From: Halothermothrix orenii H 168
GTDB taxonomy: Bacteria > Bacillota > Halanaerobiia > Halanaerobiales > Halothermotrichaceae
Direction: 5' to 3'
Assembly (NCBI RefSeq): GCF_000020485.1
Contig: NC_011899.1
Coordinates: forward strand, 1,830,501-1,894,500
DNA: 64,000 nt
A program made the translations under genes and the position numbers. A model generated the notes under the pieces. It had not been told where the DNA came from. It was given only the letters and a program-made list of their open reading frames with translations, and did no database searches. Of this stretch, positions 1-64,000 are shown piece after piece (positions within the stretch are counted from its first letter, which is position 1; every line of letters starts with the position of its first letter).

Positions 1-50
1 TGTAAATAGTTCTTTAAATTGGTAACCATTATATTATTGGTAATTCGCAT
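1..50 (-). CDS. flgL: Flagellar hook-associated protein 3 (FlgL), N-terminal fragment
   Basis: The frame starts at ATG 50-48 and runs off the window edge after 16 codons. The visible residues, MRITNNIMVTNLKNYL, match the conserved FlgL start, where MRITN is typical. An AGGGG ribosome site lies 8 bases upstream. The gene directly follows flgK on the same strand, the usual flgK-flgL order. FlgL is the second hook-filament junction protein, exported by the flagellar type III apparatus. Only the first residues are visible, so the call rests on the motif and the gene order. Confidence 0.8.
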   Translation of the reverse strand, partial: MRITNNIMVTNLKNYL

Positions 51-62
51 TTTTCACACCCC

Positions 63-1478
63 TTATATCATACCATTGATTAAAGTATTGAGCATTTCAT
101 CAACTTTGGAAACCATCTTGGCAGCAGCATTATAGGCCTGCTGAAATTTAATCATATTGGCCATCTCTTCATCCAGGGAAACTCCTGATATACTGGCCTG
201 TTTATTCTCAAGGTTATTGATCATTACTTCCTGGTTATCATACATCATATTGGCCTTTTCAGCTTCGACACCTAAACCTGAGATAATGGAGGTATAAAAT
301 TCATTAAAGGTAGATTTATTACCGGACATAGTTAATGCATTCTGTAGTTCAGCTATGGCTTCAGCATTCCTGCCGTCACCAACACCACCACCTGTTTGTG
401 CAGCAGCTATAGCATTAAGGTCAGATTCAATCGCCGAGTCGAGGGACATGGTGTCGGCTGTGGTCTTACTGGAATCAAAAAAGTCTACACCAGTATTTCC
501 ATTGAGATCCTCACCAGAAGAATGGATACTGTTAACTTCAGTAACAATACCTTCTACCAGTTCATTAAGCTTATCAATATATTGGATTATATCCTTATCC
601 CTTACATCCATGGCGCCTTTTATCTTGCCTGAAGTAATAGTCACATCACTGTTAATATGACTCCAGACTGGTTTAACAACTTTATAACTGGTAGTACCTG
701 GTAGAGTAATTTCCTCCAGCTCTATTTTATGAAATGTATCCCCGGTCACAAAAGAAACTCCGCCGATACTGAGGTTCAAATTGCCTTGACCATCTTCATG
801 GGCCTGTACATTAATATACTTTGCTAACTTTTTTACCAGCAGGTCCCTTTTATCCCTGAGATCATTGGCTCTCTTCTGGGGATCAGATTCTACCGCTACA
901 ATTCTCTTGTTTAACATGGCAATTTTTTCACCCAGGGTATTAACCCTCTGAACATTTACATCAATATCATGGTTGATATCATCTTTAAGTTGGATTAATT
1001 GGTTATATGTACTCTTAAAACCCTCTATCAGGGTTTTTGCCTGTTCCCGGACAGTTGACCTGACCCCTTCGCTTTCGGGGTTTAATGATAATTCATGCCA
1101 GCTTGACCAGAATAAATCCATCAGATTTCTTAGTCCATTTTCAGACGGCTCATTAAAAATAAGTTCAATCTGGTGTAAATTATCCTTACGGGCCTCCCAG
1201 GCCCCCAGATCCTGGGTTTCATTATTAATACGGGAAGTAATAAAATCATCCTTTAACCTTACTATCTGTTCAATTTTAACTCCGGTTCCTACCTGGCCGG
1301 CCCCGGCCGGGCTTGTAAACCCGGGAACGGTATAGGGATCGGTTGTGGTATGAACCGCCCTCTGCCGGGAATAGCCCTCTGTATTGGCATTGGCAATATT
1401 ATGACCTGTTACATCAAGTGATTTTTTCTGAACCTGTAAAGCTCTTTTTCCCAATTCTATTCCATAAAATGTTGACAT
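63..1478 (-). CDS. flgK: Flagellar hook-associated protein 1 (FlgK)
   Basis: FlgK forms the first hook-filament junction ring and is secreted through the flagellar export apparatus. The N-terminal rod/hook helix is clear (STFYGIELGKRALQ, then TGHNIANANTEGYSRQ at about residues 25-41). The C-terminal helix ends in FQQAYNAAAKMVSKVDEM, as in the family. The length, 471 residues, is within the usual range. A possible ATG two codons upstream (1484) abuts the GGAAGGGG ribosome site, so the second ATG at 1478, 6 bases from it, is preferred. The gene lies between flgN and flgL in a compact minus-strand operon that also carries yvyF and flgM. Confidence 0.96.
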   Translation of the reverse strand: MSTFYGIELGKRALQVQKKSLDVTGHNIANANTEGYSRQRAVHTTTDPYTVPGFTSPAGAGQVGTGVKIEQIVRLKDDFITSRINNETQDLGAWEARKDNLHQIELIFNEPSENGLRNLMDLFWSSWHELSLNPESEGVRSTVREQAKTLIEGFKSTYNQLIQLKDDINHDIDVNVQRVNTLGEKIAMLNKRIVAVESDPQKRANDLRDKRDLLVKKLAKYINVQAHEDGQGNLNLSIGGVSFVTGDTFHKIELEEITLPGTTSYKVVKPVWSHINSDVTITSGKIKGAMDVRDKDIIQYIDKLNELVEGIVTEVNSIHSSGEDLNGNTGVDFFDSSKTTADTMSLDSAIESDLNAIAAAQTGGGVGDGRNAEAIAELQNALTMSGNKSTFNEFYTSIISGLGVEAEKANMMYDNQEVMINNLENKQASISGVSLDEEMANMIKFQQAYNAAAKMVSKVDEMLNTLINGMI

Positions 1479-1492
1479 ACACATCCCCTTCC

Positions 1493-2002
1493 TTAAGCCC
1501 TTCTATCTATTATGTGATCCGAACCTTCATCCTTTTTACCGGGTTTTTTGTAGGTTACATTCTTTCCAGCCGCCTGGCGAATCAACTGTAAAGTAAAGTT
1601 GTTTATCTTCAATGAATCCTCAATTAACTGGCGGTTACTTTCATTGGTAGTCTGCAAATCACTTAAAACCTCCAGAAAATCTTCCTTTAATTCCTTCAGT
1701 TCAGCCTTATCTTCTTCGGGAAAGAGTGTAAACAACTGCTGGAATGATATCTTGTCCCCTTCAAAACCCTGTTTATGAGCAATTTCAGCTAAAAGCTCCC
1801 GCCTTTTCTCTTCCATATCACTAATTTTATCAATGAGTTCCTGCTCATTGTGCATTATCTCTGTCAGCTTTTCTACATTATTATCTACTATAGCTTCCTG
1901 CTTCCTTTCAGCCATATCTTGTAGCTGGCAATAAAGTTCATATTCTTTTTTAAATAGATTTAGGAAATTTTCATATAGCAATTGCCTCACTCCAGAATAC
2001 AT
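1493..2002 (-). CDS. flgN: FlgN-type flagellar export chaperone
   Basis: FlgN proteins are cytoplasmic helical chaperones that hold FlgK and FlgL unfolded for export. This 169-residue product is almost all helix, with the family's heptad-rich N-terminal half (LYCQLQDMAERKQEAIVDNN, then EKLTEIMHNEQELI) and a second helix with TNESNRQLIEDSL. It sits between flgM and flgK, as in Bacillus. The first ATG (2002) has no ribosome site. A TTG at about 1981, 8 bases after GGAG, may be the true start, giving roughly 162 residues. Function is inferred from fold pattern plus position; sequence is poorly conserved in this family. Confidence 0.85.
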   Translation of the reverse strand: MYSGVRQLLYENFLNLFKKEYELYCQLQDMAERKQEAIVDNNVEKLTEIMHNEQELIDKISDMEEKRRELLAEIAHKQGFEGDKISFQQLFTLFPEEDKAELKELKEDFLEVLSDLQTTNESNRQLIEDSLKINNFTLQLIRQAAGKNVTYKKPGKKDEGSDHIIDRRA

Positions 2003-2003
2003 T

Positions 2004-2270
2004 TTAAATATTTTCAGTTAACTTTCTGGCAATTTCCCGGGCCGGAACCCTGTAATTGCCCTCCTGAATCTGCCTTTTCAGGGACTCTATTTTCCTCTTC
2101 CTGACATCAGGAATCCGGGCCAGTTCCTGTTTTATTTCGGAGACCTTGATACCCTTATTAGAAATGGTTATTTTGTCTTTACGCGCCATCTTATTCTTCT
2201 TATTAACTTCTTTTTTCTTTTCTATATATAACTGGCTTATTTTCTGACCCTGTGTCTCATTTACCCGCAC
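2004..2270 (-). CDS. flgM: Anti-sigma-28 factor FlgM
   Basis: FlgM binds the flagellar sigma factor and keeps late flagellar genes off until the hook is finished. The 88-residue length is normal. The C-terminal half carries the sigma-binding helices of the family (KVSEIKQELARIPDVRKRKI, followed by LKRQIQEGNYRVPAREIARK). The N-terminal half is basic and low in structure, as usual. The stop lies one base before the next ATG, so it is probably co-transcribed and perhaps translationally coupled to flgN. Confidence 0.93.
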   Translation of the reverse strand: MRVNETQGQKISQLYIEKKKEVNKKNKMARKDKITISNKGIKVSEIKQELARIPDVRKRKIESLKRQIQEGNYRVPAREIARKLTENI

Positions 2271-2501
2271 TTATATCACCACCAATATTTTATTATCTAT
2301 AAAAATTCATTTTGCATAATATAACTATAACCCAGGTTCATATATAGGATATCAATTATTTATGCAATATCGTTCACTTAATATATCGTAAGAAATATAA
2401 TTAAATTAAGCTACGTTAATATTAATAAAACCTGTTTATAGTTAATTAAATCAGGATAACACCATTTTCTTTTAAAATAAACGTAAATTGTCCCGGACAT
2501 T
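2271..2501. other. AT-rich intergenic region between yvyF and flgM
   Basis: No gene is visible. Together with the hairpin at 2502-2586 it separates yvyF from flgM. The terminator-like hairpin suggests that flgM has its own promoter in this stretch, but I see no well-spaced -35/-10 or sigma-28 pair that I would name. Confidence 0.5.
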
Positions 2502-2586
2502 AAAAAAAGCCAGTTATGGCCCTTCAGCATACTACCGATAAAAAAAGTTAGTTATTTTGGTAGGCTGAAAACCATAAACCGGCTTT
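2502..2586 (-). terminator. Long hairpin terminator after yvyF
   Basis: On the minus strand AAAGCCGGTTTATGG pairs with CCATAACTGGCTTT about 80 bases later and is followed by seven T residues. Inner segments TTCAGCCTACC and GGTAGTATGCTGAA extend the stem. The hairpin begins directly after the yvyF stop. The shape fits Rho-independent termination, although the stem is unusually long. Confidence 0.75.
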
Positions 2587-3021
2587 CTATTGGTCAGTAT
2601 TCTTCTTTCTCTTAACAACACGGTCAGCAATAAACATTTTGTCCCTGGTCCGCTTTGTTTTTTTTCTGGGTTTCTTTTTCTTCCTGGGGGTAGGGCTTAA
2701 ACCCTCAACCAGCTCCTGCTGACACTTTTCACAGAACCGCCCGTGGGTTATAGGATCACCACAACGTTCACACTCCAGAAGGATTTCTAAATCCAGTCCT
2801 TCAGCAATCAACCGGTCTTCTTTAACAAATTTAATAATGGTTTCCCGTTCTACCCCTGTTTCTTCATGAACTTCTTCAATAGTAGCCCCGGGGTTGTCCC
2901 ATAGGTATTCCTTTACCTTTTGAAAGTCATCTTCTTCTTCTTTTTTACAGACCGGACATATTTTTTCACTACCCTGGACTGCAAATAACTTCCCGCATTT
3001 GGGGCAATTCTTTAAGTTCAT
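2587..3021 (-). CDS. yvyF: YvyF-like flagellar operon zinc-ribbon protein
   Basis: This 144-residue protein matches the Firmicute flagellar operon family called YvyF (TIGR03826, by recognition). An N-terminal zinc ribbon has CPKC and CPVC. A middle helix-turn-helix-like region (residues about 33-68) contains EEVHEETGVERETIIKFVKE. A second ribbon uses CERC and CEKC. The C-terminal tail is very basic (PRKKKKPRKKTKRTR), which suggests nucleic-acid contact. Family members are linked to flagellar gene expression but the mechanism is not settled. The gene is followed by a hairpin terminator before flgM. Confidence 0.85.
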   Translation of the reverse strand: MNLKNCPKCGKLFAVQGSEKICPVCKKEEEDDFQKVKEYLWDNPGATIEEVHEETGVERETIIKFVKEDRLIAEGLDLEILLECERCGDPITHGRFCEKCQQELVEGLSPTPRKKKKPRKKTKRTRDKMFIADRVVKRKKNTDQ

Positions 3022-3175
3022 TACTCTCCCCTCCTGATCCCTCTATACGAGAGAAAATTTCTAATAATCATTTTTGAATGACCAAATGACCCTGAATTAT
3101 TATAACTTTATGTACCTTTCTTTACCTTTATCTTACTTTAATTATATCAGTAATCACAAAATCTATCAAACTACC

Positions 3176-4204
3176 CTATTTTTCCAGGTAGTCCGTCCCC
3201 CTAACCAGTTTAATAAAATATAAACCACCCACTATTAAACTGGAGTAAAACATAAAAAACCTCCAGATAGCCACAAATATACCGAGTAAATAATTGGGGA
3301 CCATAAACTTAAATAAATAAGCAAAGCCGAGTTCAGCTCCCCCACTTCCCCCTGGAGTCGGGATTACGGGTTGAATAAAATTAAAGACTAGCTGGGCCAG
3401 AATAATGGGTGGGATTGCTATCTTGATACCGAGTCCCAGTAGCAAAACAGGGGCCAGGCTCAAATAAAAAAACCAGTATAATATGGTATAGAAAATGACC
3501 AGAAACATATCCCGTTTATTCTTAAATAATATCTTTATTCCTTCATTAAAATAATCTACTTCTTTTTCAATAAAGTTTTTAAATTTAAGTAGGGTTTCAT
3601 CTTTAAAATATTTTTTAACCCACCTGAGATTAACCAGCCAGTTGACAAAAACCTTGGCCTTACTGGCATTAAAAATGAGAATAAAGCTGATGACAATAAA
3701 TAAAATAACAAGCCACATGGCAATATGAAAAAGACCTGCAATTTTAGGTCCAAGATTTAAATATTCACCCCAGAGGAGCAGTAAAAAGGGGGTTGCTATT
3801 ATAAAAAATAAAAAAGTTATTATTCCATCAAGGACAGTCAGGGCTGTAGTTTTCCCCAGGGGTAAACCCTCACGGTGTAAAAAATATATCTGAAATGGCA
3901 GCCCACCTGAAGTAGAAGGGGTAACATGAGACACAAAAGCACTGGCCAGGTAAATGGTAAAGACTTTATAAGTTGAAACCTTTCCCCCAAGCACATGGGT
4001 TAAAACCTTGAGTTTTAACGCCTTTAAAATCCAGAAGGTCAGCATTATTAAGGTAGCTATTACCAGATAAACAGTGTTTACTCTACTAAAGGATTTAAAA
4101 GTAAGTTCATTCTGGGTTAATACCATTACCAGTATCAGGGCTACAATACTGACACTTACTGATAGAATTATACCCCTTTTTATGGTCCTTCTACTCAGTT
4201 CCAT
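3176..4204 (-). CDS. UPF0104/YbhN-type integral membrane protein (flippase-like)
   Basis: A 342-residue membrane protein with about eight hydrophobic segments. Two loops mark the lysylphosphatidylglycerol-synthase transmembrane (UPF0104, TIGR00374) family: TPSTSGGLPFQIYFL near residue 105 and TPGGSGGAELGF near residue 290. The catalytic synthase domain is absent, so this is the membrane part only, a fold often placed next to glycolipid glycosyltransferases and proposed to move lipid intermediates. Here two glycosyltransferases lie just upstream on the same strand. The ATG at 4204 is chosen because GGAG lies 8 bases before it; a GTG three codons upstream is inferior. Confidence 0.85.
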   Translation of the reverse strand: MELSRRTIKRGIILSVSVSIVALILVMVLTQNELTFKSFSRVNTVYLVIATLIMLTFWILKALKLKVLTHVLGGKVSTYKVFTIYLASAFVSHVTPSTSGGLPFQIYFLHREGLPLGKTTALTVLDGIITFLFFIIATPFLLLLWGEYLNLGPKIAGLFHIAMWLVILFIVISFILIFNASKAKVFVNWLVNLRWVKKYFKDETLLKFKNFIEKEVDYFNEGIKILFKNKRDMFLVIFYTILYWFFYLSLAPVLLLGLGIKIAIPPIILAQLVFNFIQPVIPTPGGSGGAELGFAYLFKFMVPNYLLGIFVAIWRFFMFYSSLIVGGLYFIKLVRGTDYLEK

Positions 4205-4279
4205 GAACTTCACTCCAATTTATTTTATAACACAGATATAACGAACAAAATCATCAAAATGTTTTATATGTCTGCGGAA

Positions 4280-4341
4280 GTCATCGTCCAGTTTTTCGAC
4301 CAGAAAATCTATTATAATAAACCTTAAAAAGCAAATATAAC
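4280..4341 (-). repeat. Intergenic 3' repeat, copy R1
   Basis: Plus-strand anchors are GTCA at 4280, CCAGAAAA at 4300 and a degenerate AAAGACC (TAAACCT) at 4318. The anchor distance of 38 bases is shared by five of six copies in this window. A further AAAGCAAATATAAC at 4328 is found at the same offset in copy R4. It lies 44 bases beyond the stop of the GT4 gene. Confidence 0.6.
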
Positions 4342-4367
4342 TTAAAAAAATCAATTTTAACGTAAAA

Positions 4368-5531
4368 TCAGGCTAAATTCTTTTGAAATTCATCTCCTGC
4401 ATTCAAAATCTCCTGGTAGCCTTCCAGTAATTTATCGGTCATAACCTCTATTGAGAAAGACTCTGCTTTCTTGAGGGCATTTTTCATAAAAAGGTTATAC
4501 CTTGTTTTATGGGTGATAAGATCAATAACAGCCTGGGCAAATATATGTTTTTTAGGTTTAACCAGTAAACCATTCAATCCATCATCTACCATAACTTTTG
4601 AGCCCGCTGCATTTACAGCTACTACTGGAAGCCCTCCGGCCATGGCTTCAATGGTAACCAGACCCTGGGTTTCTGTCATTGAAGGAAAAACAAAGAGATC
4701 ACCGGCCAGATAGAAATCAACAACCTTTTCCGGGGGTTGCCAGCCAGCAAATATAACCTTATTACCCAGGGAAAGCTCTTCTTTAAGCCTGACTAATTTC
4801 TGCCGCTGGGGGCCGTCTCCAACCAGCATTAGTTTAACATTGGTTAGATTATCAACAACTTCTTTAAAGACCTTCAATAGAAAAGCAACATTCTTCTCCT
4901 GGCCAAGACGACCTACAAATAATAAAACCTTTTCGTCATCCTTAATATTATACTTAGCCCTGACCCAGAGACCGTCCTTTTCCCGGTAAGGATTAAGGTC
5001 TATACCGGTCGATACAGTTTTAATCGGTGTGGTAATTCTGTATCCCCTGAGCATATTTTCTACAAATTTACTGGGGGCAATAACCAGATCACAGGACTGG
5101 CAATAATCCCTGCTGTACTTAATAGCTAGTTTACGGGCAATCTGCTGGCCAAAGGGAGCATAATGAGCATATTCCTCATACAGGGTATGGTATGTAAAGA
5201 CAAGGGGAATATCCAGTTTCCGGGCCACAAACCTGCCGAGCCATCCCATTAAAAAGGGAGAATGGGTATGTATAATATCGAGGCCGATCTCCTTTACCTC
5301 CTGAACCACCCGGGTGGATATTGGTATAGCAAGACGGAAGCCGGGATTGGTCAGGGCTGGTATCGACTTGAACCGGTAAATGTTATTTTCTTCCTCAGCT
5401 TCCGGATAATTAGGGGCAAAAATGTAGACCTCATGTCCCTTTTTCTGTAGCTGTTCTGTAAAGGTCTCAATTGACTTAACCACACCACTCATATATGGTT
5501 TATAGCTGTCAGTAAAAAAACCGATTTTCAT
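4368..5531 (-). CDS. GT4-family glycosyltransferase
   Basis: A 387-residue GT-B fold retaining glycosyltransferase. The N-terminal half shows the diacylglycerol-glucosyltransferase-like start GFFTDSYKPYMSGVVKSI and then DIIHTHSPFLMGWLGR. The C-terminal half has the nucleotide-sugar motif ETQGLVTIEAMAGGLPVV, with two Glu residues spaced as in GT4 enzymes, and the phosphate-contact segment LLFVGRLGQEKN. Closest families are the membrane glycolipid synthases that glucosylate diacylglycerol, but the acceptor cannot be read from sequence. Its ATG touches the stop codon of the GT9 gene, so the two are co-translated; both probably act on envelope glycolipids or LPS. Confidence 0.88.
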   Translation of the reverse strand: MKIGFFTDSYKPYMSGVVKSIETFTEQLQKKGHEVYIFAPNYPEAEEENNIYRFKSIPALTNPGFRLAIPISTRVVQEVKEIGLDIIHTHSPFLMGWLGRFVARKLDIPLVFTYHTLYEEYAHYAPFGQQIARKLAIKYSRDYCQSCDLVIAPSKFVENMLRGYRITTPIKTVSTGIDLNPYREKDGLWVRAKYNIKDDEKVLLFVGRLGQEKNVAFLLKVFKEVVDNLTNVKLMLVGDGPQRQKLVRLKEELSLGNKVIFAGWQPPEKVVDFYLAGDLFVFPSMTETQGLVTIEAMAGGLPVVAVNAAGSKVMVDDGLNGLLVKPKKHIFAQAVIDLITHKTRYNLFMKNALKKAESFSIEVMTDKLLEGYQEILNAGDEFQKNLA

Positions 5532-6614
5532 TTAGACACTACCCCCAGTTGAAATAAGTTTATAACCTGACCTTTTGTTAACTAATAACTGCCGGGCCGC
5601 TCTGACAACATCGGCTACCTCTATTTCCTCCATACACTTACCCTTACATTTAGTTACCCATTCTGGTAAATATTCAGGCAGGTATTGTTTTAAATCCCCC
5701 AACCAGGAAAAACAGGGGCTACAGGAGAGGTCAGAGCGAATTATAATGTGTTCAGTCCCATATGGATAAAAGTTTGCCGGATTGGTAGGGCCAAACAGAG
5801 AAACCACCGGTACCCCCACAGCTGAGGCCATATGCTGGGGAGCAGAATCATTTCCAATAAACAAATCAACCTGTTCCAGCAGGGCCGTAGTTTCCTTAAC
5901 CGATAACTCTCCGGCAACAATTACAGGTTTACGGTTATAATTATAATCAGGGTCAATAATCCGGGTGGCAAGTTCTCTATCATCAGGCCCTCCGACCAGA
6001 ACAACCTGAAGGGGTATCATTTTATCCAGGACCTTAACCAACTCAGAAAATTTATCCACTGGCCAGCGCTTTAAGGAGAAATATTTACCTCCAGGGTGAA
6101 TAGCCACCAGGGGTAAAGAAGTTATAATACCCTTTTTTTTCATAAATTCAGCCACAGACCGACGTTGTTCGTCATTTATTGCAACCTCGAGGTGAGGATT
6201 TATATCGGGTTTACCCCCTGCCACCTTTACAATCTCGAGGCAGTAATCGACGGCATGGATGTTTCTATCATCGGGTACATTGAAGTCATACATCCACCCT
6301 ATTTCAGAACCCTTGAAACCCAGCCTTTTTCTGGCATTAACCAGATATGCTATATAACTGCCTGCATTGGATAATCCAATGGCCAGGTCGTAAACCTCCT
6401 CCCTTAAGCTCTGAACATCGGAGATAAGCTTTCCTTTCCCTTTACTGACTATCAGCCTATCCAGGTTGGGGTTGCCTTCCAGAATAGTTTTATTATCTTC
6501 CCAGACCAGGGCATCTATTCTGGCATCCGGATAACCGTTCCTTAAAGCCCTGAGTGCCGGTGTCGTAAACAGGGCATCACCCAGAGCTGATAGAATTAAA
6601 ACAAGGATCTTCAC
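5532..6614 (-). CDS. GT9-family (heptosyltransferase-like) glycosyltransferase
   Basis: A 360-residue GT9 protein of the type that adds heptose to the LPS inner core. Seen: N-terminal LILSALGDALFTTPALRALR, the central AIHPGGKYFSLKRWP, the nucleotide-binding VVLVGGPDDRELA, and the signature IGNDSAPQHMASAVGVPVVS followed by LFGPTNPANFYPYG. The GTG start is 7 bases after GGGG. Heptose biosynthesis genes are not in this window, so the sugar donor is unknown; other GT9 enzymes use different sugars. The link to LPS comes from the lipid A and Lpt genes elsewhere in the window. Confidence 0.88.
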   Translation of the reverse strand: MKILVLILSALGDALFTTPALRALRNGYPDARIDALVWEDNKTILEGNPNLDRLIVSKGKGKLISDVQSLREEVYDLAIGLSNAGSYIAYLVNARKRLGFKGSEIGWMYDFNVPDDRNIHAVDYCLEIVKVAGGKPDINPHLEVAINDEQRRSVAEFMKKKGIITSLPLVAIHPGGKYFSLKRWPVDKFSELVKVLDKMIPLQVVLVGGPDDRELATRIIDPDYNYNRKPVIVAGELSVKETTALLEQVDLFIGNDSAPQHMASAVGVPVVSLFGPTNPANFYPYGTEHIIIRSDLSCSPCFSWLGDLKQYLPEYLPEWVTKCKGKCMEEIEVADVVRAARQLLVNKRSGYKLISTGGSV

Positions 6615-6799
6615 ATTTTCACCCCGCTTTCTGGATAAATCCTGGTACCCCTGATTTATGTTTTACTGGTACTTTATAACTCACTAACGTGCTCTATATC
6701 TCCCTAACACTATTTAAATGGTATCAAGCAACCAACATTAAATCAAACTCCGGATGGTGTTTATTCTTTATTTTGCAGGCATTCCCCTTATTGTCAGAA

Positions 6800-6819
6800 A
6801 ATGTTTCCCATGAAACATT
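6800..6819 (-). terminator. Weak hairpin terminator after the aminotransferase gene
   Basis: AATGTTTC and GAAACATT form an 8-base-pair stem with a four-base loop, followed on the minus strand by TTTTCTG. The stem is AT-rich and the T tract short, so efficiency is doubtful. Confidence 0.4.
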
Positions 6820-6845
6820 ATACCACAATTCAAAGATTTTAAAAG

Positions 6846-8234
6846 TTATTTTTTGAAAAATCCTGATAAAACCTTTTTAGCACTGTTTACAGTAAAACCG
6901 AATAGTCCTTTATTTTTACTGAAAATATCTTCCAGAGCCCCGATTACGGTGTCAATTTCTTCTCTGGTTACAATCAAAGGTGGTTCCATTCTAATTACAT
7001 TGGGGTTATTCAGGGTATAGGCGGTAATAATCCTGTAATCATTATACAGGGCACCTGCTACCATTGATCCCAGATACTCATGAGAGAATTTACTTACCAT
7101 ACCCTGGGAGATTTTGTCCAGAAGACCCGATTCTGGTTGTTTAAACTCGATTCCTATCATTAAACCACGACCCCTGACTTCTTTTATCAAATCATATTTA
7201 TCAGCCAGTTCCTTAAGTCGATTTATAAAATACTCCCCTTTTTCAGCAGCCTGCTGGCTTAATTTTTGTTCTACAATCTGTTCCATAGCCGCTATAGCAG
7301 CTGCAGTAGCCAGGGTATTCCCTCCGAAGGTAGAGGTATGGAGCAGGGCTTTATCCATACTTCCATAAGCTTTAGACCAGATTTCTTCAGTAGTTGTATA
7401 GGCCCCTATGGGCATAACCCCTCCACCAAGGGATTTTGCCAGACACATAATGTCAGGAACAATCCCTTCATGTTCACAGGCGAAAATTTTTCCGGTCCGG
7501 CCAAAACCGGTTTGAATTTCATCTAAAATTAAGTAAACACCATATTCATCACATAATTCTCTAACCTTTTTAAAATACCCATCAGGTGGTAAATTTATGC
7601 CACCTTCCCCCTGAATTGGCTCAACAATAAAGCCAGCAATATCCCCTTCTTTAAATTTTTCTTCAAGGCTTTTAACATCACCGAAGGGGACACTTTCAGT
7701 TTCCGGAACCAGTGGTTTAAATAATTTCTGATATTTTTCCCTCCCTGTAATGGATAGGGATCCCATGGATTTGCCATGAAATGAATTTTTACAGTAGATT
7801 ATTTTTTTCTTCCCTGAAGCAATCCGGGCCAGTTTAATCGCACCTTCTACTGCCTCAGTTCCACTATTACTGAAAAATGTATGGGTCAACTTGCCAGGGG
7901 TAAGTTTACTCAGATTACGGGCAGCCACACTGGCCATGGTTCCCATTGAAGCCTGCAAAAGATTGGGCATCTCTTTAACCTTTTCCAGGGCCTCATGGAC
8001 TTCAGGTGGGTTATGCCCCAGGTTAAGGGCACCATATCCCCCCAGAAAATCAAGGTATTCATTACCCTCACTATCCCAGACACGGACTCCATTAGCTTTT
8101 ACAAACTGTTTATCAAAATTTAATAACCCCAGCATTTTGGCCAGGGAAGGGTTAATATATTTCTTATAGTTATCAACCACTTCCTCTTTTGTTATCTTCA
8201 TAGCAGTCTCAACATTAATAAGGTCATAACTCAT
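6846..8234 (-). CDS. Class III PLP aminotransferase (putrescine/acetylornithine type)
   Basis: A 462-residue fold-type I aminotransferase. The PLP lysine is Lys267 in CLAKSLGGG. The Asp that contacts the pyridine nitrogen is in LILDEIQTGFGRTGK (residues 236-250), and FFSNSGTEAVEGAIKLAR binds phosphate. The longer N-terminus and the LGGYGALNLGHNPP block resemble putrescine aminotransferases (YgjG/PatA group) more than ArgD. Likely reaction: transfer of an amino group from putrescine, or a related diamine or ornithine, to 2-oxoglutarate. It stands alone between the GT9 gene and a secreted-protein gene, with a weak terminator after it. Substrate is inferred from family resemblance only. Confidence 0.88.
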   Translation of the reverse strand: MSYDLINVETAMKITKEEVVDNYKKYINPSLAKMLGLLNFDKQFVKANGVRVWDSEGNEYLDFLGGYGALNLGHNPPEVHEALEKVKEMPNLLQASMGTMASVAARNLSKLTPGKLTHTFFSNSGTEAVEGAIKLARIASGKKKIIYCKNSFHGKSMGSLSITGREKYQKLFKPLVPETESVPFGDVKSLEEKFKEGDIAGFIVEPIQGEGGINLPPDGYFKKVRELCDEYGVYLILDEIQTGFGRTGKIFACEHEGIVPDIMCLAKSLGGGVMPIGAYTTTEEIWSKAYGSMDKALLHTSTFGGNTLATAAAIAAMEQIVEQKLSQQAAEKGEYFINRLKELADKYDLIKEVRGRGLMIGIEFKQPESGLLDKISQGMVSKFSHEYLGSMVAGALYNDYRIITAYTLNNPNVIRMEPPLIVTREEIDTVIGALEDIFSKNKGLFGFTVNSAKKVLSGFFKK

Positions 8235-8492
8235 TTTTAAAGCACCATCCTTTCATATTCTTTCATATCATTTTCATTATCCTTATTGTTCCTGATAGTT
8301 TTAGTTTTAAAAACAGATGTATAATTCATATACCTGAAAAATACCGCTATCACATCAAAAATATCAATCTGGAGGAAAAAGGGCCACTCATATAATATTA
8401 ACCATAATTTATAAAAATCCTGCTCCCTAATCAAATGTACCATACTATATTATTGGATTCAACTTCTAAATATTATAACCAGACCAACAAGA
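8235..8492. other. Intergenic region upstream of the aminotransferase gene
   Basis: Apart from the terminator at 8493-8522, the 8235-8562 gap holds only AT-rich sequence. A 68-codon minus-strand frame at 8237-8443 has no ribosome site or recognisable content and is not called. The aminotransferase promoter and leader should lie here. Confidence 0.5.
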
Positions 8493-8522
8493 AAAATCCA
8501 GGTGCCCCTTGCAGGCCCTGGA
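8493..8522 (-). terminator. Rho-independent terminator of the BsuPI-domain gene
   Basis: On the minus strand AATCCAGG-GCC and GGC-CCTGGATT (one bulged base) form a GC-rich stem with a short loop, followed by TTTTTCTTGTT. It lies 41 bases after the stop of the gene at 8563-9300. Confidence 0.85.
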
Positions 8523-8562
8523 TTCCCCTGAAGTTTACAATAAATAGCTCTTTTGTCGCAAT

Positions 8563-9300
8563 CTACTCAATCTTAATTTCAACTCCATTAAAACCAGTTA
8601 CCGGATTTGTAGCCAGTTCAGCATTTACATAATAATTACCGGGTTCAATATCATCAAGCAACATTTCTATCCTGTAAACCTTGTTTTCACCTGGTTTCAG
8701 ACTTATCTTCTCAAGGGCCATGGTAAAGAATTTACCCCGGGACCAGCGCTTAACCTCTTTGCCAGCTTTATAAAGTACCAGGTCGTATTTTTTACCTGAA
8801 TTAAAGGTTAAATTTAAAGGTCTAACCGACAAATTCAAAATTACCAGTTTGGCCTTTAGCATCTCACCGGTGTGATATTCCTTTTTCTCAAGGTCCAGTT
8901 TAGCCATTAACCGGGGCCTTTCACCGTAAATGTGGTTGAGGATTTTCGTTGTTAATTTTAAATTAAAATAAGTGCGACCTTCCTCTATAACAGGGGGATT
9001 ATCAAGCTTTACATCATTTAGCTCCCCCTCCCGGATATCTATATACAATCGTTTACCATTAGCCATTATTGTAACCGTCTTCCGGGAAGGAATATAACCA
9101 ATAACCCAGCCATAATACCGGCCAAGTTCCCGTAATTTTATTAGCTTTACTCCCGGAGCTTTATTTTCATAAGTATTTAAATCTAAGGTTTTGAGAGGGG
9201 GTTCTGTCAGTTTCTGGGCAACATTACCAGCAATCACCGGATTTATAACTACACTTAAACTTATGACAACTATTAAAATTATTAAACCACTTTGCCTCAA
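8563..9300 (-). CDS. Secreted protein with stalk domain and BsuPI-like domain
   Basis: A 245-residue exported protein. Residues 1-24 are a signal peptide (hydrophobic core, then NPVIAG). Residues about 45-120 resemble the copper-amine-oxidase-N-like stalk domain found in many Firmicute surface proteins (VKLIKLRELGRYYGWVIGY, then KRLYIDIREGE). The C-terminal part (about 130-245) matches the intracellular proteinase inhibitor BsuPI fold, with FNSGKKYDLVLYKAGKEV, the WSRGKFFTMA block and LKPGENKVYRIEM. The role is unknown; inhibition of proteases is the family's only known activity. The gene is divergent from the radical SAM gene. Confidence 0.75.
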   Translation of the reverse strand: MRQSGLIILIVVISLSVVINPVIAGNVAQKLTEPPLKTLDLNTYENKAPGVKLIKLRELGRYYGWVIGYIPSRKTVTIMANGKRLYIDIREGELNDVKLDNPPVIEEGRTYFNLKLTTKILNHIYGERPRLMAKLDLEKKEYHTGEMLKAKLVILNLSVRPLNLTFNSGKKYDLVLYKAGKEVKRWSRGKFFTMALEKISLKPGENKVYRIEMLLDDIEPGNYYVNAELATNPVTGFNGVEIKIE

Positions 9301-9421
9301 TATCTATTCACCCCATTTATTTTTTACCCTGTTTTATAATATAATAATTCTTGAAGAATCCTCTGAAACCTGCTGTCATTATCTGGTAAAAGGACTAATA
9401 AATACTTGTAAGGGTGATATT

Positions 9422-11050
9422 ATGAAAACCAGCAGTATCAGAACAGCCCTCATCGATGGTTATCTGGACGAGCCCTCCTGTCTGGGGGTACCACCATATA
9501 TTTCCCCGGAGATCAGATACACCTATGGATCCCTGTTAGACTGTGGACTCAGGGAAGAAAATATTAAATACTATACCATAGATGAACTCAGGGGAGATTG
9601 GGAAAAATCCATCGAAGACCTTGAACATTATGACCTGGTTATTATTGTTGCCGGGACCACCGTTCCCGGCCATTACCTGGGGGGAAAGCCTATTTCCTTT
9701 AAGGAAATAAATGAACTGGGTTCAAAGCTATATTATCCCCAGAAGGTTATCGGAGGACCGGTAACCCTGGTTAAAAAGGATTTTAACGGGTTTGACCTTG
9801 TCTGTGACGAGATTACAGCAATTAACCTGTATGAAGCCCTGAAAGATAAAGAAGTAAACCCCTCAACCCTGAATAAATCGATTGCCAACTGGGCCGTCAA
9901 GGGGGCCAGTTTAACTATAAAGCACCCTGACTATCCCCATCTTATCTGTGAAATTGAAACCTTCCGGGGCTGCCCCCGGTCCCGGCATTGCGCCTTCTGT
10001 AGTGAACGCCTAAAACAGAGGACATACCAGAGGTCACCTGAAGAAATTATTGCTGAAGTTAAGGAACTGGCACAATATGGTAACCATTTTTACCGACTGG
10101 GGTGTCAAACAGACCTGTTATTATACCAGTCAACCCGGCTAAATGGGAAACTGATGCCCAATCCTGATGCCATTGAGGAACTCTACCGGGGGATAAGGAA
10201 AGCTGACCCTGATCTGGAAGTCCTTCATCTTGATAACATAAATCCATATAATCTAGTTCAATATGAAAAGGAAAGTGAACAGATTTTAAAAACAATTACC
10301 CGGTACAATACACCCGGGGATATTGCGGCCTTTGGCCTGGAATCAGCTGACCCCCTTGTCCTTGAGAAAAACAATATTGAAACTGATCCTGAAACCACTT
10401 ATAGGGCAGTTGCAATGATGAATGAAATAGGTGGGTACCGGGAAAATGGTTTACCAAAACTCCTCCCGGGAATTAACTTTCTCCATGGGTTAATCGGGGA
10501 GCGTAAAGAAACCTTTGATTACAACTATAATTTTCTCAAAAGATTACTGGACCAGGGGTTGATGTTAAGAAGGATTAATATAAGGCAGGTAGTGACCCTC
10601 GGTAAATACCCCAGAATAAAGATAGACCGGGGTAAGTTTCTGGAATATAAAGAAAGGGTCAACCGGAATATAAACCATCCTATGCTGAAAAGGGTTTTCC
10701 CCCGGGGAACCATTATGAAACGGGTGTTGACGGAAAAGATAAGGGGTAAAATTACTTACGGCCGCCAGCTGGGTAGTTACCCCATCCTTATCGGAATCCC
10801 GGGGAAACTTAAACTGAACAGATTTGTTGATGTCAGGGTTATTGATCATGGGTACCGCTCCATAACAGCCCTGCCCTGGCCTTTTAAAATTAAAGAAGCG
10901 ACCCCGGAGCAGTTAATGACTATACCGGGTATTGGCAAAAAAACAGCCAGTAATATTTTTATTGAAAAACCCGGTAACCCTGACCATCTATTAAAACTAT
11001 TACCCGATGATTTCCCCTATCAAGAATGGAAAGACTGGTTTACTTTCTAA
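9422..11050 (+). CDS. B12-binding/radical SAM protein with C-terminal helix-hairpin-helix
   Basis: The start ATG at 9422 follows AAGGGTG; an upstream in-frame ATG at 9191 lies inside the divergent gene and is rejected. The 542-residue product has a cobalamin-binding-like N-terminal Rossmann region (about 1-150). The radical SAM cluster cysteines are Cys184, Cys190 and Cys193 in GCPRSRHCAFCSE, spaced CX5CX2C instead of CX3CX2C. A C-terminal helix-hairpin-helix carries TIPGIGKKTASNIF. This architecture matches the MJ_0865-like family (TIGR04014, from memory), whose reaction is unknown. The HhH hints at nucleic-acid contact. It converges with the next gene, with only four bases between the stops. 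Confidence 0.85.
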   Translation: MKTSSIRTALIDGYLDEPSCLGVPPYISPEIRYTYGSLLDCGLREENIKYYTIDELRGDWEKSIEDLEHYDLVIIVAGTTVPGHYLGGKPISFKEINELGSKLYYPQKVIGGPVTLVKKDFNGFDLVCDEITAINLYEALKDKEVNPSTLNKSIANWAVKGASLTIKHPDYPHLICEIETFRGCPRSRHCAFCSERLKQRTYQRSPEEIIAEVKELAQYGNHFYRLGCQTDLLLYQSTRLNGKLMPNPDAIEELYRGIRKADPDLEVLHLDNINPYNLVQYEKESEQILKTITRYNTPGDIAAFGLESADPLVLEKNNIETDPETTYRAVAMMNEIGGYRENGLPKLLPGINFLHGLIGERKETFDYNYNFLKRLLDQGLMLRRINIRQVVTLGKYPRIKIDRGKFLEYKERVNRNINHPMLKRVFPRGTIMKRVLTEKIRGKITYGRQLGSYPILIGIPGKLKLNRFVDVRVIDHGYRSITALPWPFKIKEATPEQLMTIPGIGKKTASNIFIEKPGNPDHLLKLLPDDFPYQEWKDWFTF

Positions 11051-11054
11051 TATA

Positions 11055-12014
11055 TCAATACCCACGGCTATAATTGACCCGGTTAATTAAATCTTCACCT
11101 TTCTGATACCTCTTTAGATTTTTTATAAAAATTTCTATCGCCTCTTCATTATATTCAGGATAAACACCGGCCACATGGGGGGTTATAATAACGTTATCCA
11201 TTTCGTACAGGGGAGATTCCGGGGGTAGAGGTTCTTCTGTAAATACATCGAGCCCTGCCCCGGCAATAAGGCCTTCATCCAACGCCCTGATCAGGTCATC
11301 TTCCCTGACAACACCCCCTCTGGCAATATTTATAAGATATGAATCAGTCTTCATCTCTTTAAACTCTCGATATCCAAACATATTCTCTGTTTCTTGTGTC
11401 AGGGGCATGCTCAAGACTACATAATCTGCCTCTGACAGGGCTTTTAATAATTCATCAGGGGTATATAGACTGTCAACATTATTAACAGGTCGGGTGGTAT
11501 CCCGTTTTATTCCGGTTACGTTCATTTTGAAGGCTTTACCCCGGGCCGCTATCTCCCTTCCAATACTACCCAGACCAACTACCAGAAGGGTTTTCCCTTT
11601 TAGACGGTCTACAGTTAACCTCTCCCATTTTTTCTGCTTCTGTAGCCGGTAAAAATCCTTAAACTTACGGCTAAACGAAATTATCATCCCGGTAACATGT
11701 TCAGCAATAACATCACCATGAATACCGCTCATTGTGGTTAAAATTATATTATTATCCCTGAACCACTTTACTTTTTGAGGAGTCACAAGACTCTCTACCC
11801 CGGCTACCCAAGTCTGTATCCACCTCAGGTCTGTGGCTTTATTTTTTATAACCTCCAGGTTTATATCAGAGAAAGTAAGCATCACTTCACAACCCTGAAC
11901 TTTATTCCCGTAATCTTCAATATCAGGGCATCTAATGATATCAACACCCGGTACTTCCCTTTTAACCTTTTCTATATACTTATCTTTTAAATCAAAAGTC
12001 AATAATACCTTCAC
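11055..12014 (-). CDS. D-isomer-specific 2-hydroxyacid dehydrogenase
   Basis: A 319-residue NAD(P)-dependent dehydrogenase of the phosphoglycerate/lactate dehydrogenase superfamily. The cofactor motif is LLVVGLGSIGREIAARGK (residues about 144-161). The catalytic Arg is in NIARGGVVREDDL, the Glu in DVFTEEPLP and the His in VIITPHVAG near residue 280. It reduces a 2-oxoacid or the reverse. The short form without an ACT regulatory domain and the variable N-terminal half do not settle the substrate; glyoxylate/hydroxypyruvate-type reductases are the nearest guess. It ends tail to tail with the radical SAM gene. Confidence 0.88.
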   Translation of the reverse strand: MKVLLTFDLKDKYIEKVKREVPGVDIIRCPDIEDYGNKVQGCEVMLTFSDINLEVIKNKATDLRWIQTWVAGVESLVTPQKVKWFRDNNIILTTMSGIHGDVIAEHVTGMIISFSRKFKDFYRLQKQKKWERLTVDRLKGKTLLVVGLGSIGREIAARGKAFKMNVTGIKRDTTRPVNNVDSLYTPDELLKALSEADYVVLSMPLTQETENMFGYREFKEMKTDSYLINIARGGVVREDDLIRALDEGLIAGAGLDVFTEEPLPPESPLYEMDNVIITPHVAGVYPEYNEEAIEIFIKNLKRYQKGEDLINRVNYSRGY

Positions 12015-12236
12015 AGTCTTTTATCCCCCTTTATTTTAATCAGCCTTAGATTTTTTATGAAAATATCATAAAGAAAAATCGACCCGGAGTTTAAATTCTG
12101 GGTTATTATTTTTTTAATATTTTTCCCCGACTTAATTCTTATGTTAACCCTTTATAAAAATTTCTATTTAATAATTTAATTATAGTAAGTCCCACCGGGC
12201 ATTATAAAATAATGAAGCAGGGAAGGAGGTGATAAA

Positions 12237-12470
12237 TTGACCGTAGGAAATAAACTCCATCAAACCCTGGCCTCTCTGCGCAGTGCTAAAGCAGATATGG
12301 AAACCTTCGCCCTGGAAACTCAGGATAAAAATGCCCAGCAACTCTTTTCCAATGGGGCCCGTCAGCTGGAACAGCTAATCAATAGTGTCTCTGGACGGAC
12401 CAACTATGTAGAAAAACAGGAACCCCAGTACAAATCCAAACAGAAGATGCAGAACCGCAAAAACCAATAA
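12237..12470 (+). CDS. DUF1657 family protein
   Basis: A 77-residue protein with a TTG start right after a near-perfect GGAAGGAGGTGAT ribosome site. It matches the small Firmicute DUF1657 family: KLHQTLASLRSAKADMETFA, then TQDKNAQQLFSNGARQLEQ. Members are all-helical, often linked to sporulation genes (SpoVA-type loci), with no known activity. Here it is monocistronic, with its own terminator. The C-terminal tail is polar and basic, probably disordered. Confidence 0.85.
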   Translation: MTVGNKLHQTLASLRSAKADMETFALETQDKNAQQLFSNGARQLEQLINSVSGRTNYVEKQEPQYKSKQKMQNRKNQ

Positions 12471-12495
12471 ATCACGATTTTTCATAATTAAAAGC

Positions 12496-12530
12496 AACCC
12501 TGCAGTTTATACCTGCAGGGTTTTATTATA
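12496..12530 (+). terminator. Rho-independent terminator of the DUF1657 gene
   Basis: AACCCTGCAG (12496-12505) pairs perfectly with CTGCAGGGTT (12513-12522), followed by TTTTATTATA. On the minus strand a poorer T tract (TTGCTTTT) follows, so weak action in that direction is possible. Confidence 0.92.
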
Positions 12531-12555
12531 AAATATACTATAACTTATCTAATAC

Positions 12556-12597
12556 AACCATATTTTTAATTCTAATTTAATAGAACCATATTTTTAA
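12556..12597. repeat. Direct repeat AACCATATTTTTAA, two copies 28 bases apart
   Basis: Identical 14-base copies lie at 12556-12569 and 12584-12597 in the gap between the DUF1657 terminator and the 3' end of the phosphodiesterase gene. No function is evident. The AT-rich content makes chance duplication possible. Confidence 0.5.
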
Positions 12598-12673
12598 GTT
12601 GGACCTAATAAACCTTTTTAATTCAAACCTCTAATCAACACAGAGACTGGACAGGAAAATTCAATCAGAAAAT

Positions 12674-14317
12674 TTAAGATACATAACCAAGGCCTTTGAG
12701 GCGTTTTTTCATCTCCTCTTCCTCTTCTTCATCAAGGGCCTCTCTATCCTCAATACCGAGGCTTGATTTGGTTGTATACTGTTTTTCATTTTCTTCTAAA
12801 TATTTTTCTTCAAACATGGAATTAAGGACCTTACCATCCATATAATCCATAATTGGCAACCCCATCTGGTAAAGGATTGTTGGGGCCATATCCATAATAT
12901 GGGCATCCCTGACCTCATAACCTTTTTTTATACCCGGACCAATCCCAAAGAGGACCCCTTTCAAACGATGGTGACCAGACTGGGACCTTGATTTGCTAAC
13001 CACATGGTGGGATAAGAATTCATAGGCACCTTTACCCAGAATCTCCATATCATCAGGAAGGAATACTATATCTGGAGCTCCGTTAACCTTTGAGCCATGA
13101 TACAACTCTTCACCCCTGAATACCTTACTGGTAATTTTTTTGCCGGTAAATGGGTTTTTAAGGTTTTTTAATTTTTCTATTATTTTTTCCCGTTCTTCTT
13201 CAGCCTCTTCAGGTTCAAGCATTCCCCGGGGTTCTCTCCCCTTAATATTGAGGTAAATATGGCCAATTTCACTGTGGGAATATGCCTTTGTGCTCTTCCA
13301 GTCAACATTATGGCTGGACAGGAACAACCGCTCCAGCCACGGATTCCCGACAAGATCCAGAACCGTCTCCAGGAGACCATATTTTCTTAAAACAGGGTAT
13401 AAAAACTCTCCGACCGGGTAAAAAGTCTCTTTGGTAAAACCAAGATTAAATAAAAACTTTTTAAGGGCAGTGGGGATATTCTTCTTCAACTTAATATAAC
13501 CCTCTTTTAATAGCCAGGTATCTATATGAAAATTATACCGCAGGGGTCCAAACCCGTGATCAGACATTATATACAGGGTGTCATCACTATCAAGGCTTTC
13601 TTTGAGGGTGCCAATGGCCCTATCAACAGCCTGGTATATCTTTAAAACAGGATTCCAGGTCTTCTCCTTCTTCTCAAAATGGTGCCACATAAAATGCTGA
13701 ACCTGGTCAGTCTCCATAAAATGGACCATCATGAAATCCCAGGCCTTTTCCTTCATTAAATGTGCTGTTAATTTTGTTTTATTGGCTACATCCTCAATCA
13801 TTTCTTTAACCCATTTCCGGGGCATATAGCCCCTGGTCCATTCTTTAGGCGAAAATTTAAAATCAGGAACTATTTTTCTAACCTCTTTTATAAAATCGGC
13901 CGGATAACTTTGTTTTTTGGACTTGCTGGGAGTTAAAAGTCCGGGGATTATATAACCATTTACTTTTCCCGGAGGATATGTAACCGGAACCCCGATAACT
14001 CCAACTTTTTTATCAAATTTACTGATAATCTCCCAGAGGGTTGGTTCAGCAATATCGGTAGCATTAACCGGAGTAGCTTTATAAGCATTCTTGACCCTCT
14101 TAAACCAGTTAAAGGCCCCGTGTTTTCCGGGATTGGTACCGGTCTGAAATGAGGACCAGGCTGCCCCGGTAATAGGGGGAATAGTACTGGTTAGATAACC
14201 ATAACTCCCTTTCTTTGTGATTTTTTCTAAATTGGGTAGTTTCCCCTGTCTTATCCACTTTCGAATTAGAGAAAACTCTCCACCATCTATTCCAATAACT
14301 AAAACTCTACCGGACAT
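12674..14317 (-). CDS. Alkaline-phosphatase-superfamily phosphodiesterase (first of two)
   Basis: A 547-residue enzyme of the type I phosphodiesterase/nucleotide pyrophosphatase group. Metal ligands are visible in order: Asp in VIGIDGGEF at the N-terminus, the nucleophile Thr/Ser region PPITGAAWSSFQTG, Asp and His in ETDQVQHFMW, Asp-His in MSDHGFGPL, and a late His in SGHHRLKG. No signal peptide is seen, so it is probably cytoplasmic or peripheral. The C-terminus is rich in Glu (LDEEEEEEMKKR). It lies 18 bases downstream of plsY and shares its fold with the gene beyond plsY, which points to lipid or phospho-headgroup chemistry. The substrate is not deducible. Confidence 0.85.
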   Translation of the reverse strand: MSGRVLVIGIDGGEFSLIRKWIRQGKLPNLEKITKKGSYGYLTSTIPPITGAAWSSFQTGTNPGKHGAFNWFKRVKNAYKATPVNATDIAEPTLWEIISKFDKKVGVIGVPVTYPPGKVNGYIIPGLLTPSKSKKQSYPADFIKEVRKIVPDFKFSPKEWTRGYMPRKWVKEMIEDVANKTKLTAHLMKEKAWDFMMVHFMETDQVQHFMWHHFEKKEKTWNPVLKIYQAVDRAIGTLKESLDSDDTLYIMSDHGFGPLRYNFHIDTWLLKEGYIKLKKNIPTALKKFLFNLGFTKETFYPVGEFLYPVLRKYGLLETVLDLVGNPWLERLFLSSHNVDWKSTKAYSHSEIGHIYLNIKGREPRGMLEPEEAEEEREKIIEKLKNLKNPFTGKKITSKVFRGEELYHGSKVNGAPDIVFLPDDMEILGKGAYEFLSHHVVSKSRSQSGHHRLKGVLFGIGPGIKKGYEVRDAHIMDMAPTILYQMGLPIMDYMDGKVLNSMFEEKYLEENEKQYTTKSSLGIEDREALDEEEEEEMKKRLKGLGYVS

Positions 14318-14335
14318 TTCTGCATCCCCTTTCTT

Positions 14336-14890
14336 TTACCTTAATCTTACCTGATATGCCCTTAAATAAGAAATAGCCATAATACCTGCAGCATATATTA
14401 TAAACTGGGGTAACATATAATAGGTTAATAACAGGAATAAAGGATAGGTCACAAAAGGTATCCTGACCTCTTTATCAAATTTACTGGTAAGATACCAGCA
14501 CAACCCTCCACCAATAACAAAAGATATAATTCCCGGTACAAACCCTACCACAGCCATGGTACCAAGGGTTGTTGCCAGTCCTCGACCACCATTAAATCCA
14601 TAAAACAGGGGCCAGTTATGACCGATAATAACACTAAAGGCTACCAGTATTATAAACTGATTACTAAAATTAAATACCCCTTTTGCCAGGTAAACTGGAA
14701 TAATACCTTTTATAAAATCGAGGGCACCGGTTAGAACACCCCAGACCGGGCCTATCAATTTATATACATTGGAGGCACCGGGGTTTCTGGTACCCCTGCC
14801 CCTGATATTAACACCTTTTATTTTAGCTATCATAATAGCCGGTGATAGAGATCCAGATAAATAACTTAATATTACCATTAACAATTCCAC
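14336..14890 (-). CDS. plsY: PlsY-like acyl-phosphate:glycerol-3-phosphate acyltransferase
   Basis: PlsY moves the acyl chain from acyl-phosphate to glycerol-3-phosphate, the first acylation of bacterial phospholipids. All three cytoplasmic motifs are visible: SGSLSPAIMIAK, GTRNPGASN and GHNWPLFYGFNGGRGLAT. Five hydrophobic segments and about 184 residues fit the family. The GTG at 14890 is 7 bases after GAGGT; a GTG three codons earlier is too close. Lying between two phosphodiesterase-fold genes is not the usual plsY setting, so this may be a second, specialised copy. Confidence 0.85.
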   Translation of the reverse strand: MELLMVILSYLSGSLSPAIMIAKIKGVNIRGRGTRNPGASNVYKLIGPVWGVLTGALDFIKGIIPVYLAKGVFNFSNQFIILVAFSVIIGHNWPLFYGFNGGRGLATTLGTMAVVGFVPGIISFVIGGGLCWYLTSKFDKEVRIPFVTYPLFLLLTYYMLPQFIIYAAGIMAISYLRAYQVRLR

Positions 14891-14907
14891 AGGACGCACC
14901 TCTTAAT

Positions 14908-16269
14908 TTATTTAGTAAATTTTTCTATTATAATAGTCTTTACATCTTTTATGCTGTTTATCCTGTCTAAATTTAAATTACGGCCACTACTTAATATAAA
15001 GGCATCATCATAGCTATGCATTCCACTGATAAAACTATTGTTAAAGACGCTGCTTTGCTCTACATTTGACTTCAAATCATAGCCGCAACAGGGTACAGCC
15101 AGAAGATCAGGAGCCCTTTCCAGATATGGTCCATTATATATCTCTTCCCGGAAAAAGACATCCTTGATAACCGGGCATCCCCTCTCATTATCAGTTATAT
15201 TTAATAACTTTTCCTTCAGCTCTTCTCTAAGCTCAAAATACTCTCCAGCCCCTACAGTTCCCTTCTCTTCTCTACCTTTGCAATTAATGTATATTCTGCC
15301 CGGGATAAGGCTATAGGCCTTACTCCGGGGGGACATATCCCTCAAAGATGCAGGGGAATCGGTATCAAATAATAAATATCCTTTTTTCATAAGCCAGCTA
15401 TTTAACTGGACTTCCCGGTGTACTGTGCAAAAACCATGGTCTGATAAAAGAATTATATCAGTCCTATCTTCGAATCTTTTAATCAGCTTTCCCAGGTACC
15501 TGTCTAGAACCCGGTAAAAATCATAAAACATTTCAGCAAAACTGGTTTTCTCTTCCTGGTCTCTCCAAAAAAAATGATTGATCCTGTCTGTTTCCATGAT
15601 ATGACAGTGGAAATAATCCCAGTCCCTGTTTTCAATCAACCACTCCACTACCTGGAATCGACGTTGCAGGACTTCATGTAATTCCTTTAAAAACTCTTTT
15701 TTTGATTTACGGGCTGTCCAGGTGTTGGCATCTATAATATAACCCATTTCCTGAAGTTTACTATATATATTATCTGGATATACAGCTTTTTTCAAGTTGG
15801 TTGCCAGAAAACCTGAAATCATAACCCCGTTTATCTCATCAGGAGGATAGGTCACAGGGACATTTATGACAATGGATTTCTTACCAGCCTCCCCCAGTTC
15901 TACCCACAGGGGCTTCCCCCTTCTGTGTCTTGCAGTAGGTATAAATTGTTGAAAGGGGTCAGGGTACCTATCGACAAAGCCAAAAATATTATGACCGGCT
16001 GGATCCAGTCCGGTCATAAAGCTGGCCCAGGCAGCAGATGATACCGTGGGAATAACAGAATTAATCTTTTTAAACTGTCCTCCTGGAATTAACCTGGCTA
16101 CATTGGGCATAACCCCTTTTGAGATGGCCTTTTTTAAAAAGGAGTAAGGAACACCATCGAGGCCAAGGACCAGCATCTTCTCTGTTTCTGGACCCGGGTA
16201 TCCTTTTGTTTCCTTTGTATTTTTTTCAGTGAAGTTATCTCTTTCCATATTCTCCAGTTTCAAACCCAA
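14908..16269 (-). CDS. Alkaline-phosphatase-superfamily phosphodiesterase (second of two)
   Basis: A 453-residue enzyme with the same order of metal-binding motifs as its neighbour beyond plsY: LVLGLDGVPYSF, VIPTVSSAAWASFMTG, ETDRINHFFW, LLSDHGFCTVHRE and a late His in GMHSYDDAF. It is about 90 residues shorter. The first 30 residues (ERDNFTEKNTKETKGYPG) are polar and probably dispensable; start choice is uncertain among TTG 16269, TTG 16263 and ATG 16248. The stop lies 17 bases before the plsY start, so the three genes form one operon. Paralogy with the first gene is inferred from the shared motifs and layout. Confidence 0.83.
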   Translation of the reverse strand: MGLKLENMERDNFTEKNTKETKGYPGPETEKMLVLGLDGVPYSFLKKAISKGVMPNVARLIPGGQFKKINSVIPTVSSAAWASFMTGLDPAGHNIFGFVDRYPDPFQQFIPTARHRRGKPLWVELGEAGKKSIVINVPVTYPPDEINGVMISGFLATNLKKAVYPDNIYSKLQEMGYIIDANTWTARKSKKEFLKELHEVLQRRFQVVEWLIENRDWDYFHCHIMETDRINHFFWRDQEEKTSFAEMFYDFYRVLDRYLGKLIKRFEDRTDIILLSDHGFCTVHREVQLNSWLMKKGYLLFDTDSPASLRDMSPRSKAYSLIPGRIYINCKGREEKGTVGAGEYFELREELKEKLLNITDNERGCPVIKDVFFREEIYNGPYLERAPDLLAVPCCGYDLKSNVEQSSVFNNSFISGMHSYDDAFILSSGRNLNLDRINSIKDVKTIIIEKFTK

Positions 16270-16632
16270 CTTCCACCTTTATGTTCTATTATTAGCGGTA
16301 TGTGTAATTATTAATAAATCTGTATATCCAATTATTTATCTAAAGTTTTTGACCACTTTTATTTCTTTTTAAGTACATGTGGATGAGGCTTAATTGAATT
16401 CTGGACGCGTATAAACGAGACATATATACAAATAAGTTTATACTGTTTACATAAGTCCGATTTTTTAAGTCCGATTTTTAATAAACACTTCTGGACAAAT
16501 GGTTAATTTTCCTGCTTATTGCCACCTTTTTTTCAGACTTATAAAATTGAGTTTTATAGATATTCTTATTTAAATTCATTTAATACCACTTTAACCCTTT
16601 CCGGAAACTAATTCAATAAAAGATAATTATTT
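16270..16632. other. AT-rich intergenic region
   Basis: No gene is visible. It holds the promoter side of the phosphodiesterase-plsY operon and the 3' side of the FMN protein gene. The only structure of note is a tandem duplication at 16453-16480 (listed separately) and a weak AT hairpin near 16539-16558. Confidence 0.5.
16453..16480. repeat. Tandem duplication of AAGTCCGATTTTT
   Basis: Two abutting 14-base units (16453-16466 and 16467-16480) differ only in the last base. This could be a slippage product or a two-site protein target upstream of the phosphodiesterase-plsY operon. Confidence 0.6.
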
Positions 16633-17946
16633 TTATGGAAGATAAACAAGCTCAACCCCAGTAATTTTGGCAACTTCTTCTGTTAATGCACATAGATCTT
16701 TTTTATCCACTTCAGATATTTTCTCCTTGCCAAGGGCTTTTATGGCCAGTTCCATCTCTTTAACACAGGATTTAAGATAATAGGCCAGATTGAGGGAAGC
16801 CTTATCTACATCAAGTTCGTTTTTCTGCTTCCCGGAATATAAAACCAATTCGGTCGGTGGCTCCCAGGGAACGGTCTTTTTTATCTGACTGCTAACCATG
16901 GCCATAACCGCAATTGTTCCTATATAAACCGCATCCGCTCCCAGGGCCAGTGCCTTTAAATAATGACCCGGAGTTAAAAGCCCACCACTGGCAATGACTG
17001 AAATTTTATCCTTTAAACCTTCTTTTTCCAGGAAAGTTACCGTCCGGCACAGGGCATGAAGAGTCGGTAATCCAAAGTGGTCCTCAAGAATAGTCGGCCC
17101 TCCATGGGTCCCGGCTTCAGCCCCATCTACTGTTATAAAGTCAACACCGGCTTCTACGGCAATGGCCAGCTCTTTTTCCAGGTGATGGGTCGCGGCAAAC
17201 TTAAGCCCGACAGGAACATCAACCTTTTCTTTAAGTCTTTTCACAAGTTCTATAAAGTCCTCAGCACTATTAATACCGGGGAGTCTCCCATCTATCAGCG
17301 CATTCTGGCCTTTATTAAGATGAAAGGATTTCCTGAATTCCGGACCTATTTTATTACTCTTTGTTTTCATGGGAGCACCGGCCTGGGCCCCCTGTCCAAC
17401 CTGTATTTCTACCATATCCAGCTTTTGCAGCATATCCCCGGTCATCCATCCTCCCCGGTTATACTGACCAATAAAATAACAGGCGGCTTCCCTTTCCTCT
17501 TCCAGCAGGGGGGCCTCCCCGGAATTGGTAGCTGTCCCCATAAGAGAAGCACCCCGGGCCAGGGCAATTTTGGCCTTTTTACTCAGGGCCCCACCATATG
17601 ACATTCCACTTATCATAATAGGGATATCAAGGGTTAGTGGTTTGCTGGCACCAGGACCCAGGGTTACCGATGTATCCACCTGAACACTATCAACAGTGGG
17701 CATTTTAAAGAGGTGTACCGGGTTAAATAAAAGCTTATACCATGGTGAAAAATGCTGGGGAGTACCGAAGGGCCTTTCTAGGGGAGTTCCCTGTTTGGCC
17801 CTCATGGCAGTTTCCACCAGGGTCCGTGGGAATATCTTTTCAGTGGTCCCGTACATTTCCCATAGATTTTCGGTATATTTGTCTTCAACTAACCTGTCTA
17901 TAAAACCACCCATATACTTTTCAATAAGGTATTTTGTAATTTGCAT
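16633..17946 (-). CDS. FMN-binding glutamate-synthase-domain protein
   Basis: A 437-residue TIM-barrel protein corresponding to the FMN/iron-sulfur domain of glutamate synthase large subunits (GltB family), without the amidotransferase and C-terminal domains. Seen: PIMISGMSYGGALSKKAK, QYNRGGWMTGDMLQ, then VEIQVGQGAQAGAPM, VDFITVDGAEAGTHGGPT and the phosphate-binding VIASGGLLTPGHYLKAL. A cysteine cluster typical of 3Fe-4S binding is not evident. Such stand-alone proteins occur in many anaerobes with unproven activity; glutamate synthase function would need separate partners, none of which are nearby. It is monocistronic, followed by more than 300 bases without a gene. Confidence 0.85.
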   Translation of the reverse strand: MQITKYLIEKYMGGFIDRLVEDKYTENLWEMYGTTEKIFPRTLVETAMRAKQGTPLERPFGTPQHFSPWYKLLFNPVHLFKMPTVDSVQVDTSVTLGPGASKPLTLDIPIMISGMSYGGALSKKAKIALARGASLMGTATNSGEAPLLEEEREAACYFIGQYNRGGWMTGDMLQKLDMVEIQVGQGAQAGAPMKTKSNKIGPEFRKSFHLNKGQNALIDGRLPGINSAEDFIELVKRLKEKVDVPVGLKFAATHHLEKELAIAVEAGVDFITVDGAEAGTHGGPTILEDHFGLPTLHALCRTVTFLEKEGLKDKISVIASGGLLTPGHYLKALALGADAVYIGTIAVMAMVSSQIKKTVPWEPPTELVLYSGKQKNELDVDKASLNLAYYLKSCVKEMELAIKALGKEKISEVDKKDLCALTEEVAKITGVELVYLP

Positions 17947-18224
17947 TGACCCACTCCCTGTTTTTTTAATCTTATATTGAACATGCTTTACCTTAAAACC
18001 CCTGACAATAACATGGTTTTCACCAATTCCAGCATCTGATAATTCAATTCCTTGCCCTGTTCTTGTTTCCTCATATTATTATAGTGGATTAACATAACTT
18101 TAATTATGCAGGGAGGGGTGATATTTTAAGGGTATTTTAACCCAATTTTCTAGTTTCGTTGCCAGAGTGCCCACGCTCCTGGTTTCACTGGACCTTCCAC
18201 TTTCGACAAGTATAAAATGTATTT
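17947..18224. other. Intergenic region
   Basis: No gene is seen. GGGAGGGGTGATAT at about 18110-18125 on the plus strand looks like a ribosome site but is followed by a stop within two codons. Confidence 0.45.
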
Positions 18225-18863
18225 TTAATGATAATCAAGGACACAAATTACTTGTTTGTCGGGCAATTTTTTTATATTTATCTCTGAATCGCCTATAACC
18301 TGAACCTGCTCCGGTGGGAAATGATCTGTAAACCTTTCCACCCCGCTTATATCAAAGGTTAATACTTCCGTTTTAAAATGCATGGGTACAATGATTGAAG
18401 GGTTAAGTATCCGGGTTGTCTGATAGGCCTCCTCATGGTCTATGGTAAAAGTTCCACCCACCGGGGTAAGGAGAATATCGATATCCCCTATCTGTTTGAT
18501 AAGGGCTTCATCAGGTAGGTGACCGAGGTCACCGAGGTGACAGACCCTGAATCCATCTACCTCAACCGTAAAGATAATATTTTCTCCTCTTTCCTGACCT
18601 CCAGCTTTGTCATGATAAGATTTTACCCCTTTAATCTTGATTCCTTTATAATCAAAAGTACCGGTTTTTCTGAACACCTCCGGGTTGCCCGGGAGAATAT
18701 CTACTGCATTGTGGTCAAAATGGTCATGACTTACAGTAACTAAATCTACTTCTTCAACAATTGGTTTATACCCAACCTGGTCATCATAGGGGTCAGTCAG
18801 GATTTTTAACCCGTCCTCAGAAGTAATTTGAAAGGCAGCATGGCCCCACCATTTTAACTTCAT
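18225..18863 (-). CDS. UlaG/YtkL-like metallo-beta-lactamase-fold hydrolase
   Basis: A 212-residue metal-dependent hydrolase of the beta-lactamase superfamily (UPF0173-like). It starts with LKWWGHAAFQI, has the metal motif SHDHFDHN near residue 48, the second ligand region VCHLGDLGHLPD, and the late His in VPMHFKTE. It is cytoplasmic. Relatives include L-ascorbate-6-phosphate lactonase, but most are of unknown substrate and this one stands alone, so no substrate is assigned. The ATG at 18863 is 6 bases after GGAGAGG; the TTG directly before it is less likely. Confidence 0.85.
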   Translation of the reverse strand: MKLKWWGHAAFQITSEDGLKILTDPYDDQVGYKPIVEEVDLVTVSHDHFDHNAVDILPGNPEVFRKTGTFDYKGIKIKGVKSYHDKAGGQERGENIIFTVEVDGFRVCHLGDLGHLPDEALIKQIGDIDILLTPVGGTFTIDHEEAYQTTRILNPSIIVPMHFKTEVLTFDISGVERFTDHFPPEQVQVIGDSEINIKKLPDKQVICVLDYH

Positions 18864-18931
18864 CAAAATCCTCTCCTTTCATTAAAATTCTTTTTTATAT
18901 TAACATATTAAATAAATTACTCTATTAGTCG

Positions 18932-18966
18932 TTAAATAAAACCCTCCATCCTGTAAGATGAAGGGT
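18932..18966 (-). terminator. Rho-independent terminator of the 19041-21801 operon
   Basis: On the minus strand ACCCTTCATC pairs with GATGGAGGGT (one G-T pair) around a six-base loop and is followed by TTTATTT. It lies 75 bases after the stop of the barrel gene. Confidence 0.88.
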
Positions 18967-19040
18967 AATATGAGGTTCTTTTATATGAATTCTTTTTTAT
19001 AAAAACAAGTTAAAATTAAATTTAAAAATTAAAATTAAAT

Positions 19041-20261
19041 TTAAAAAGCAAGCCGTACATCTACCCCCATATCCAGGCTTTTTGAATTATTAAATAAAGC
19101 TCCAAGGTCAGAAAATCCAGCATCAATCTGGAAGGGACCCAGATAAATTCCTAGACCACTCGAGAAAATTAAATCTTTCTGCAGGGTTGAGTAATTTACC
19201 CCAAACCGCAATGGTAAAAACCAGGGATAAGAAATTTCAGTACTACCGGCAAATTTATGTTCACTCTCCCCAGTATCATAATTGATGTGGGAGTAGTCTC
19301 CATAAAAAGTAATCCAGTCCTTCCACTGGTAACTGGCCCCGAGATTCACAGTAAGGGGTAACTTATAAACAAGATCACCGGTTAACGGTTTATCAGAAAC
19401 CTCTTCAAAGTCACCTTCACCTGTCTCTGAATCATAAGTATATGTATATTCACTGTAATAAGGGTCAATCCCCGTTATGGAACCGAGGTTCATGAGGCTA
19501 AAGCCAACCTGTAATTTATCATTTATCTTTCCTGCCAGTCCAAAATCAAGGGCAAACCCCTTTCCCCCACCTCTGGGGTATTTAAGTTCAAAAACACCAT
19601 CACTTTCAACACCGGGACCATCTTCGCAGTTAACCAGGAGATCACCACTGGCCTCAACCTTCCCAAAAGCTCCATAGAGGTAATGGTAGGTACCACCGAT
19701 GCGGAATTCTTCCCAGTTAAGTTTATCAGCAATATAATCGACTTTAAAAGAAAGATTGAACCCGGTATCCAGATAAATCCCTGCAGACCCATGAGTTCCA
19801 TCCAGGTTATGGGGTTCATCTAACTTATTCCCGTTCAAAATCAGATCGATAATATCACTGGATATGGTAGAAATCCCATCTTCCCTGAAACCGGCAAAGA
19901 GGCCAACATTTTTAATAATCATATGGGCCTTCTGATTCCCACTAATTTTCAAAAGGAGTCCATCATCCCCAATAGTATTGAGAATATCGTTTTTTAATTC
20001 TTCATCCAGGTATTTATTAAAATAACTGCTCGGAAGTCCATTATTCCAGATACTGGCCTGCCCCCCCACTTCCAGGGTAAAGACATCATCGTCAGGGTCA
20101 ACCAGGGCCGGGTTGGCATATAAAGCTGCGGTACCGTCAAGGGTAACAAAATTATGCCCCAGGCCCACTATTTTTGCGGTTTTCGCACTGCTCCCGGGGG
20201 CAAAACAGGTCAGGAACAGTATAAAGGCCAGCACTAAGCTTATATTAATTTTTTTCCTCAT
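19041..20261 (-). CDS. Outer-membrane beta-barrel protein, FadL/PorV/DUF5723-like
   Basis: A 406-residue exported protein. The signal peptide covers residues 1-26 (core VLAFILFLTCFA, then SSA). After it comes GLGHNFVTLDGTAALYANPA, the N-terminal block of the FadL/PorV/DUF5723-type barrels. The rest alternates polar and hydrophobic residues as in beta strands and ends in a terminal Phe (MGVDVRLAF), the usual Bam-dependent C-terminal signal. It follows a large lipoprotein gene after 16 bases and precedes a strong terminator, so the pair likely works together in the outer membrane. The substrate, if it is a channel, is unknown. Confidence 0.75.
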   Translation of the reverse strand: MRKKINISLVLAFILFLTCFAPGSSAKTAKIVGLGHNFVTLDGTAALYANPALVDPDDDVFTLEVGGQASIWNNGLPSSYFNKYLDEELKNDILNTIGDDGLLLKISGNQKAHMIIKNVGLFAGFREDGISTISSDIIDLILNGNKLDEPHNLDGTHGSAGIYLDTGFNLSFKVDYIADKLNWEEFRIGGTYHYLYGAFGKVEASGDLLVNCEDGPGVESDGVFELKYPRGGGKGFALDFGLAGKINDKLQVGFSLMNLGSITGIDPYYSEYTYTYDSETGEGDFEEVSDKPLTGDLVYKLPLTVNLGASYQWKDWITFYGDYSHINYDTGESEHKFAGSTEISYPWFLPLRFGVNYSTLQKDLIFSSGLGIYLGPFQIDAGFSDLGALFNNSKSLDMGVDVRLAF

Positions 20262-20277
20262 CTATTTCACCTTCCTT

Positions 20278-21801
20278 CTACTGGTTAACCTTCAAGGTTA
20301 CCCCGAGGTAACCTTTAGTATCAAGGGTATCAGTTGATTTAAATTCATAAATCCCATCTGCCTGTGTATTACCACCCATTTTAAATTTAATCCCGAGGTA
20401 CACAGGTGGATTGGTAAGCATTGTCTCCATTTTATCGATCATATCATTCATACTTAATTTATTGTCATTATTTTCTCCACTAACAAGTTCCAGTAATGAT
20501 GCTACCTTATTACTCTCCTGGTATAGAATTGAATAAGTACTGGAATCATCTGGATTAATACCGGGATCATTGCTGAGATACATGTCTGCAGATACATTTA
20601 CATCCATATTGTTAAATATAGAGGTATATAAATATATATCTTTCAGATAATTATCAGTAATATCTTCAATATCTTCCTGGTCTATTTCAACTGGCATCGG
20701 TTCAGCTTCATAGTATATGAAACCCTCATTATCAACACTGATATCAATATCAGAAGAGCTATAGAGCTGGGCCCTTCCTACAATTTCCGTACCGATGACC
20801 ATGGTATCCCCGGCATCATAATTAATAGTATCTGACGAGGAAGTAAAAGAACCATCAAGAACCAGATCTCCATCGAGAGTAATGGAAGTACCACTCTCGT
20901 ATACATAATTTCCATCAACAGTACTAAAACTCTGGCTCCCTAAAGATATAGTCTCAAAATTCAAATCAATATCACTGCTTTGAGGTAACTGAAGGGTCAA
21001 TGTTAATCTAGCATTTGTGTTATTAACAGGGTCGATAGATGCTGCCTCTCCCAGGTCCAGGGGGGCTGTCATACTGAAACTACCGAGGTTACTATCAGCT
21101 AGAGGCATCCCTTCAATTCTGGAAACAGTTATTGAATTTAAACCGGTCACTTCCAGATCAAAGGTAGCATTGCCGAAACTCTGGTAATAGACAAGCCTTA
21201 ACTCTGCATCAGAGGTCAAAACTTCTCTATCCAGATTCACTGTTTTACTTTCCCCTGCATTCAGGCCCATAAAAGAAACACTGTTAATAAACCCACCACT
21301 GCTATTATCAACAATCTCTATTTCAAGGTTATCAATAGTACCGGAAACATTACTGATGGTAAAGGTTATATTATTTCCGGTACCTCCTGAATCCCCGAAT
21401 TCTACAGATTTAAAGGGGATTTCAAGGGGAAATTCTATACTCCGGGTATCAGATGTTTGATACAAAGTTATATTATCTGAAAAGGAAACTAAAGGACTCG
21501 AGTTGTCTATAGTTAATTCAGGCAGACCAACCTCTATATCCTTGGTTATAGGTTTTTCCTCAGTCCCATCTATAAAAAACGACTGAAATTCGTTAGTAGA
21601 GGTATCAATGGTATACCCTACTGTATTAAAATCACCGGCACCGACCACATCCCCGAGGGTTTTTGTCCCCCCGACAACAGGGAGTTTTAAGGTAACATCC
21701 CAGGCCGGTCCATATTTCCCGGTAACCGGGTTTTTAGAACAACCTGCCAGCAATCCCGGTACAATTAACAGGACCATAATTATTAAAATTATTTTTTTCA
21801 T
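20278..21801 (-). CDS. Large lipoprotein of unknown function
   Basis: A 507-residue lipoprotein: residues 1-20 form a lipoprotein signal ending in GLLAGC, with Cys20 the lipidation site. The mature part is rich in Ser, Thr, Asp and Ile, with no cysteine-based or catalytic motif, and looks all-beta, built of several immunoglobulin-like or adhesin-like units (repeated segments such as GTGNNITFTISNVSGTIDN and LTLTLQLPQSSDIDL). I do not recognise a family. It heads a two-gene operon with a barrel protein, so a surface or periplasmic partner role is the best guess. Confidence 0.75.
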   Translation of the reverse strand: MKKIILIIMVLLIVPGLLAGCSKNPVTGKYGPAWDVTLKLPVVGGTKTLGDVVGAGDFNTVGYTIDTSTNEFQSFFIDGTEEKPITKDIEVGLPELTIDNSSPLVSFSDNITLYQTSDTRSIEFPLEIPFKSVEFGDSGGTGNNITFTISNVSGTIDNLEIEIVDNSSGGFINSVSFMGLNAGESKTVNLDREVLTSDAELRLVYYQSFGNATFDLEVTGLNSITVSRIEGMPLADSNLGSFSMTAPLDLGEAASIDPVNNTNARLTLTLQLPQSSDIDLNFETISLGSQSFSTVDGNYVYESGTSITLDGDLVLDGSFTSSSDTINYDAGDTMVIGTEIVGRAQLYSSSDIDISVDNEGFIYYEAEPMPVEIDQEDIEDITDNYLKDIYLYTSIFNNMDVNVSADMYLSNDPGINPDDSSTYSILYQESNKVASLLELVSGENNDNKLSMNDMIDKMETMLTNPPVYLGIKFKMGGNTQADGIYEFKSTDTLDTKGYLGVTLKVNQ

Positions 21802-21924
21802 GAAATCACTCCCTTTTCTTCGAAAAAACTCTAAGAGACTGGATGAATGTCCTAAAAATTATAACCTTTTTATATATAATTCGATAACAGCAAACAAATC
21901 CCTCTAAATAATATCTTCAGGTAA

Positions 21925-21954
21925 CAAAAAAAGCACCCGCAAACAGGGTGCTTT
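21925..21954 (-). terminator. Rho-independent terminator of the 22007-23080 gene
   Basis: AAAGCACCC and GGGTGCTTT form a perfect nine-base-pair stem with a seven-base loop, followed on the minus strand by seven T residues. Confidence 0.92.
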
Positions 21955-22006
21955 ATTAATAACCTTTCCTCATGGCACTAAGCTATCTTACTTTACGACT
22001 ATCTTA

Positions 22007-23080
22007 CTAAAACTTAATGTTACCGGACAGAAGGGCGGTGTAGGTATCCTCATCTGTTTTTCCCAGGCCAAGATCCAGATGAAATGCGGTAAAATTGAGC
22101 CCTATACCCCCGGTATAATATTTCGTATTATCTTTTTCAAAGGTTCCAGCTCTGAGTGACAGGGCATTAAAGAATAAGTTTTTCTCAAATCCCAGGTGAA
22201 TTATTTGCTCGGCATTTTCATCTTCAGTTAACAGCGGAAAATTTTCAATATCAGCTGCCACTGTAGCATTTACAACTGGAATATGAACAGCAGCCCCTAC
22301 TCTCATGGTCCGCCCCGGTTTTACTTTTTCACTGAAGCTTCCTGCAGGATTGCTTTCCCAGCTCTCAGAAGTATAGGTATATTCAGTTATATCACCTGTA
22401 ACTTCATATTCGGTAGCCACTAAATTTCTTACCTGGGCCCCTACTTTAACAAAATCGGTAACTTTAGCCAGGACTCCAATATCTAGACCATAGCCTGTAC
22501 CACTACCCATCTTCTCGTAAACATTTATATTATCGACATCATAGCTTATTTTACTGGTTCTATTAAACTTTAGATTTACCCCGTAATATAAAGCCCCCAG
22601 GTTTAAAGGTGGCTCCAGGAGTTCATTACTGAAAGTAACTATTCCTTCAGTTGTTGTGGTATTGCTGAGGTTTGCAGTTGTCCCTGACTGGGTAGATTGA
22701 ATATAACTATCAGTATTGATTGAAACCCCGAAGGTCCTGAAATTACCGCCAACGAAGGCCTGTCCACCAAAATAGGCCCCATCAGGGAATTTCTTGTATA
22801 CTTCAACCACATCATCATTGTTAATTGCTTCTGAAACCTCTAACAGATCAGCTATTTTACCGAAGTCAGAGGCATAAGTCCCACCGTTAACATAAATACC
22901 AACCAGTCCACTCTGGCTTAAACCGGCCGGATTATAAAGTACGGCACTGATATCATCAGCAACCCCTGTAAAAGCCCCACCCATGGCAAAAGACTTGGCA
23001 GTCAGGTTACTGGCACCAGCCGGAACTGTTATAAATAACATTAACATAAGGGCTGTAATCATAACAGCAATTTTTTTCAT
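22007..23080 (-). CDS. Outer-membrane beta-barrel protein, FadL/PorV-like
   Basis: A 357-residue exported protein. The signal peptide is MKKIAVMITALMLMLF..AGA. The mature start, AKSFAMGGAFTGVADDISAV followed by LYNPAGLSQSG, is the hallmark block of PorV/UPF0164/FadL-type barrels. The end DTYTALLSGNIKF is a terminal beta strand with C-terminal Phe. The ATG at 23080 is preferred over one three codons upstream that abuts the GGAGAGG site. It resembles the barrel at 19041-20261 in layout, so the two may be paralogues. The gene is monocistronic, with its own strong terminator. Confidence 0.78.
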   Translation of the reverse strand: MKKIAVMITALMLMLFITVPAGASNLTAKSFAMGGAFTGVADDISAVLYNPAGLSQSGLVGIYVNGGTYASDFGKIADLLEVSEAINNDDVVEVYKKFPDGAYFGGQAFVGGNFRTFGVSINTDSYIQSTQSGTTANLSNTTTTEGIVTFSNELLEPPLNLGALYYGVNLKFNRTSKISYDVDNINVYEKMGSGTGYGLDIGVLAKVTDFVKVGAQVRNLVATEYEVTGDITEYTYTSESWESNPAGSFSEKVKPGRTMRVGAAVHIPVVNATVAADIENFPLLTEDENAEQIIHLGFEKNLFFNALSLRAGTFEKDNTKYYTGGIGLNFTAFHLDLGLGKTDEDTYTALLSGNIKF

Positions 23081-23156
23081 TATAATCATCCTCTCCTTTA
23101 TTTATTGAATACTATTTTTATGTAACCAAAATTTTATAATATAAAATTGTATTGTA

Positions 23157-23201
23157 GTCATAGCCCGGTTTTGCCCACAAAAAAATCAATAATAAAAGAC
23201 C
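23157..23201 (-). repeat. Intergenic 3' repeat, copy R2
   Basis: Plus-strand anchors are GTCA at 23157 and AAAGACC at 23195, 38 bases apart, with CCCGGTTTTGCCCAC between. It lies 27 bases beyond the stop of the RmlD-like gene. Confidence 0.65.
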
Positions 23202-23227
23202 CTGATTTAAAACTGATGAAGATATGG

Positions 23228-24091
23228 TTAAGATACACTGTTTATAGAATTATATATTAAATAATCAACCAGGTAAGAATTCAGGGCCTTCCTCCAGCCC
23301 CTGGGCCTGATACCAAGTTTATTAGCTACCAGGTTATTATCAAGAACTGTATATTCCGGTATTCTAACCAGACCAGACTGGTGTTCCAGGGTTACCTCTT
23401 TAATATTTACATTTAATTTCAATGCCCTGACTACTTCCAGGCCCCAGCTATACAGGCTACAGTAGCCACTATTTGTTATATGATAGGTACCATAAAAATC
23501 AGTAGTCATTAACCGTCCAATAATATGGGCCAGATCTCCAATAAAGGTAGGAGTATCATATCTGTCACCGGGAAGCTCAACTGTTTTTTCCTGCTTTGAA
23601 GTTTCAATCAATTTGCCTATAAGAGAATCCCGGCCCGGCCCGTAAAGCCAGCCAGTCCTTACAATAAAAAATTTCCTGTTTATTTCTTTAATAAAATTTT
23701 CAGCAAGTAGTTTAGATAAACCGTAAACATTTACCGGTTGAAGCTCATCTGACTCCCGGTAAGGTCTATTAAGCCTGCCACTGAAAACATGACTGGTGCT
23801 TATGTAAACAAGTTTAGCCTCACACATACTGGAAGCAATGGCAACATTCTGGGCACCGTAAGAATTAATCTGAAAGGCCATTGCTTTATCACGTTCACAG
23901 GCCTCAATATCATCCAGGGCCAGACAGTGAATAACTATATCAGGATAGACATCAAGTATCTTTTTTTCCACTTCCAGGGTATTTGTAATATCAAGGTCAT
24001 CTCTTCCTAAAAAAATAACCCGGTATCTGGTACCCAGTTTCTTAACAAAAGTCCTGCAGAATTTCTTGTCTCCGGTCACCAATACTTTCAA
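23228..24091 (-). CDS. RmlD-like NAD(P)-dependent sugar-nucleotide reductase, divergent
   Basis: A 287-residue extended-SDR protein of the dTDP-4-dehydrorhamnose reductase family. Family features: VIHCLALDDIEACERDKAMA (normally CAAYT.VD..E), then INSYGAQNVAIAS, the catalytic pair in VNVYGLSKLLAE (Tyr/Lys), and FIVRTGWLYGPGRDSLIGK. Unusual points: the nucleotide loop reads TGDKKFCRTF instead of GxxGxxG, and the family's STDYVFDG is STSHVFSG, so active-site Asp/Tyr positions differ. The TTG start is 9 bases after GGGG. Its place upstream of galU-type genes supports a sugar-nucleotide role, but activity is uncertain. Confidence 0.78.
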   Translation of the reverse strand: MKVLVTGDKKFCRTFVKKLGTRYRVIFLGRDDLDITNTLEVEKKILDVYPDIVIHCLALDDIEACERDKAMAFQINSYGAQNVAIASSMCEAKLVYISTSHVFSGRLNRPYRESDELQPVNVYGLSKLLAENFIKEINRKFFIVRTGWLYGPGRDSLIGKLIETSKQEKTVELPGDRYDTPTFIGDLAHIIGRLMTTDFYGTYHITNSGYCSLYSWGLEVVRALKLNVNIKEVTLEHQSGLVRIPEYTVLDNNLVANKLGIRPRGWRKALNSYLVDYLIYNSINSVS

Positions 24092-24154
24092 AACCAGTCC
24101 CCCCTAATACCCATGCTAAAATTATCTTATGATACCGGGGGGAATTTGGTGAAT

Positions 24155-24646
24155 TTATCCCATCTTTTTACTGCCATCATAAAATAATTCATAAGGTATT
24201 TCTAAATCGCTCAGAAAATCTTCCAGGTAATAATCCAGGACCTGTTCCGAAATAAATCGATCCCTGGTGTAATTAATAATCAAATAATCTATGTTATTAT
24301 TCTTTATTTCTTGATAACAGTATGTTAGAGAACCATTTTTCACAATTTCAGTATCATAATCAATATCAGACTCTTTTGCCCTTTTCTTTATTTCGGTTAA
24401 CACCTTCCGGGCCCGGTTATAATATTCCTCAAGCAGGGTTTTCTCAATATCTTCACCCATTTTTTCCCCGAGAAATCCTGTATACATAACAAGGGAAGAT
24501 AAAGTCCTGGGGATCTTTTCTTCTATAATGAATTTGACATCCAGGCTGGCCTCATTTTCAGAGGCAAGCTTTAATGAATAATCTATAGACTTACTCATCT
24601 GGGCCATACTGAAGAGGATTAACATAATTTTGGTCACTTTACCCAC
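24155..24646 (-). CDS. UspA-like protein
   Basis: A 163-residue cytoplasmic protein with the universal-stress-protein alpha/beta pattern: a first beta strand (KIMLILFSMAQMSKSIDYSL), helices with AKESDIDYDTEIVKNGS, and NNNIDYLIINYTRD where the fold usually reads aDLIVlG. The ATP-loop Gly motif is not evident, so nucleotide binding is doubtful. GTG starts at 24646 and 24637 both have a plausible ribosome site. It lies 52 bases after galU and before the RmlD-like gene, probably in one transcript. Only moderately sure of the family. Confidence 0.6.
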   Translation of the reverse strand: MGKVTKIMLILFSMAQMSKSIDYSLKLASENEASLDVKFIIEEKIPRTLSSLVMYTGFLGEKMGEDIEKTLLEEYYNRARKVLTEIKKRAKESDIDYDTEIVKNGSLTYCYQEIKNNNIDYLIINYTRDRFISEQVLDYYLEDFLSDLEIPYELFYDGSKKMG

Positions 24647-24698
24647 CTCTTACCTCTATTATATGATAAATACCTGTTCCTGTTATGCAATAAATTTA

Positions 24699-25613
24699 TT
24701 AACCTGTTCTGGAGTTAACAATTGTAGAGTGGCCCCTTTTTTCTGCTTCCTGTTCCATTAAATTAACCAGATATTTAAAAAATTCATCCCCGAGGTCTTC
24801 CCTCCTTAAAGCATATTCTACTGTTGCCTGGAGAAAACCCATTTTATTACCCACATCATACCTTTTGCCTGAAAAGTTATAGGCAACCATATTCCTCTCT
24901 GAAGCAAGTTCCCGTAAAGCATCTGTTAACTGAATTTCATTATTTCGGCCGGGCTTTGTCCGGGCCAGGATCGGGAAAATATCGGGAGTAATAACATAAC
25001 GACCCAGAATAGCCAGATTAGAGGGGGCCTTATCTATATCCGGTTTCTCTATTAAGTCCTCAATATGGTATATATCCTCTTCCTGTCGGTCATATTTGAC
25101 AATACCGTACTTACTGACCTCCTTTTCAGGAACCTGCTGGACACCTATAACCGGTTCTTCCCTCTTTTCAAAGACATCTATCATTTGCCCGATAACACTT
25201 CGTTTAGAATATATGACATCATCCCCCAGCAGGACTGCAAAGGGTTCATCCCCGATAAATGTCCGGGCACAGTAAATAGCATGACCAAGCCCTTTAGGTT
25301 CTTTCTGCCTTACATAATGAATATCGACCATATTTGATATATCCTTAACCATTTTTAACAGGTCATCTTTCCCTTTTTTTTCTAAAGCCAGCTCCAGTTC
25401 TATTGATTTATCAAAATGGTCTTCAATAGCCCGTTTATGTTTACCGGTAATTATTAAGATATCTTCAATCCCGGCCTCGATTGCTTCTTCTATAATGTAC
25501 TGGATAGTCGGTTTATCAACTATCGGCAACATTTCTTTAGGCTGGGCTTTTGTAGCCGGTAAAAATCTGGTTCCAAGGCCTGCTGCCGGTATTATTGCTT
25601 TTTTTACCTTCAT
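24699..25613 (-). CDS. galU: UTP-glucose-1-phosphate uridylyltransferase
   Basis: GalU makes UDP-glucose from UTP and glucose-1-phosphate. The 304-residue length is normal. Seen: the nucleotide loop IIPAAGLGTRFLPATKAQPK, the substrate block EMLPIVDKPTIQYIIEEA, FAVLLGDDV, then VEKPD-like LIEKPDIDKAPSNLAILGRY, and SGKRYDVGNKMGFLQA. It is cytoplasmic. UDP-glucose would feed the GT4 and other envelope glycosyltransferases; the phosphohexomutase at 28376 can provide glucose-1-phosphate. Followed by the UspA-like and RmlD-like genes on the same strand. Confidence 0.96.
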   Translation of the reverse strand: MKVKKAIIPAAGLGTRFLPATKAQPKEMLPIVDKPTIQYIIEEAIEAGIEDILIITGKHKRAIEDHFDKSIELELALEKKGKDDLLKMVKDISNMVDIHYVRQKEPKGLGHAIYCARTFIGDEPFAVLLGDDVIYSKRSVIGQMIDVFEKREEPVIGVQQVPEKEVSKYGIVKYDRQEEDIYHIEDLIEKPDIDKAPSNLAILGRYVITPDIFPILARTKPGRNNEIQLTDALRELASERNMVAYNFSGKRYDVGNKMGFLQATVEYALRREDLGDEFFKYLVNLMEQEAEKRGHSTIVNSRTG

Positions 25614-25731
25614 TAGTAATCCCCCTTGCGTATACCTTTCTATATGTTTACTTTAATTATAGATTTGTATGTATATTTAAATTCTATAGTAAAATTGAAA
25701 AACCTCCTTATTTTATAGAAAAATATGTTCT

Positions 25732-26322
25732 TTAACCAATTTTATATTTATATAAATCGACATTTTCAATAATTTCAGAAAAATATTTTATAAAGAGTTT
25801 TACCAGATATGGGTCAAACTGGGTTCCAGCATTTTTTTCTAACTCCTTTAAGGCCTCTTTATAATCCATCGGCTTTTTATAGGGACGAAGGGCGGTCATG
25901 GCTTCAAAGGAATCACAAATACTTATTATCCTGGCCTCAAGAGGAATATCCTCCCCTTTAAGCCCCAGAGGATAACCGGTTCCATCAAACCGTTCATGAT
26001 GGTACAATATCGGTTTTAAATATTTTTTAAGGGATGATCCTGATTCTTCAATAATATTAAACCCCATTTTAGGATGGTCTTTTATAATTTTTAATTCATT
26101 AATAGTCAGGGTATCGGGCTTGTTCAGTATTGAGTCAGGGATTCCTATCTTTCCAATATCATGGAGCAATGCAGTGTTTTTTATAAACTCAATATGCCCT
26201 TCATCGAGTTTTAAGAGGTGGGATAATCCCATACTATACTGGGCTACAGCCCTGGAATGATGATAAGTATATTTAGAATTAAGCTTCAAAGCCACCAGCA
26301 AAGCCTTGACCAGGCTGTCCAT
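25732..26322 (-). CDS. Stand-alone HD-GYP cyclic-di-GMP phosphodiesterase
   Basis: A 196-residue protein consisting of only an HD-GYP domain. Seen: TYHHSRAVAQYS (first His), LLHDIGKIGIPDSILNKP (HD pair), IKDHPKMG, ILYHHERFDGTGYP (the GYP loop) and SICDSFEAMT. All metal-ligand motifs and the GYP are intact, so hydrolysis of cyclic-di-GMP is likely. No receiver or PAS sensor is attached, and no cyclase is nearby, so the input is unknown. The ATG follows GGGGGAGG. It lies divergent from the plus-strand barrel gene at 26586. Confidence 0.9.
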   Translation of the reverse strand: MDSLVKALLVALKLNSKYTYHHSRAVAQYSMGLSHLLKLDEGHIEFIKNTALLHDIGKIGIPDSILNKPDTLTINELKIIKDHPKMGFNIIEESGSSLKKYLKPILYHHERFDGTGYPLGLKGEDIPLEARIISICDSFEAMTALRPYKKPMDYKEALKELEKNAGTQFDPYLVKLFIKYFSEIIENVDLYKYKIG

Positions 26323-26585
26323 TGTTCTTCCTCCCCCAACTTATAACCAGTTATTATCTAAAAACTTTACAGGGCTTTTTTATCATTCATAATAATAATT
26401 CGTTATCCTGTCCCTGTTTTCCTTTTTTATATGAGATTTTGTGAAATATGTACTAACCCAGGAGAATAAAAGGACTAATTTGGTTTTTTTTAAAGGAATT
26501 AATAATCCAGAAGAGAAATTTTATTAGTACTGTTAATTAGTCTTTTGATTTTTTTTAAATACAATTACATCAGGGGGTATAACTT

Positions 26586-27452
26586 ATGAAAAAATATTTA
26601 TTTTTGGCAACAATTATGTTAATTATCCTTTGTATTCAGCCTGTTACTGAAGCTGATGTCTGGGATGGGTTTGAGGATAATACTGAAACCGGTTATCTTA
26701 AAGGAGAGGGTGCCTTAGGTATAAATATTTCACCCGGTAATTTATCCAGTAATATTCAACATATAGATACACACTTTAATTTAAATTACGGCCTTCAGGA
26801 CACAACTCGACTGGACTATAATTTTCATAATTATGACTTCTACACTGCCCATTATATTGAGCTAAAACACCATTTTTACAACAGAGATAGTTTAAGACTT
26901 TCTATAGAAGGTGGCCTATCCCAATATTCTTATAAAACAAGTAATAGTACCAGTAATTCTATGTCATTAAAATTGCTTTCTGATAAGGTAATCAACGACC
27001 AGCTGACTTTATATAACCACCTACTTCTTGAGTATAATGATGGTTACCTTGACAAAAACATTTATAATAGTTTTAAGTATAAAATTAATGATAGGCAACA
27101 CATTAAATTGATGTTAAGTTCTTTTTTCAAATCCAGATATGAAGACTATTTCCGCTTTAAAGGAGCATATAAACATGTACTTAACAAAAACACAAATTAT
27201 ATTTTGTATATAAGCAAATACACTGATAATAAAAACACCTTTATAAGGAATATTATAGAACATACACCAGAACCGTCCCTTTCTTTAGATTTTTCAACTG
27301 TACTAAATACAGGCAATAGTCCAGATTTTTATTTTATAATAGAGGGAGAGAAATCTATTTCTGAAAGTCTAGAAATAGAAGGTACGACTCTACTGGATTT
27401 TGAAGATGAATACTATACCCTAAGTTTCGGGGTCGATTATTTATTTGATTAA
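26586..27452 (+). CDS. Exported beta-rich protein, probable outer-membrane barrel
   Basis: A 288-residue protein with a signal peptide (residues 1-23, ending VTEA). The mature part is rich in Tyr, Asn, Asp and Ser, with alternating beta-strand patterns such as SFFKSRYEDYFRFKGAYKHV and LEIEGTTLLDFEDEYYTLSF. It ends in GVDYLFD, without a terminal aromatic residue. No family is recognised. AT content is higher than that of neighbouring housekeeping genes, which could mean fast evolution or transfer. The ribosome site is CAGGGGG. It is monocistronic, with a clear terminator. Confidence 0.65.
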   Translation: MKKYLFLATIMLIILCIQPVTEADVWDGFEDNTETGYLKGEGALGINISPGNLSSNIQHIDTHFNLNYGLQDTTRLDYNFHNYDFYTAHYIELKHHFYNRDSLRLSIEGGLSQYSYKTSNSTSNSMSLKLLSDKVINDQLTLYNHLLLEYNDGYLDKNIYNSFKYKINDRQHIKLMLSSFFKSRYEDYFRFKGAYKHVLNKNTNYILYISKYTDNKNTFIRNIIEHTPEPSLSLDFSTVLNTGNSPDFYFIIEGEKSISESLEIEGTTLLDFEDEYYTLSFGVDYLFD

Positions 27453-27505
27453 ATAAGATATAAATTAAAATATAAATATATTAGAAAATAAAGTAGTAGT
27501 TTTTT

Positions 27506-27537
27506 AAAATCCACCCCTGGGGTGGATTTTTATTTTT
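27506..27537 (+). terminator. Rho-independent terminator of the 26586-27452 gene
   Basis: AAAATCCACC and GGTGGATTTT pair around a short CCTG loop, followed by a run of T residues. Confidence 0.88.
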
Positions 27538-27690
27538 AAGGTATAACCTGTATGTTAAACTAACTAAACTTTAAATAATAACCTTACATAATTTTGTAAT
27601 ATTTAAATTTTTCCTAATAAAACTGATTTCCCGGGAAATAAAAGGAATATTTGCCCTGATAGAGAAATAAGAAATAAAAGGAGTGGTTTC

Positions 27691-28212
27691 ATGGGTGACA
27701 GATATTTAATTCGAATTATTAAGCAAAACTGGAAATTTATAGTGGTTATGATGATTGTCATTATTATTGGTGGTATTATAATTAAAAATGTTGCAGAAAT
27801 ACCGTATGAAAATAAACATAAAATGGAAACCAGATTACCGGTTGAATTTGAATATAATAACCAGACCATTAAAGGCTTTATATATGTAGTATACTGGGTT
27901 GAAACAGACCCAGAAGTTGTTGGTGACATGGTTGTTAACGAATTAGAGCGGTATCTGGTAAAAAACGGGAGTATAAATCTTAACCCCCTTAAAAATCAGT
28001 TTATACGTACTTTAAAATCCTATTCTATCAAAGAAATAAAAAATAAATGTTACAGTGAAAGGCAATTTTTTGAGCTAAGGGATGATTATTATATGGATAA
28101 TGACCCTGTTCTTAAAAAAATTGTAACAGGCAATAGATTCTCCATCCCTTTTAAATACGAAATCAAAAAGGTGTTTTTTGTTTACCTTGAGGATTATTTT
28201 AAAATTGATTAA
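27691..28212 (+). CDS. Membrane-anchored protein of unknown function
   Basis: A 173-residue protein. Residues about 15-36 (FIVVMMIVIIIGGIIIKNVA) form one transmembrane segment with basic residues before it, so the rest faces out. The outer part has TRLPVEFEYNNQTIKGFIYV (a beta pair) and a helical stretch VVGDMVVNELERYLVKN. No motif or family is recognised. An AAAGGAG ribosome site lies 7 bases before the ATG. It lies between two monocistronic terminators, so it is expressed alone. Confidence 0.6.
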   Translation: MGDRYLIRIIKQNWKFIVVMMIVIIIGGIIIKNVAEIPYENKHKMETRLPVEFEYNNQTIKGFIYVVYWVETDPEVVGDMVVNELERYLVKNGSINLNPLKNQFIRTLKSYSIKEIKNKCYSERQFFELRDDYYMDNDPVLKKIVTGNRFSIPFKYEIKKVFFVYLEDYFKID

Positions 28213-28220
28213 GAACATTA

Positions 28221-28252
28221 AAAAAAGCCTGCTAATGAAAGCAGGCTTTTTT
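28221..28252. terminator. Bidirectional hairpin terminator
   Basis: AAAAAAGCCTGC and GCAGGCTTTTTT form a perfect 12-base-pair stem with an eight-base loop, with T runs on both strands. It can serve the plus-strand gene ending at 28212 and, on the minus strand, the phosphohexomutase gene. Confidence 0.92.
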
Positions 28253-28326
28253 AATATATCTAATTCTCAAATGTCATAATAAAAATGTATGATAATTAGT
28301 TGTAAACGGGAACTTAAAAACTGTTC

Positions 28327-28371
28327 GTCTTACGCTCTGTTTTTGGAACGGAAAATCAATTATTAAAGACC
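28327..28371 (-). repeat. Intergenic 3' repeat, copy R3
   Basis: Plus-strand anchors are GTCT at 28327 and AAAGACC at 28365, 38 bases apart, with GTTTTTGGAACGGAAAA between. It lies five bases beyond the stop of the phosphohexomutase gene. Confidence 0.6.
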
Positions 28372-28375
28372 ATAG

Positions 28376-30121
28376 TTAAGATTCATCTATAATTTTATTA
28401 ACCTCGGCTAAAAAGTTCTCTTTCAAAGCATTAATCTTTCTTTCAGCATCTTCTTCATTTTCTCCCCTGACAGCAAAGTAAATCTTTAGTTTCGGTTCGG
28501 TTCCTGAAGGACGTATCGTCAACATACTGTCATCTTCCAGTTTAAACTGGAGTACATTGGATTCCGGTAAATCAATATCTTCTATTTCACCGGTTTTATT
28601 ATTATAACTTTTCTTTTCTTTGTAATCCTTAAATACTTCTACTTTAATACCGGAAATACTATCTGGCCTATCTTCCCTGATGGTAGCCAGGGTGTTTTTA
28701 ATCTTATCCTGACCTTCCTTTCCTTCTAATTTTATGGCTGACAGCTTTTCTTTATAGTAGCCATATTTCTCCATAAGATCTATAAGCTTTTCATAAATGC
28801 TAAACCCCTGTTCCCGGTAATAAAGAGCCATAGTGGCTATAAGGGCAGATGCTATAACCGCATCCTTATCCCGACAATAGGTCCCTGCTAAGTACCCATA
28901 GCTTTCCTCAAATCCAAATATGAAGGTGTGGTCACCGGTCTTTTTAAATTCCTTTATCTTTTCACCGATAAATTTAAACCCGGTGAGAACATCCATTACT
29001 TCTACGCCATAGTCAGCTGCAACTTTTCTCACCATTTCAGTGGTAACTATAGTTTTGATGATAACCCCGTTATCAGGCAACTCACCCTGTTCTTTCATCT
29101 GACTTAAGAGATAATCAGCCATTAAGACACCAACCTGGTTACCATTTAATCCGACATACTCACCCTCATTGTTCTTTACTACTATACCCATTCTATCACA
29201 ATCAGGATCTGTTCCGATAATTAACTCCGGTTCATATTCCCCGGCCAGGTCTAATGCCATTTTAAAAGCTGAAAATTCTTCAGGATTGGGGCTTTCTACT
29301 GTTGAAAACTCAGGGTCAGGTTTGGCCTGTTCTTCAACAACATGAACATTATTAAAACCTAATTCTTTTAAAACACGGCGAACTGGTTTGTTTCCAGTAC
29401 CGTGAAGGGGGGTATAAATTATTGAAAAATCTTTACCCTTTTTTGAGGCCAGTTCCTTATTAGGCAGGACTTTTAGCATTTCCTCGATATATCGCTTATC
29501 TATTTCCTCACCTATTGTTTTCAGTAATCCCTGACTCCGGGCTTCTTTTTCATCTATTCTTTTAACAAGTTCAAAATCATCAATTTCTTCAATTTCCGCT
29601 ATAATTTCCCGGGCCTGGTCAGGTACTACCTGTCCCCCATCTTCCCAGTAAACTTTATAACCATTGTATTCAGGGGGGTTATGGCTGGCAGTAATAACAA
29701 TACCACCGATTGCATTTAAGTCCCTGACAGCAAATGAAAGCTCAGGAGTTGGTCTTAGTTCATCAAAAAGGTAGGCCTTTATCCCATTTCCATTTAAAAC
29801 AAGAGCAGCCTCTAAAGCAAATTCAGGTGATTTGTGGCGGGAATCATAAGCTATTACAACCCCGCGATCCTTTCCATTCTCACTATAGTTAATAATATAA
29901 TTGGCCAGACCCTGGGTAGCTTTCTGAACTGTATATTTGTTCATTCTGTTTGTCCCGGCTCCAATTATACCCCGCAAACCACCGGTCCCAAAATTGAGGT
30001 CTTTATAAAATCTGTCTTCAATTTCTTTTTTATCATCTTTAATACTCTCCAGTTCAGCTTTAGTTTCCTCATCGAAATAATCACTTAAAAGCCATTCTTT
30101 ATAGCGAGACATATAATTCAA
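28376..30121 (-). CDS. Alpha-D-phosphohexomutase (phosphoglucomutase/phosphomannomutase)
   Basis: A 581-residue four-domain mutase of the PgcA-like group. Seen: the substrate loop FGTGGLRG, the phosphoserine in GIVITASHNPPEYNGYK (about residue 143), the metal loop IGTDPDCDRMGI, the sugar loop FGFEESYGYL, and the phosphate loop RPSGTEPKLKIYF near the C-terminus. It interconverts glucose-6- and glucose-1-phosphate (or mannose forms), giving the substrate for GalU. The TTG at 30121 is 10-12 bases after GGAAGGG; an ATG three codons later is even farther away. It is monocistronic, followed by repeat R3 and a bidirectional terminator. Confidence 0.95.
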   Translation of the reverse strand: MNYMSRYKEWLLSDYFDEETKAELESIKDDKKEIEDRFYKDLNFGTGGLRGIIGAGTNRMNKYTVQKATQGLANYIINYSENGKDRGVVIAYDSRHKSPEFALEAALVLNGNGIKAYLFDELRPTPELSFAVRDLNAIGGIVITASHNPPEYNGYKVYWEDGGQVVPDQAREIIAEIEEIDDFELVKRIDEKEARSQGLLKTIGEEIDKRYIEEMLKVLPNKELASKKGKDFSIIYTPLHGTGNKPVRRVLKELGFNNVHVVEEQAKPDPEFSTVESPNPEEFSAFKMALDLAGEYEPELIIGTDPDCDRMGIVVKNNEGEYVGLNGNQVGVLMADYLLSQMKEQGELPDNGVIIKTIVTTEMVRKVAADYGVEVMDVLTGFKFIGEKIKEFKKTGDHTFIFGFEESYGYLAGTYCRDKDAVIASALIATMALYYREQGFSIYEKLIDLMEKYGYYKEKLSAIKLEGKEGQDKIKNTLATIREDRPDSISGIKVEVFKDYKEKKSYNNKTGEIEDIDLPESNVLQFKLEDDSMLTIRPSGTEPKLKIYFAVRGENEEDAERKINALKENFLAEVNKIIDES

Positions 30122-30420
30122 GAGAAATCATCCCTTCCTTTAAAAGTTTAATGATTAAATCCATTACCAGTAGTAAAATTTATTAAAATGTATAATTAAT
30201 ATAATTCCAGTCAAACAATTATTATTATCCATCTATATAAAAATACTTAAACTGCTTTAAGTATTATATTTTACTATATGTAATTAGTAAGAATATTATT
30301 TCCTCTCTGGTCAAAGATTTGCCAGTACCCGTAAATCTTGATGATCACGTCAATTTTAGTTCAAAAAGTATTATATCACAAAAATTGCCACATATGAAGT
30401 CTATGACGTTAAAAAGATAA
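30122..30420. other. AT-rich intergenic region upstream of the phosphohexomutase gene
   Basis: No gene is visible. The stretch carries a possible minus-strand promoter (30187-30214, listed separately) and an imperfect dyad TGATGATCACGTCA near 30339. Confidence 0.5.
30187..30214 (-). promoter_or_regulatory. Possible sigma-A promoter of the phosphohexomutase gene
   Basis: On the minus strand TTGACT (30214-30209) is followed after 16 bases by TACATT (30192-30187), about 65 bases before the start codon. The -35 matches five of six consensus bases and the -10 four. Confidence 0.4.
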
Positions 30421-30458
30421 ATAAAAAAATCCTGACTGAACTTATTCCAGCCAGGATT
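30421..30458 (-). terminator. Rho-independent terminator of the 30485-31174 gene
   Basis: On the minus strand AATCCTGGCTG pairs with CAGTCAGGATT around a nine-base loop and is followed by TTTTTATTT. Confidence 0.9.
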
Positions 30459-30484
30459 CTGGTTGTATATTATCTTTTTGTGGT

Positions 30485-31174
30485 TTAAAGTTCATACTCA
30501 AACCCCACAGACATGGTCTTCTCATATTTATTGGTGGAACTCGACTCCCAGGGATGTTCCTCCTGCCATAACTTGATATTTGTTGTTAACTCTGTTTTTG
30601 AATTTACTTCATAATCCCAGGTAACAGACAGAGTATCAGACACATTATCTCTATCATCTGTTGTTTTATTATCCTCCCAGTACCTCTGTATATAGGCTGA
30701 ATATTCATGTCTATCATTGAGCTCATAATCAAATTCACATTTCAATTTTGCCCCCAGGTAGGATTTATACTCGTAATCTTCGATATAATAGTTTTTGTCC
30801 TTAAAATTTACTTCATATTTATTTGTTAATCTTTTATTGATTTCCCACGAATAAACACCCCAGATATTCAAGGTTTTATTATTATAATAAGTCTTATCCA
30901 TATATTTGTTTTTATAATATTCCAGTTTAATATAATAATAATCTCCGGATTCCAGTTCTTTTTTATACTTTACCCAGCAGAGATTATAAAAATTTCTATC
31001 ATCCAATTCTTTAATCTTTTTACCATCATCTATTTCCAGGTCGATATTTCTTTTTGTTCCATTTTCAATACTGCCTGTTATCTCTGCTTCTCCCCGGGCA
31101 GCAAAAGTTATCCCCATCAACAATATTAAGATAAAAGGCAGAATATACAGGTTACTTTTTTTAAATAAAGACAT
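30485..31174 (-). CDS. Exported beta-rich protein, probable small outer-membrane barrel
   Basis: A 229-residue protein with a signal peptide (residues 1-29, ending RGEA). The mature part is dominated by Tyr, Lys, Asn, Asp and Glu, with strand-like alternation: LESGDYYYIKLEYYKNKY, DYELNDRHEYSAYIQRYW, and the final KTMSVGFEYEL. No family is recognised. Around 10-12 strand-like segments would suit a small barrel. It is monocistronic with a strong terminator. The composition resembles the product of 26586-27452, but I could not align them by eye. Confidence 0.62.
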   Translation of the reverse strand: MSLFKKSNLYILPFILILLMGITFAARGEAEITGSIENGTKRNIDLEIDDGKKIKELDDRNFYNLCWVKYKKELESGDYYYIKLEYYKNKYMDKTYYNNKTLNIWGVYSWEINKRLTNKYEVNFKDKNYYIEDYEYKSYLGAKLKCEFDYELNDRHEYSAYIQRYWEDNKTTDDRDNVSDTLSVTWDYEVNSKTELTTNIKLWQEEHPWESSSTNKYEKTMSVGFEYEL

Positions 31175-31469
31175 TTTCGTTTTAATTCCTCCATTTTTCG
31201 TATATTTTTATACCCTTGGTTTATCTCCTGTTCACCTCACTTTTTTAAAAAGCATAAATATGCTTTTCTTTTTTTTACATTTTTCCCATTTTTAATCTTC
31301 TTCCATGTTATAATTATCCACAGACTTCTATATTCCTTCATTTTATGGTAATTTATTTGCTTTTTTATCTTGATTTTGGTATTTTTGTTGTTGTTTTCTA
31401 CATTAAAGGCATTTTTTGACATGTCTGTTTTATTAACCAATTTTACCCAGTACATAATACAAAAAGACA
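31175..31469. other. AT-rich intergenic region
   Basis: No supported gene. A 77-codon minus-strand frame at 31237-31470 is Lys/Asn/Ile-rich, lacks a ribosome site and begins within the lptD terminator, so it is not called. The promoter of the 30485 gene should be here. Confidence 0.5.
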
Positions 31470-31501
31470 TAAAAAAAACACCGGATACATATATCCAGTG
31501 T
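31470..31501 (-). terminator. Rho-independent terminator of the free-standing lptD-like gene
   Basis: On the minus strand ACACTGGATA pairs with TATCCGGTGT around a short loop and is followed by eight T residues. Confidence 0.92.
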
Positions 31502-31523
31502 CTTCTTCAGTATTAGTATTTAA

Positions 31524-33224
31524 TTAAAAATTAATATTGACCCCGAGGCTTTCATTGACTAAATCAACTTCCAGGGAATAATTGAAACAATCATAATTTC
31601 TCTGAACTAACACTGTTCCACTTTCCCAAAAATTGCTGTAGAGGTTATATGAACCATTTAATTTTAATATCCACATAGATCCGGGTTCCGGTAGTTTATA
31701 CTTAAAACTAAGGCCCGGTTTTAATAATTTAACTTCTTCTGCTGTATCATCAGGCAAGAAAGGGTCCCCTTCAGTATTAACCATTTGAAATTTTAAATTT
31801 GAGTTTATATCTAAAGAGGTCCCGAGGTTAATTCCATAGTCAATACCAAGATTGGAATCATAAACTTTATAATCAGAAAAACTGCTATCTTTATAATATA
31901 AATTAGTTGTTACCTTTTCCTGAAAAGTAAGGTCAAGTCCTGTCGCTAACCTTAGTTTTTTGTCTATTAGCAGCTTGACAAGGCCTTTATCTGTAGTTAT
32001 CCCTTTATTGGTGACCCGGCCACCACCTGTAATGAACTTCAAATTAAATAGATTTAAATTATAACGGGGTGAGTATAACCTGATAAAGGGGAAAGAATCA
32101 ATATCATAACCTTTATTATACTTAAGTTCCCATTGATATCGGCCAATATGTCCATCTAACTTATAAAGTTGTTGTTCTAACATTTCATTGGTAAAACCAT
32201 GGTATAAGGTTATATTAGCTCTATTACTATAACGGTATTTTATATCCAGTTCTTCCTGGCGCTTCTCATCTATAAAATCATAACCCAGTAGTCCTGTAAC
32301 TTTCAATCTATTCCTTTTAAAACTTAAGCCACCCTTTAATAAACTATCTTTATTGATCTCATCATCTTCGAATTCCTTACTGTAAACATATCTGGTGGTG
32401 GCTACCAGGTCCGGGGTTATCTTATATCTATTCTCCAGAATAGCTTTCTGCCCTCCGACCTGGGTTGTTGAAGCATTTAATTTACCCTCGAGATTATTTC
32501 CATATTGATAGGGATAATATATACTTAAAATAAGTCCATCCTCTGTATTATAACCTAGAGAAGGAACAGGACTGGTATTATATAGTTCCTTCTTCCCTGT
32601 TTTTTCATCTTCTTTATATTCTACTACATAACCCGGTAGAGAAATTATCTTTACTTTTCCTATCCAGAACCCGACATCTTCACCAACTACCTTCTCATCA
32701 GGATAGATTTTAACCCGCTTCGCTTTAATCTGGTAATGAGGTTCATCCAGAATACATGGTGTAAAGCTGGCGTCCTCTATTTCAGCCCGGTATTCTTCTC
32801 CTTCAACCAGCCGGATTACCCCTCCCCGGAAGTTAAGGCTATCTATTTTCGTTTTTGCCTGAACCATAGTTCCTGAACCTGTTCCATAATTGTAAACCAG
32901 ACTCTTTCCGATAAGGGTCTCATCTTTAAGTATTAATTTGATACCACCCTCTGCTATTATTTCCTCTGCAGCCAGATTAACCTTTAGTTTCTGGCATTCT
33001 ATATTTAAATTATTAATCTTAAAACTAACATCTTTTGTGGCATAAATAAGCCCATTTTTTAAATCATACTGGATATCCCCGGCAGCTTTAAGGTCATAGG
33101 GGGCTACCTCTTCACTGCTGGCCTGAACAATATAAGAGCTAAATCCTGTTATTATAATTATAAGAATTATAAATAAAATAAAAAGCCGCCTAAATTCCTT
33201 TATTATCATTGTATTTTTAACCAT
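31524..33224 (-). CDS. lptD: LptD-like LPS-assembly outer-membrane protein
   Basis: LptD puts LPS into the outer leaflet. This 566-residue protein has an N-terminal hydrophobic signal (residues about 13-34), an OstA/LptA-like periplasmic domain (about 45-175: GDIQYDLKNGLIYATKDVSF, then NIECQKLKVNLAAEEIIAEG), and the conserved junction PCILDEPHYQIKAKRVKIYPD. A beta-barrel follows, ending SLGVNINF with terminal Phe. It is shorter than proteobacterial LptD (about 780) and has only two visible Cys, so the disulfide pattern differs. It lies outside the main cluster and is one of two LptD-like proteins here; the other is the C-terminal part of 52422-55544. Confidence 0.82.
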   Translation of the reverse strand: MVKNTMIIKEFRRLFILFIILIIIITGFSSYIVQASSEEVAPYDLKAAGDIQYDLKNGLIYATKDVSFKINNLNIECQKLKVNLAAEEIIAEGGIKLILKDETLIGKSLVYNYGTGSGTMVQAKTKIDSLNFRGGVIRLVEGEEYRAEIEDASFTPCILDEPHYQIKAKRVKIYPDEKVVGEDVGFWIGKVKIISLPGYVVEYKEDEKTGKKELYNTSPVPSLGYNTEDGLILSIYYPYQYGNNLEGKLNASTTQVGGQKAILENRYKITPDLVATTRYVYSKEFEDDEINKDSLLKGGLSFKRNRLKVTGLLGYDFIDEKRQEELDIKYRYSNRANITLYHGFTNEMLEQQLYKLDGHIGRYQWELKYNKGYDIDSFPFIRLYSPRYNLNLFNLKFITGGGRVTNKGITTDKGLVKLLIDKKLRLATGLDLTFQEKVTTNLYYKDSSFSDYKVYDSNLGIDYGINLGTSLDINSNLKFQMVNTEGDPFLPDDTAEEVKLLKPGLSFKYKLPEPGSMWILKLNGSYNLYSNFWESGTVLVQRNYDCFNYSLEVDLVNESLGVNINF

Positions 33225-33341
33225 ATCTTATTACCCCACTTTATAAATCCATTCTTTTAATTAAATCTTTTACTAAAATCGATAACTTCTATTTTTATAT
33301 ATTCTCATCTAATCCCGCTAATCCTTTAAGTAATCTATGGT

Positions 33342-33374
33342 AAACAAAAACCTATCCAGATATTCCTGGATAGG
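33342..33374 (-). terminator. Rho-independent terminator of the 33404-34327 gene
   Basis: CCTATCCAG and CTGGATAGG form a perfect nine-base-pair stem with a six-base loop, followed on the minus strand by TTTTTGTTT. Confidence 0.9.
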
Positions 33375-33403
33375 TGGTAATCACAACGACAAATATATAT
33401 GTA

Positions 33404-34327
33404 TTAATGATATAACTGTAACCCATATACCTTAACATCCTCTGTAGTCTCTACATATAATTCATTCCCGGCATCAATAACTTCTTCCTGCCCCCGGACA
33501 AAATAACCGGCTATAAGACCGGCTGGATGCTCAAACACAAGATAACTTAAAAGGCTGGCAGCAATGGCCAGTTCCCGTGAGTGATAGTCGCGGAAGACTT
33601 TTTCAGGAATTTTAAATGGTATTTCATTACCATCAATGGCCAGAACGTTTAAATACTTTAACTCAACATGGCCATCCTTACCAAGCTGACCGGCCCGGGA
33701 TACATTGACCACCTTCATTGAACCCGGCATCCCGGATGGAATTACCAGAATATCATTTACCTTGACATTTTGCACAACTTTAAATTTAATTATTTCCCCA
33801 ATCTGGGATTCACGGGAGCTTATTTTATTTAAAAGCTTAATCCTGATTTTAGTTCCTGCCGGAATAGTAACAATCCTGGTGGGAATTTTACCATCAGGCA
33901 GGCTTAAATTAACTAAACCACTCAACCTTTCAACAATTGATCCTGTTTTTATCTGGCCAAAAGTCAACTTCTCAATCGATTCCAGCCTTTCTTTTACCGG
34001 GCCATAAGAAATATTATTGGTGATTGTCCACTCCAGGGCATTTAAAAGCAGTACCATAGACGGCTTACCGCTTGAAGGTAAGACAAAGCTAACCAGCCTG
34101 TTTACCCTGTCAACCAGAGAACCTTCAAGTTCTTTACCATATAATAATCTTTCAAGCCTATTTACCCTGTCAAAAACAGGACCATTATCGGGTTCCCCCA
34201 GAATTATAATCTCTGCTTCTTTAAGCTGTTTTATGGGGATTACTTCAGACCCAACCGGATAAGATACCCCGCTGAGAACAAGAATAGCTATAATAAATAC
34301 AGTTATATATCTTTTAAATACTTCCAA
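33404..34327 (-). CDS. Exported protein with internal repeats, unknown function
   Basis: A 307-residue protein with a signal peptide (residues 1-27). Residues about 45-150 carry four short repeats of the form G-x-V-x-x-R-V/L-x-x-L/I: GPVFDRVNRLERLLYG, GSLVDRVNRLVSFVL, GPVKERLESIEKLTFG and GSIVERLSGLVNLSL. The C-terminal half (about 155-307) starts IPAGTKIRIKLLNKISS and looks all-beta, like TrbI/VirB10-type or SH3-like scaffold segments (VIPSGMPGSMKVVNVSRAG). No enzyme motif. The TTG start is 8 bases after GGGGG. It probably sits in the periplasm; it lies between two barrel genes on the same strand. Confidence 0.65.
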   Translation of the reverse strand: MEVFKRYITVFIIAILVLSGVSYPVGSEVIPIKQLKEAEIIILGEPDNGPVFDRVNRLERLLYGKELEGSLVDRVNRLVSFVLPSSGKPSMVLLLNALEWTITNNISYGPVKERLESIEKLTFGQIKTGSIVERLSGLVNLSLPDGKIPTRIVTIPAGTKIRIKLLNKISSRESQIGEIIKFKVVQNVKVNDILVIPSGMPGSMKVVNVSRAGQLGKDGHVELKYLNVLAIDGNEIPFKIPEKVFRDYHSRELAIAASLLSYLVFEHPAGLIAGYFVRGQEEVIDAGNELYVETTEDVKVYGLQLYH

Positions 34328-34348
34328 CCTGGTTTCCCCCTTTATTCC

Positions 34349-35473
34349 CTAAAACTTTATTTCCAGTTCAGCTTTAATATTTGATTCTTCAATATCATCT
34401 TCATCTTCTACATTATGACTCTGGTCTGTTTCATCATTATCCTTTAATTGATAACCTACCGATAAAGAAGAGACGTCGGATATATTTAAATCTACTCCGA
34501 TATCCCAGATAGTTTCTTTCAGATTTTCTTCCAGTGATTCGAAATTAAGCAACTTATAGGAAGCGGTCAGGGTGGCCAGATCGTTTAAGTCGACCTCAAC
34601 CCCGGTTGTCGTTTGTTTAGACTTATCCCCGAAATTATACTGGTATTTATACAACAATTTACCCTGCTCGACGTCATATTCAACCCCGATAACAGTTGTC
34701 ACTGCTCCTATATCAGTACCATCACTAACATAATCAGCCGAGATAGTAACCTCATCTGTTGTTTTATAGGATATACCAACCCTGCTTTTCCGGGTTTCCT
34801 CCTTCTTGTATGTATATGGTTCCTCCTGCTCCCTGTCAACAACTGTTTCCTTACTGGTGCCATCCTCACTGGTTCCATCATCAGGCGAAGTATTCTGTTC
34901 ACCTGTTCCGGTACTGCTATCGCCTTCTCCCTCGTCAGACTCAAGCTCTATATCATGAATATCCCACCATTCCCGGCTTTCCAGACCATACTCTGCAGTC
35001 AGATAGGTACGGTTATTCAACTTATATATCAAGCCTATATTTGTTTCACTTTTAATCTCTGAATCCAGTTCGTCCTGGATGTAATCAGCATTAATAACAA
35101 TACCGGGATATAACCTGAACTCTATGGATTCTTTGGATGCTTCTTCATCGAGACTGACACTTTCAGAATAATTTCTTTTAAGGTGTATTTGATCACTGGT
35201 GAGGTTATATATCTGTAAATTAACGGGCAGGGAGTCAGTTCTATGACTGTATCGGGAGGCCAGCCCTATTAACTCTTCACGGATTTCATGGGAAAATGAA
35301 AGCAGCATTACTTCTTCAGGGAGCCTCAGCTTATAATCGGTGAGCTTAAACCTATTATAATCTAGATAGGTATAGTCAATCCACAGAGTTGTATTAAAGT
35401 CACCTGCATAAGTAAGCTGGCTATATAAAATAACTATTAATAAAATTAAGACAGGTAAAAGCCTGTTAACCAT
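34349..35473 (-). CDS. Exported beta-barrel protein, probable outer-membrane protein
   Basis: A 374-residue protein. The ATG at 35473 follows GGGGGG by 6 bases and starts the signal peptide MVNRLLPVLILLIVIL, ending in YAG. The mature part has strand pairs such as GVEYDVEQGKLLYKYQYNFG and TLTASYKLLNFESLEE, with an acidic Ser/Thr/Glu loop (residues about 195-220) that may be a long surface loop. It ends SNIKAELEIKF with terminal Phe, as in Bam substrates. No family is recognised. The stop lies 21 bases before the repeat-protein gene, so the two are probably one operon. Confidence 0.68.
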   Translation of the reverse strand: MVNRLLPVLILLIVILYSQLTYAGDFNTTLWIDYTYLDYNRFKLTDYKLRLPEEVMLLSFSHEIREELIGLASRYSHRTDSLPVNLQIYNLTSDQIHLKRNYSESVSLDEEASKESIEFRLYPGIVINADYIQDELDSEIKSETNIGLIYKLNNRTYLTAEYGLESREWWDIHDIELESDEGEGDSSTGTGEQNTSPDDGTSEDGTSKETVVDREQEEPYTYKKEETRKSRVGISYKTTDEVTISADYVSDGTDIGAVTTVIGVEYDVEQGKLLYKYQYNFGDKSKQTTTGVEVDLNDLATLTASYKLLNFESLEENLKETIWDIGVDLNISDVSSLSVGYQLKDNDETDQSHNVEDEDDIEESNIKAELEIKF

Positions 35474-35735
35474 AACCGGCCCCCCTTTCACGGACATAAT
35501 GCATACATTTCCCCTTATTTATTAATTCTATATTTATATTAATTCTCCTTGTATTTATAATTCTAAATATATTCCATATATTGAAGCATTTTTATTATAT
35601 CAGATTTTATTATATTTTTCCACCGATAAGATTAAGGTGCAGAACTACATGATAAATCTATATCTATTAAAATCTTATATTGTCCAGCAAGTGTTTATAA
35701 TCATTCTTTTGGCCTAAAAGAAAAAATTCACCTGA
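35474..35735. other. AT-rich intergenic region
   Basis: Apart from the porin terminator at 35736-35768, the 318 bases between the barrel gene and the porin gene hold no gene or clear motif. The promoter of the 34349 gene should lie here. Confidence 0.5.
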
Positions 35736-35768
35736 AATAAAAAATCCCCGGGAAAAACCCCGGGGATT
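35736..35768 (-). terminator. Strong terminator of the SLH porin gene
   Basis: AATCCCCGGG and CCCGGGGATT form a perfect GC-rich stem, followed on the minus strand by TTTTATTT. It is one of the strongest hairpins in the window, as expected for a highly expressed gene. Confidence 0.95.
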
Positions 35769-35791
35769 AAGTGTTTCAGTTATAATAGGTC

Positions 35792-38146
35792 TTAGAAGTC
35801 TACACTTACACCAGCGCTAGCAGTGCTAACAGTGTAGTCATCTGTATCTGCTTCTGCATCAAAGTCTAATACTTCATAATTAGCAACAAGGTCAGTACCT
35901 TCAACGATGGTATAAGTTAAACCGGCTTTATTGGTAGTATAGGTACCGTTAGCTACTGCAGCACCTTCTTTAGTAGTGTTAGTATAGTCATAGGTTAATT
36001 CAGCAGCACCAACAGTATAACCAAGACCTAAGTTATATTCGGTAGTCTTAGCTTCCAGATCATTAGCTTTACTTTCATCTGCGTTGTATTCGAAACCTTT
36101 GGTATTTTCAGCATTGTAACCGGCACTTACAGTTAAAGCTCCAATTACAGGATAATCAGTCAAGCTTATACCATAACCAGTCACTGTCTTAGTCATGTCT
36201 TCCCCATTATATTCTTTAACATGTCCTAAGTTTGCAACAGATTCATAATCAAAGTTAGCATTCAGATAATTATTCATGGCGTATTCAATTCCGAAACTTG
36301 TAGTTGTTTCTAGTTCAGTAGCCAGACCTTCATCTTCAACAGGATCTACACTAGTATAGTCAAAGGTAGCAGTAGCTTTGTCAGCTAAGAAATTGTATTC
36401 AGCACCAAAGCCCATGGTATTTTCTTTATCTTCTTCTTCACCTGTTAAACCAGCAAACTCATATTTAACTACTACATCTTCAGTTGAATACTTACCATTA
36501 ACAGTTAGACCATCAATAAGAAGTGGCATTTCAGCAGTAAGTTCCATCAGCTTACCATTTGCTTCTGCACCAATTTCTGAACCCATTACATCAATTTTTT
36601 CTTCATACTTAGCATTAGCATAGAAGAACTCAGCATCTAATTTATCAAATAATGCTGGCTTGACGCTTAAATTATAACCACTTAAACCTGGGTTCAATGC
36701 TGTTCTATAAACATCATAATCATCTTCACCAGAATCAGTCAGTACAGCATCTTCACCAAACATTATAAAGTTTTCACCGACATTTCTGTAACCAAATTTA
36801 ACATCAGCAAAGCCTAAGCTCTTGCTGGCATCTAACCTCATTAAAGAATCAGCATCATAATTTTCATCTACAGGCATACTGTAAGCAAAGTCAAAGCCAA
36901 CTTCAGCTCCGGCCAAGTCAGTAGCAGCTTCAAGTCCAACTACATCAGCTTCGAGGTTTTCATAGCCAACTTGCATATTATCTTCATATTCATCTTTATC
37001 CTGGGCACGCTGACCAGCATAACCTACTGTTACATCTAATCCACCAAAGCCAAAGTCTTTTTCAGCACCATATACATAGAATGGAACTGTTACATCCTCT
37101 GTTTGAGCTTCACTACCATTTTCATCATCATATTTTACATTGTCGTCATCATCAGTAGCATCTACTTCTCCAACTTTTACATCTTCCTGACCAAAGAATG
37201 TATTTGTAGCTACCTTCTTAAAGTTAAGAGTTACACCATTGAATTCTTCATTGTTATAGAAGTAATCTACAAATGAATAGGTATTACCTTCGTTATAGGT
37301 AAGGGCAAGAGTATCATTTTCAAGAGCTAAACTAGCACTATCTAATGATACCTCATCGTCACCAGATGCAATATCAAATTTAACAGCTGCATCAAAACCT
37401 TCTTTAGAAATATTTGCTGCTAAATCTAAGCTTTGACTGAAGCCTTTGTCTTTATTTATTTCAATTTTGTCAGAATCAGTATCCCATGGATCAGTATATA
37501 CATATGGTTCTTTACCCTCATATTGTCCATCTTGATCAGAATCTACATAGTAGTTGTAATTGGCATTACCTTCCCAATCATTGTGGTCAAAATCAACACC
37601 ATAGCTTCCGCTGAAGGTTACAGCGCCACCTTCTTCAAGGTCGCTAACTCTGCTATCGAGGTCGGCTACATCGGTTTTGAGAGCGTCGATGTCAGCACCG
37701 ATAACCTTAAGTTCAGCTTTGAACTCAAAGGTTAAAGCTTCAATTAAGTTAGCAACTTCTTCAGCCTGCTGTTCAGTTAAGCTTTCAGGCTGTTCAGGAT
37801 TGTTTTTAGCGATGATAGCTTTAACGATAGCGGTAACATCCTGAGCCTGTTCAGGAGTTAAACCTTTTCCTAAGTCTTCTACTTCATCAGCTAAAGCAGC
37901 CTGTTCTTTTTCAACGTTTTCCAGGATACGGGATATGATAACAGCCATCTGGAAACGGTTTATAGTTCTTTTACCCTGGTAGGTTCCATCAGGGTAACCA
38001 CTTAAAATACCGGCAGAAACTACCTTCTGAATAGCTTCATATGCCCAGTGATTTTCAGGTACATCGCTAAAAGGATTAGCAAATGTGGGCATTGCAAAAG
38101 CAACAACTAAAAGCATTGCAAGAAAAACAATTCCAAACTTCTTCAT
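35792..38146 (-). CDS. SLH-domain outer-membrane porin (OmpM/Slp type)
   Basis: A 784-residue major envelope protein. The signal peptide is MKKFGIVFLAMLLV..TFA. An SLH domain follows at once (residues about 25-75: FSDVPENHWAYEAIQKVV, then GYPDGTYQGKRTINRFQMA). Residues about 85-170 are helical and coiled-coil (DIDALKTDVADLDSRVSDLE). The remaining 600 residues are acidic, beta-rich and end in SAGVSVDF with terminal Phe, fitting a porin barrel. In Negativicutes such proteins link the outer membrane to peptidoglycan through the SLH domain; by analogy this is the main tether and pore. An AAGGGGG site, a long leader and a strong terminator suggest high expression. Confidence 0.9.
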   Translation of the reverse strand: MKKFGIVFLAMLLVVAFAMPTFANPFSDVPENHWAYEAIQKVVSAGILSGYPDGTYQGKRTINRFQMAVIISRILENVEKEQAALADEVEDLGKGLTPEQAQDVTAIVKAIIAKNNPEQPESLTEQQAEEVANLIEALTFEFKAELKVIGADIDALKTDVADLDSRVSDLEEGGAVTFSGSYGVDFDHNDWEGNANYNYYVDSDQDGQYEGKEPYVYTDPWDTDSDKIEINKDKGFSQSLDLAANISKEGFDAAVKFDIASGDDEVSLDSASLALENDTLALTYNEGNTYSFVDYFYNNEEFNGVTLNFKKVATNTFFGQEDVKVGEVDATDDDDNVKYDDENGSEAQTEDVTVPFYVYGAEKDFGFGGLDVTVGYAGQRAQDKDEYEDNMQVGYENLEADVVGLEAATDLAGAEVGFDFAYSMPVDENYDADSLMRLDASKSLGFADVKFGYRNVGENFIMFGEDAVLTDSGEDDYDVYRTALNPGLSGYNLSVKPALFDKLDAEFFYANAKYEEKIDVMGSEIGAEANGKLMELTAEMPLLIDGLTVNGKYSTEDVVVKYEFAGLTGEEEDKENTMGFGAEYNFLADKATATFDYTSVDPVEDEGLATELETTTSFGIEYAMNNYLNANFDYESVANLGHVKEYNGEDMTKTVTGYGISLTDYPVIGALTVSAGYNAENTKGFEYNADESKANDLEAKTTEYNLGLGYTVGAAELTYDYTNTTKEGAAVANGTYTTNKAGLTYTIVEGTDLVANYEVLDFDAEADTDDYTVSTASAGVSVDF

Positions 38147-38204
38147 TACTCAAATTCCCCCTTGGTTGTTTTTTATATTTTTATAGTTCTATGTTCACTA
38201 AACA

Positions 38205-38262
38205 ACCCTGGAGAATTCCAACAATGAGTGTCCAGGTTTCCTCATTGTTACAACTTCTCCGG
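38205..38262 (-). promoter_or_regulatory. Nested hairpin in the porin 5' leader
   Basis: An outer stem (CTGGAGAA with TTCTCCGG, one G-T pair) encloses a perfect nine-base-pair inner stem (AACAATGAG at 38220-38228 with CTCATTGTT at 38241-38249). It ends about 60 bases before the porin start codon. No T tract follows on the minus strand, so it is not a terminator; a leader-stabilising or control role is inferred. Confidence 0.6.
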
Positions 38263-38270
38263 TGTTTAAT

Positions 38271-38350
38271 GAATCTATAGAACCCTACCATCTCCTTTCG
38301 CCTGTGGTCCGGGGGGCACCTCCTTTCTTCCATAGATTCGGCAGGAGATG
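38271..38350 (-). promoter_or_regulatory. Candidate structured RNA element with interlocking stems
   Basis: Reading the minus strand, CATCTCCT (38350-38343) can pair with AGGAGATG (38296-38289), and GAATCTATGG (38339-38330) with CTATAGATTC (38280-38271). The two helices interlock, so they form either a pseudoknot or two mutually exclusive folds. The 33-base segment between them is GC-rich and carries AAAGGAGGTG. I cannot match it to a known riboswitch class. Confidence 0.5.
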
Positions 38351-38409
38351 ATAAGATTTTTTAACTTGTTAGGATGGTTATGTTTTAAACTGATTTAAGT
38401 AATTTAAAT

Positions 38410-38439
38410 ATCAAAATAAGGACTTGATAATTTTGACAA
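38410..38439 (-). promoter_or_regulatory. Possible promoter of the porin gene
   Basis: On the minus strand TTGTCA (38439-38434) is followed after 18 bases by TTTGAT (38415-38410). The -10 is poor. It lies just downstream of the dyad at 38447-38471, which would place that dyad in an activator position. Confidence 0.3.
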
Positions 38440-38446
38440 ATACCAG

Positions 38447-38471
38447 TGAACGTTTTTATGTATAACGTTCA
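38447..38471. promoter_or_regulatory. Perfect dyad TGAACGTT / AACGTTCA
   Basis: TGAACGTT at 38447-38454 and its exact inverse AACGTTCA at 38464-38471 are separated by nine bases. The spacing and symmetry suit a dimeric transcription factor. It is located eight bases upstream of the -35-like TTGTCA of the possible porin promoter. Confidence 0.5.
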
Positions 38472-38788
38472 GTCAGTATAAAATATTCAACATTAATCCC
38501 TTCAAATCCTCCCTGAAAAAAATAATTTTTTTAATTTTTTTAGTTATGGTAAGATTGACCTACTTCTAAATACACCAGTTTTTATATGTTTTCTTGTATA
38601 AAATTGTTTTTTCAGATGAGCATAAAATTGCGGCTCGGGAGGATAAGCGAGAGAATATTGGTATCTAACTATTCTATTCCACTAAATTATTAAAAATCCT
38701 TCTATAAGTTAGTTAATAATTTTTACCATTTTGCAAAAAACCTGTTAACCAAAGCGAATTCTATAATAAACAATTTACAGTAATAGTA

Positions 38789-38850
38789 GTCATATCACAG
38801 TTTTGCGACCAGAAAAAGCAAATATGAAAGGGATATAAAGCAAATATAAC
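38789..38850 (-). repeat. Intergenic 3' repeat, copy R4
   Basis: Plus-strand anchors are GTCA at 38789, CCAGAAAA at 38809 and AAAGGG at 38827 (38 bases from the first). AAAGCAAATATAAC at 38837 is shared with R1 at identical spacing. AGCAAATAT recurs three times (38817, 38839, 38851). It lies 74 bases beyond the RuvX-like stop codon. Confidence 0.6.
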
Positions 38851-38876
38851 AGCAAATATTATAATTAATAAGGGTA

Positions 38877-38916
38877 AAGTTAATCATTCAGCAAGTGTTA
38901 AGTTAATCATTCAGCA
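38877..38916. repeat. 17-base tandem duplication across a stop codon
   Basis: AAGTTAATCATTCAGCA occurs at 38877-38893 and 38900-38916, period 23. The second copy contains the end of the RuvX-like gene and its stop codon, so the tail of the gene has been duplicated just after its end. Confidence 0.75.
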
Positions 38917-39302
38917 TTTTTCCCTTGAAAATATCTCCCGGCCAGGACTACAGCCACAAGGTCGTCCAGCGGACAGGCTGGCTTCCAGCCCAGGAATTTT
39001 AAAAATACCTTCCACCCCGTGTAGTGTTCCTGGCGGTAACGCTCTTCAGCTTCTAAGGTTGTATAGGATTCATCAACTTCGTGTACAGGGATATTAACTG
39101 TAGCTTCAATTATTTTTTTTACTTCCCCTGAAAAGGTTCCATTACCGAGTACAATTCCTTCTAAACTATACCTATGACTCAATTTCTGTAAATATGACCC
39201 AAGCTTACCAGGAGAGACTATTGCCCTATAAAATATTTTCAGGTTCCTGTCAACTACAGCAATCCCACATTTATCCCGCCCGGGGTCAATTGCCAATACC
39301 AA
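38907..39302 (-). CDS. RuvX/YqgF-like RNase H-fold protein
   Basis: A 131-residue protein with the YqgF RNase H fold: LAIDPGRDKCGIAVVD at the N-terminus (first acidic residue), EGIVLGNGTFSGE in the middle, VHEVDESYTTLEAEERYR (second acidic position), and the C-terminal CPLDDLVAVVLAGRY. Housekeeping RuvX enzymes process pre-16S rRNA, but this version diverges from the usual GxRxG start and may be a paralogue. The TTG start is 8 bases after GGAGG. It lies four bases after the DUF3084 gene, the last gene of the Lpt cluster, so it may have an envelope-linked role or be a bystander. Confidence 0.75.
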   Translation of the reverse strand: MVLAIDPGRDKCGIAVVDRNLKIFYRAIVSPGKLGSYLQKLSHRYSLEGIVLGNGTFSGEVKKIIEATVNIPVHEVDESYTTLEAEERYRQEHYTGWKVFLKFLGWKPACPLDDLVAVVLAGRYFQGKNAE

Positions 39303-39305
39303 GGT

Positions 39306-40553
39306 CTATTCCTCCCCTTTGGCAGGTGAAATTTCAAAATCAAGGTTATGTGATAACCGGTCTTCACGCCAGATATCTTCTGCAGCATAAACCTTCACTT
39401 TCACCTGACCGTTATAACTTTGAATCCTCCTTAAAAGCTGGTAAAACTGGGTAAACTCTATACTCCCCACTGTCCCCTGACTATCGGGAAGAAGACCTTC
39501 CCTGATGGCTTTAGTATTTATATCACTTAAAAGACCTTTGACCTCAGCTTCCAGCTGTTCAAGGGAATCTGTCGAGTCAATAATCGTACTCTCTATCAGT
39601 TCTCCTTTATTAAAGACAACAAAATCTTCATTGGTTACAAAATTGGCTAAAACCCAGTCATTTCTGGGAATATTTACAGCAGCAACCAGTTTGATTATTA
39701 CCCGCCTACTATCCATACTTAAAACGTTTCTGACTACATTATAAATATCTTCATCTTTAATTAAAAGGGCAACACCGGTATCCTTATCAACCTTGACAGG
39801 CTTTTTCTTAACTACCTCATCAGCTTTTCTTAAAAATTCCCGGATAGCCAGAACAATATCCCTTTCAGAGTCACCTTTAGTAACAACATCAGAGTAAATC
39901 ACTTCACCCCGTTGATAAACTATATCCTTATCCATGTAATTGGAAATACCGGCATAAAACTGGTTAGCCAGCTCCCTGGCCTTCTGATAGGCATGGGTTA
40001 TTTCCGCTATCTCGTCATTCAGTTCCACAATACGGCCCTCAAGCTCCCGCCTCTGTTTATTTAAATCATCAATCTTGGCCTGTAATTCTTCCCGGTTTTC
40101 CTTTAATTGTTTAATATCCTGACGGGCCTGCTTTAATTCATTTTTTACCTCGTCAAATTCTTCCTGGGTCTTTTTTAACTTCTTTTCCAGGTCTTCTTTC
40201 TGGTGAACTATATTCCGTAATTCAGTAATCTTCGAGTCTATTTTAAGCTTCATATCCTTCAATTCCTGGTCCTTCAAAATTAACTGATGGTTTAAGTTGT
40301 CAAGCCTGGTTAAGACCTGTTTTATATCAAAGAGGGCCTGTCTAACCCTGGTATTGGTAGCCAGCAGGACAGTTATGGTCAATGTCGCTATTATTATCCC
40401 TGTTAAAACTGTTATAATTATTGAAGTATATTTGGGGCGCAGGCCAAATAATGACAGGCGCTTTTTACCCACCTTCATACCGATCTGATCTCCCAGGTAG
40501 GCTATTAAGCCACTTAAAGCTATAACCATGATTATAAGTAAGATCCCGTACAT
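39306..40553 (-). CDS. DUF3084 coiled-coil inner-membrane protein
   Basis: A 415-residue protein of the DUF3084 family. Two N-terminal transmembrane segments (residues about 3-22 and 43-66) flank the family signature GKKRLSLFGLRPKYT. Then comes a long coiled coil (about 80-195, with LKQARQDIKQLKENREELQA) and a mixed C-terminal domain (FYAGISNYMDKDIVYQRGEV; VVRNVLSMDSRRVIIKLVAA). Members occur in diderm and cyanobacterial lineages with no proven function. The GGGGG site is 7 bases before the ATG. Position next to Lpt and RuvX-like genes suggests envelope assembly. Confidence 0.82.
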   Translation of the reverse strand: MYGILLIIMVIALSGLIAYLGDQIGMKVGKKRLSLFGLRPKYTSIIITVLTGIIIATLTITVLLATNTRVRQALFDIKQVLTRLDNLNHQLILKDQELKDMKLKIDSKITELRNIVHQKEDLEKKLKKTQEEFDEVKNELKQARQDIKQLKENREELQAKIDDLNKQRRELEGRIVELNDEIAEITHAYQKARELANQFYAGISNYMDKDIVYQRGEVIYSDVVTKGDSERDIVLAIREFLRKADEVVKKKPVKVDKDTGVALLIKDEDIYNVVRNVLSMDSRRVIIKLVAAVNIPRNDWVLANFVTNEDFVVFNKGELIESTIIDSTDSLEQLEAEVKGLLSDINTKAIREGLLPDSQGTVGSIEFTQFYQLLRRIQSYNGQVKVKVYAAEDIWREDRLSHNLDFEISPAKGEE

Positions 40554-40710
40554 ACCTGCACCCCCCTTTAAATTAAGCGATTGTCATAAGAACAAATTGG
40601 CCTAAGGCCATAATAATTTAAATTTGTTAATGTCGGGGAATTATCTGTAATCAGAAATCATCTGCAAAAAACCTGTGTATGATTTCCTCAACATGAAAAA
40701 TATATTAACA

Positions 40711-40755
40711 GTTATCGCCCGGTTTAGCTACCAGAAAAATAATTTGTGAAAGACC
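40711..40755 (-). repeat. Intergenic 3' repeat, copy R5
   Basis: Plus-strand anchors are GTTA at 40711, CCAGAAAA at 40731 and AAAGACC at 40749 (38 bases from the first). It lies ten bases beyond the stop of the LptF/LptG-type gene. Confidence 0.65.
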
Positions 40756-40764
40756 CCGAATGAA

Positions 40765-41862
40765 TTACTTGTTCATCCGGTAAATCATATATCCACCCAC
40801 TATCAGGAAAATAAAATTCTGGAGCCAGGCCCCGAAAAAGGGAGAGATAGTTCCCCTTTCTCCGAGGGCACTCCCGAGGGTCATAATCGTATAATAAATA
40901 AAGATAACAATAATGCTTAACCCCATACCGGTAGCTGTACCACCGGACCGCCTTGGCTTTATACCGAGCGGGGCCGCCAGCAGGGCAAAAATAAAACTGG
41001 CAAATGGTATGGCTATTTTCTGGTGATATTTAACCCTCTCCTCAAAGGTATCTTTCCCCTGTTCTTCCAGGAATTGAATATATTCGCCGAGCTCTTTAAA
41101 ACTCATATCTTCAATATCTTTATTCATCTTTCCAATCCGGCGGGGAGTATAAATGGGTTGTTTAATCACATATTCATTAAATTTTAAAGCAGGGACCCTT
41201 TCCCCTTCTTTAAAATAATAGATATTTCCATTATAAAAATGCCACTTATCCCCCTGCCAGACTGCTTTACGGGCTTTAATAAGGGTAACAGGTACCCCTT
41301 TCTCGTAATCCTGAAGATAGACATCGTTCATGATCCCCGTTTCCCCATTAAAGCGGTGAGTGTAAAGGATATAATCAGGGCGGCGGTATTTCCTGTCAAG
41401 AGGAGTCAGGGTTAAATCATACTGGGTAGCAGGCATCTTTCTTCCATTTTTTATCTCCCAGACTATTTGATCATAAAGGTAGTTAGCCCGGGGAACAACC
41501 ATTTCATTGACCATAATAGTGGTAACACTCATAATTAACCCCACCAGCAATGATGGGATAACTATTTTATAGACACTCACCCCTCCGGCCCTGAAGGCAG
41601 TTATTTCACCGTCACCCGACAGCCTGCCAAAGGACATCAGGGTTCCCATCAGGGTAGCCATCGGGAATGTCAGTACTATGATAGGAGGTAGCTTTAAAAA
41701 AAATAGCTGGACTAATGTAGTAAACTCCACTCCAAAGTTATTATATAACCTGGTCAGGGTAAATAGAATATCTGTTCCGATAAAAATAGCTGTAAAAGCT
41801 GCCACCCCGAATAGAAAAGGCATTATAAGTTCCCTGGTTAAATAACGGTATATTATCTTCAA
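40765..41862 (-). CDS. LptF/LptG-type LPS export permease
   Basis: An inner-membrane permease of the YjgP/YjgQ family, 365 residues from the TTG at 41862, which follows GAGGTG by 9 bases; the ATG 12 codons upstream has no site. Six transmembrane segments are seen, three near the N-terminus (first: TRELIMPFLFGVAAFTAI) and three near the C-terminus, around a periplasmic beta-jellyroll. Conserved: PMATLMGTLMSFGRLSGDGE, then ITAFRAGGVSVYKI, and AAPLGIKPRRSGGTATGMG. With LptB it extracts LPS from the inner membrane. Whether it is F or G cannot be told; the second permease appears to be the N-terminal part of 52422-55544. Confidence 0.92.
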   Translation of the reverse strand: MKIIYRYLTRELIMPFLFGVAAFTAIFIGTDILFTLTRLYNNFGVEFTTLVQLFFLKLPPIIVLTFPMATLMGTLMSFGRLSGDGEITAFRAGGVSVYKIVIPSLLVGLIMSVTTIMVNEMVVPRANYLYDQIVWEIKNGRKMPATQYDLTLTPLDRKYRRPDYILYTHRFNGETGIMNDVYLQDYEKGVPVTLIKARKAVWQGDKWHFYNGNIYYFKEGERVPALKFNEYVIKQPIYTPRRIGKMNKDIEDMSFKELGEYIQFLEEQGKDTFEERVKYHQKIAIPFASFIFALLAAPLGIKPRRSGGTATGMGLSIIVIFIYYTIMTLGSALGERGTISPFFGAWLQNFIFLIVGGYMIYRMNK

Positions 41863-41977
41863 TTGGTACGGCACCTCGCTTATATGAGGGTCTCCCATAA
41901 TAAATTTATTTAATTATTTGACTCAATTCTCTATCTGAATTATATGGAAAACTTCCTGCATGAAGTATGCAAAACCC

Positions 41978-42697
41978 CTACATGGTAAACCTTTCACCCA
42001 GATAAAACTTCCGGGCCAGTTCACTTTCAGCCACCTCTTCAGAACTCCCTGACAGCAATATCTGCCCCTGGTGCATTATATAGGCCCTGTCGGTAATTGA
42101 AAGGGTCTCCCGGACACTATGGTCGGTAATTAAAACCCCGAGCCCCCTCTTTTTAAGGTAACTTATTATATTCTGGATATCTGTTACCGCAATAGGGTCA
42201 ACCCCGGCAAAGGGTTCATCAAGTAAAATAAATGAAGGGTCTGTTGCCAGGGCACGGGCAATCTCAACCCTTCTCCTTTCTCCACCGGAAAGCTGATATC
42301 CCAGTCTATCCTCAAGATGGCCTATATTAAATTCTTCCATAAGTTCATTTAATTTCGATTCAGACTCCTGTGGAGAGAAACCCCGGGCCTGAAGTATTGC
42401 CAGAATGTTTTCCCTGACCGTCAGTTTCCTGAAGACAGAAGGCTCCTGGGACAAATAACCAATACCTTTGCGGGCCCTTTTATAAACCGGTAAATGGGTT
42501 ATATTATCATCATCCAGGTAAATCTCTCCACCATCAGGTTTTATTAACCCGACGACCATATAAAAGGTGGTTGTTTTACCGGCACCGTTAGGCCCTAAAA
42601 GCCCGACAATCTCTCCTTTTTTAACCTTTAAATTTACTTTATTGACAACCTTCTGACGACTGTATATTTTGAGTAAATTTTTAGCTATAATACTCAT
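41978..42697 (-). CDS. lptB: LPS export ABC transporter ATPase LptB
   Basis: A 239-residue ABC ATPase that powers LPS export. Walker A GPNGAGKTTTFYMVVGL, Q-loop YLSQEPSVFRKLTV, signature LSGGERRRVEIARALA, Walker B FILLDEPFAGVDPIAV and switch LITDHSVRETL are all intact. The Q-loop segment EPSVFRKLTVRENI is diagnostic for LptB against other branched-chain-type ATPases. Its start overlaps the lptA stop by four bases (ATGA), implying translational coupling. Order: lptC, lptA, lptB, then an LptF/G permease. Confidence 0.96.
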   Translation of the reverse strand: MSIIAKNLLKIYSRQKVVNKVNLKVKKGEIVGLLGPNGAGKTTTFYMVVGLIKPDGGEIYLDDDNITHLPVYKRARKGIGYLSQEPSVFRKLTVRENILAILQARGFSPQESESKLNELMEEFNIGHLEDRLGYQLSGGERRRVEIARALATDPSFILLDEPFAGVDPIAVTDIQNIISYLKKRGLGVLITDHSVRETLSITDRAYIMHQGQILLSGSSEEVAESELARKFYLGERFTM

Positions 42698-43353
42698 TTG
42701 TCCTCACCTGTATCCTGTGGAAATAAGAGGCTCGCATTCCCGGACAGGATTATCTGCTCCCGGGAAAGATCAATTTTTAAGGTATTACCAGAAAACTCAT
42801 GACCATCCTGCTTTCCGGAAACATTCCCCTCAAGATAAACAGTCTCCTCCCTGTAATTATAGGTAAGTTTATCAGAAACTGCCTTTATCCCCTTATATTC
42901 AATAGAAGTTTTACCCGTAATTACGGCAACCTCTTTACTCCGGTCAAGGTCTATGACATTTCCGGTAAGGAGTATATTATCTCCCATAAGACTGATATTA
43001 CCATCAATATTAAACTTACCCTTATTAATGTTCCCCTTCAACGTATCTCCTTTTAAGGTATATTCAGGAGTACTGATTTTTCCCAGGTTATAAACCTCCA
43101 AATCTTCAGTACGGGTATTAAACTTTAGTCTATCACCGGTCACTGTATAGTCTTTATAAATAAGGGTAACATTACCTCTGGCTTTTATATCATAAAAATA
43201 ATTTTCAATATCAACTGTAAAAGTATCAGCCAGTAATTCAGGGCGCCTTCCTTCACTATAGACCCTTACTACCACTGGAGATATCATATAAGTAAGATAT
43301 AATATAAGTATAAATAATATAAGTGCCCACCTGTTAATTTTTCTGACTGGCAT
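42694..43353 (-). CDS. lptA: LptA/OstA-like LPS transport protein (membrane-anchored)
   Basis: A 219-residue protein with an N-terminal hydrophobic anchor or signal (residues about 9-27) and repeated OstA-type beta units: ADTFTVDIENYFYDIKARGN, then YTVTGDRLKFNTRTEDLEVY, GDNILLTGNVIDLDRSKEV, and GHEFSGNTLKIDLSREQIIL. LptA is the periplasmic bridge that carries LPS between membranes. Proteobacterial LptA is a little shorter and is cut from its signal; no clear cleavage site is seen here, so it may stay anchored. It overlaps lptC by 20 bases upstream and lptB by four downstream. Confidence 0.85.
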   Translation of the reverse strand: MPVRKINRWALILFILILYLTYMISPVVVRVYSEGRRPELLADTFTVDIENYFYDIKARGNVTLIYKDYTVTGDRLKFNTRTEDLEVYNLGKISTPEYTLKGDTLKGNINKGKFNIDGNISLMGDNILLTGNVIDLDRSKEVAVITGKTSIEYKGIKAVSDKLTYNYREETVYLEGNVSGKQDGHEFSGNTLKIDLSREQIILSGNASLLFPQDTGEDK

Positions 43354-43930
43354 GACTTTCCTCCTTCCAGGTCAATCGGGCCTGTTTGCCCTGGTTACCG
43401 TGTATCATAACTAGACCTGACCCGGGGGCTGCCTCCATTTTATCTCCCTCAATAGTAAATCGGGGGAGGTCGAGCTTAACCCCACCTTTGCCTGTAATTA
43501 TATCACTATTTTCCTTCCAGCACAAAGAACCACTATTTAAAGTTATCATATCCTTTTGCAATACCACCGGCCCGGAGACCCTTAATTCTCCCCGGTCGGC
43601 AAGGTAGAGCCCATTTTGGCCACTAAAAGTATAAAGCAATTCCTCGGTTTTATTATCCCTGACTTTAACCTCTATACCAGTCATATCAATAGTCTTATTA
43701 TTATCCCGGTTAGTAACATTACTGGACGAAACTTCAAGGCGAATATCTTTACTTTTACTATAAAGGGTAAGCCTGGCCCCCTTTAATTCCCGGTAAGTTC
43801 CCGTCTGTTTATCAGGGGTGGATTCAGGGTTATCTGAGGTGTTGATTCCGGCCCGGAAGGTGAAAAACACCCCTGCCACCATAATAGATAAAACTATTAA
43901 AATTATTAAAACTTTTTTGCCGGTAAACAA
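43334..43930 (-). CDS. lptC: LptC-family LPS transport protein
   Basis: A 198-residue bitopic protein: transmembrane segment at residues about 7-25, then a periplasmic beta-jellyroll (GARLTLYSKSKDIRLEVSSS, GIEVKVRDNKTEELLYTFSG, GGVKLDLPRFTIEGDKMEA). LptC passes LPS from the LptB-F-G complex to LptA. The size, single anchor and position directly before lptA and lptB support the call; sequence conservation in LptC is low. The frame opens with a TTG behind a weak GGTTGG, so the exact start is uncertain. The last 20 bases overlap lptA. Confidence 0.83.
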   Translation of the reverse strand: MFTGKKVLIILIVLSIMVAGVFFTFRAGINTSDNPESTPDKQTGTYRELKGARLTLYSKSKDIRLEVSSSNVTNRDNNKTIDMTGIEVKVRDNKTEELLYTFSGQNGLYLADRGELRVSGPVVLQKDMITLNSGSLCWKENSDIITGKGGVKLDLPRFTIEGDKMEAAPGSGLVMIHGNQGKQARLTWKEESHASQKN

Positions 43931-44039
43931 CTAAACCAACCCCTGTTTTGAATATAAACAATTTTTTAGATTTATCAATCAGGATATCTTTATATGGATA
44001 TAAAAATATGGGTATAAACATAACTTATCTATAACTATT

Positions 44040-45179
44040 CTAAATATACAATTTGCCCTTTTTCAAAACAAGTTCTGCAGTTCTCCTCACGGCACCAGGC
44101 CTTCCCAGTTTATTTTTGACATATTCCAGGTCCCTTTTTATGCTTTTAATAAGATAGGGTTTACTCATGAAATTTGTAATTTCCCGATAAATATTGTCAG
44201 CGGTAACATCCTGCTGGAGCAATTCCGGTACAATCTCCCGGTCAGCAATAATATTGGGGAGGCCTATGTAGTCAAGGTTAACCAGTAATTTTCCTAGGTG
44301 ATAGGTAGACCAGCTCGTCCGGTAAACGATGACCATAGGGGTTCCGATTATTGTCGCTTCAAGGGTAGCAGTACCTGAAGCAACCACCAGGAAATCAGAA
44401 GCCTTCATTACCTCATAATTGGCCCCTTCAACCACCTTGAGTACCAATTTATACCGGGAGGCCATTTCAACAATTTTATCCCGGTCAATCCCTGGAGCTA
44501 CGGGAATAACAAATTGAAAATCACCCTTTTCCTTCTTTAACCGTTCTGCTGCCTTCAACATCTCAGGGAGAAGGTATTCCACTTCCTGTTTCCGGCTTCC
44601 CGGCATTAACCCGATAATGGGTTTTTCCCCATCAAGCTCCAGTTTTCTACATATTTCATCTTTAGACTCCTCGACATTAACCATATCTAACAGGGGATGT
44701 CCAACAAAATGAACCTCAGCCCCGGCTTCCCGGTATACTTTTTCTTCCATAGGAAAGACTGACGCAATAACCGCCCGGGCCCTCGCCATTTTCCGGGCCC
44801 GACGTTTCCCCCAGACCCATGCCGAAGGACTAAAATAACTGACAGTGGGGATTTTTTTTCGTTTGGTAATCCGGGCCATCTTTATATTAAAACCTGAATA
44901 ATCCACCAGTAAAGCTACATCAGGTTTTTCCCGCTCCAGGGCCTTTTTCATCATTTTCAAATGATCCCGGTGCTGTCTGTAGTTCTTCAGAGCCTCACTA
45001 AAACCGATGGTGCTTATATCGGTCGGATCAACAAGAACCTCAACCCCTGCTTCCCGGAGGCATTTTGACCCCATACCAAAAAACCGGGTTTCAGGGGCTA
45101 ATTTTTTAATTTCCCGGACCACCCTGGCTGCATGCATATCACCAGAGACTTCTCCGGCTACTACCATTATTTTGCCCAA
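44040..45179 (-). CDS. lpxB: Lipid-A-disaccharide synthase
   Basis: LpxB joins UDP-diacyl-glucosamine to lipid X, making the lipid A disaccharide. The 379-residue length is standard. Seen: the N-terminal hallmark VVAGEVSGDMHAARVVREIK, then FFGMGSKCLREAGVE, SPSAWVWGKRRARKMA, IGLMPGSRKQEVEYLLPEM and the C-terminal SGTATLEATIIGTPMVIVYR. It is a peripheral inner-membrane GT19 enzyme. Direct neighbour of lpxI, which makes its lipid X substrate, 15 bases away. Confidence 0.96.
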   Translation of the reverse strand: MGKIMVVAGEVSGDMHAARVVREIKKLAPETRFFGMGSKCLREAGVEVLVDPTDISTIGFSEALKNYRQHRDHLKMMKKALEREKPDVALLVDYSGFNIKMARITKRKKIPTVSYFSPSAWVWGKRRARKMARARAVIASVFPMEEKVYREAGAEVHFVGHPLLDMVNVEESKDEICRKLELDGEKPIIGLMPGSRKQEVEYLLPEMLKAAERLKKEKGDFQFVIPVAPGIDRDKIVEMASRYKLVLKVVEGANYEVMKASDFLVVASGTATLEATIIGTPMVIVYRTSWSTYHLGKLLVNLDYIGLPNIIADREIVPELLQQDVTADNIYREITNFMSKPYLIKSIKRDLEYVKNKLGRPGAVRRTAELVLKKGKLYI

Positions 45180-45194
45180 AGATTACTCACCACC

Positions 45195-46013
45195 TTATTC
45201 AGGGGAGGCAGACTCTAAAGCCATAACGGTAATTCCACTGGCCTCCGCCGTTTCAATAAATTCTTCCCTGTCGACAATAAATGTTTTACCGGCCTCAATA
45301 ACTAAACCCCGGGCCTTAATTTTTATAAGATTCCTGAGGGTGGTTAATCCCACCGTCGGAATATCAAACCTGAAATCCTGATTGGGCTTGCTCACCTTGG
45401 CCATGGTAGCCCCGGCTCCACCCAGCTCCCCGGCCCGTTTTATAGCCTGATCGGTTCCTTCAATAGCCTCAACAGCCAGAACCGCTCTATTTTTGACGAG
45501 GACAGTCTGCCCGATATCAAGCCCTCCAATACCACGGGCCAGTTTGAAAGCATATTTCATATCTTCCAGAAGGGAATCATCCGGGGTTTTAGAGGTTACC
45601 GGTCCCGGAGTTGGGAACAAGTCTTCTATAAAAGTGGACTGTTTTAAGACCTCTATCCCTTCCTTTTTTAGTTCATTAACTATTCCTAAAAGAATGCTAT
45701 CATCATTCAATTCCCTGAGGTTTGCCAGCATCTGTTGCATTCTTGCATCCAACCGGGTTTTACCAAAAAGCCTGGTCTTATTAACCTTCCCGATCATTAC
45801 CACTTTACTTATATCATTCTCTATTAAAATATTAATAAGGTTATCAAATGCACCGACATTAACCGGTTTTATAACCTTAGCTATATTTTTCAAACCTTCA
45901 TCAGCCTCTTCGATAATGGGGAAGGCATAAACATCATGTCCCCGGTCCCGCGCACTTGCAGCCCAGATGGCAGGCAATTTACCCCTGCCGGCAATTAAAC
46001 CTATTTTTGACAT
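45195..46013 (-). CDS. lpxI: UDP-2,3-diacylglucosamine pyrophosphatase LpxI
   Basis: LpxI (DUF1009) cleaves UDP-2,3-diacylglucosamine to lipid X and UMP, replacing LpxH. Seen: KIGLIAGRGKLPAIWAASAR at the N-terminus and, in the C-terminal catalytic domain, LAVEAIEGTDQAIKRAGELG followed by KVSKPNQDFRFDIPTVGLTT. Length 272 residues from the ATG at 46013, which follows GGTGG by about 6 bases; a TTG eight codons earlier lacks support. It lies between lpxA and lpxB. No LpxH homologue is present in the window. Confidence 0.94.
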   Translation of the reverse strand: MSKIGLIAGRGKLPAIWAASARDRGHDVYAFPIIEEADEGLKNIAKVIKPVNVGAFDNLINILIENDISKVVMIGKVNKTRLFGKTRLDARMQQMLANLRELNDDSILLGIVNELKKEGIEVLKQSTFIEDLFPTPGPVTSKTPDDSLLEDMKYAFKLARGIGGLDIGQTVLVKNRAVLAVEAIEGTDQAIKRAGELGGAGATMAKVSKPNQDFRFDIPTVGLTTLRNLIKIKARGLVIEAGKTFIVDREEFIETAEASGITVMALESASPE

Positions 46014-46027
46014 CTTTGACCACCCAC

Positions 46028-46804
46028 CTAACGGCAAATCCCGCGCTGGGCATTACGTAAAAACCTTAAAAAGTGTTCAATTTCTTCACTGGCATCCAGT
46101 TCCTGATCCATCTTTTCAATGGCCTGGGAAGTATTGAGATTGGAACGGTAGAGAATTTTATAGGCCCTTTTAATTTCCTGTCTCAAATCAGGGTCAACCC
46201 CATTTCTCCGCAGGCCAACTACATTGATACCATTAACCCGGGCCGGATGTCCATCAACAAGAATATATGGAGGCACATCTTTAACAACCTTGGAATGGGC
46301 CCCGACCATGGCCATTTTTCCGACTCTTACAAACTGATGAACCCCGGTCAAACCAGACATAACAACATAGTCCTCTATAATAACATGCCCGGCCAGATTG
46401 GTAGCATTGGACATAATTATATGGTTTCCGAGTTGACAGTCATGGGCTACATGGCAATAAGCCATTATCAGGTTATTATTACCAATCCTGGTCTCGCCGC
46501 CCCCCTCTTCGGTACCCCGGTGAATGGTTACATTTTCCCTGATTATATTGTTATCTCCAATAAATAGATAGCTTTTTTCTCCTTTAAATTTCATATCCTG
46601 GGGTTCTAGACCAATAGAAGCCCCGTGGAAGATTTGATTATTCTTGCCAATGGTTGTCCAGCCTTCAACGACAACATGGGGGCCTATTTTGGTCCCCTCA
46701 CCGATTTCAACATTTTCTCCAATTATAGAATATGGCCCGATCTCAACATTTTTGCCGATTTTGGCACCGGGATGCACAATGGCAGTCTCATGAATCTTGG
46801 CCAT
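46028..46804 (-). CDS. lpxA: UDP-N-acetylglucosamine acyltransferase
   Basis: LpxA starts lipid A synthesis by adding a hydroxyacyl chain to UDP-GlcNAc. The 258-residue left-handed beta-helix begins AKIHETAIVHPGAKIGKNVE and keeps hexapeptide repeats to about residue 185. The catalytic His is in MAYCHVAHDCQLGNH. The C-terminal helical part has GLRRNGVDPDLRQEIKRAYK. The ATG at 46804 matches the family start, although its nearest site (GAAGGA) is 12 bases away; a GTG or TTG up to 14 codons upstream cannot be excluded. It is nine bases after fabZ. Confidence 0.95.
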   Translation of the reverse strand: MAKIHETAIVHPGAKIGKNVEIGPYSIIGENVEIGEGTKIGPHVVVEGWTTIGKNNQIFHGASIGLEPQDMKFKGEKSYLFIGDNNIIRENVTIHRGTEEGGGETRIGNNNLIMAYCHVAHDCQLGNHIIMSNATNLAGHVIIEDYVVMSGLTGVHQFVRVGKMAMVGAHSKVVKDVPPYILVDGHPARVNGINVVGLRRNGVDPDLRQEIKRAYKILYRSNLNTSQAIEKMDQELDASEEIEHFLRFLRNAQRGICR

Positions 46805-46854
46805 ATGAAGAAGTTTTCCTTCATGCTTAGGTTTCACACCTACCAAGCCCCTTT

Positions 46855-47286
46855 CTACTTATCATTTATAGCAAACATTAATTCAGCCTCAGCTGCTAAT
46901 TCATCCTCAACAAAACCTTTAGCTGCAATCTTGCCGATTCTACCTCTTAACTTAATAACCTCAGCCTCAATCCTTAATCTGTCACCCGGTACAACGTTGC
47001 GCCGAAATCTGGCTTTATCTATCCCGGCAAAGAGAGGAATCTTTTCCTCATCATCATCAACACTATACATCATTAAAAAGCCACCCACCTGGGCCATCGC
47101 TTCAATTATAAGGACACCAGGCATAATTGGATGTCCGGGATAATGTCCCTGAAAAAATTCTTCATTTACTGTTACATTTTTAAAACCAACTACTTTTTTA
47201 CCAGGCTCTAACTCTGTAATTCTATCAACCAGCAAGAAAGGGAACCGGTGTGGTAGTATATTTTTAATATCCTGGATATACATCAT
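46855..47286 (-). CDS. fabZ: 3-hydroxyacyl-ACP dehydratase FabZ
   Basis: A 143-residue hot-dog-fold dehydratase for fatty-acid elongation. Seen: [20 protein letters not shown], the catalytic His in [20 protein letters not shown] with Glu in the same stretch, and [20 protein letters not shown]. fabZ often lies next to lpxA and lpxC because both routes draw on 3-hydroxyacyl-ACP. The start overlaps the lpxC stop by four bases (ATGA). Unlike in Bacteroidetes, FabZ and LpxC are separate proteins. Confidence 0.96.
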
Positions 47287-48149
47287 ACTCGTTCACTCTC
47301 CTGTATAAGTTTTTTATTAATCTCCTGAGCTAATTCAACGTGTAAGGAATGGCCTGACCTGACGGTTATTATATGTCCCGAAACAAATCCATTTAAAGCC
47401 ATATCACCTATTACATCCAGAATCTTATGCCTGACAAATTCATTAGAAAACCTTAAAGGATTTACAGTATCCTCATCTCCGATGAGGACAGCATTCTCAA
47501 GACTGCCACCTAAAGCCAGGCCCCTTCTATGTAGAGCCTCTACTTCCCTTTCAAAACCAAATGTCCTGGCCGGAGCAATCTCCTCTTCAAAGGAATTTTC
47601 ACCTTTATCAAACTCAAAAAACTGGGTCCCAATAACCTTGTGGTCATAATCAAGGGTATAACTTATTTTAAACCCATCATAGGGTAAAATGACCATATAC
47701 ATATGACCCCTTTTTACCCAGACAGGCTCATCAATCACCCATATTTTTCTGGGTGAACTCAATTCTCTGATACCTGCTTTTTTAAGCAATTTCAGATAGG
47801 GAAGGGCACTCCCATCCATAACAGGTGTTTCTGGCGCATCAATTTCAACAATAACATTATCTATTTCCAGGGCCCACAGGGCGGCCATTAAATGCTCAAT
47901 TGTATGAACCTTAGGAGAATCACTATCTTTAGAAAGGCCAATACTGGTACATCTCCTGGTTGATACAACCTGCCATGGCTCAGCCTTGATCTCCGGGTTA
48001 TCTGGCAAATCAACTCTTTTGAAGACTACTCCCGTATCTTCACCGGCCGGAAGAAACCTGACATTAACTTCTTTACCGGTGTGGAGTGCCGTTCCTGAAG
48101 CCTTAACAGGTTTTTCTATAGTTTGCTGTAAATTACCATCAATAAACAT
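47283..48149 (-). CDS. lpxC: UDP-3-O-acyl-N-acetylglucosamine deacetylase
   Basis: LpxC is the zinc deacetylase and committed step of lipid A synthesis. Length 288 residues. Seen: the zinc His in [19 protein letters not shown], the substrate block [34 protein letters not shown] (His and Asp ligands) and the catalytic His in [14 protein letters not shown]. The N-terminus [20 protein letters not shown] is typical. It leads the lpxC-fabZ-lpxA-lpxI-lpxB run, 72 bases after the ABC ATPase gene. Confidence 0.97.
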
Positions 48150-48221
48150 AGTTCCCTCCCTCCCTTCTGAATATATATTTATTCAAGAGATTATGACAAA
48201 AATCCTGCAAAAATATATTAA

Positions 48222-48956
48222 TTAATAGTAATTTATGATGCTTTTATACTTTTTTCCTATCCATGATACCGGTGACTCAAGAACCTCATCGGGTGGCCCG
48301 GACTCAATAAATTTACCTTTGTCCATAAAATATATTTTATCGGCCACCCGGCGGGCAAAAGCTACCTGGTGAGTTACAATAATCATGGTAGTCTGCTTTT
48401 TCTGGCGGACAATTTCTTCCAGAACATCGAGGACTTCAGTAACCAGAATAGGGTCCAAGGAAGCTGTCGGTTCATCCATCAAAATTAAATCAGGTTCCAT
48501 AACAAGGGCCCTTGCTATCCCGACCCGTTGCTTTTCACCACCGCTGAGATTTTTCACCTCAGTGTCTGCCAGCTCCTTAAGGCCAACATCCTTCAGGGCC
48601 AGTCTCGCCTTATCCTCAGCTTCTTTGATACTAAAACCTTTTTTTATCAGGCCCAGGGCTACATTCTGCCTGACCTTAAGCCTGTCTATCAAATTAAAAT
48701 GCTGAAAGACAAAACCAATATTCTGACGAACCTCTTCCATGTCTCCTTCACTGAGTTTATGGAGGGGTGTTCCCTTAAAATATACTTCCCCTCCGTCAGG
48801 TTCGACAAGCCTGTTTATACAGCGGATAAAAGTAGATTTGCCACACCCACTCGGGCCCATAATGGCAATAATTTCACCCGGGCGGGCCTGTAAATTAACA
48901 CCATTTAATATCATATCACTGCCGTATTGTTTTTTCAAATTAATTACTTCCAGCAT
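48222..48956 (-). CDS. ABC transporter ATPase, polar-amino-acid (GlnQ) subfamily
   Basis: A 244-residue ABC ATPase. Walker A GPSGCGKSTFIRCINRL, Q-loop FVFQHFNLIDRL, signature LSGGEKQRVGIARALV, Walker B LILMDEPTASLDP, and His switch IVTHQVAFAR. The sequence resembles polar amino-acid uptake ATPases, but no substrate-binding protein or normal permease is nearby. The only partner is the large membrane protein at 49127-51481. Being embedded between lipid A and Lpt genes suggests envelope lipid or glycolipid traffic; that is inference. The ATG follows GGGGGATAAAATA. Confidence 0.85.
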   Translation of the reverse strand: MLEVINLKKQYGSDMILNGVNLQARPGEIIAIMGPSGCGKSTFIRCINRLVEPDGGEVYFKGTPLHKLSEGDMEEVRQNIGFVFQHFNLIDRLKVRQNVALGLIKKGFSIKEAEDKARLALKDVGLKELADTEVKNLSGGEKQRVGIARALVMEPDLILMDEPTASLDPILVTEVLDVLEEIVRQKKQTTMIIVTHQVAFARRVADKIYFMDKGKFIESGPPDEVLESPVSWIGKKYKSIINYY

Positions 48957-49050
48957 TATTTTATCCCCCTGTTATATATTTAAATTCCATATATAATTAT
49001 AAATTTCATACTAACGATTGATTTTCAAATTTTAAGCGGTTTTCAAATTC

Positions 49051-49093
49051 GTCAGCCAGTTTGACGGCCATAAAAAACCAATTAAGAAAGACC
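49051..49093 (-). repeat. Intergenic 3' repeat, copy R6
   Basis: Plus-strand anchors are GTCA at 49051 and AAAGACC at 49087, here 36 bases apart, with CCAGTTTGACGGCCATAAAA between. It lies 34 bases beyond the stop of the large permease gene. Confidence 0.55.
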
Positions 49094-49126
49094 TGATAAT
49101 TATTGTGAACCGGAAACAAAATAGCC

Positions 49127-51481
49127 TTACTTAAATATCATTTTAGGGAGGTTTAATAAATATAGTAAACCCGGTTTACCCGACGGAATAATTATTTCAT
49201 GCATAATCCCGGCTGGAGAAAAGCCGAGGGCCTTACCCGCTTCCCACTCTTCTTTTTTTACCGGGTTTAACATCCCGGAGAGAAGGGCCATTATTAGCCC
49301 GATAACCCCACCTATCAAAAACTCAATATTAAAGTTAAGGTAGGGGAAATTGATCCTGCTCAAAAGGCAGATCAGGCTAAAGGTAAGTCCACCAACAACA
49401 AAACTGTAGACATATCCCCGTCCTCCATTTAATTTAATTACACTGACTATCAGGGTCTGGTCAAGCATCATTACCAGGAGGGTAAAAATCAAAGCTATTA
49501 TTGTTGAAATAACAGCCTTAACCTGGCTTAATATCCTAAATAACTCTCCCCGGGGATTGGGCTGTAAAATACCTGATTCCATTTCGAAAAAGCTTACCGA
49601 GGGATTATTAACTATACCCTTTACCTCTTCCCTCAATTCCTGGTTTTTATAATTACCACTGACTAAAAGCTGAATCTGGTCTCCGGGTATCACCTGCCCG
49701 GCCAGGTAACTATCGATTAACTCTATTGTTTCGACAATCTCCTTATCCTCCATCTCCGGTAAGGAATTTTGAATATAGGTCAGCTGTTCCATAATTACAG
49801 GGATCTGGCCGTTTTTTAACTCAACCATTAAATCCCGGACAGATGTCAGGTTATTCTCTATATTTGCAGTATCAATAACCCGGGCTGATTCTTCTATTTT
49901 ACTGGCAATCTCACCGATATCATCATAATTTACATTATCATTCAGGGTATTCTCAACCTTCAGTAATGACTTTATTTTATCCTGCCAGGTATCTATTGAA
50001 GCCACCATCGAATTATTTCCGTCTATCTGCCTAGAGATTAAATCGTAATTTTGATCCAGGGTGGTAGAAAGCTTAAGAAAGAGGTTTTTTAAATCATTAA
50101 GTTCATTATATAGATTATTCCTGGGAACAAAAACAAGTTTTTCTTCAATCAGGCCCGCTATCTCCTTTAACTGGTTACTGGTAGTTATAAGTTCGGTTTT
50201 AATATTTTCAAGGTCACCTATATTTCTCTCAATATCGTCAAGAACGGCAAGCAGGTCATAAAGAAAAACGGTCAATCCTTCTTTTCTCCATTCATCCAGG
50301 GTTTTATTGAGTTTACGACTGGTTTCTTCAACCCGGGCCAGGCCTTCATTAATATTCTTCAGGTCTTTACCGATACGATCACTGTGGGTTATTAACTCTT
50401 CACTCTGCTCCAGAAACGAATTTAGCCTCGGGGTAATTTCATTAAGGCTTTCCAGGGCTTCAGCCAGATCCTGTCTGGGGTTATTAATCCTACCCTGACC
50501 AATATAAGTAATCCCATTTTCACTATTATGATAATAAACCTTTAAACTACTTTTGTCAGCAGCAAGGCTCCCATTCTGGACCAGACAGGTAATACGATTA
50601 TCTTTATTATTGATAATCTTTAAAAGAATCTTTTCTCCATCTTTATTCCGGGCAGTTAAGATCCCCCCGACAGAGTAGCGGGAACTATCTTCCACTTCAG
50701 AAATAATAACAGTAGTAGCATATGACAAGAGGAAATCTTTCATCTGCTTTAAACTATTTAAAAGAGAAACCCGGTCAGAACTAACAGTACCGGTAACATC
50801 ATATACCTTAATCCCATCTATTTCGTCTTTGATTTTACCTATTATCTTTTTCTTTTTCTTTTCCATGTCCTCGGGATGCTGGTTTAAGGGATAACGAATC
50901 TCAAGGAGTTTATATTCTCCCAGGATACGATTAATTTGTTCTTTAACCCGGGGAACCAGTTCCGGACTTTTAACAATTACGTCAATCCCATTCCCGATGG
51001 GATAAAGAAAATCAATACCTTCTATTTTCTCTATCCGGGGCCTGATAACAGGGAGGGTTTCTCCCCTGAAACCCCTGATTGAAAGCCGCGGTTCTGTTAT
51101 TATATTTTTACTCATAATCCCGGGAATGTCGGAAAAGTATGTGTATATCCTGGAGTAAACCTCCTCTTTTTTAAACTCTTCCGGTATTTTAAGGAGGTAA
51201 TTACTACTCCCGGCCACCCGGGGACCTGCCTTTAAAACAGAGCCCGGCAGGGTCGAATCAACAACTTTTTTTATCTGTTCCAGGGCAATATTTTCTTTAT
51301 CCCCGGACAGGATAAACAGGAGGTCATACTCACCATATTCCCCGATTACACCACTGACCATGTGGGAAAAATAATTTTTGGTAATATATCCTCCGGTAAG
51401 TACAAGAATGGTACCAATAAGTACAGTAATTATAAATAGAACTAGCAGGTCTTTTCTGAAATCGGTTTTTAGTATAAACAT
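49127..51481 (-). CDS. Large ABC permease-like protein with huge extracytoplasmic coiled-coil domain
   Basis: A 784-residue protein I cannot place in a named family. One transmembrane helix at residues about 10-35 leads to an extracytoplasmic region of some 600 residues. Its second half (about 330-590) is coiled-coil (RIGKDLKNINEGLARVEETS; NIGDLENIKTELITTSNQLK). Three more hydrophobic segments follow (about 645-745). The C-terminus carries an ABC-permease EAA-like loop, EWEAGKALGFSPAGIMHEII then IPSGKPG. The EAA loop usually contacts the ATPase, and the ATPase gene is the next gene downstream. The ATG at 51481 is 8 bases after GGGAG. Confidence 0.7.
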   Translation of the reverse strand: MFILKTDFRKDLLVLFIITVLIGTILVLTGGYITKNYFSHMVSGVIGEYGEYDLLFILSGDKENIALEQIKKVVDSTLPGSVLKAGPRVAGSSNYLLKIPEEFKKEEVYSRIYTYFSDIPGIMSKNIITEPRLSIRGFRGETLPVIRPRIEKIEGIDFLYPIGNGIDVIVKSPELVPRVKEQINRILGEYKLLEIRYPLNQHPEDMEKKKKKIIGKIKDEIDGIKVYDVTGTVSSDRVSLLNSLKQMKDFLLSYATTVIISEVEDSSRYSVGGILTARNKDGEKILLKIINNKDNRITCLVQNGSLAADKSSLKVYYHNSENGITYIGQGRINNPRQDLAEALESLNEITPRLNSFLEQSEELITHSDRIGKDLKNINEGLARVEETSRKLNKTLDEWRKEGLTVFLYDLLAVLDDIERNIGDLENIKTELITTSNQLKEIAGLIEEKLVFVPRNNLYNELNDLKNLFLKLSTTLDQNYDLISRQIDGNNSMVASIDTWQDKIKSLLKVENTLNDNVNYDDIGEIASKIEESARVIDTANIENNLTSVRDLMVELKNGQIPVIMEQLTYIQNSLPEMEDKEIVETIELIDSYLAGQVIPGDQIQLLVSGNYKNQELREEVKGIVNNPSVSFFEMESGILQPNPRGELFRILSQVKAVISTIIALIFTLLVMMLDQTLIVSVIKLNGGRGYVYSFVVGGLTFSLICLLSRINFPYLNFNIEFLIGGVIGLIMALLSGMLNPVKKEEWEAGKALGFSPAGIMHEIIIPSGKPGLLYLLNLPKMIFK

Positions 51482-51572
51482 ATCCTCCACTCCCATCCAA
51501 ACCCTATTATACCATCCTATGGAAGGGAGTGTAAATGTTATCCAGCAACCAATTTATGGATATTGGTTGTAT

Positions 51573-52235
51573 CTATTCGGAGGTTATTTTTAGCTCTATT
51601 TCAACTTCTCCTTCGGCCTCAAATTCACCTGTTTCCAGGTTAAAGACCGCTTTTTTGCTCTGAATCCAGTCTCCATCCTTTTCCTGGACCTTTACATCAT
51701 CATACAACTCCAGGGTTTGCTTTTCATCACTGTAGACCGCTCTATCACCCTTTATAACCCGGTTATCATACTTGATAGTTACCCCATTGCGGGCCACAAA
51801 TGAATTATCAGCAGTAGATAATTCAAGATAAGGGGCCTTAAGCTCCATTTCTTTGGGCCCATCTGCCCCTTTTTCTTTAACCTGATAAAATAACTCGACA
51901 TTATCCTCAAAAATATAAATATCTTTATTTAATAAAACTGTCAGCATTTTACTATTGATATCCCCGTCTTTCCGGGTAAGTTTAACCCCACCTTTAAGAA
52001 TGGCCTTCTCTTCTTTTTCGTAATAAGTACCCCGGGGAGCGGTAATTTTATTCTCCCCTTTTATTATGGTAACCCCCCTTGAGAGGAACATCTCCCCTTC
52101 AGAAGATTTATATAACCCTGTTTTAATAGTTACTGTATCCTGAGAAGTATCTGCAGCCAACCCGGTATTACAGGTCACAACCAGGTTAATTACCAGAAGA
52201 AAAGCAATAATAATGCCTGTAGGATATTTCTTCAT
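51573..52235 (-). CDS. Second LptA/OstA-like periplasmic protein
   Basis: A 220-residue exported protein. The signal peptide ends in GLAAD (residues about 1-28). Repeated OstA-type strands follow: ITAPRGTYYEKEEKAILKGG, GDINSKMLTVLLNKDIYIFE, LELSTADNSFVARNGVTIKY and FNLETGEFEAEGEVEIELKI. With a cleavable signal it looks like a free periplasmic LptA, whereas the copy at 42694 looks anchored. It lies between the LptFG-LptD fusion gene and the large permease, so it may bridge either one. OstA-fold proteins are called by pattern, so exact role is inferred. Confidence 0.8.
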   Translation of the reverse strand: MKKYPTGIIIAFLLVINLVVTCNTGLAADTSQDTVTIKTGLYKSSEGEMFLSRGVTIIKGENKITAPRGTYYEKEEKAILKGGVKLTRKDGDINSKMLTVLLNKDIYIFEDNVELFYQVKEKGADGPKEMELKAPYLELSTADNSFVARNGVTIKYDNRVIKGDRAVYSDEKQTLELYDDVKVQEKDGDWIQSKKAVFNLETGEFEAEGEVEIELKITSE

Positions 52236-52421
52236 TTTAAACCCCTTCCTTAAAACCCATTATTATATAAGATTATTACCTGAATTATTATCCCGGACCA
52301 GAACTTATCATGGCTATTACTATATATGCCTGACCGGCTATACTCTAACTTAATAATCAATTTAATAAACATTAAAACTTAATAACAATTAAGTCTTAAA
52401 TATATGCACCAGGATAATTTT

Positions 52422-55400
52422 TTAATTTATACCCAGCAGGTCCTTGATACCAACATCAAACATAAATGATTCTTCGCGGCTGGTACCAAATTTAAAACCC
52501 TGATCCGGAAAGAGGTCCAGTCTATATTCAACAGTAAATTCTTCCTTGAGGTAATCATAGGCAAACCATAATTCCCGGCAGTGGAAGTCCTTTTTTACAG
52601 CCAGGTTGGCCTGCTTTATATCATTGTTGACATAATCAAAACTGGCATTGACTTCAACATACCAGTTTTCTTCCAGCTCATAAGTAAGTTTACTATCCCA
52701 GGCCATAAGCTTATTATTATCAGGATCAAAGGTCAACGCTGTATTATTCAGCCATCTACCGTCACTATATTTACTCTTGAGAGCAAAAGTACCATAAGAA
52801 TTATTATTTAAATCATAGGTTGTTCCGGCACTTACCTCCCAGTCAGGTGTTATCTGCCATTCCAGAATGGCGCTTATGGGGAGATACCGGTAATTATATA
52901 TATCAAAGCCACCTTTAAGCTCGAAATCAAAATCACCCTTTTGATAAGTCAATTTATTCCTGATCTCTTCCCGGGGCTTTACCTCGTCAAAATTAAAGGG
53001 GGTAGCCCCCAGGGGCCAGGTATAGGAATATGTGTTATCCAGTTCCAAACGAGAAGTAATGTCAATATTAAGCCCAATCCGGCTATCATAAGAAAAAAGG
53101 TAGGGCAACTCACTGTAACCGGAGTAAATCACATCATTATCTTCTTCCACGGTGTTTTTAACCCTGTAATAACGTCCCTTAATACCCTGATTAAAAGTAA
53201 CCCGGGTCTTTTTTATCGGTGACCATTTACGATAATAATTAAGCCCTCCTGAAGCCCGGTAACCCTCTATCCCCGAATCGTCTTCATAATAGTTACCGAA
53301 GACAGCCTCACCGGAAAAGCCACCCCCGAACGTGTAATTATAAGAAAGCTCTGGCCAGCGATAGAAAGAAACTTCGTCTTCAGCACTTAGTTTAGGGTCA
53401 TATCTCTCTAAAAGAAGTTTCATCTTATATTTATTACCGGTTTTCTGCAAATAACTCTTACTCCCCCATCTCGATTTTAAACCATCTTCCGGGTTTAGCA
53501 GGTAGTCCCGGTTATATATAAGATTGATATACCAGCCACTCCCGAAATTATACCGATAGGAGAAATCAACATCCAGGTTTATATCATCATCAGTGTTACC
53601 GGTAAAATAATCCCTGGAATCAAAGCTTGAAGCAAGATTTAATTTTCCCTTACCTTCATTATTACTTAAATTGATGTGTCCCCTGGTATAATGGTAATTG
53701 TCATACCTTGTATACTTTAAATCAGTATCCGTTTTCCAGCTGCCGATATTATCATAATATTCCAGGGCTCCCTGCCAGTCAAATAGCCCTGAAATCTTTT
53801 CCCGGTTTTCCTGGGAATAAAAATACACCGAAGCTTTCAGATCTGGCCTATAGACCAGATACTGTTTAAATCCTCCTGCATAACCCGAACGGGTATAATA
53901 ATCAATATAAAGCTCTCCGGGGAGTTCTTTTTTATACCAGTAATAATAGGTTGCTTTAACAAACCAGCCCCGTCGGGCATTATGTCCAACCCGGGGAATT
54001 AACCGGTTGGTCTTTTCCTTAAGGGAAATATATAAATAAGGCCAGTAAAACAAAGGGAGTTTACCATTGAGCTCCCAGAAGGTAACATGTTTTGCTTCCA
54101 GGTGGTCATCTGGGTAGATAATAACCTCCCTGGCCCTGAAAAAATAGTGGGGTTTATCAAGGTCACACCCAGTAAAGCGGGTCTGACTGACAATAACCTC
54201 CTGAGGACTGGAATCTATATCTTCACTACCATCTTTTTGTTTTATGGTAACCCGGTCTGCTATAAGATACAGTTTGCCGAATTCCCCACTGACATCACCG
54301 GTAATCTCGACCAGCTTTTCCTCAAAACCATGGTATTTATAATTATCGGCTTTAAGTTTAAGGGACCCGGCAGACGCTGGAGAAGGAAAAAAAATTAACA
54401 TAATTATAAAAAACACCGGTAAAAACACCAGCAATTTCCTCAGAAGATTACGCCATGACTCCCGCCAGATGAGAAGGGTAATCCCGATAATACTGAATAT
54501 TATATTCGGGAGCCAGGCAGCCAGCACTGGATCAAGCCTTCCGTTCCGGCCGAATGACCGGGACAAAGACATGACAAAATAATATAAAAAGACAACGACA
54601 ATTGTGAAAATAATACTAAAGGACCGGCTGTCCTTACTGGTCAGGCTTAAGGGAGTTCCAATCAGTATGAAAATCAGGGCAGCCAGAGGCATGGATAGTT
54701 TCAGGTGGTAATCGACCAGTAAAGAGTGAACATCGATCCCGCTGTTCTGAAACAGGTCTATCTCCTTTTTAAGCTCTTCACGACTCATTTCATCAGGGGT
54801 CTTTTGATCAGCAAAAAAGTTGTGGACCTCTGTATTTATTTTAATCTCCATAACATCAAACCGGGTCTCCATGGTAAGATGACCTTCACCATTATAACGG
54901 TGGATAAACCCCTTTTTTAAAACCCATTTTTCCTTATAGACTTCACCCAGATTGGCTGTTACAATAAGGGGATAGCCATTGTCTCCTTTAAAGGTATATA
55001 CCACTATTTTCTTCATAATATTATCCTCTTTGTCAAACCTGCCAACGTAAAAGAGACGCCCGTCCGGGCCTTTAAAAAAGACATTTTCCTTTATATCTGG
55101 AGGGACTTCTTTAAGAACAGATTTCCTTATAATATTCTGGGCCCGGTGTTTGGTCCAGGGGACTATCTCCTCATTTAGTAGGTAAGTCATACCACTGATA
55201 ACAATTCCCAGAATCAACAGGGGTAGAATTAACCGGTAAAGGCTGATTCCTCCCATCCTCAGGGCCGTAAATTCGTTTTCACGGTTAAGCCGACCCATCC
55301 CGGACATGGTTGCAAATAAAATTGCAATAGGAAAGGTCTGGACAATAATCTCAGGTAATTGATACAAAAGAAGTTTTAATACCACTGCCACGGGGATTTT

Positions 55401-55544
55401 CTTAATAATAATTAAATCACTTAACTGGCGTAACAATCCACTCAGCATGATAACCCCGATAATACTGACACCTATTAAAAATGGGTATAAGACTTCTTTT
55501 ATTATATATACATCAATAATCCTTTTGCTCCATAATTTCTTCAT
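52422..55544 (-). CDS. Fusion protein: LptF/LptG-type permease joined to LptD-type barrel
   Basis: One open frame of 1040 residues. Residues 1-370 are an LptF/G permease (IIKEVLYPFLIGVSIIGVIM; ETF-like QTFPIAILFATMSGMGRLNR; FTALRMGGISLYRL; IGTPLSLTSKDSRSFS), six membrane segments around a periplasmic domain. Residues 371-392 look like an internal signal peptide: basic RESWRNLLRK, a hydrophobic stretch, then PSPASA. Residues 393-1040 are LptD-like: OstA domain (about 395-500, with CDLDKPHYFFRAREVIIYPD) and a beta-barrel to the end. Signal peptidase cleavage after Ala392 would free the two parts. No frameshift or internal start is seen. Confidence 0.88.
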   Translation of the reverse strand: MKKLWSKRIIDVYIIKEVLYPFLIGVSIIGVIMLSGLLRQLSDLIIIKKIPVAVVLKLLLYQLPEIIVQTFPIAILFATMSGMGRLNRENEFTALRMGGISLYRLILPLLILGIVISGMTYLLNEEIVPWTKHRAQNIIRKSVLKEVPPDIKENVFFKGPDGRLFYVGRFDKEDNIMKKIVVYTFKGDNGYPLIVTANLGEVYKEKWVLKKGFIHRYNGEGHLTMETRFDVMEIKINTEVHNFFADQKTPDEMSREELKKEIDLFQNSGIDVHSLLVDYHLKLSMPLAALIFILIGTPLSLTSKDSRSFSIIFTIVVVFLYYFVMSLSRSFGRNGRLDPVLAAWLPNIIFSIIGITLLIWRESWRNLLRKLLVFLPVFFIIMLIFFPSPASAGSLKLKADNYKYHGFEEKLVEITGDVSGEFGKLYLIADRVTIKQKDGSEDIDSSPQEVIVSQTRFTGCDLDKPHYFFRAREVIIYPDDHLEAKHVTFWELNGKLPLFYWPYLYISLKEKTNRLIPRVGHNARRGWFVKATYYYWYKKELPGELYIDYYTRSGYAGGFKQYLVYRPDLKASVYFYSQENREKISGLFDWQGALEYYDNIGSWKTDTDLKYTRYDNYHYTRGHINLSNNEGKGKLNLASSFDSRDYFTGNTDDDINLDVDFSYRYNFGSGWYINLIYNRDYLLNPEDGLKSRWGSKSYLQKTGNKYKMKLLLERYDPKLSAEDEVSFYRWPELSYNYTFGGGFSGEAVFGNYYEDDSGIEGYRASGGLNYYRKWSPIKKTRVTFNQGIKGRYYRVKNTVEEDNDVIYSGYSELPYLFSYDSRIGLNIDITSRLELDNTYSYTWPLGATPFNFDEVKPREEIRNKLTYQKGDFDFELKGGFDIYNYRYLPISAILEWQITPDWEVSAGTTYDLNNNSYGTFALKSKYSDGRWLNNTALTFDPDNNKLMAWDSKLTYELEENWYVEVNASFDYVNNDIKQANLAVKKDFHCRELWFAYDYLKEEFTVEYRLDLFPDQGFKFGTSREESFMFDVGIKDLLGIN

Positions 55545-55879
55545 AGTTTATGTCACCATAACTCCATTTTTTGATATTTTATGTTCCATTATATTATTCT
55601 AGCATTTATAGCAAAAAACCTGCAAGAAAAAAAATACCATCAAGTACCTGAAGGAATTTAAAGGAAAAGAGCCAATTTATTTACTGAGGATATAAAAAAA
55701 GAAAATTAAAACTTTCAGGTTTTCAAGAACCTGATAAAATAGTTATTATTTTCTTAAGTAATCATTTTCTTAATATGAAACTTATTTAAAAAATCAATTA
55801 AAAGAACAAATTGGACTTGTTGTCTGTACCTGAACCTGAAAACAAATACGGGAATAACTCATGAAATGGAGGCAGTAAC
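55545..55879. other. Divergent intergenic region
   Basis: Upstream of both the fusion gene (minus) and the subtilase gene (plus). TATAAT at 55593-55588 on the minus strand is a fair -10 for the fusion gene, but its -35 (TTTTGC) is poor. An unsupported 66-codon minus-strand frame at 55798-55998 is not called. Confidence 0.5.
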
Positions 55880-57667
55880 ATGTTTACTAGAGTTACATAT
55901 GTTTTAAGGAAACCCGGAGTTGGACAGGTGACCTTAGCCCTGAAACTATTTATTCTATCCATAATATTGATGTTTTCTCTATCAGCCTGTTCACCCATAA
56001 CTCAGGATTATTCTGACACCGGATATGGAATAATCAAGGGTAAGGTTACCCTTGGTGAACCCAATTCCTCAACTGTTAATAAAATTATTCATCCGGTAAA
56101 TATCAATAAGAACTTAAATTCAATTCCACTGGCCACTTCTTCTATCTCTACCGCCCACACCCCCGGAGTCTATATACTTAAACTGGCTGAAACCTTAAGT
56201 TACAGCTCTCTTAAAAAAAATATTTTGCAGGGTAAGGCCAGGCCCATAGAAAAAATTGCTAAAAACACATATAAAATTAAAATTGAAGGGACCCGGTCCC
56301 CGGGACAGTTAATAACTAATATGGAAAAAAATCCAATGGTAGAATACATCGAGCCTGACTATCTGGTCCATATTCAGGCAATTCCTGATGATACCTATTA
56401 CCCCCGCCAGTGGAATTATAAAATTCTCAATATGGAAAAGGTATGGGAACATTACCACGGCAGTGAGGACATAACTGTAGCCGTTATCGACACCGGTATC
56501 CTTCCGGGACACCCTGACCTTCAGGGAAGGATAACAGCAGGTTATGATTTTGTTGACAATGATACTGACCCGACCGATACCTCACCTGATTTTAGTCATG
56601 GAACCCATGTAGCCGGTATCATCGGGGCCGTAACCAATAATAGTGAAGGGGTATCCGGCTTCAACTGGAATATTAAAATAATGCCCATCAGGGTAATCGG
56701 CCCTGATGGAAGTGGGGGGTATAGCTCCCTTATATCAGGGATAAGGTGGGCTGTGGACCATGGTGCAGATGTCATCAACCTTAGCCTGGCAGGCCCCAGT
56801 AGTTCATATTCCCTTGAAGAAGCCGTTAATTATGCCGTGGATAATGGGGTTACCGTTGTTGCCGCAGCCGGTAATAATGGTACAAGCCCGATTTTATACC
56901 CGGCCCGGTACTCCCGGGTAATAAGCGTTGGAGCCGTAGGGCCAGAACTGGATAGGGCCTACTATTCAAATTATGGAGAGGACCTTGATGTTGTAGCTCC
57001 GGGTGGAGACAGCAGTATTCCGGTCCCTGATAATAACATATTAAGTACAGCCGGTTATATGTCCGGTTCAAAACCGGTCCACCAGTACACCTGGGCTCAG
57101 GGCACTTCCATGGCAGCACCGCATGTCACGGGACTGGTGGCCCTGCTATATAGTGCCGGTTATAGTAACCCCTCATATATTGAAGACATTCTAAAAGAAA
57201 CAGCCAGGGACCTGGGTCAACCGGGAGCTGATGGAGAGTATGGAGCTGGACTTATAAACCCTGTAAGAGCTCTGGGATTAGCACCAGATAGTAATACTGA
57301 TAGTAATAATAATTTTAGCAATGATAGCAGTACCGGCCTTAACAACAAAGATAGTAATAATAAAAGTAGTAATAATGGGGCCAGTACCTATTCTTTAAGT
57401 GAAATAAAAATATACATCCTTGATAATAACTTTAATGGTAAAACCCTGGATTATGTTGAGGAGGCCAGGCCAATTACGACCCCTGATGTTTACGGCAACT
57501 ACTCCATTAAAGTTAGAAAAGGAGTCTGGACAGTAATAGGATGGCTTGATACAAATAACAACCACGTTGTTGACCGGGGTGACTATTACGGTCAGGCAGA
57601 AGATATCGTTTCTTCTTCCGACTATTCCCCGGTTATCGTAAATATTGACCTGAATATAAGGTCCTGA
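55880..57667 (+). CDS. Subtilisin-like serine protease lipoprotein (S8 family)
   Basis: A 595-residue exported subtilase. The N-terminal hydrophobic stretch (about 20-36) ends in a lipobox FSLSAC, so it is probably lipid-anchored. A propeptide-like region (about 80-160) has PGVYILKLAETLSY and VEYIEPDYLVHI. The catalytic Asp is in VAVIDTGILPGHPDL, His in SHGTHVAGIIGA and Ser in GTSMAAPHVTGLVAL. A Ser/Asn-rich linker leads to a C-terminal beta domain (GWLDTNNNHVVDRGDYYGQA) that may bind calcium. A GGAGG site precedes the ATG. It lies between two outer-membrane operons on the opposite strand. Confidence 0.93.
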   Translation: MFTRVTYVLRKPGVGQVTLALKLFILSIILMFSLSACSPITQDYSDTGYGIIKGKVTLGEPNSSTVNKIIHPVNINKNLNSIPLATSSISTAHTPGVYILKLAETLSYSSLKKNILQGKARPIEKIAKNTYKIKIEGTRSPGQLITNMEKNPMVEYIEPDYLVHIQAIPDDTYYPRQWNYKILNMEKVWEHYHGSEDITVAVIDTGILPGHPDLQGRITAGYDFVDNDTDPTDTSPDFSHGTHVAGIIGAVTNNSEGVSGFNWNIKIMPIRVIGPDGSGGYSSLISGIRWAVDHGADVINLSLAGPSSSYSLEEAVNYAVDNGVTVVAAAGNNGTSPILYPARYSRVISVGAVGPELDRAYYSNYGEDLDVVAPGGDSSIPVPDNNILSTAGYMSGSKPVHQYTWAQGTSMAAPHVTGLVALLYSAGYSNPSYIEDILKETARDLGQPGADGEYGAGLINPVRALGLAPDSNTDSNNNFSNDSSTGLNNKDSNNKSSNNGASTYSLSEIKIYILDNNFNGKTLDYVEEARPITTPDVYGNYSIKVRKGVWTVIGWLDTNNNHVVDRGDYYGQAEDIVSSSDYSPVIVNIDLNIRS

Positions 57668-57687
57668 AAATTTTTGCAGGATATTAA

Positions 57688-57713
57688 AAAACCCCGGTTT
57701 AACCGGGGTTTTT
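57688..57713. terminator. Bidirectional terminator between subtilase and YjbH-like genes
   Basis: A perfect palindrome AAAACCCCGGTTTAACCGGGGTTTT with T runs on both strands. It ends the subtilase gene (plus) and the bamA-lpxD operon (minus). Confidence 0.93.
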
Positions 57714-57739
57714 ATGTATAAACCTGATAATCTTCAGCC

Positions 57740-58378
57740 CTAAAAACTATATGATAATCCTGCCCTTAAGCTTCCGGAATCAAGGGAACCTATATTAATG
57801 GCACTAAGGTCCAGCAATAAATCTTCCTTCAGGGGTAACCTTAAACCCACGTTAATATTCCGGTTAACATATTCCCCCATTATCATTAAGGGAGGCAAGG
57901 TAGAAGTATTGTTTTCACCACTTACTTCAATGGTAACCGGATTGATCACCTTACTAACACCTAAATAAAGCCCTTCTAGCTCACCATTACCGAGACCCAG
58001 ATGGCCCCTGAGACCGAAACCGAGGCCGAGATTTTTACTGGCTACAACAAATATATCCCGACCATATATCCCGGCAGCCACCGCAGGTTGGTTATTATCT
58101 TCATCAACTAATACAGTTTTGACCACTACCCCGAGTTCGCTCTCATTCCACCTGTTAAACTCAACCATGCCACCGACAATTAACCGGGGATGAATTGCAA
58201 ACAGTCCTTTTACCACCCTGTTGGCACTGGAATCAGCCTCAACACTAACCAATCCCCTGTCTGCTATAAAATCAGCTGTTGGTATATTAACCAGCTCTCC
58301 CTTAACTACTGCCTCTGATACACCATTTACAGCCACAAGGAATAGAAACAGAAACATAAACAGGGTAATCTTCTTCAT
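57740..58378 (-). CDS. Small exported YjbH-like outer-membrane protein
   Basis: A 212-residue protein with a signal peptide (MKKITLFMFLFLFLV, ending SEA). The mature part shows the YjbH/DUF940-like start LVNIPTADFIADRGLVSVEA and strand-rich segments VVKGLFAIHPRLIVGGMVEF and GLGFGLRGHLGLGNGELEGL. It ends LRAGLSYSF with terminal Phe, so it is a small barrel. It is the last gene of the bamA operon, six bases after lpxD, and could be a substrate of BamA. The family call is by pattern. Confidence 0.72.
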   Translation of the reverse strand: MKKITLFMFLFLFLVAVNGVSEAVVKGELVNIPTADFIADRGLVSVEADSSANRVVKGLFAIHPRLIVGGMVEFNRWNESELGVVVKTVLVDEDNNQPAVAAGIYGRDIFVVASKNLGLGFGLRGHLGLGNGELEGLYLGVSKVINPVTIEVSGENNTSTLPPLMIMGEYVNRNINVGLRLPLKEDLLLDLSAINIGSLDSGSLRAGLSYSF

Positions 58379-58383
58379 TTCAG

Positions 58384-59433
58384 CTAGCTCCTTTCAAGTT
58401 CCTGTATTCTTTTTTCCAGCTCCTTAACTTTTTTAAGCAATTCCGGTAGTCTTCTTTTTGCAGCCTGTTCCTTCAATTCCTCCCGATGGTCATGAGCCGG
58501 GTTGCCAGAATAAAAAACCCCTGAGGGGGTATTCTTGGTAACTATGCTTCCAGCAGCAATAGTACTATTATCACCGAGCTCAATATGACCGGCCACCCCG
58601 ACTTTTCCTGCCAGGGTAACACGCCGGCCGAGCCTGGTACTACCGGCAACCCCGACCTGGGCCACAATTAAGTTTTCCTCTCCAACCTGAACATTATGGG
58701 CAACCTGAACCAGGTTATCGATCTTGGTCCCCTGTTTTATTACAGTCGGCCCACTGGTACCGCGGTCTACAGTAACATTGGCCCCGATTTCTACATTATC
58801 TTCAATAATAACATTCCCCAACTGGGGAATTTTATGATGGCCTTTTTCATCAGTCACAAAACCATAACCATCAGATCCGATAACAGTTCCCCCGTGGATA
58901 ATAACATTACTACCAATAACAGTATCATACTCAATAACAACATTGGCATGGATGACTGTATCATCCCCAATTTCCACCCCGGGACCTACATAGACCCCGG
59001 GAGCAAGTATAACCCTGTCACCAATTACTGCCTCTTTATCAATAACTACATGGGGATGAATGGATACATCCTCCCCAATACAGGCAGTACTGGAAATAAC
59101 AGCAGTCTCATCTATCCCGGGGCGATACAGCATATCAGGGGCAAAATGGGAAGCAATTCTGGCAAAGGCCAGACGGGGATTTTTAACCCTGATTATATTT
59201 TTGCTACTCTCCTCTATCTCCTCGGGAACAATAACTAACCCTGCTCTGGACTGTTCAGCCTTGTCTAAATAAGTGGAATTTTCAGCAAAGGTAACAGTGT
59301 CTGGCCTGCTTTCTCCAACACCGCTGACCCCCTTGATAACCAGGTCGGGGTCTCCAACCAGTTCTCCACCCACCAGGTGGGCCAGTTCCCGGGCCGTATA
59401 ACTATTTTTCTCCCTGTCCATTACCACCATCAT
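58384..59433 (-). CDS. lpxD: UDP-3-O-acylglucosamine N-acyltransferase
   Basis: LpxD adds the second hydroxyacyl chain in lipid A synthesis. The N-terminal uridine-binding domain has TARELAHLVGGELVGDPDLV and KGVSGVGESRPDTVTFAENS. A left-handed beta-helix follows from about residue 105 (STACIGEDVSIHPHVVIDKE) with catalytic-type His in GHHKIPQLG and VAHNVQVGEEN. The C-terminal coiled helix RRLPELLKKVKELEKRIQEL is typical. Start among ATG 59433, GTG 59427 and ATG 59421 is unclear; the GTG is 6 bases from GGAGAGG. It overlaps the ompH-like gene by about 30 bases. Confidence 0.95.
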   Translation of the reverse strand: MMVVMDREKNSYTARELAHLVGGELVGDPDLVIKGVSGVGESRPDTVTFAENSTYLDKAEQSRAGLVIVPEEIEESSKNIIRVKNPRLAFARIASHFAPDMLYRPGIDETAVISSTACIGEDVSIHPHVVIDKEAVIGDRVILAPGVYVGPGVEIGDDTVIHANVVIEYDTVIGSNVIIHGGTVIGSDGYGFVTDEKGHHKIPQLGNVIIEDNVEIGANVTVDRGTSGPTVIKQGTKIDNLVQVAHNVQVGEENLIVAQVGVAGSTRLGRRVTLAGKVGVAGHIELGDNSTIAAGSIVTKNTPSGVFYSGNPAHDHREELKEQAAKRRLPELLKKVKELEKRIQELERS

Positions 59434-59857
59434 CCTCTCCAGCTATTTCATCTAGACGTTCTATAACTTCTCCTGTAATGTCAATTCCACCATAATAGGT
59501 ACTATTTTTATCTACAACTACATCCAGGTTTTTCTCTCTGGCCAGCTGACTAATTATAGTATTTATCCGGCCATTTAAAACCTGTTCCATCTGCTTTTTA
59601 TTCCTCATAAACTCCTGGTCCATTTTTTCCAGTTCATTTTGCTTTTCTTTATCAGTTAAAGATTCTTCTTTTTCGAGGTATTCCTGCTGTAAATTAGTCC
59701 CTAATTCAACCAGATCATTATGAAGTTCCTGGGCCAGATGGCTTTTCTGTAACAGGAGATCAACATCCAGCACAGCAATCCTGGGGGTATTGTTTCCACA
59801 GGAAGTAAGGGTAATTAACATAATTACCATTATAAAACCTACTAATAATTTTTTCAT
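59402..59857 (-). CDS. Skp/OmpH-family periplasmic chaperone, lipoprotein
   Basis: A 151-residue Skp/OmpH-like protein. The signal ends in the lipobox TLTSC, so unlike typical soluble Skp it is lipid-anchored. The mature part has the OmpH start IAVLDVDLLLQKSHLAQEL, a long charged helix pair (KEESLTDKEKQNELEKMDQE; FMRNKKQMEQVLNGRINTII) and the closing strand NLDVVVDKNSTYYGGIDITG. Skp proteins hold unfolded barrels for BamA. It is one of three helical periplasmic proteins downstream of bamA. Confidence 0.86.
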   Translation of the reverse strand: MKKLLVGFIMVIMLITLTSCGNNTPRIAVLDVDLLLQKSHLAQELHNDLVELGTNLQQEYLEKEESLTDKEKQNELEKMDQEFMRNKKQMEQVLNGRINTIISQLAREKNLDVVVDKNSTYYGGIDITGEVIERLDEIAGEDDGGNGQGEK

Positions 59858-60825
59858 TTACCACCTTCACTCCCCTTCTTTTCCAGATCGGCTAGTTCCC
59901 TTTTAAGATTGGAATATTGTTGATTAATTTTTTCTAAAACCTTTTTTATAGAGGAAAGTTCTTTCAGGCTTTTATCTCTATTTTCCTCCAGCTTTAATTC
60001 CATTGCTTCTTCCATTAATTTTTGTTGCCTGTCAACATAATCTTTAAAATCAGTTTCAAGCTCAGTCCTTTTTTTCTCAATCTGTTTTCTGGTTTCCTGA
60101 TTAATCAAGGTCTGATAGGCCATTAACTTACTGTGAAACTCCTTTTCCAGACTCTTAATTCGATTCTGAAGTTCTTGGTTTAGCTCTTCTTCTTTTTGTT
60201 TAAATAATCTTTCCTTTTTAGCCTCTATTTCCCTGAGTTTGTTTTCATAGTCCTCTTTTTCTTCAGGTGTTAATTCAATAATTTCTAACTTGAGTTTATA
60301 ATTTAATATATCAGGATAATATTGATTGGTAATATCCTGCCTGTATCCCATAAGTTTGTTTAAAGTTTCCTGTTTTAGTCTGCTAACCATTTTTTCCAGT
60401 TTAGAGCCAAAGACTTCTTTTTTAACCAGTAATTTTTCTCTGACTTCCTGTAGTTTTTTATCCTCAAAGGTCTTTAATTCCTTTAACATCTCCTGATGTT
60501 TTTCATCTATTTTTTGCTGGTATTCTTCCCTGACATTATTGAGTATTTCCTCAATATGTGACTCAATATCCTGTTTTTTTTGCAGATACATCTTTTGCTG
60601 CTTTTCCAGGAGGGATAGCTGTCTTTTTATTGAGTCTTTCCGGGCTTCAATAAGCTCTGTTTCCATCTCAACCTCAAAATCCAGTTCATCTTCTATCCTC
60701 TGCTCCAGATTGCCAGTTCCGGGTTCAGGGGATGTATTCCCATGTGGCATACGGGCACTGAACACAGTAATACCAGAAAGTAAAATCAAGATTAACAGTA
60801 ATACTATCTTTCTCTTTCCCATCAC
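59854..60825 (-). CDS. Exported coiled-coil protein in the bamA operon
   Basis: A 323-residue protein with a signal or anchor (residues about 6-23) and then nearly continuous charged helix to the end (QRIEDELDFEVEMETELIEA; LLEKQQKMYLQKKQDIESHI; RIKSLEKEFHSKLMAYQTLI). Residues about 130-190 resemble the Skp-type closing part only weakly (QDITNQYYPDILNYKLKLEI). I read it as an elongated Skp-like or scaffolding protein of the periplasm. Its stop overlaps the lipoprotein ompH start by four bases, and it is 95 bases downstream of the next OmpH gene. Confidence 0.65.
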   Translation of the reverse strand: MMGKRKIVLLLILILLSGITVFSARMPHGNTSPEPGTGNLEQRIEDELDFEVEMETELIEARKDSIKRQLSLLEKQQKMYLQKKQDIESHIEEILNNVREEYQQKIDEKHQEMLKELKTFEDKKLQEVREKLLVKKEVFGSKLEKMVSRLKQETLNKLMGYRQDITNQYYPDILNYKLKLEIIELTPEEKEDYENKLREIEAKKERLFKQKEEELNQELQNRIKSLEKEFHSKLMAYQTLINQETRKQIEKKRTELETDFKDYVDRQQKLMEEAMELKLEENRDKSLKELSSIKKVLEKINQQYSNLKRELADLEKKGSEGGK

Positions 60826-60919
60826 ATCCCCTGCCCCCTTTCTATTATAATTATTAATTAAGTTTAATGAAAGTTGTTACCCGTTTTTGAGATAAGAAAA
60901 ATTAATTATAAATACTATC

Positions 60920-61459
60920 TTAATTCCGGGAATTGCCCTTATCATCTAAACTAACATCAGTGTCCACTACCCCTTTTTCTGTTTCCTCATAATTTTCTTT
61001 AATATAATCTATAACATCCTGGGTTAAATCATAACCACCGTAAATAACATTCTTTTTATCAAGGACGAGCCTGACCTTTTTCTGTTCGGCAACTATTTTT
61101 ATAGCCTTATCAATTTTAACCAGCAAGCCATGGATCATTTCCTGTTCCTGTCTTGTCAATTTCATCTGGTATTCATTTACCAGTTCCTGCTGTTCTGATT
61201 CCGGCAGGTTTTTAGCCTTTTCCTCAAGCTCAGCCTGCATGGACTGGGCCAGCTGGTTAAGCTCTTTTTCCGCTTTAACTTTTTCCGGATGTTCATTGAA
61301 GACTGCCTGAACATCTACATAGGCTATCTTACCCTCTGCTTCATCACCGGCTTTCAAAATGGAAATTGGATTAAACAAAAATGTAATAACCAGTACAGTT
61401 ATCAGTATTATGGTTGGGTATCCCAGTTTATTTTTAACCAGTTTATTTTTGATATTCAT
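60920..61459 (-). CDS. Skp/OmpH-family periplasmic chaperone
   Basis: A 179-residue OmpH/Skp protein with an uncleaved-type N-terminal hydrophobic segment (about 15-33) and the family block KIAYVDVQAVFNEHPEKVKA. A charged helical pair follows (ELNQLAQSMQAELEEKAKNL; QMKLTRQEQEMIHGLLVKID) and the closing KKVRLVLDKKNVIYGGYDLT. It lies 35 bases after bamA, the classical bamA-skp order. Likely role: chaperoning barrel proteins to BamA. AAGGAGG precedes the ATG. Confidence 0.9.
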   Translation of the reverse strand: MNIKNKLVKNKLGYPTIILITVLVITFLFNPISILKAGDEAEGKIAYVDVQAVFNEHPEKVKAEKELNQLAQSMQAELEEKAKNLPESEQQELVNEYQMKLTRQEQEMIHGLLVKIDKAIKIVAEQKKVRLVLDKKNVIYGGYDLTQDVIDYIKENYEETEKGVVDTDVSLDDKGNSRN

Positions 61460-61494
61460 AACTATTTATCCTCCTTAAGTTAGCTTAATTTTAT

Positions 61495-63156
61495 CTAAAA
61501 GGTTGGCCCCAGACTGAAGTGGAACTTACCATTCCAGTCTTCATCAAAACCGTAATCCAGCCTGATTTTTCCGAGGGGAGTATTTAATCTGACTCCCAGG
61601 CCGGTAGAATAATTTAAATCTGTCAGGTCAACATTTTCAAGTTTATCCCAGGTATTCCCGGCATCTGCAAAAACTACTCCATCCAGTTTTCTTTCAACAA
61701 TTGGAAAACTGTATTCAACATTAAATAACAGCATATTTTTACCGGTGAAGTCTCCCCGGTCATACCCTCTCAGGGTATTAGAACCACCCAGGCGGTACTG
61801 TTCAACAACAGGTATATCACCTTCACCAATCCCCGTCTCCATCTTAACAGCCCAGGCATGTTTATCCTTAAAGCCCTGGAAATACCGTCTGACATCTAAA
61901 TTATATTTAGTAAAGTTATAATCACCACCAAGGGCCTGACCGGCATATTCAACAGAAACTGTATTTACTCCCCCTGAAGTCGGGTAAAGGGGATGATTTC
62001 TGGTATCCTTTCTGGTCATCAGGGTTAAACTCCGGGTACTTCCTGATTCATCAGGAATATTAGTATCATCCCAGTCTATTTCAGAATCCTCTATTTTTAG
62101 TTTAACCTGGCCATACCAGTCTTCATTGAGGTCATGCCCAAAGGATAAATTACCCCCTCTTCTATGTTCAACATATTTCTTATCCTCTGAAGTAACATCA
62201 TCTGAAGTCTTATCATAAATGCTAATACCAAAAGAAGTAGGGGTTCCCAGAAGCCATGGTTCATAATAGTATATAGAATAATTCTGAACTTCGCCACCAT
62301 ATTCCAGTTCAAAACCAAGGGTCTGGCCTTTTCCTAAAAGATTTCTTTCCCTGACATTAACATATCCAAACCACCCATCCCTGGTACTATGAGAAACACC
62401 GAAGTTGGCATTTCCGGTTTTAGTCTCTTTAACTTCAATTACAAGGTCAAGTTTTCCAGGGTCATCAGTTGGTTTCAGGTTTGGTTTTACCTCCTGAAAA
62501 AAGTTCAGCTTGAGTAGATTAAAATAACCTTCCCTGATCTTTTCAACATTAACTATATCGCCTTCCTCAATCTCCAGTTCCCTGCGGATTACATAATCTT
62601 TGGTTTTTTCATTGCCTTTAATAATTATATCATTAAGACGGGCTTCATTCAGAGTTAAATAGAAAATACCATCATTAAATCTGACATCTTTATAATTTAT
62701 AAAATAGCCATTTTCCCGGTACTTATTTCTAACATTATTCATTCCATCTCTGGCATCATTAATATTAAAAACCTGTCCTTCCATTAGACCCAGCCAGGAT
62801 ATAATCTCCGGGTCCTTAAAAACCGTATTACCTGTTATTTCATAGCCCTCTATCAGGGGGTTTTCTGTAACTTCAAAAACCGCCATAAGCCCCCCTTCGT
62901 GTGGCTTAACAAAGCCCCTTACCTCTTCAAAATAACCCAGTTTAGAAATTGCCTCCAGGTCTTTTTTGAATACTTCAGGATCAAAAACTTCACCGGCCTT
63001 TACTTTAACAACAGAAAGAATTTCTTTAGCCGGAATGTGTTCATTACCCTGTACTGTAACACCGGTTATTGTTTCCAACTCATCGGCCAGTACGGTTGTA
63101 CTAAAAGCAAATAATAATATTATTAACACCAGAACAGATTTATATTTAATCCTCAT
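61495..63156 (-). CDS. bamA: Outer-membrane protein assembly factor BamA (Omp85)
   Basis: BamA folds and inserts outer-membrane barrels. The 553-residue product has a signal peptide (residues 1-24), three POTRA domains (about 25-97, 98-171, 172-245; conserved ITGVTVQGNEHIPAKEI, LIEGYEITGNTVF and IIIKGNEKTKDYVIRRELEI) and a 16-strand-type barrel with the lid motif GGSNTLRGYDRGDF. It ends FSLGPTF with terminal Phe. Proteobacterial BamA has five POTRAs, so this is a short form. GAGGAGG precedes the ATG. It is followed by OmpH-like genes and lpxD. Confidence 0.95.
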   Translation of the reverse strand: MRIKYKSVLVLIILLFAFSTTVLADELETITGVTVQGNEHIPAKEILSVVKVKAGEVFDPEVFKKDLEAISKLGYFEEVRGFVKPHEGGLMAVFEVTENPLIEGYEITGNTVFKDPEIISWLGLMEGQVFNINDARDGMNNVRNKYRENGYFINYKDVRFNDGIFYLTLNEARLNDIIIKGNEKTKDYVIRRELEIEEGDIVNVEKIREGYFNLLKLNFFQEVKPNLKPTDDPGKLDLVIEVKETKTGNANFGVSHSTRDGWFGYVNVRERNLLGKGQTLGFELEYGGEVQNYSIYYYEPWLLGTPTSFGISIYDKTSDDVTSEDKKYVEHRRGGNLSFGHDLNEDWYGQVKLKIEDSEIDWDDTNIPDESGSTRSLTLMTRKDTRNHPLYPTSGGVNTVSVEYAGQALGGDYNFTKYNLDVRRYFQGFKDKHAWAVKMETGIGEGDIPVVEQYRLGGSNTLRGYDRGDFTGKNMLLFNVEYSFPIVERKLDGVVFADAGNTWDKLENVDLTDLNYSTGLGVRLNTPLGKIRLDYGFDEDWNGKFHFSLGPTF

Positions 63157-63190
63157 CTATACATCCTCCTCATCTTCTTTTACTAAATTA

Positions 63191-63580
63191 TCAATTATCA
63201 ACAGTTAATTTAACATTAATCAAATGCGGCCCCTCCCTTTTATGTAAGTCAAGGGTCCGCTCTTGCCGGTAATCTTCTAAACTCAGTTTATAGTCTTCTC
63301 CTGAGAGTGGAAAAAGATTTAAGTAGGTAAAAATACCAACTATCACTAATACAAATATTAGTCCGATAACCGTTACCAGACCTGGCGACAGGGATATTTT
63401 AGACCTTTTTTTTATCTTCCCCTTGCGGGATGCCACACTAACTTCCCAGGCCTTTCTGGATTCTGATTCGGCCAGGGTTAATAATAATTCTCCTTCCAGG
63501 ACATCCCCGGCCCTGAACCTGTCCTCAGCCTTATCAAGCCATTTTCTGGCAAATGAAATATGCTTAATAATACCAGTCAC
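63191..63580 (-). CDS. Small bitopic membrane protein upstream of bamA
   Basis: A 129-residue protein of unknown family. Residues 1-65 are basic and helical (ARKWLDKAEDRFRAGDVLEG; SRKGKIKKRSKISLSPG), followed by one transmembrane segment (about 70-90, VTVIGLIFVLVIVGIFTYL) and a 35-residue outer tail. The GTG start is 10 bases after AAGGTGGTGA. It is 34 bases upstream of bamA and thus probably heads that operon. The helical N-terminus could be a TPR-like or sigma/anti-sigma-type module, but I cannot show it. Confidence 0.65.
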   Translation of the reverse strand: MTGIIKHISFARKWLDKAEDRFRAGDVLEGELLLTLAESESRKAWEVSVASRKGKIKKRSKISLSPGLVTVIGLIFVLVIVGIFTYLNLFPLSGEDYKLSLEDYRQERTLDLHKREGPHLINVKLTVDN

Positions 63581-63804
63581 ACCCGTATTTTCACCACCTT
63601 ATTATATTTTTCATATACAATATCAACTAAAGGGGTAAAAATACGACTACCTCTAAACCATCATAATCAGCGATTATATGACATTATTCCAGTTTATCTC
63701 TCACAAACTATATAACAACACTTAATTTCTTAAATTTATTCCCGTTATCAATTATACCAGCTACAAAATCATTTATTAAAATACTAAAAACCGCCGGAAT
63801 CATT

Positions 63805-64000
63805 TTACAGAAGACCCCGGTATACAGACCAGGATAATTTCCCCCGTAATCTTCTAACAGCTTTCTTTTTTAAGCGGTGTAAATATGACAGGCTTATCCC
63901 CATTTCTCCGGCAACTTTTTTGGGTTTTTTATCCTTTAAATAGATTTCCCTGATAATATAACCTTCACGGGAGGGCAGGGAACCGACTGCTTTTTTTATC
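63805..64000 (-). CDS. Sigma-70-family RNA polymerase sigma factor, C-terminal fragment
   Basis: The reading frame enters from the window edge and stops at 63805-63807. The 64 visible residues contain a sigma region 4 helix-turn-helix: LPSREGYIIREIYLKDKKPK, then VAGEMGISLSYLHRLKKKAV and RRLRGKLS. The spacing matches sigma-70 region 4.2, which reads the -35 element. The subfamily cannot be told because regions 2 and 3 are outside. It is on the same strand as the bamA operon, 224 bases upstream of it. Confidence 0.85.
   Translation of the reverse strand, partial: IKKAVGSLPSREGYIIREIYLKDKKPKKVAGEMGISLSYLHRLKKKAVRRLRGKLSWSVYRGLL

Follow-up and report, generated by a model that had tools for sequence, protein, structure and literature searches.

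Halanaerobiales are two-membrane bacteria and kin of the Gram-positives. In E. coli, the export of LPS requires both LptF and LptG. A polyprotein that is cut by signal peptidase is known from Bradyrhizobium, namely the cytochrome b-c1 polyprotein FbcH.

In the survey of Antunes et al. (2016; PMC5007114), one LptF/G was reported for Halanaerobiales and Negativicutes, and LptD/E were not found in these groups. The LptD of Veillonella was found later at a separate locus (PMC5491611), and lptD and lptE have been listed as never found in atypical diderms (PMC8871954). Whereas the published survey of Halanaerobiales thus lacks a recognisable LptD, two LptD-like proteins are described here, one of which is hidden in a permease gene. 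Two LptDs in Halanaerobiales would bear on the debate whether the outer membrane of Firmicutes is ancestral.

The window, i.e., the whole stretch of 64,000 nucleotides of Halothermothrix orenii H 168 that was analyzed and that spans positions 1830501-1894500 of the chromosome, contains a single frame on the minus strand, which runs from an ATG at 55544 to a stop codon at 52422 without internal stop codons (Table 1). From the sequence alone, these 1040 residues had been read as an LptF/G permease joined to an LptD, which was borne out by profile and Foldseek searches of both halves (see below) and by the occurrence of the same single frame, termed lptF2-lptD2, in 22 of 61 related genomes, a count that takes in one copy interrupted by a contig end. 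In a separate scan of named genomes, the frame was found in Halanaerobium saccharolyticum, H. kushneri, Fuchsiella alkaliacetigena, Candidatus Frackibacter and many Halanaerobiales MAGs. The LptF/G-LptD fusion is a true, conserved gene of Halanaerobiales. A sequencing or assembly error concealing a stop codon between the halves is excluded as its source, since one frame is seen in 22 independent assemblies, some of them from isolates of Halanaerobium, Fuchsiella and Frackibacter. A literature search, covering mainly open-access papers, yielded no description of an LptF/G-LptD fusion. Its product is probably a polyprotein that is cut by signal peptidase I and whose permease half and LptD half (LptD2) belong to a second, accessory Lpt set beside a core set.

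Table 1. Features of the fused gene and of the Lpt genes in the window.
Feature	Position	Strand	Evidence or remark
Fused gene lptF2-lptD2, 1040 aa	52422..55544	-	Single frame in 22 genomes and in named genomes
Permease domain of the LptF/G family with six hydrophobic segments, residues 13-359	54468..55508	-	PF03739, TIGR04408/TIGR04407, Foldseek
Junction, residues 361-392: basic stretch, then seventh hydrophobic segment with AxA site; predicted cleavage after Ala392	54369..54464	-	Sequence; conserved in 21/21
In-frame GTG (residue 373), best candidate for an internal start	54426..54428	-	Weak AGGA 8 nt upstream; not conserved
Shortened LptD N-terminal jellyroll (predicted), about residues 393-507	54024..54368	-	LptD/LptA-chain profile match, model strands, length comparison
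LptD beta-barrel (predicted), about residues 510-1021	52482..54017	-	AF2 C-terminal half pLDDT 82; Foldseek top 37 all LptD
Cys460	54165..54167	-	Aligned to E. coli LptD Cys173
Cys989	52578..52580	-	Near the C-terminus, as E. coli Cys724/725
lptA2, LptA/LptC-like, signal-peptide-like N-terminus	51573..52235	-	PF06835 E 1e-11, PF03968 E 4e-8; next gene
lptD1, second LptD-like protein (566 aa), encoded separately	31524..33224	-	A1 profile E 1.8e-12; NF002997 E 9e-4
Core LptF/G permease (LptF/G-1)	40765..41898	-	PF03739 E 5e-103
LptB, the sole one above cut-off in the genome	41978..42697	-	TIGR04406 368 bits
Core LptA-like protein	42694..43353	-	PF03968 E 1e-7
Core LptC	43334..43930	-	PF06835 E 5e-6, TIGR04409 39 bits

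The permease half (LptF2) matches PF03739 over its full length (profile positions 2-352 of 353, residues 13-359, E 6.1e-103). With 201 of 240 bits against TIGR04408 (LptG) and 186 of 230 bits against TIGR04407 (LptF), it stays under both equivalog cut-offs, and according to these profiles it is a member of the LptF/G family that is not assignable to F or G. The predicted model of the full protein matched LptG (6mjp_G) in a Foldseek search with an E value of 1.4e-11. Like LptF and LptG of LptB2FGC, LptF2 has the complete domain, six hydrophobic segments and the periplasmic jellyroll. Unlike them, it scores below the equivalog level, lptB is not adjacent to its gene, and the fused protein adds a seventh segment and an LptD. 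In three near-complete genomes (G041, G048 and G050, with loci L053, L054 and L055), LptF2 is found alone, without LptD2, from which it follows that LptF2 can have a function separate from its barrel.

Taken alone, the C-terminal half of the window protein matched no curated LptD family model in single-sequence scans against Pfam and NCBIfam; no Pfam family scored above its cut-off, and LptD_N was reached with E 0.07 only. The curated LptD barrel model PF04453, which covers few lineages and was positive in just two of 14 control genomes, had no match in the genome. These scans were set aside as uninformative for a sequence of this divergence. A profile built from 28 homologous C-terminal halves found the PDB LptD 8h1r (E 1.4e-9) as well as 5iva, 7omm and several LptA chains, and the corresponding halves of relatives match NF002997 (LptD, 3.7e-9) and PF19838 (2.7e-6) as single sequences. 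The AF2 model of the full-length protein is of low confidence (pLDDT 63), its best Foldseek matches still being LptD and LptG. For the separately modelled C-terminal half, LptD was found throughout the 37 top Foldseek matches (best E 8e-20) at moderate TM-scores of 0.4-0.5. VIA-align was dropped as a discriminator because other large barrels score equal to LptD, and the barrel alone is accordingly less specific evidence; that LptD is a fast-evolving family was also counted as a weakness of the assignment. By the profile of the 28 halves and by its predicted fold, the C-terminal half is an LptD.

The LptDs 8h1r, 4q35 and 7omm share with LptD2 an N-terminal jellyroll, a large barrel and an LPLFYWPY-type motif, whereas the N-terminal domain of LptD2 is shorter and contributes to a protein with two Cys instead of four. 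Two further differences from known LptDs are that LptD2 is encoded in frame behind a permease and that LptE was not found in the genome by PF04390, a model that was positive in just three of 14 controls, so that a divergent LptE is possible. The two Cys, 460 and 989, are the only ones in the fused protein, and each is conserved in 27 of the 28 halves. Cys460 aligns with E. coli Cys173 within TSC / TGCD in a single-sequence hhalign comparison that is weak overall (E 0.007) and usable in the Cys173 region only. The second Cys lies close to the C-terminus as in E. coli LptD, where hhalign leaves the exact register to Cys725 loose. Cys460 and Cys989 may form a disulphide bond.

A closely similar locus is found in Halobacteroidaceae-type genomes. 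There, lptF and lptD are neighbours that often overlap or are separated by about 10 nt, and the gene order is lptF2, lptD2, a membrane-anchored protein of ~205 aa, lptA2. The anchored protein has an LptC-like architecture; a match to the LptC family was not found. The genes and their order are those of the fused locus. The differences are that lptF and lptD form separate frames there, the LptD having its own start and signal peptide, and that the anchored protein is encoded additionally between lptD and lptA. In these unfused outgroups, the ordinary N-terminal signal peptide of LptD is located at the place homologous to the fusion junction. Relatives thus keep one frame in the 22 genomes mentioned and two adjacent genes in the outgroups, and the possibility that homologues always carry two separate genes does not apply.

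At the junction of the window copy, residues 360-392 read WRESWRNLLRKLLVFLPVFFIIMLIFFPSPASA, followed by G, and nt 54369 is the last nucleotide of the Ala392 codon. The seventh hydrophobic stretch (residues 367-385) has a mean hydropathy of 2.5, which is the maximum of the protein; a basic segment stands before it and PSPASA-G after it. The basic stretch, the hydrophobic core and the Ala-Ser-Ala site that the sequence-only reading had pointed out are therefore present, and the junctions of the homologues likewise take the n-h-c form of an internal signal, in which a hydrophobic core is preceded by basic residues and followed by a small-x-Ala motif; in a few of them (L004, L009) the predicted cleavage site is less canonical. 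In a motif count, which serves as a simple control and involves no trained predictor, a small-x-Ala site follows the seventh segment in 21 of 21 homologues and each of the six permease segments in 0-4 of 20-21. The polyprotein cut after Ala392 that had been put forward as a possibility is the best reading of this conserved motif, and signal peptidase I, for which the genome has one gene, is the predicted enzyme.

According to the proposed mechanism, the chain would consist of the LptF/G-type permease, an internal signal peptide that also serves as seventh transmembrane segment, and LptD, in this order. Judging from the known LptF/G structure, the C-terminus of the permease should lie in the cytoplasm, and segment 7 would carry the chain outward to the periplasm. 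Cleavage by signal peptidase I after Ala392 would free LptD (residues 393-1040) for insertion into the outer membrane by the Bam machinery; an Omp85/BamA gene is present within the window. The permease, left behind in the inner membrane, would work in an extractor driven by LptB, and LptA2, encoded by the neighbouring gene, would bridge it and LptD2. FbcH of Bradyrhizobium resembles this arrangement in that an inner-membrane protein, an internal signal peptide and an exported protein are joined in frame, but neither product of FbcH leaves the inner membrane, whereas LptD2 would reach the outer membrane. In the literature search, no precedent paper for such polyproteins cut by signal peptidase was found, FbcH included. 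The fused protein would be a conserved bacterial polyprotein with products in different membranes, and equimolar synthesis of exporter and translocon could be tested directly.

Two proteins could also be obtained by internal translation initiation at the junction instead of proteolysis. The window copy offers an in-frame GTG for this, with an AGGA upstream (Table 1). In four homologues (L018, L020, L021 and L022), however, the junction window contains no in-frame ATG, GTG or TTG, and a Shine-Dalgarno match is missing in most of the others. Internal initiation is therefore very improbable, and it was ruled out as a conserved device. It is even harder to believe that the processing is done by another protease such as the adjacent S8 subtilase. 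Nine of 20 fused loci and also one unfused locus have a subtilase gene as a neighbour, and the window subtilase is a predicted lipoprotein; the remaining fused loci have no such neighbour, however, and the junction looks like a site for signal peptidase I. In the window, the S8 subtilase with its lipobox (LSAC) is encoded at 55880-57667 (+), divergent from the adjoining fused gene.

Cleavage by signal peptidase I also has to be weighed against an uncut product, in which the seventh segment would be a stable anchor and the inner-membrane permease and the outer-membrane barrel would form a covalent bridge across the envelope. The single conserved frame agrees with such a bridge, and the seventh segment is hydrophobic enough for a stable anchor. 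Between anchor and barrel, however, there are only ~115 residues of jellyroll, where a bridge would want a longer spacer, and in fused copies ~66 residues lie between the signal peptide and the conserved Cys, compared with ~118 in unfused outgroups. Moreover, the AxA site is kept in all 21 homologues, and an LptA/C-like gene directly follows the fused gene in every fused locus. The two halves have also been split apart again in descendants: in G001 and G008, LptD is a free protein that carries a signal peptide of its own and has the short N-terminal domain of the fused copies, again with ~66 residues up to the Cys. The halves thus do not need to be physically linked, and this speaks for cleavage where they are fused. 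The barrel staying linked across both membranes, which the sequence-only reading had named as the alternative, is therefore improbable. The same holds for an uncut or late-cut product that would exist as one covalent trans-envelope chain during assembly, act as a lipid exporter made in one piece and couple delivery of the barrel to assembly of the permease.

In the permease tree, the fused sequences are nested within the unfused ones, and parsimony gives four state changes, some of the supports being modest. This is compatible with one fusion and about three later splits. Since the fusion was apparently gained and then lost several times, natural pairs are available for comparison.

Besides the fused gene, the window contains a complete core set, which consists of LptF/G-1, LptB, LptA and LptC at 40765-43930 and of the separately encoded LptD1 (Table 1). 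LptD1, which Pfam does not recognise, carries a signal peptide of its own, and Cys residues are present both in its N-terminal domain and close to its C-terminus. Matches to LptD1 were obtained in 57 of 61 genomes, in some of which the search can also pick up LptD2. LptD1 is probably the core LptD that the survey of Halanaerobiales had missed. An initial assumption that the genome has no LptD besides the fused one was dropped once LptD1 had been found.

Ten relatives with a completeness of at least 98% (G002, G007, G014, G015, G020, G023, G026, G032, G034 and G035) have LpxC, LptF/G-1 and LptD1 and lack both LptF2 and LptD2, so that LptF/G-1 can probably do without the fused protein in these genomes. 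The absence of the fused gene from relatives is no proof that the two Lpt sets are independent. Judged by this gene distribution, general LPS export is likely the task of the core set, and the fused set is likely accessory. With a single LptB in the genome, both sets probably use this one. By default from family membership, the cargo of the second set would be LPS or a related glycolipid.

The permease half had been taken for the missing second LptF/G partner, a claim that was not upheld in view of the complete core set with LptD1 and of the ten relatives without the fused gene. In its strict form, it would make LptF2 an obligate partner of LptF/G-1 in one LptB2FG exporter and the fused LptD the main LPS translocon. 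The need of E. coli for both LptF and LptG, the single LptB and the retention of LptF2 without LptD2 in G041, G048 and G050 speak for such a partnership. It is nevertheless unlikely given the ten relatives, which keep LpxC, LptF/G-1 and LptD1 without either half, and given the single LptF/G of these groups in the published survey (PMC5007114). The LptD of Veillonella (Vpar_0647; PMC5491611), compared by its published description only, is likewise an LptD of a diderm Firmicute that is encoded away from the core lpt cluster, but it is described as a separate, unfused gene.

Downstream of lptA2, a GlnQ/PhnC-like ABC ATPase and a 789-aa protein are encoded at 48222-51496 (-), as in about six relatives. 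The 789-aa protein contains a coiled coil and has a weak permease match; the ATPase (48222-48956) was rejected as a second LptB by NCBIfam comparison. In family f11 (L036, L042-L048), two LptF2-type permease paralogues stand in tandem before an unfused lptD2 and possibly form a dedicated heterodimer. One genome with a fused gene has a second LptF2 copy (L052, G038:C18:225000-235000, gene 4835-6028 (-)), whose frame stops within the seventh hydrophobic segment and which is likely a relic of a split or truncated fusion.
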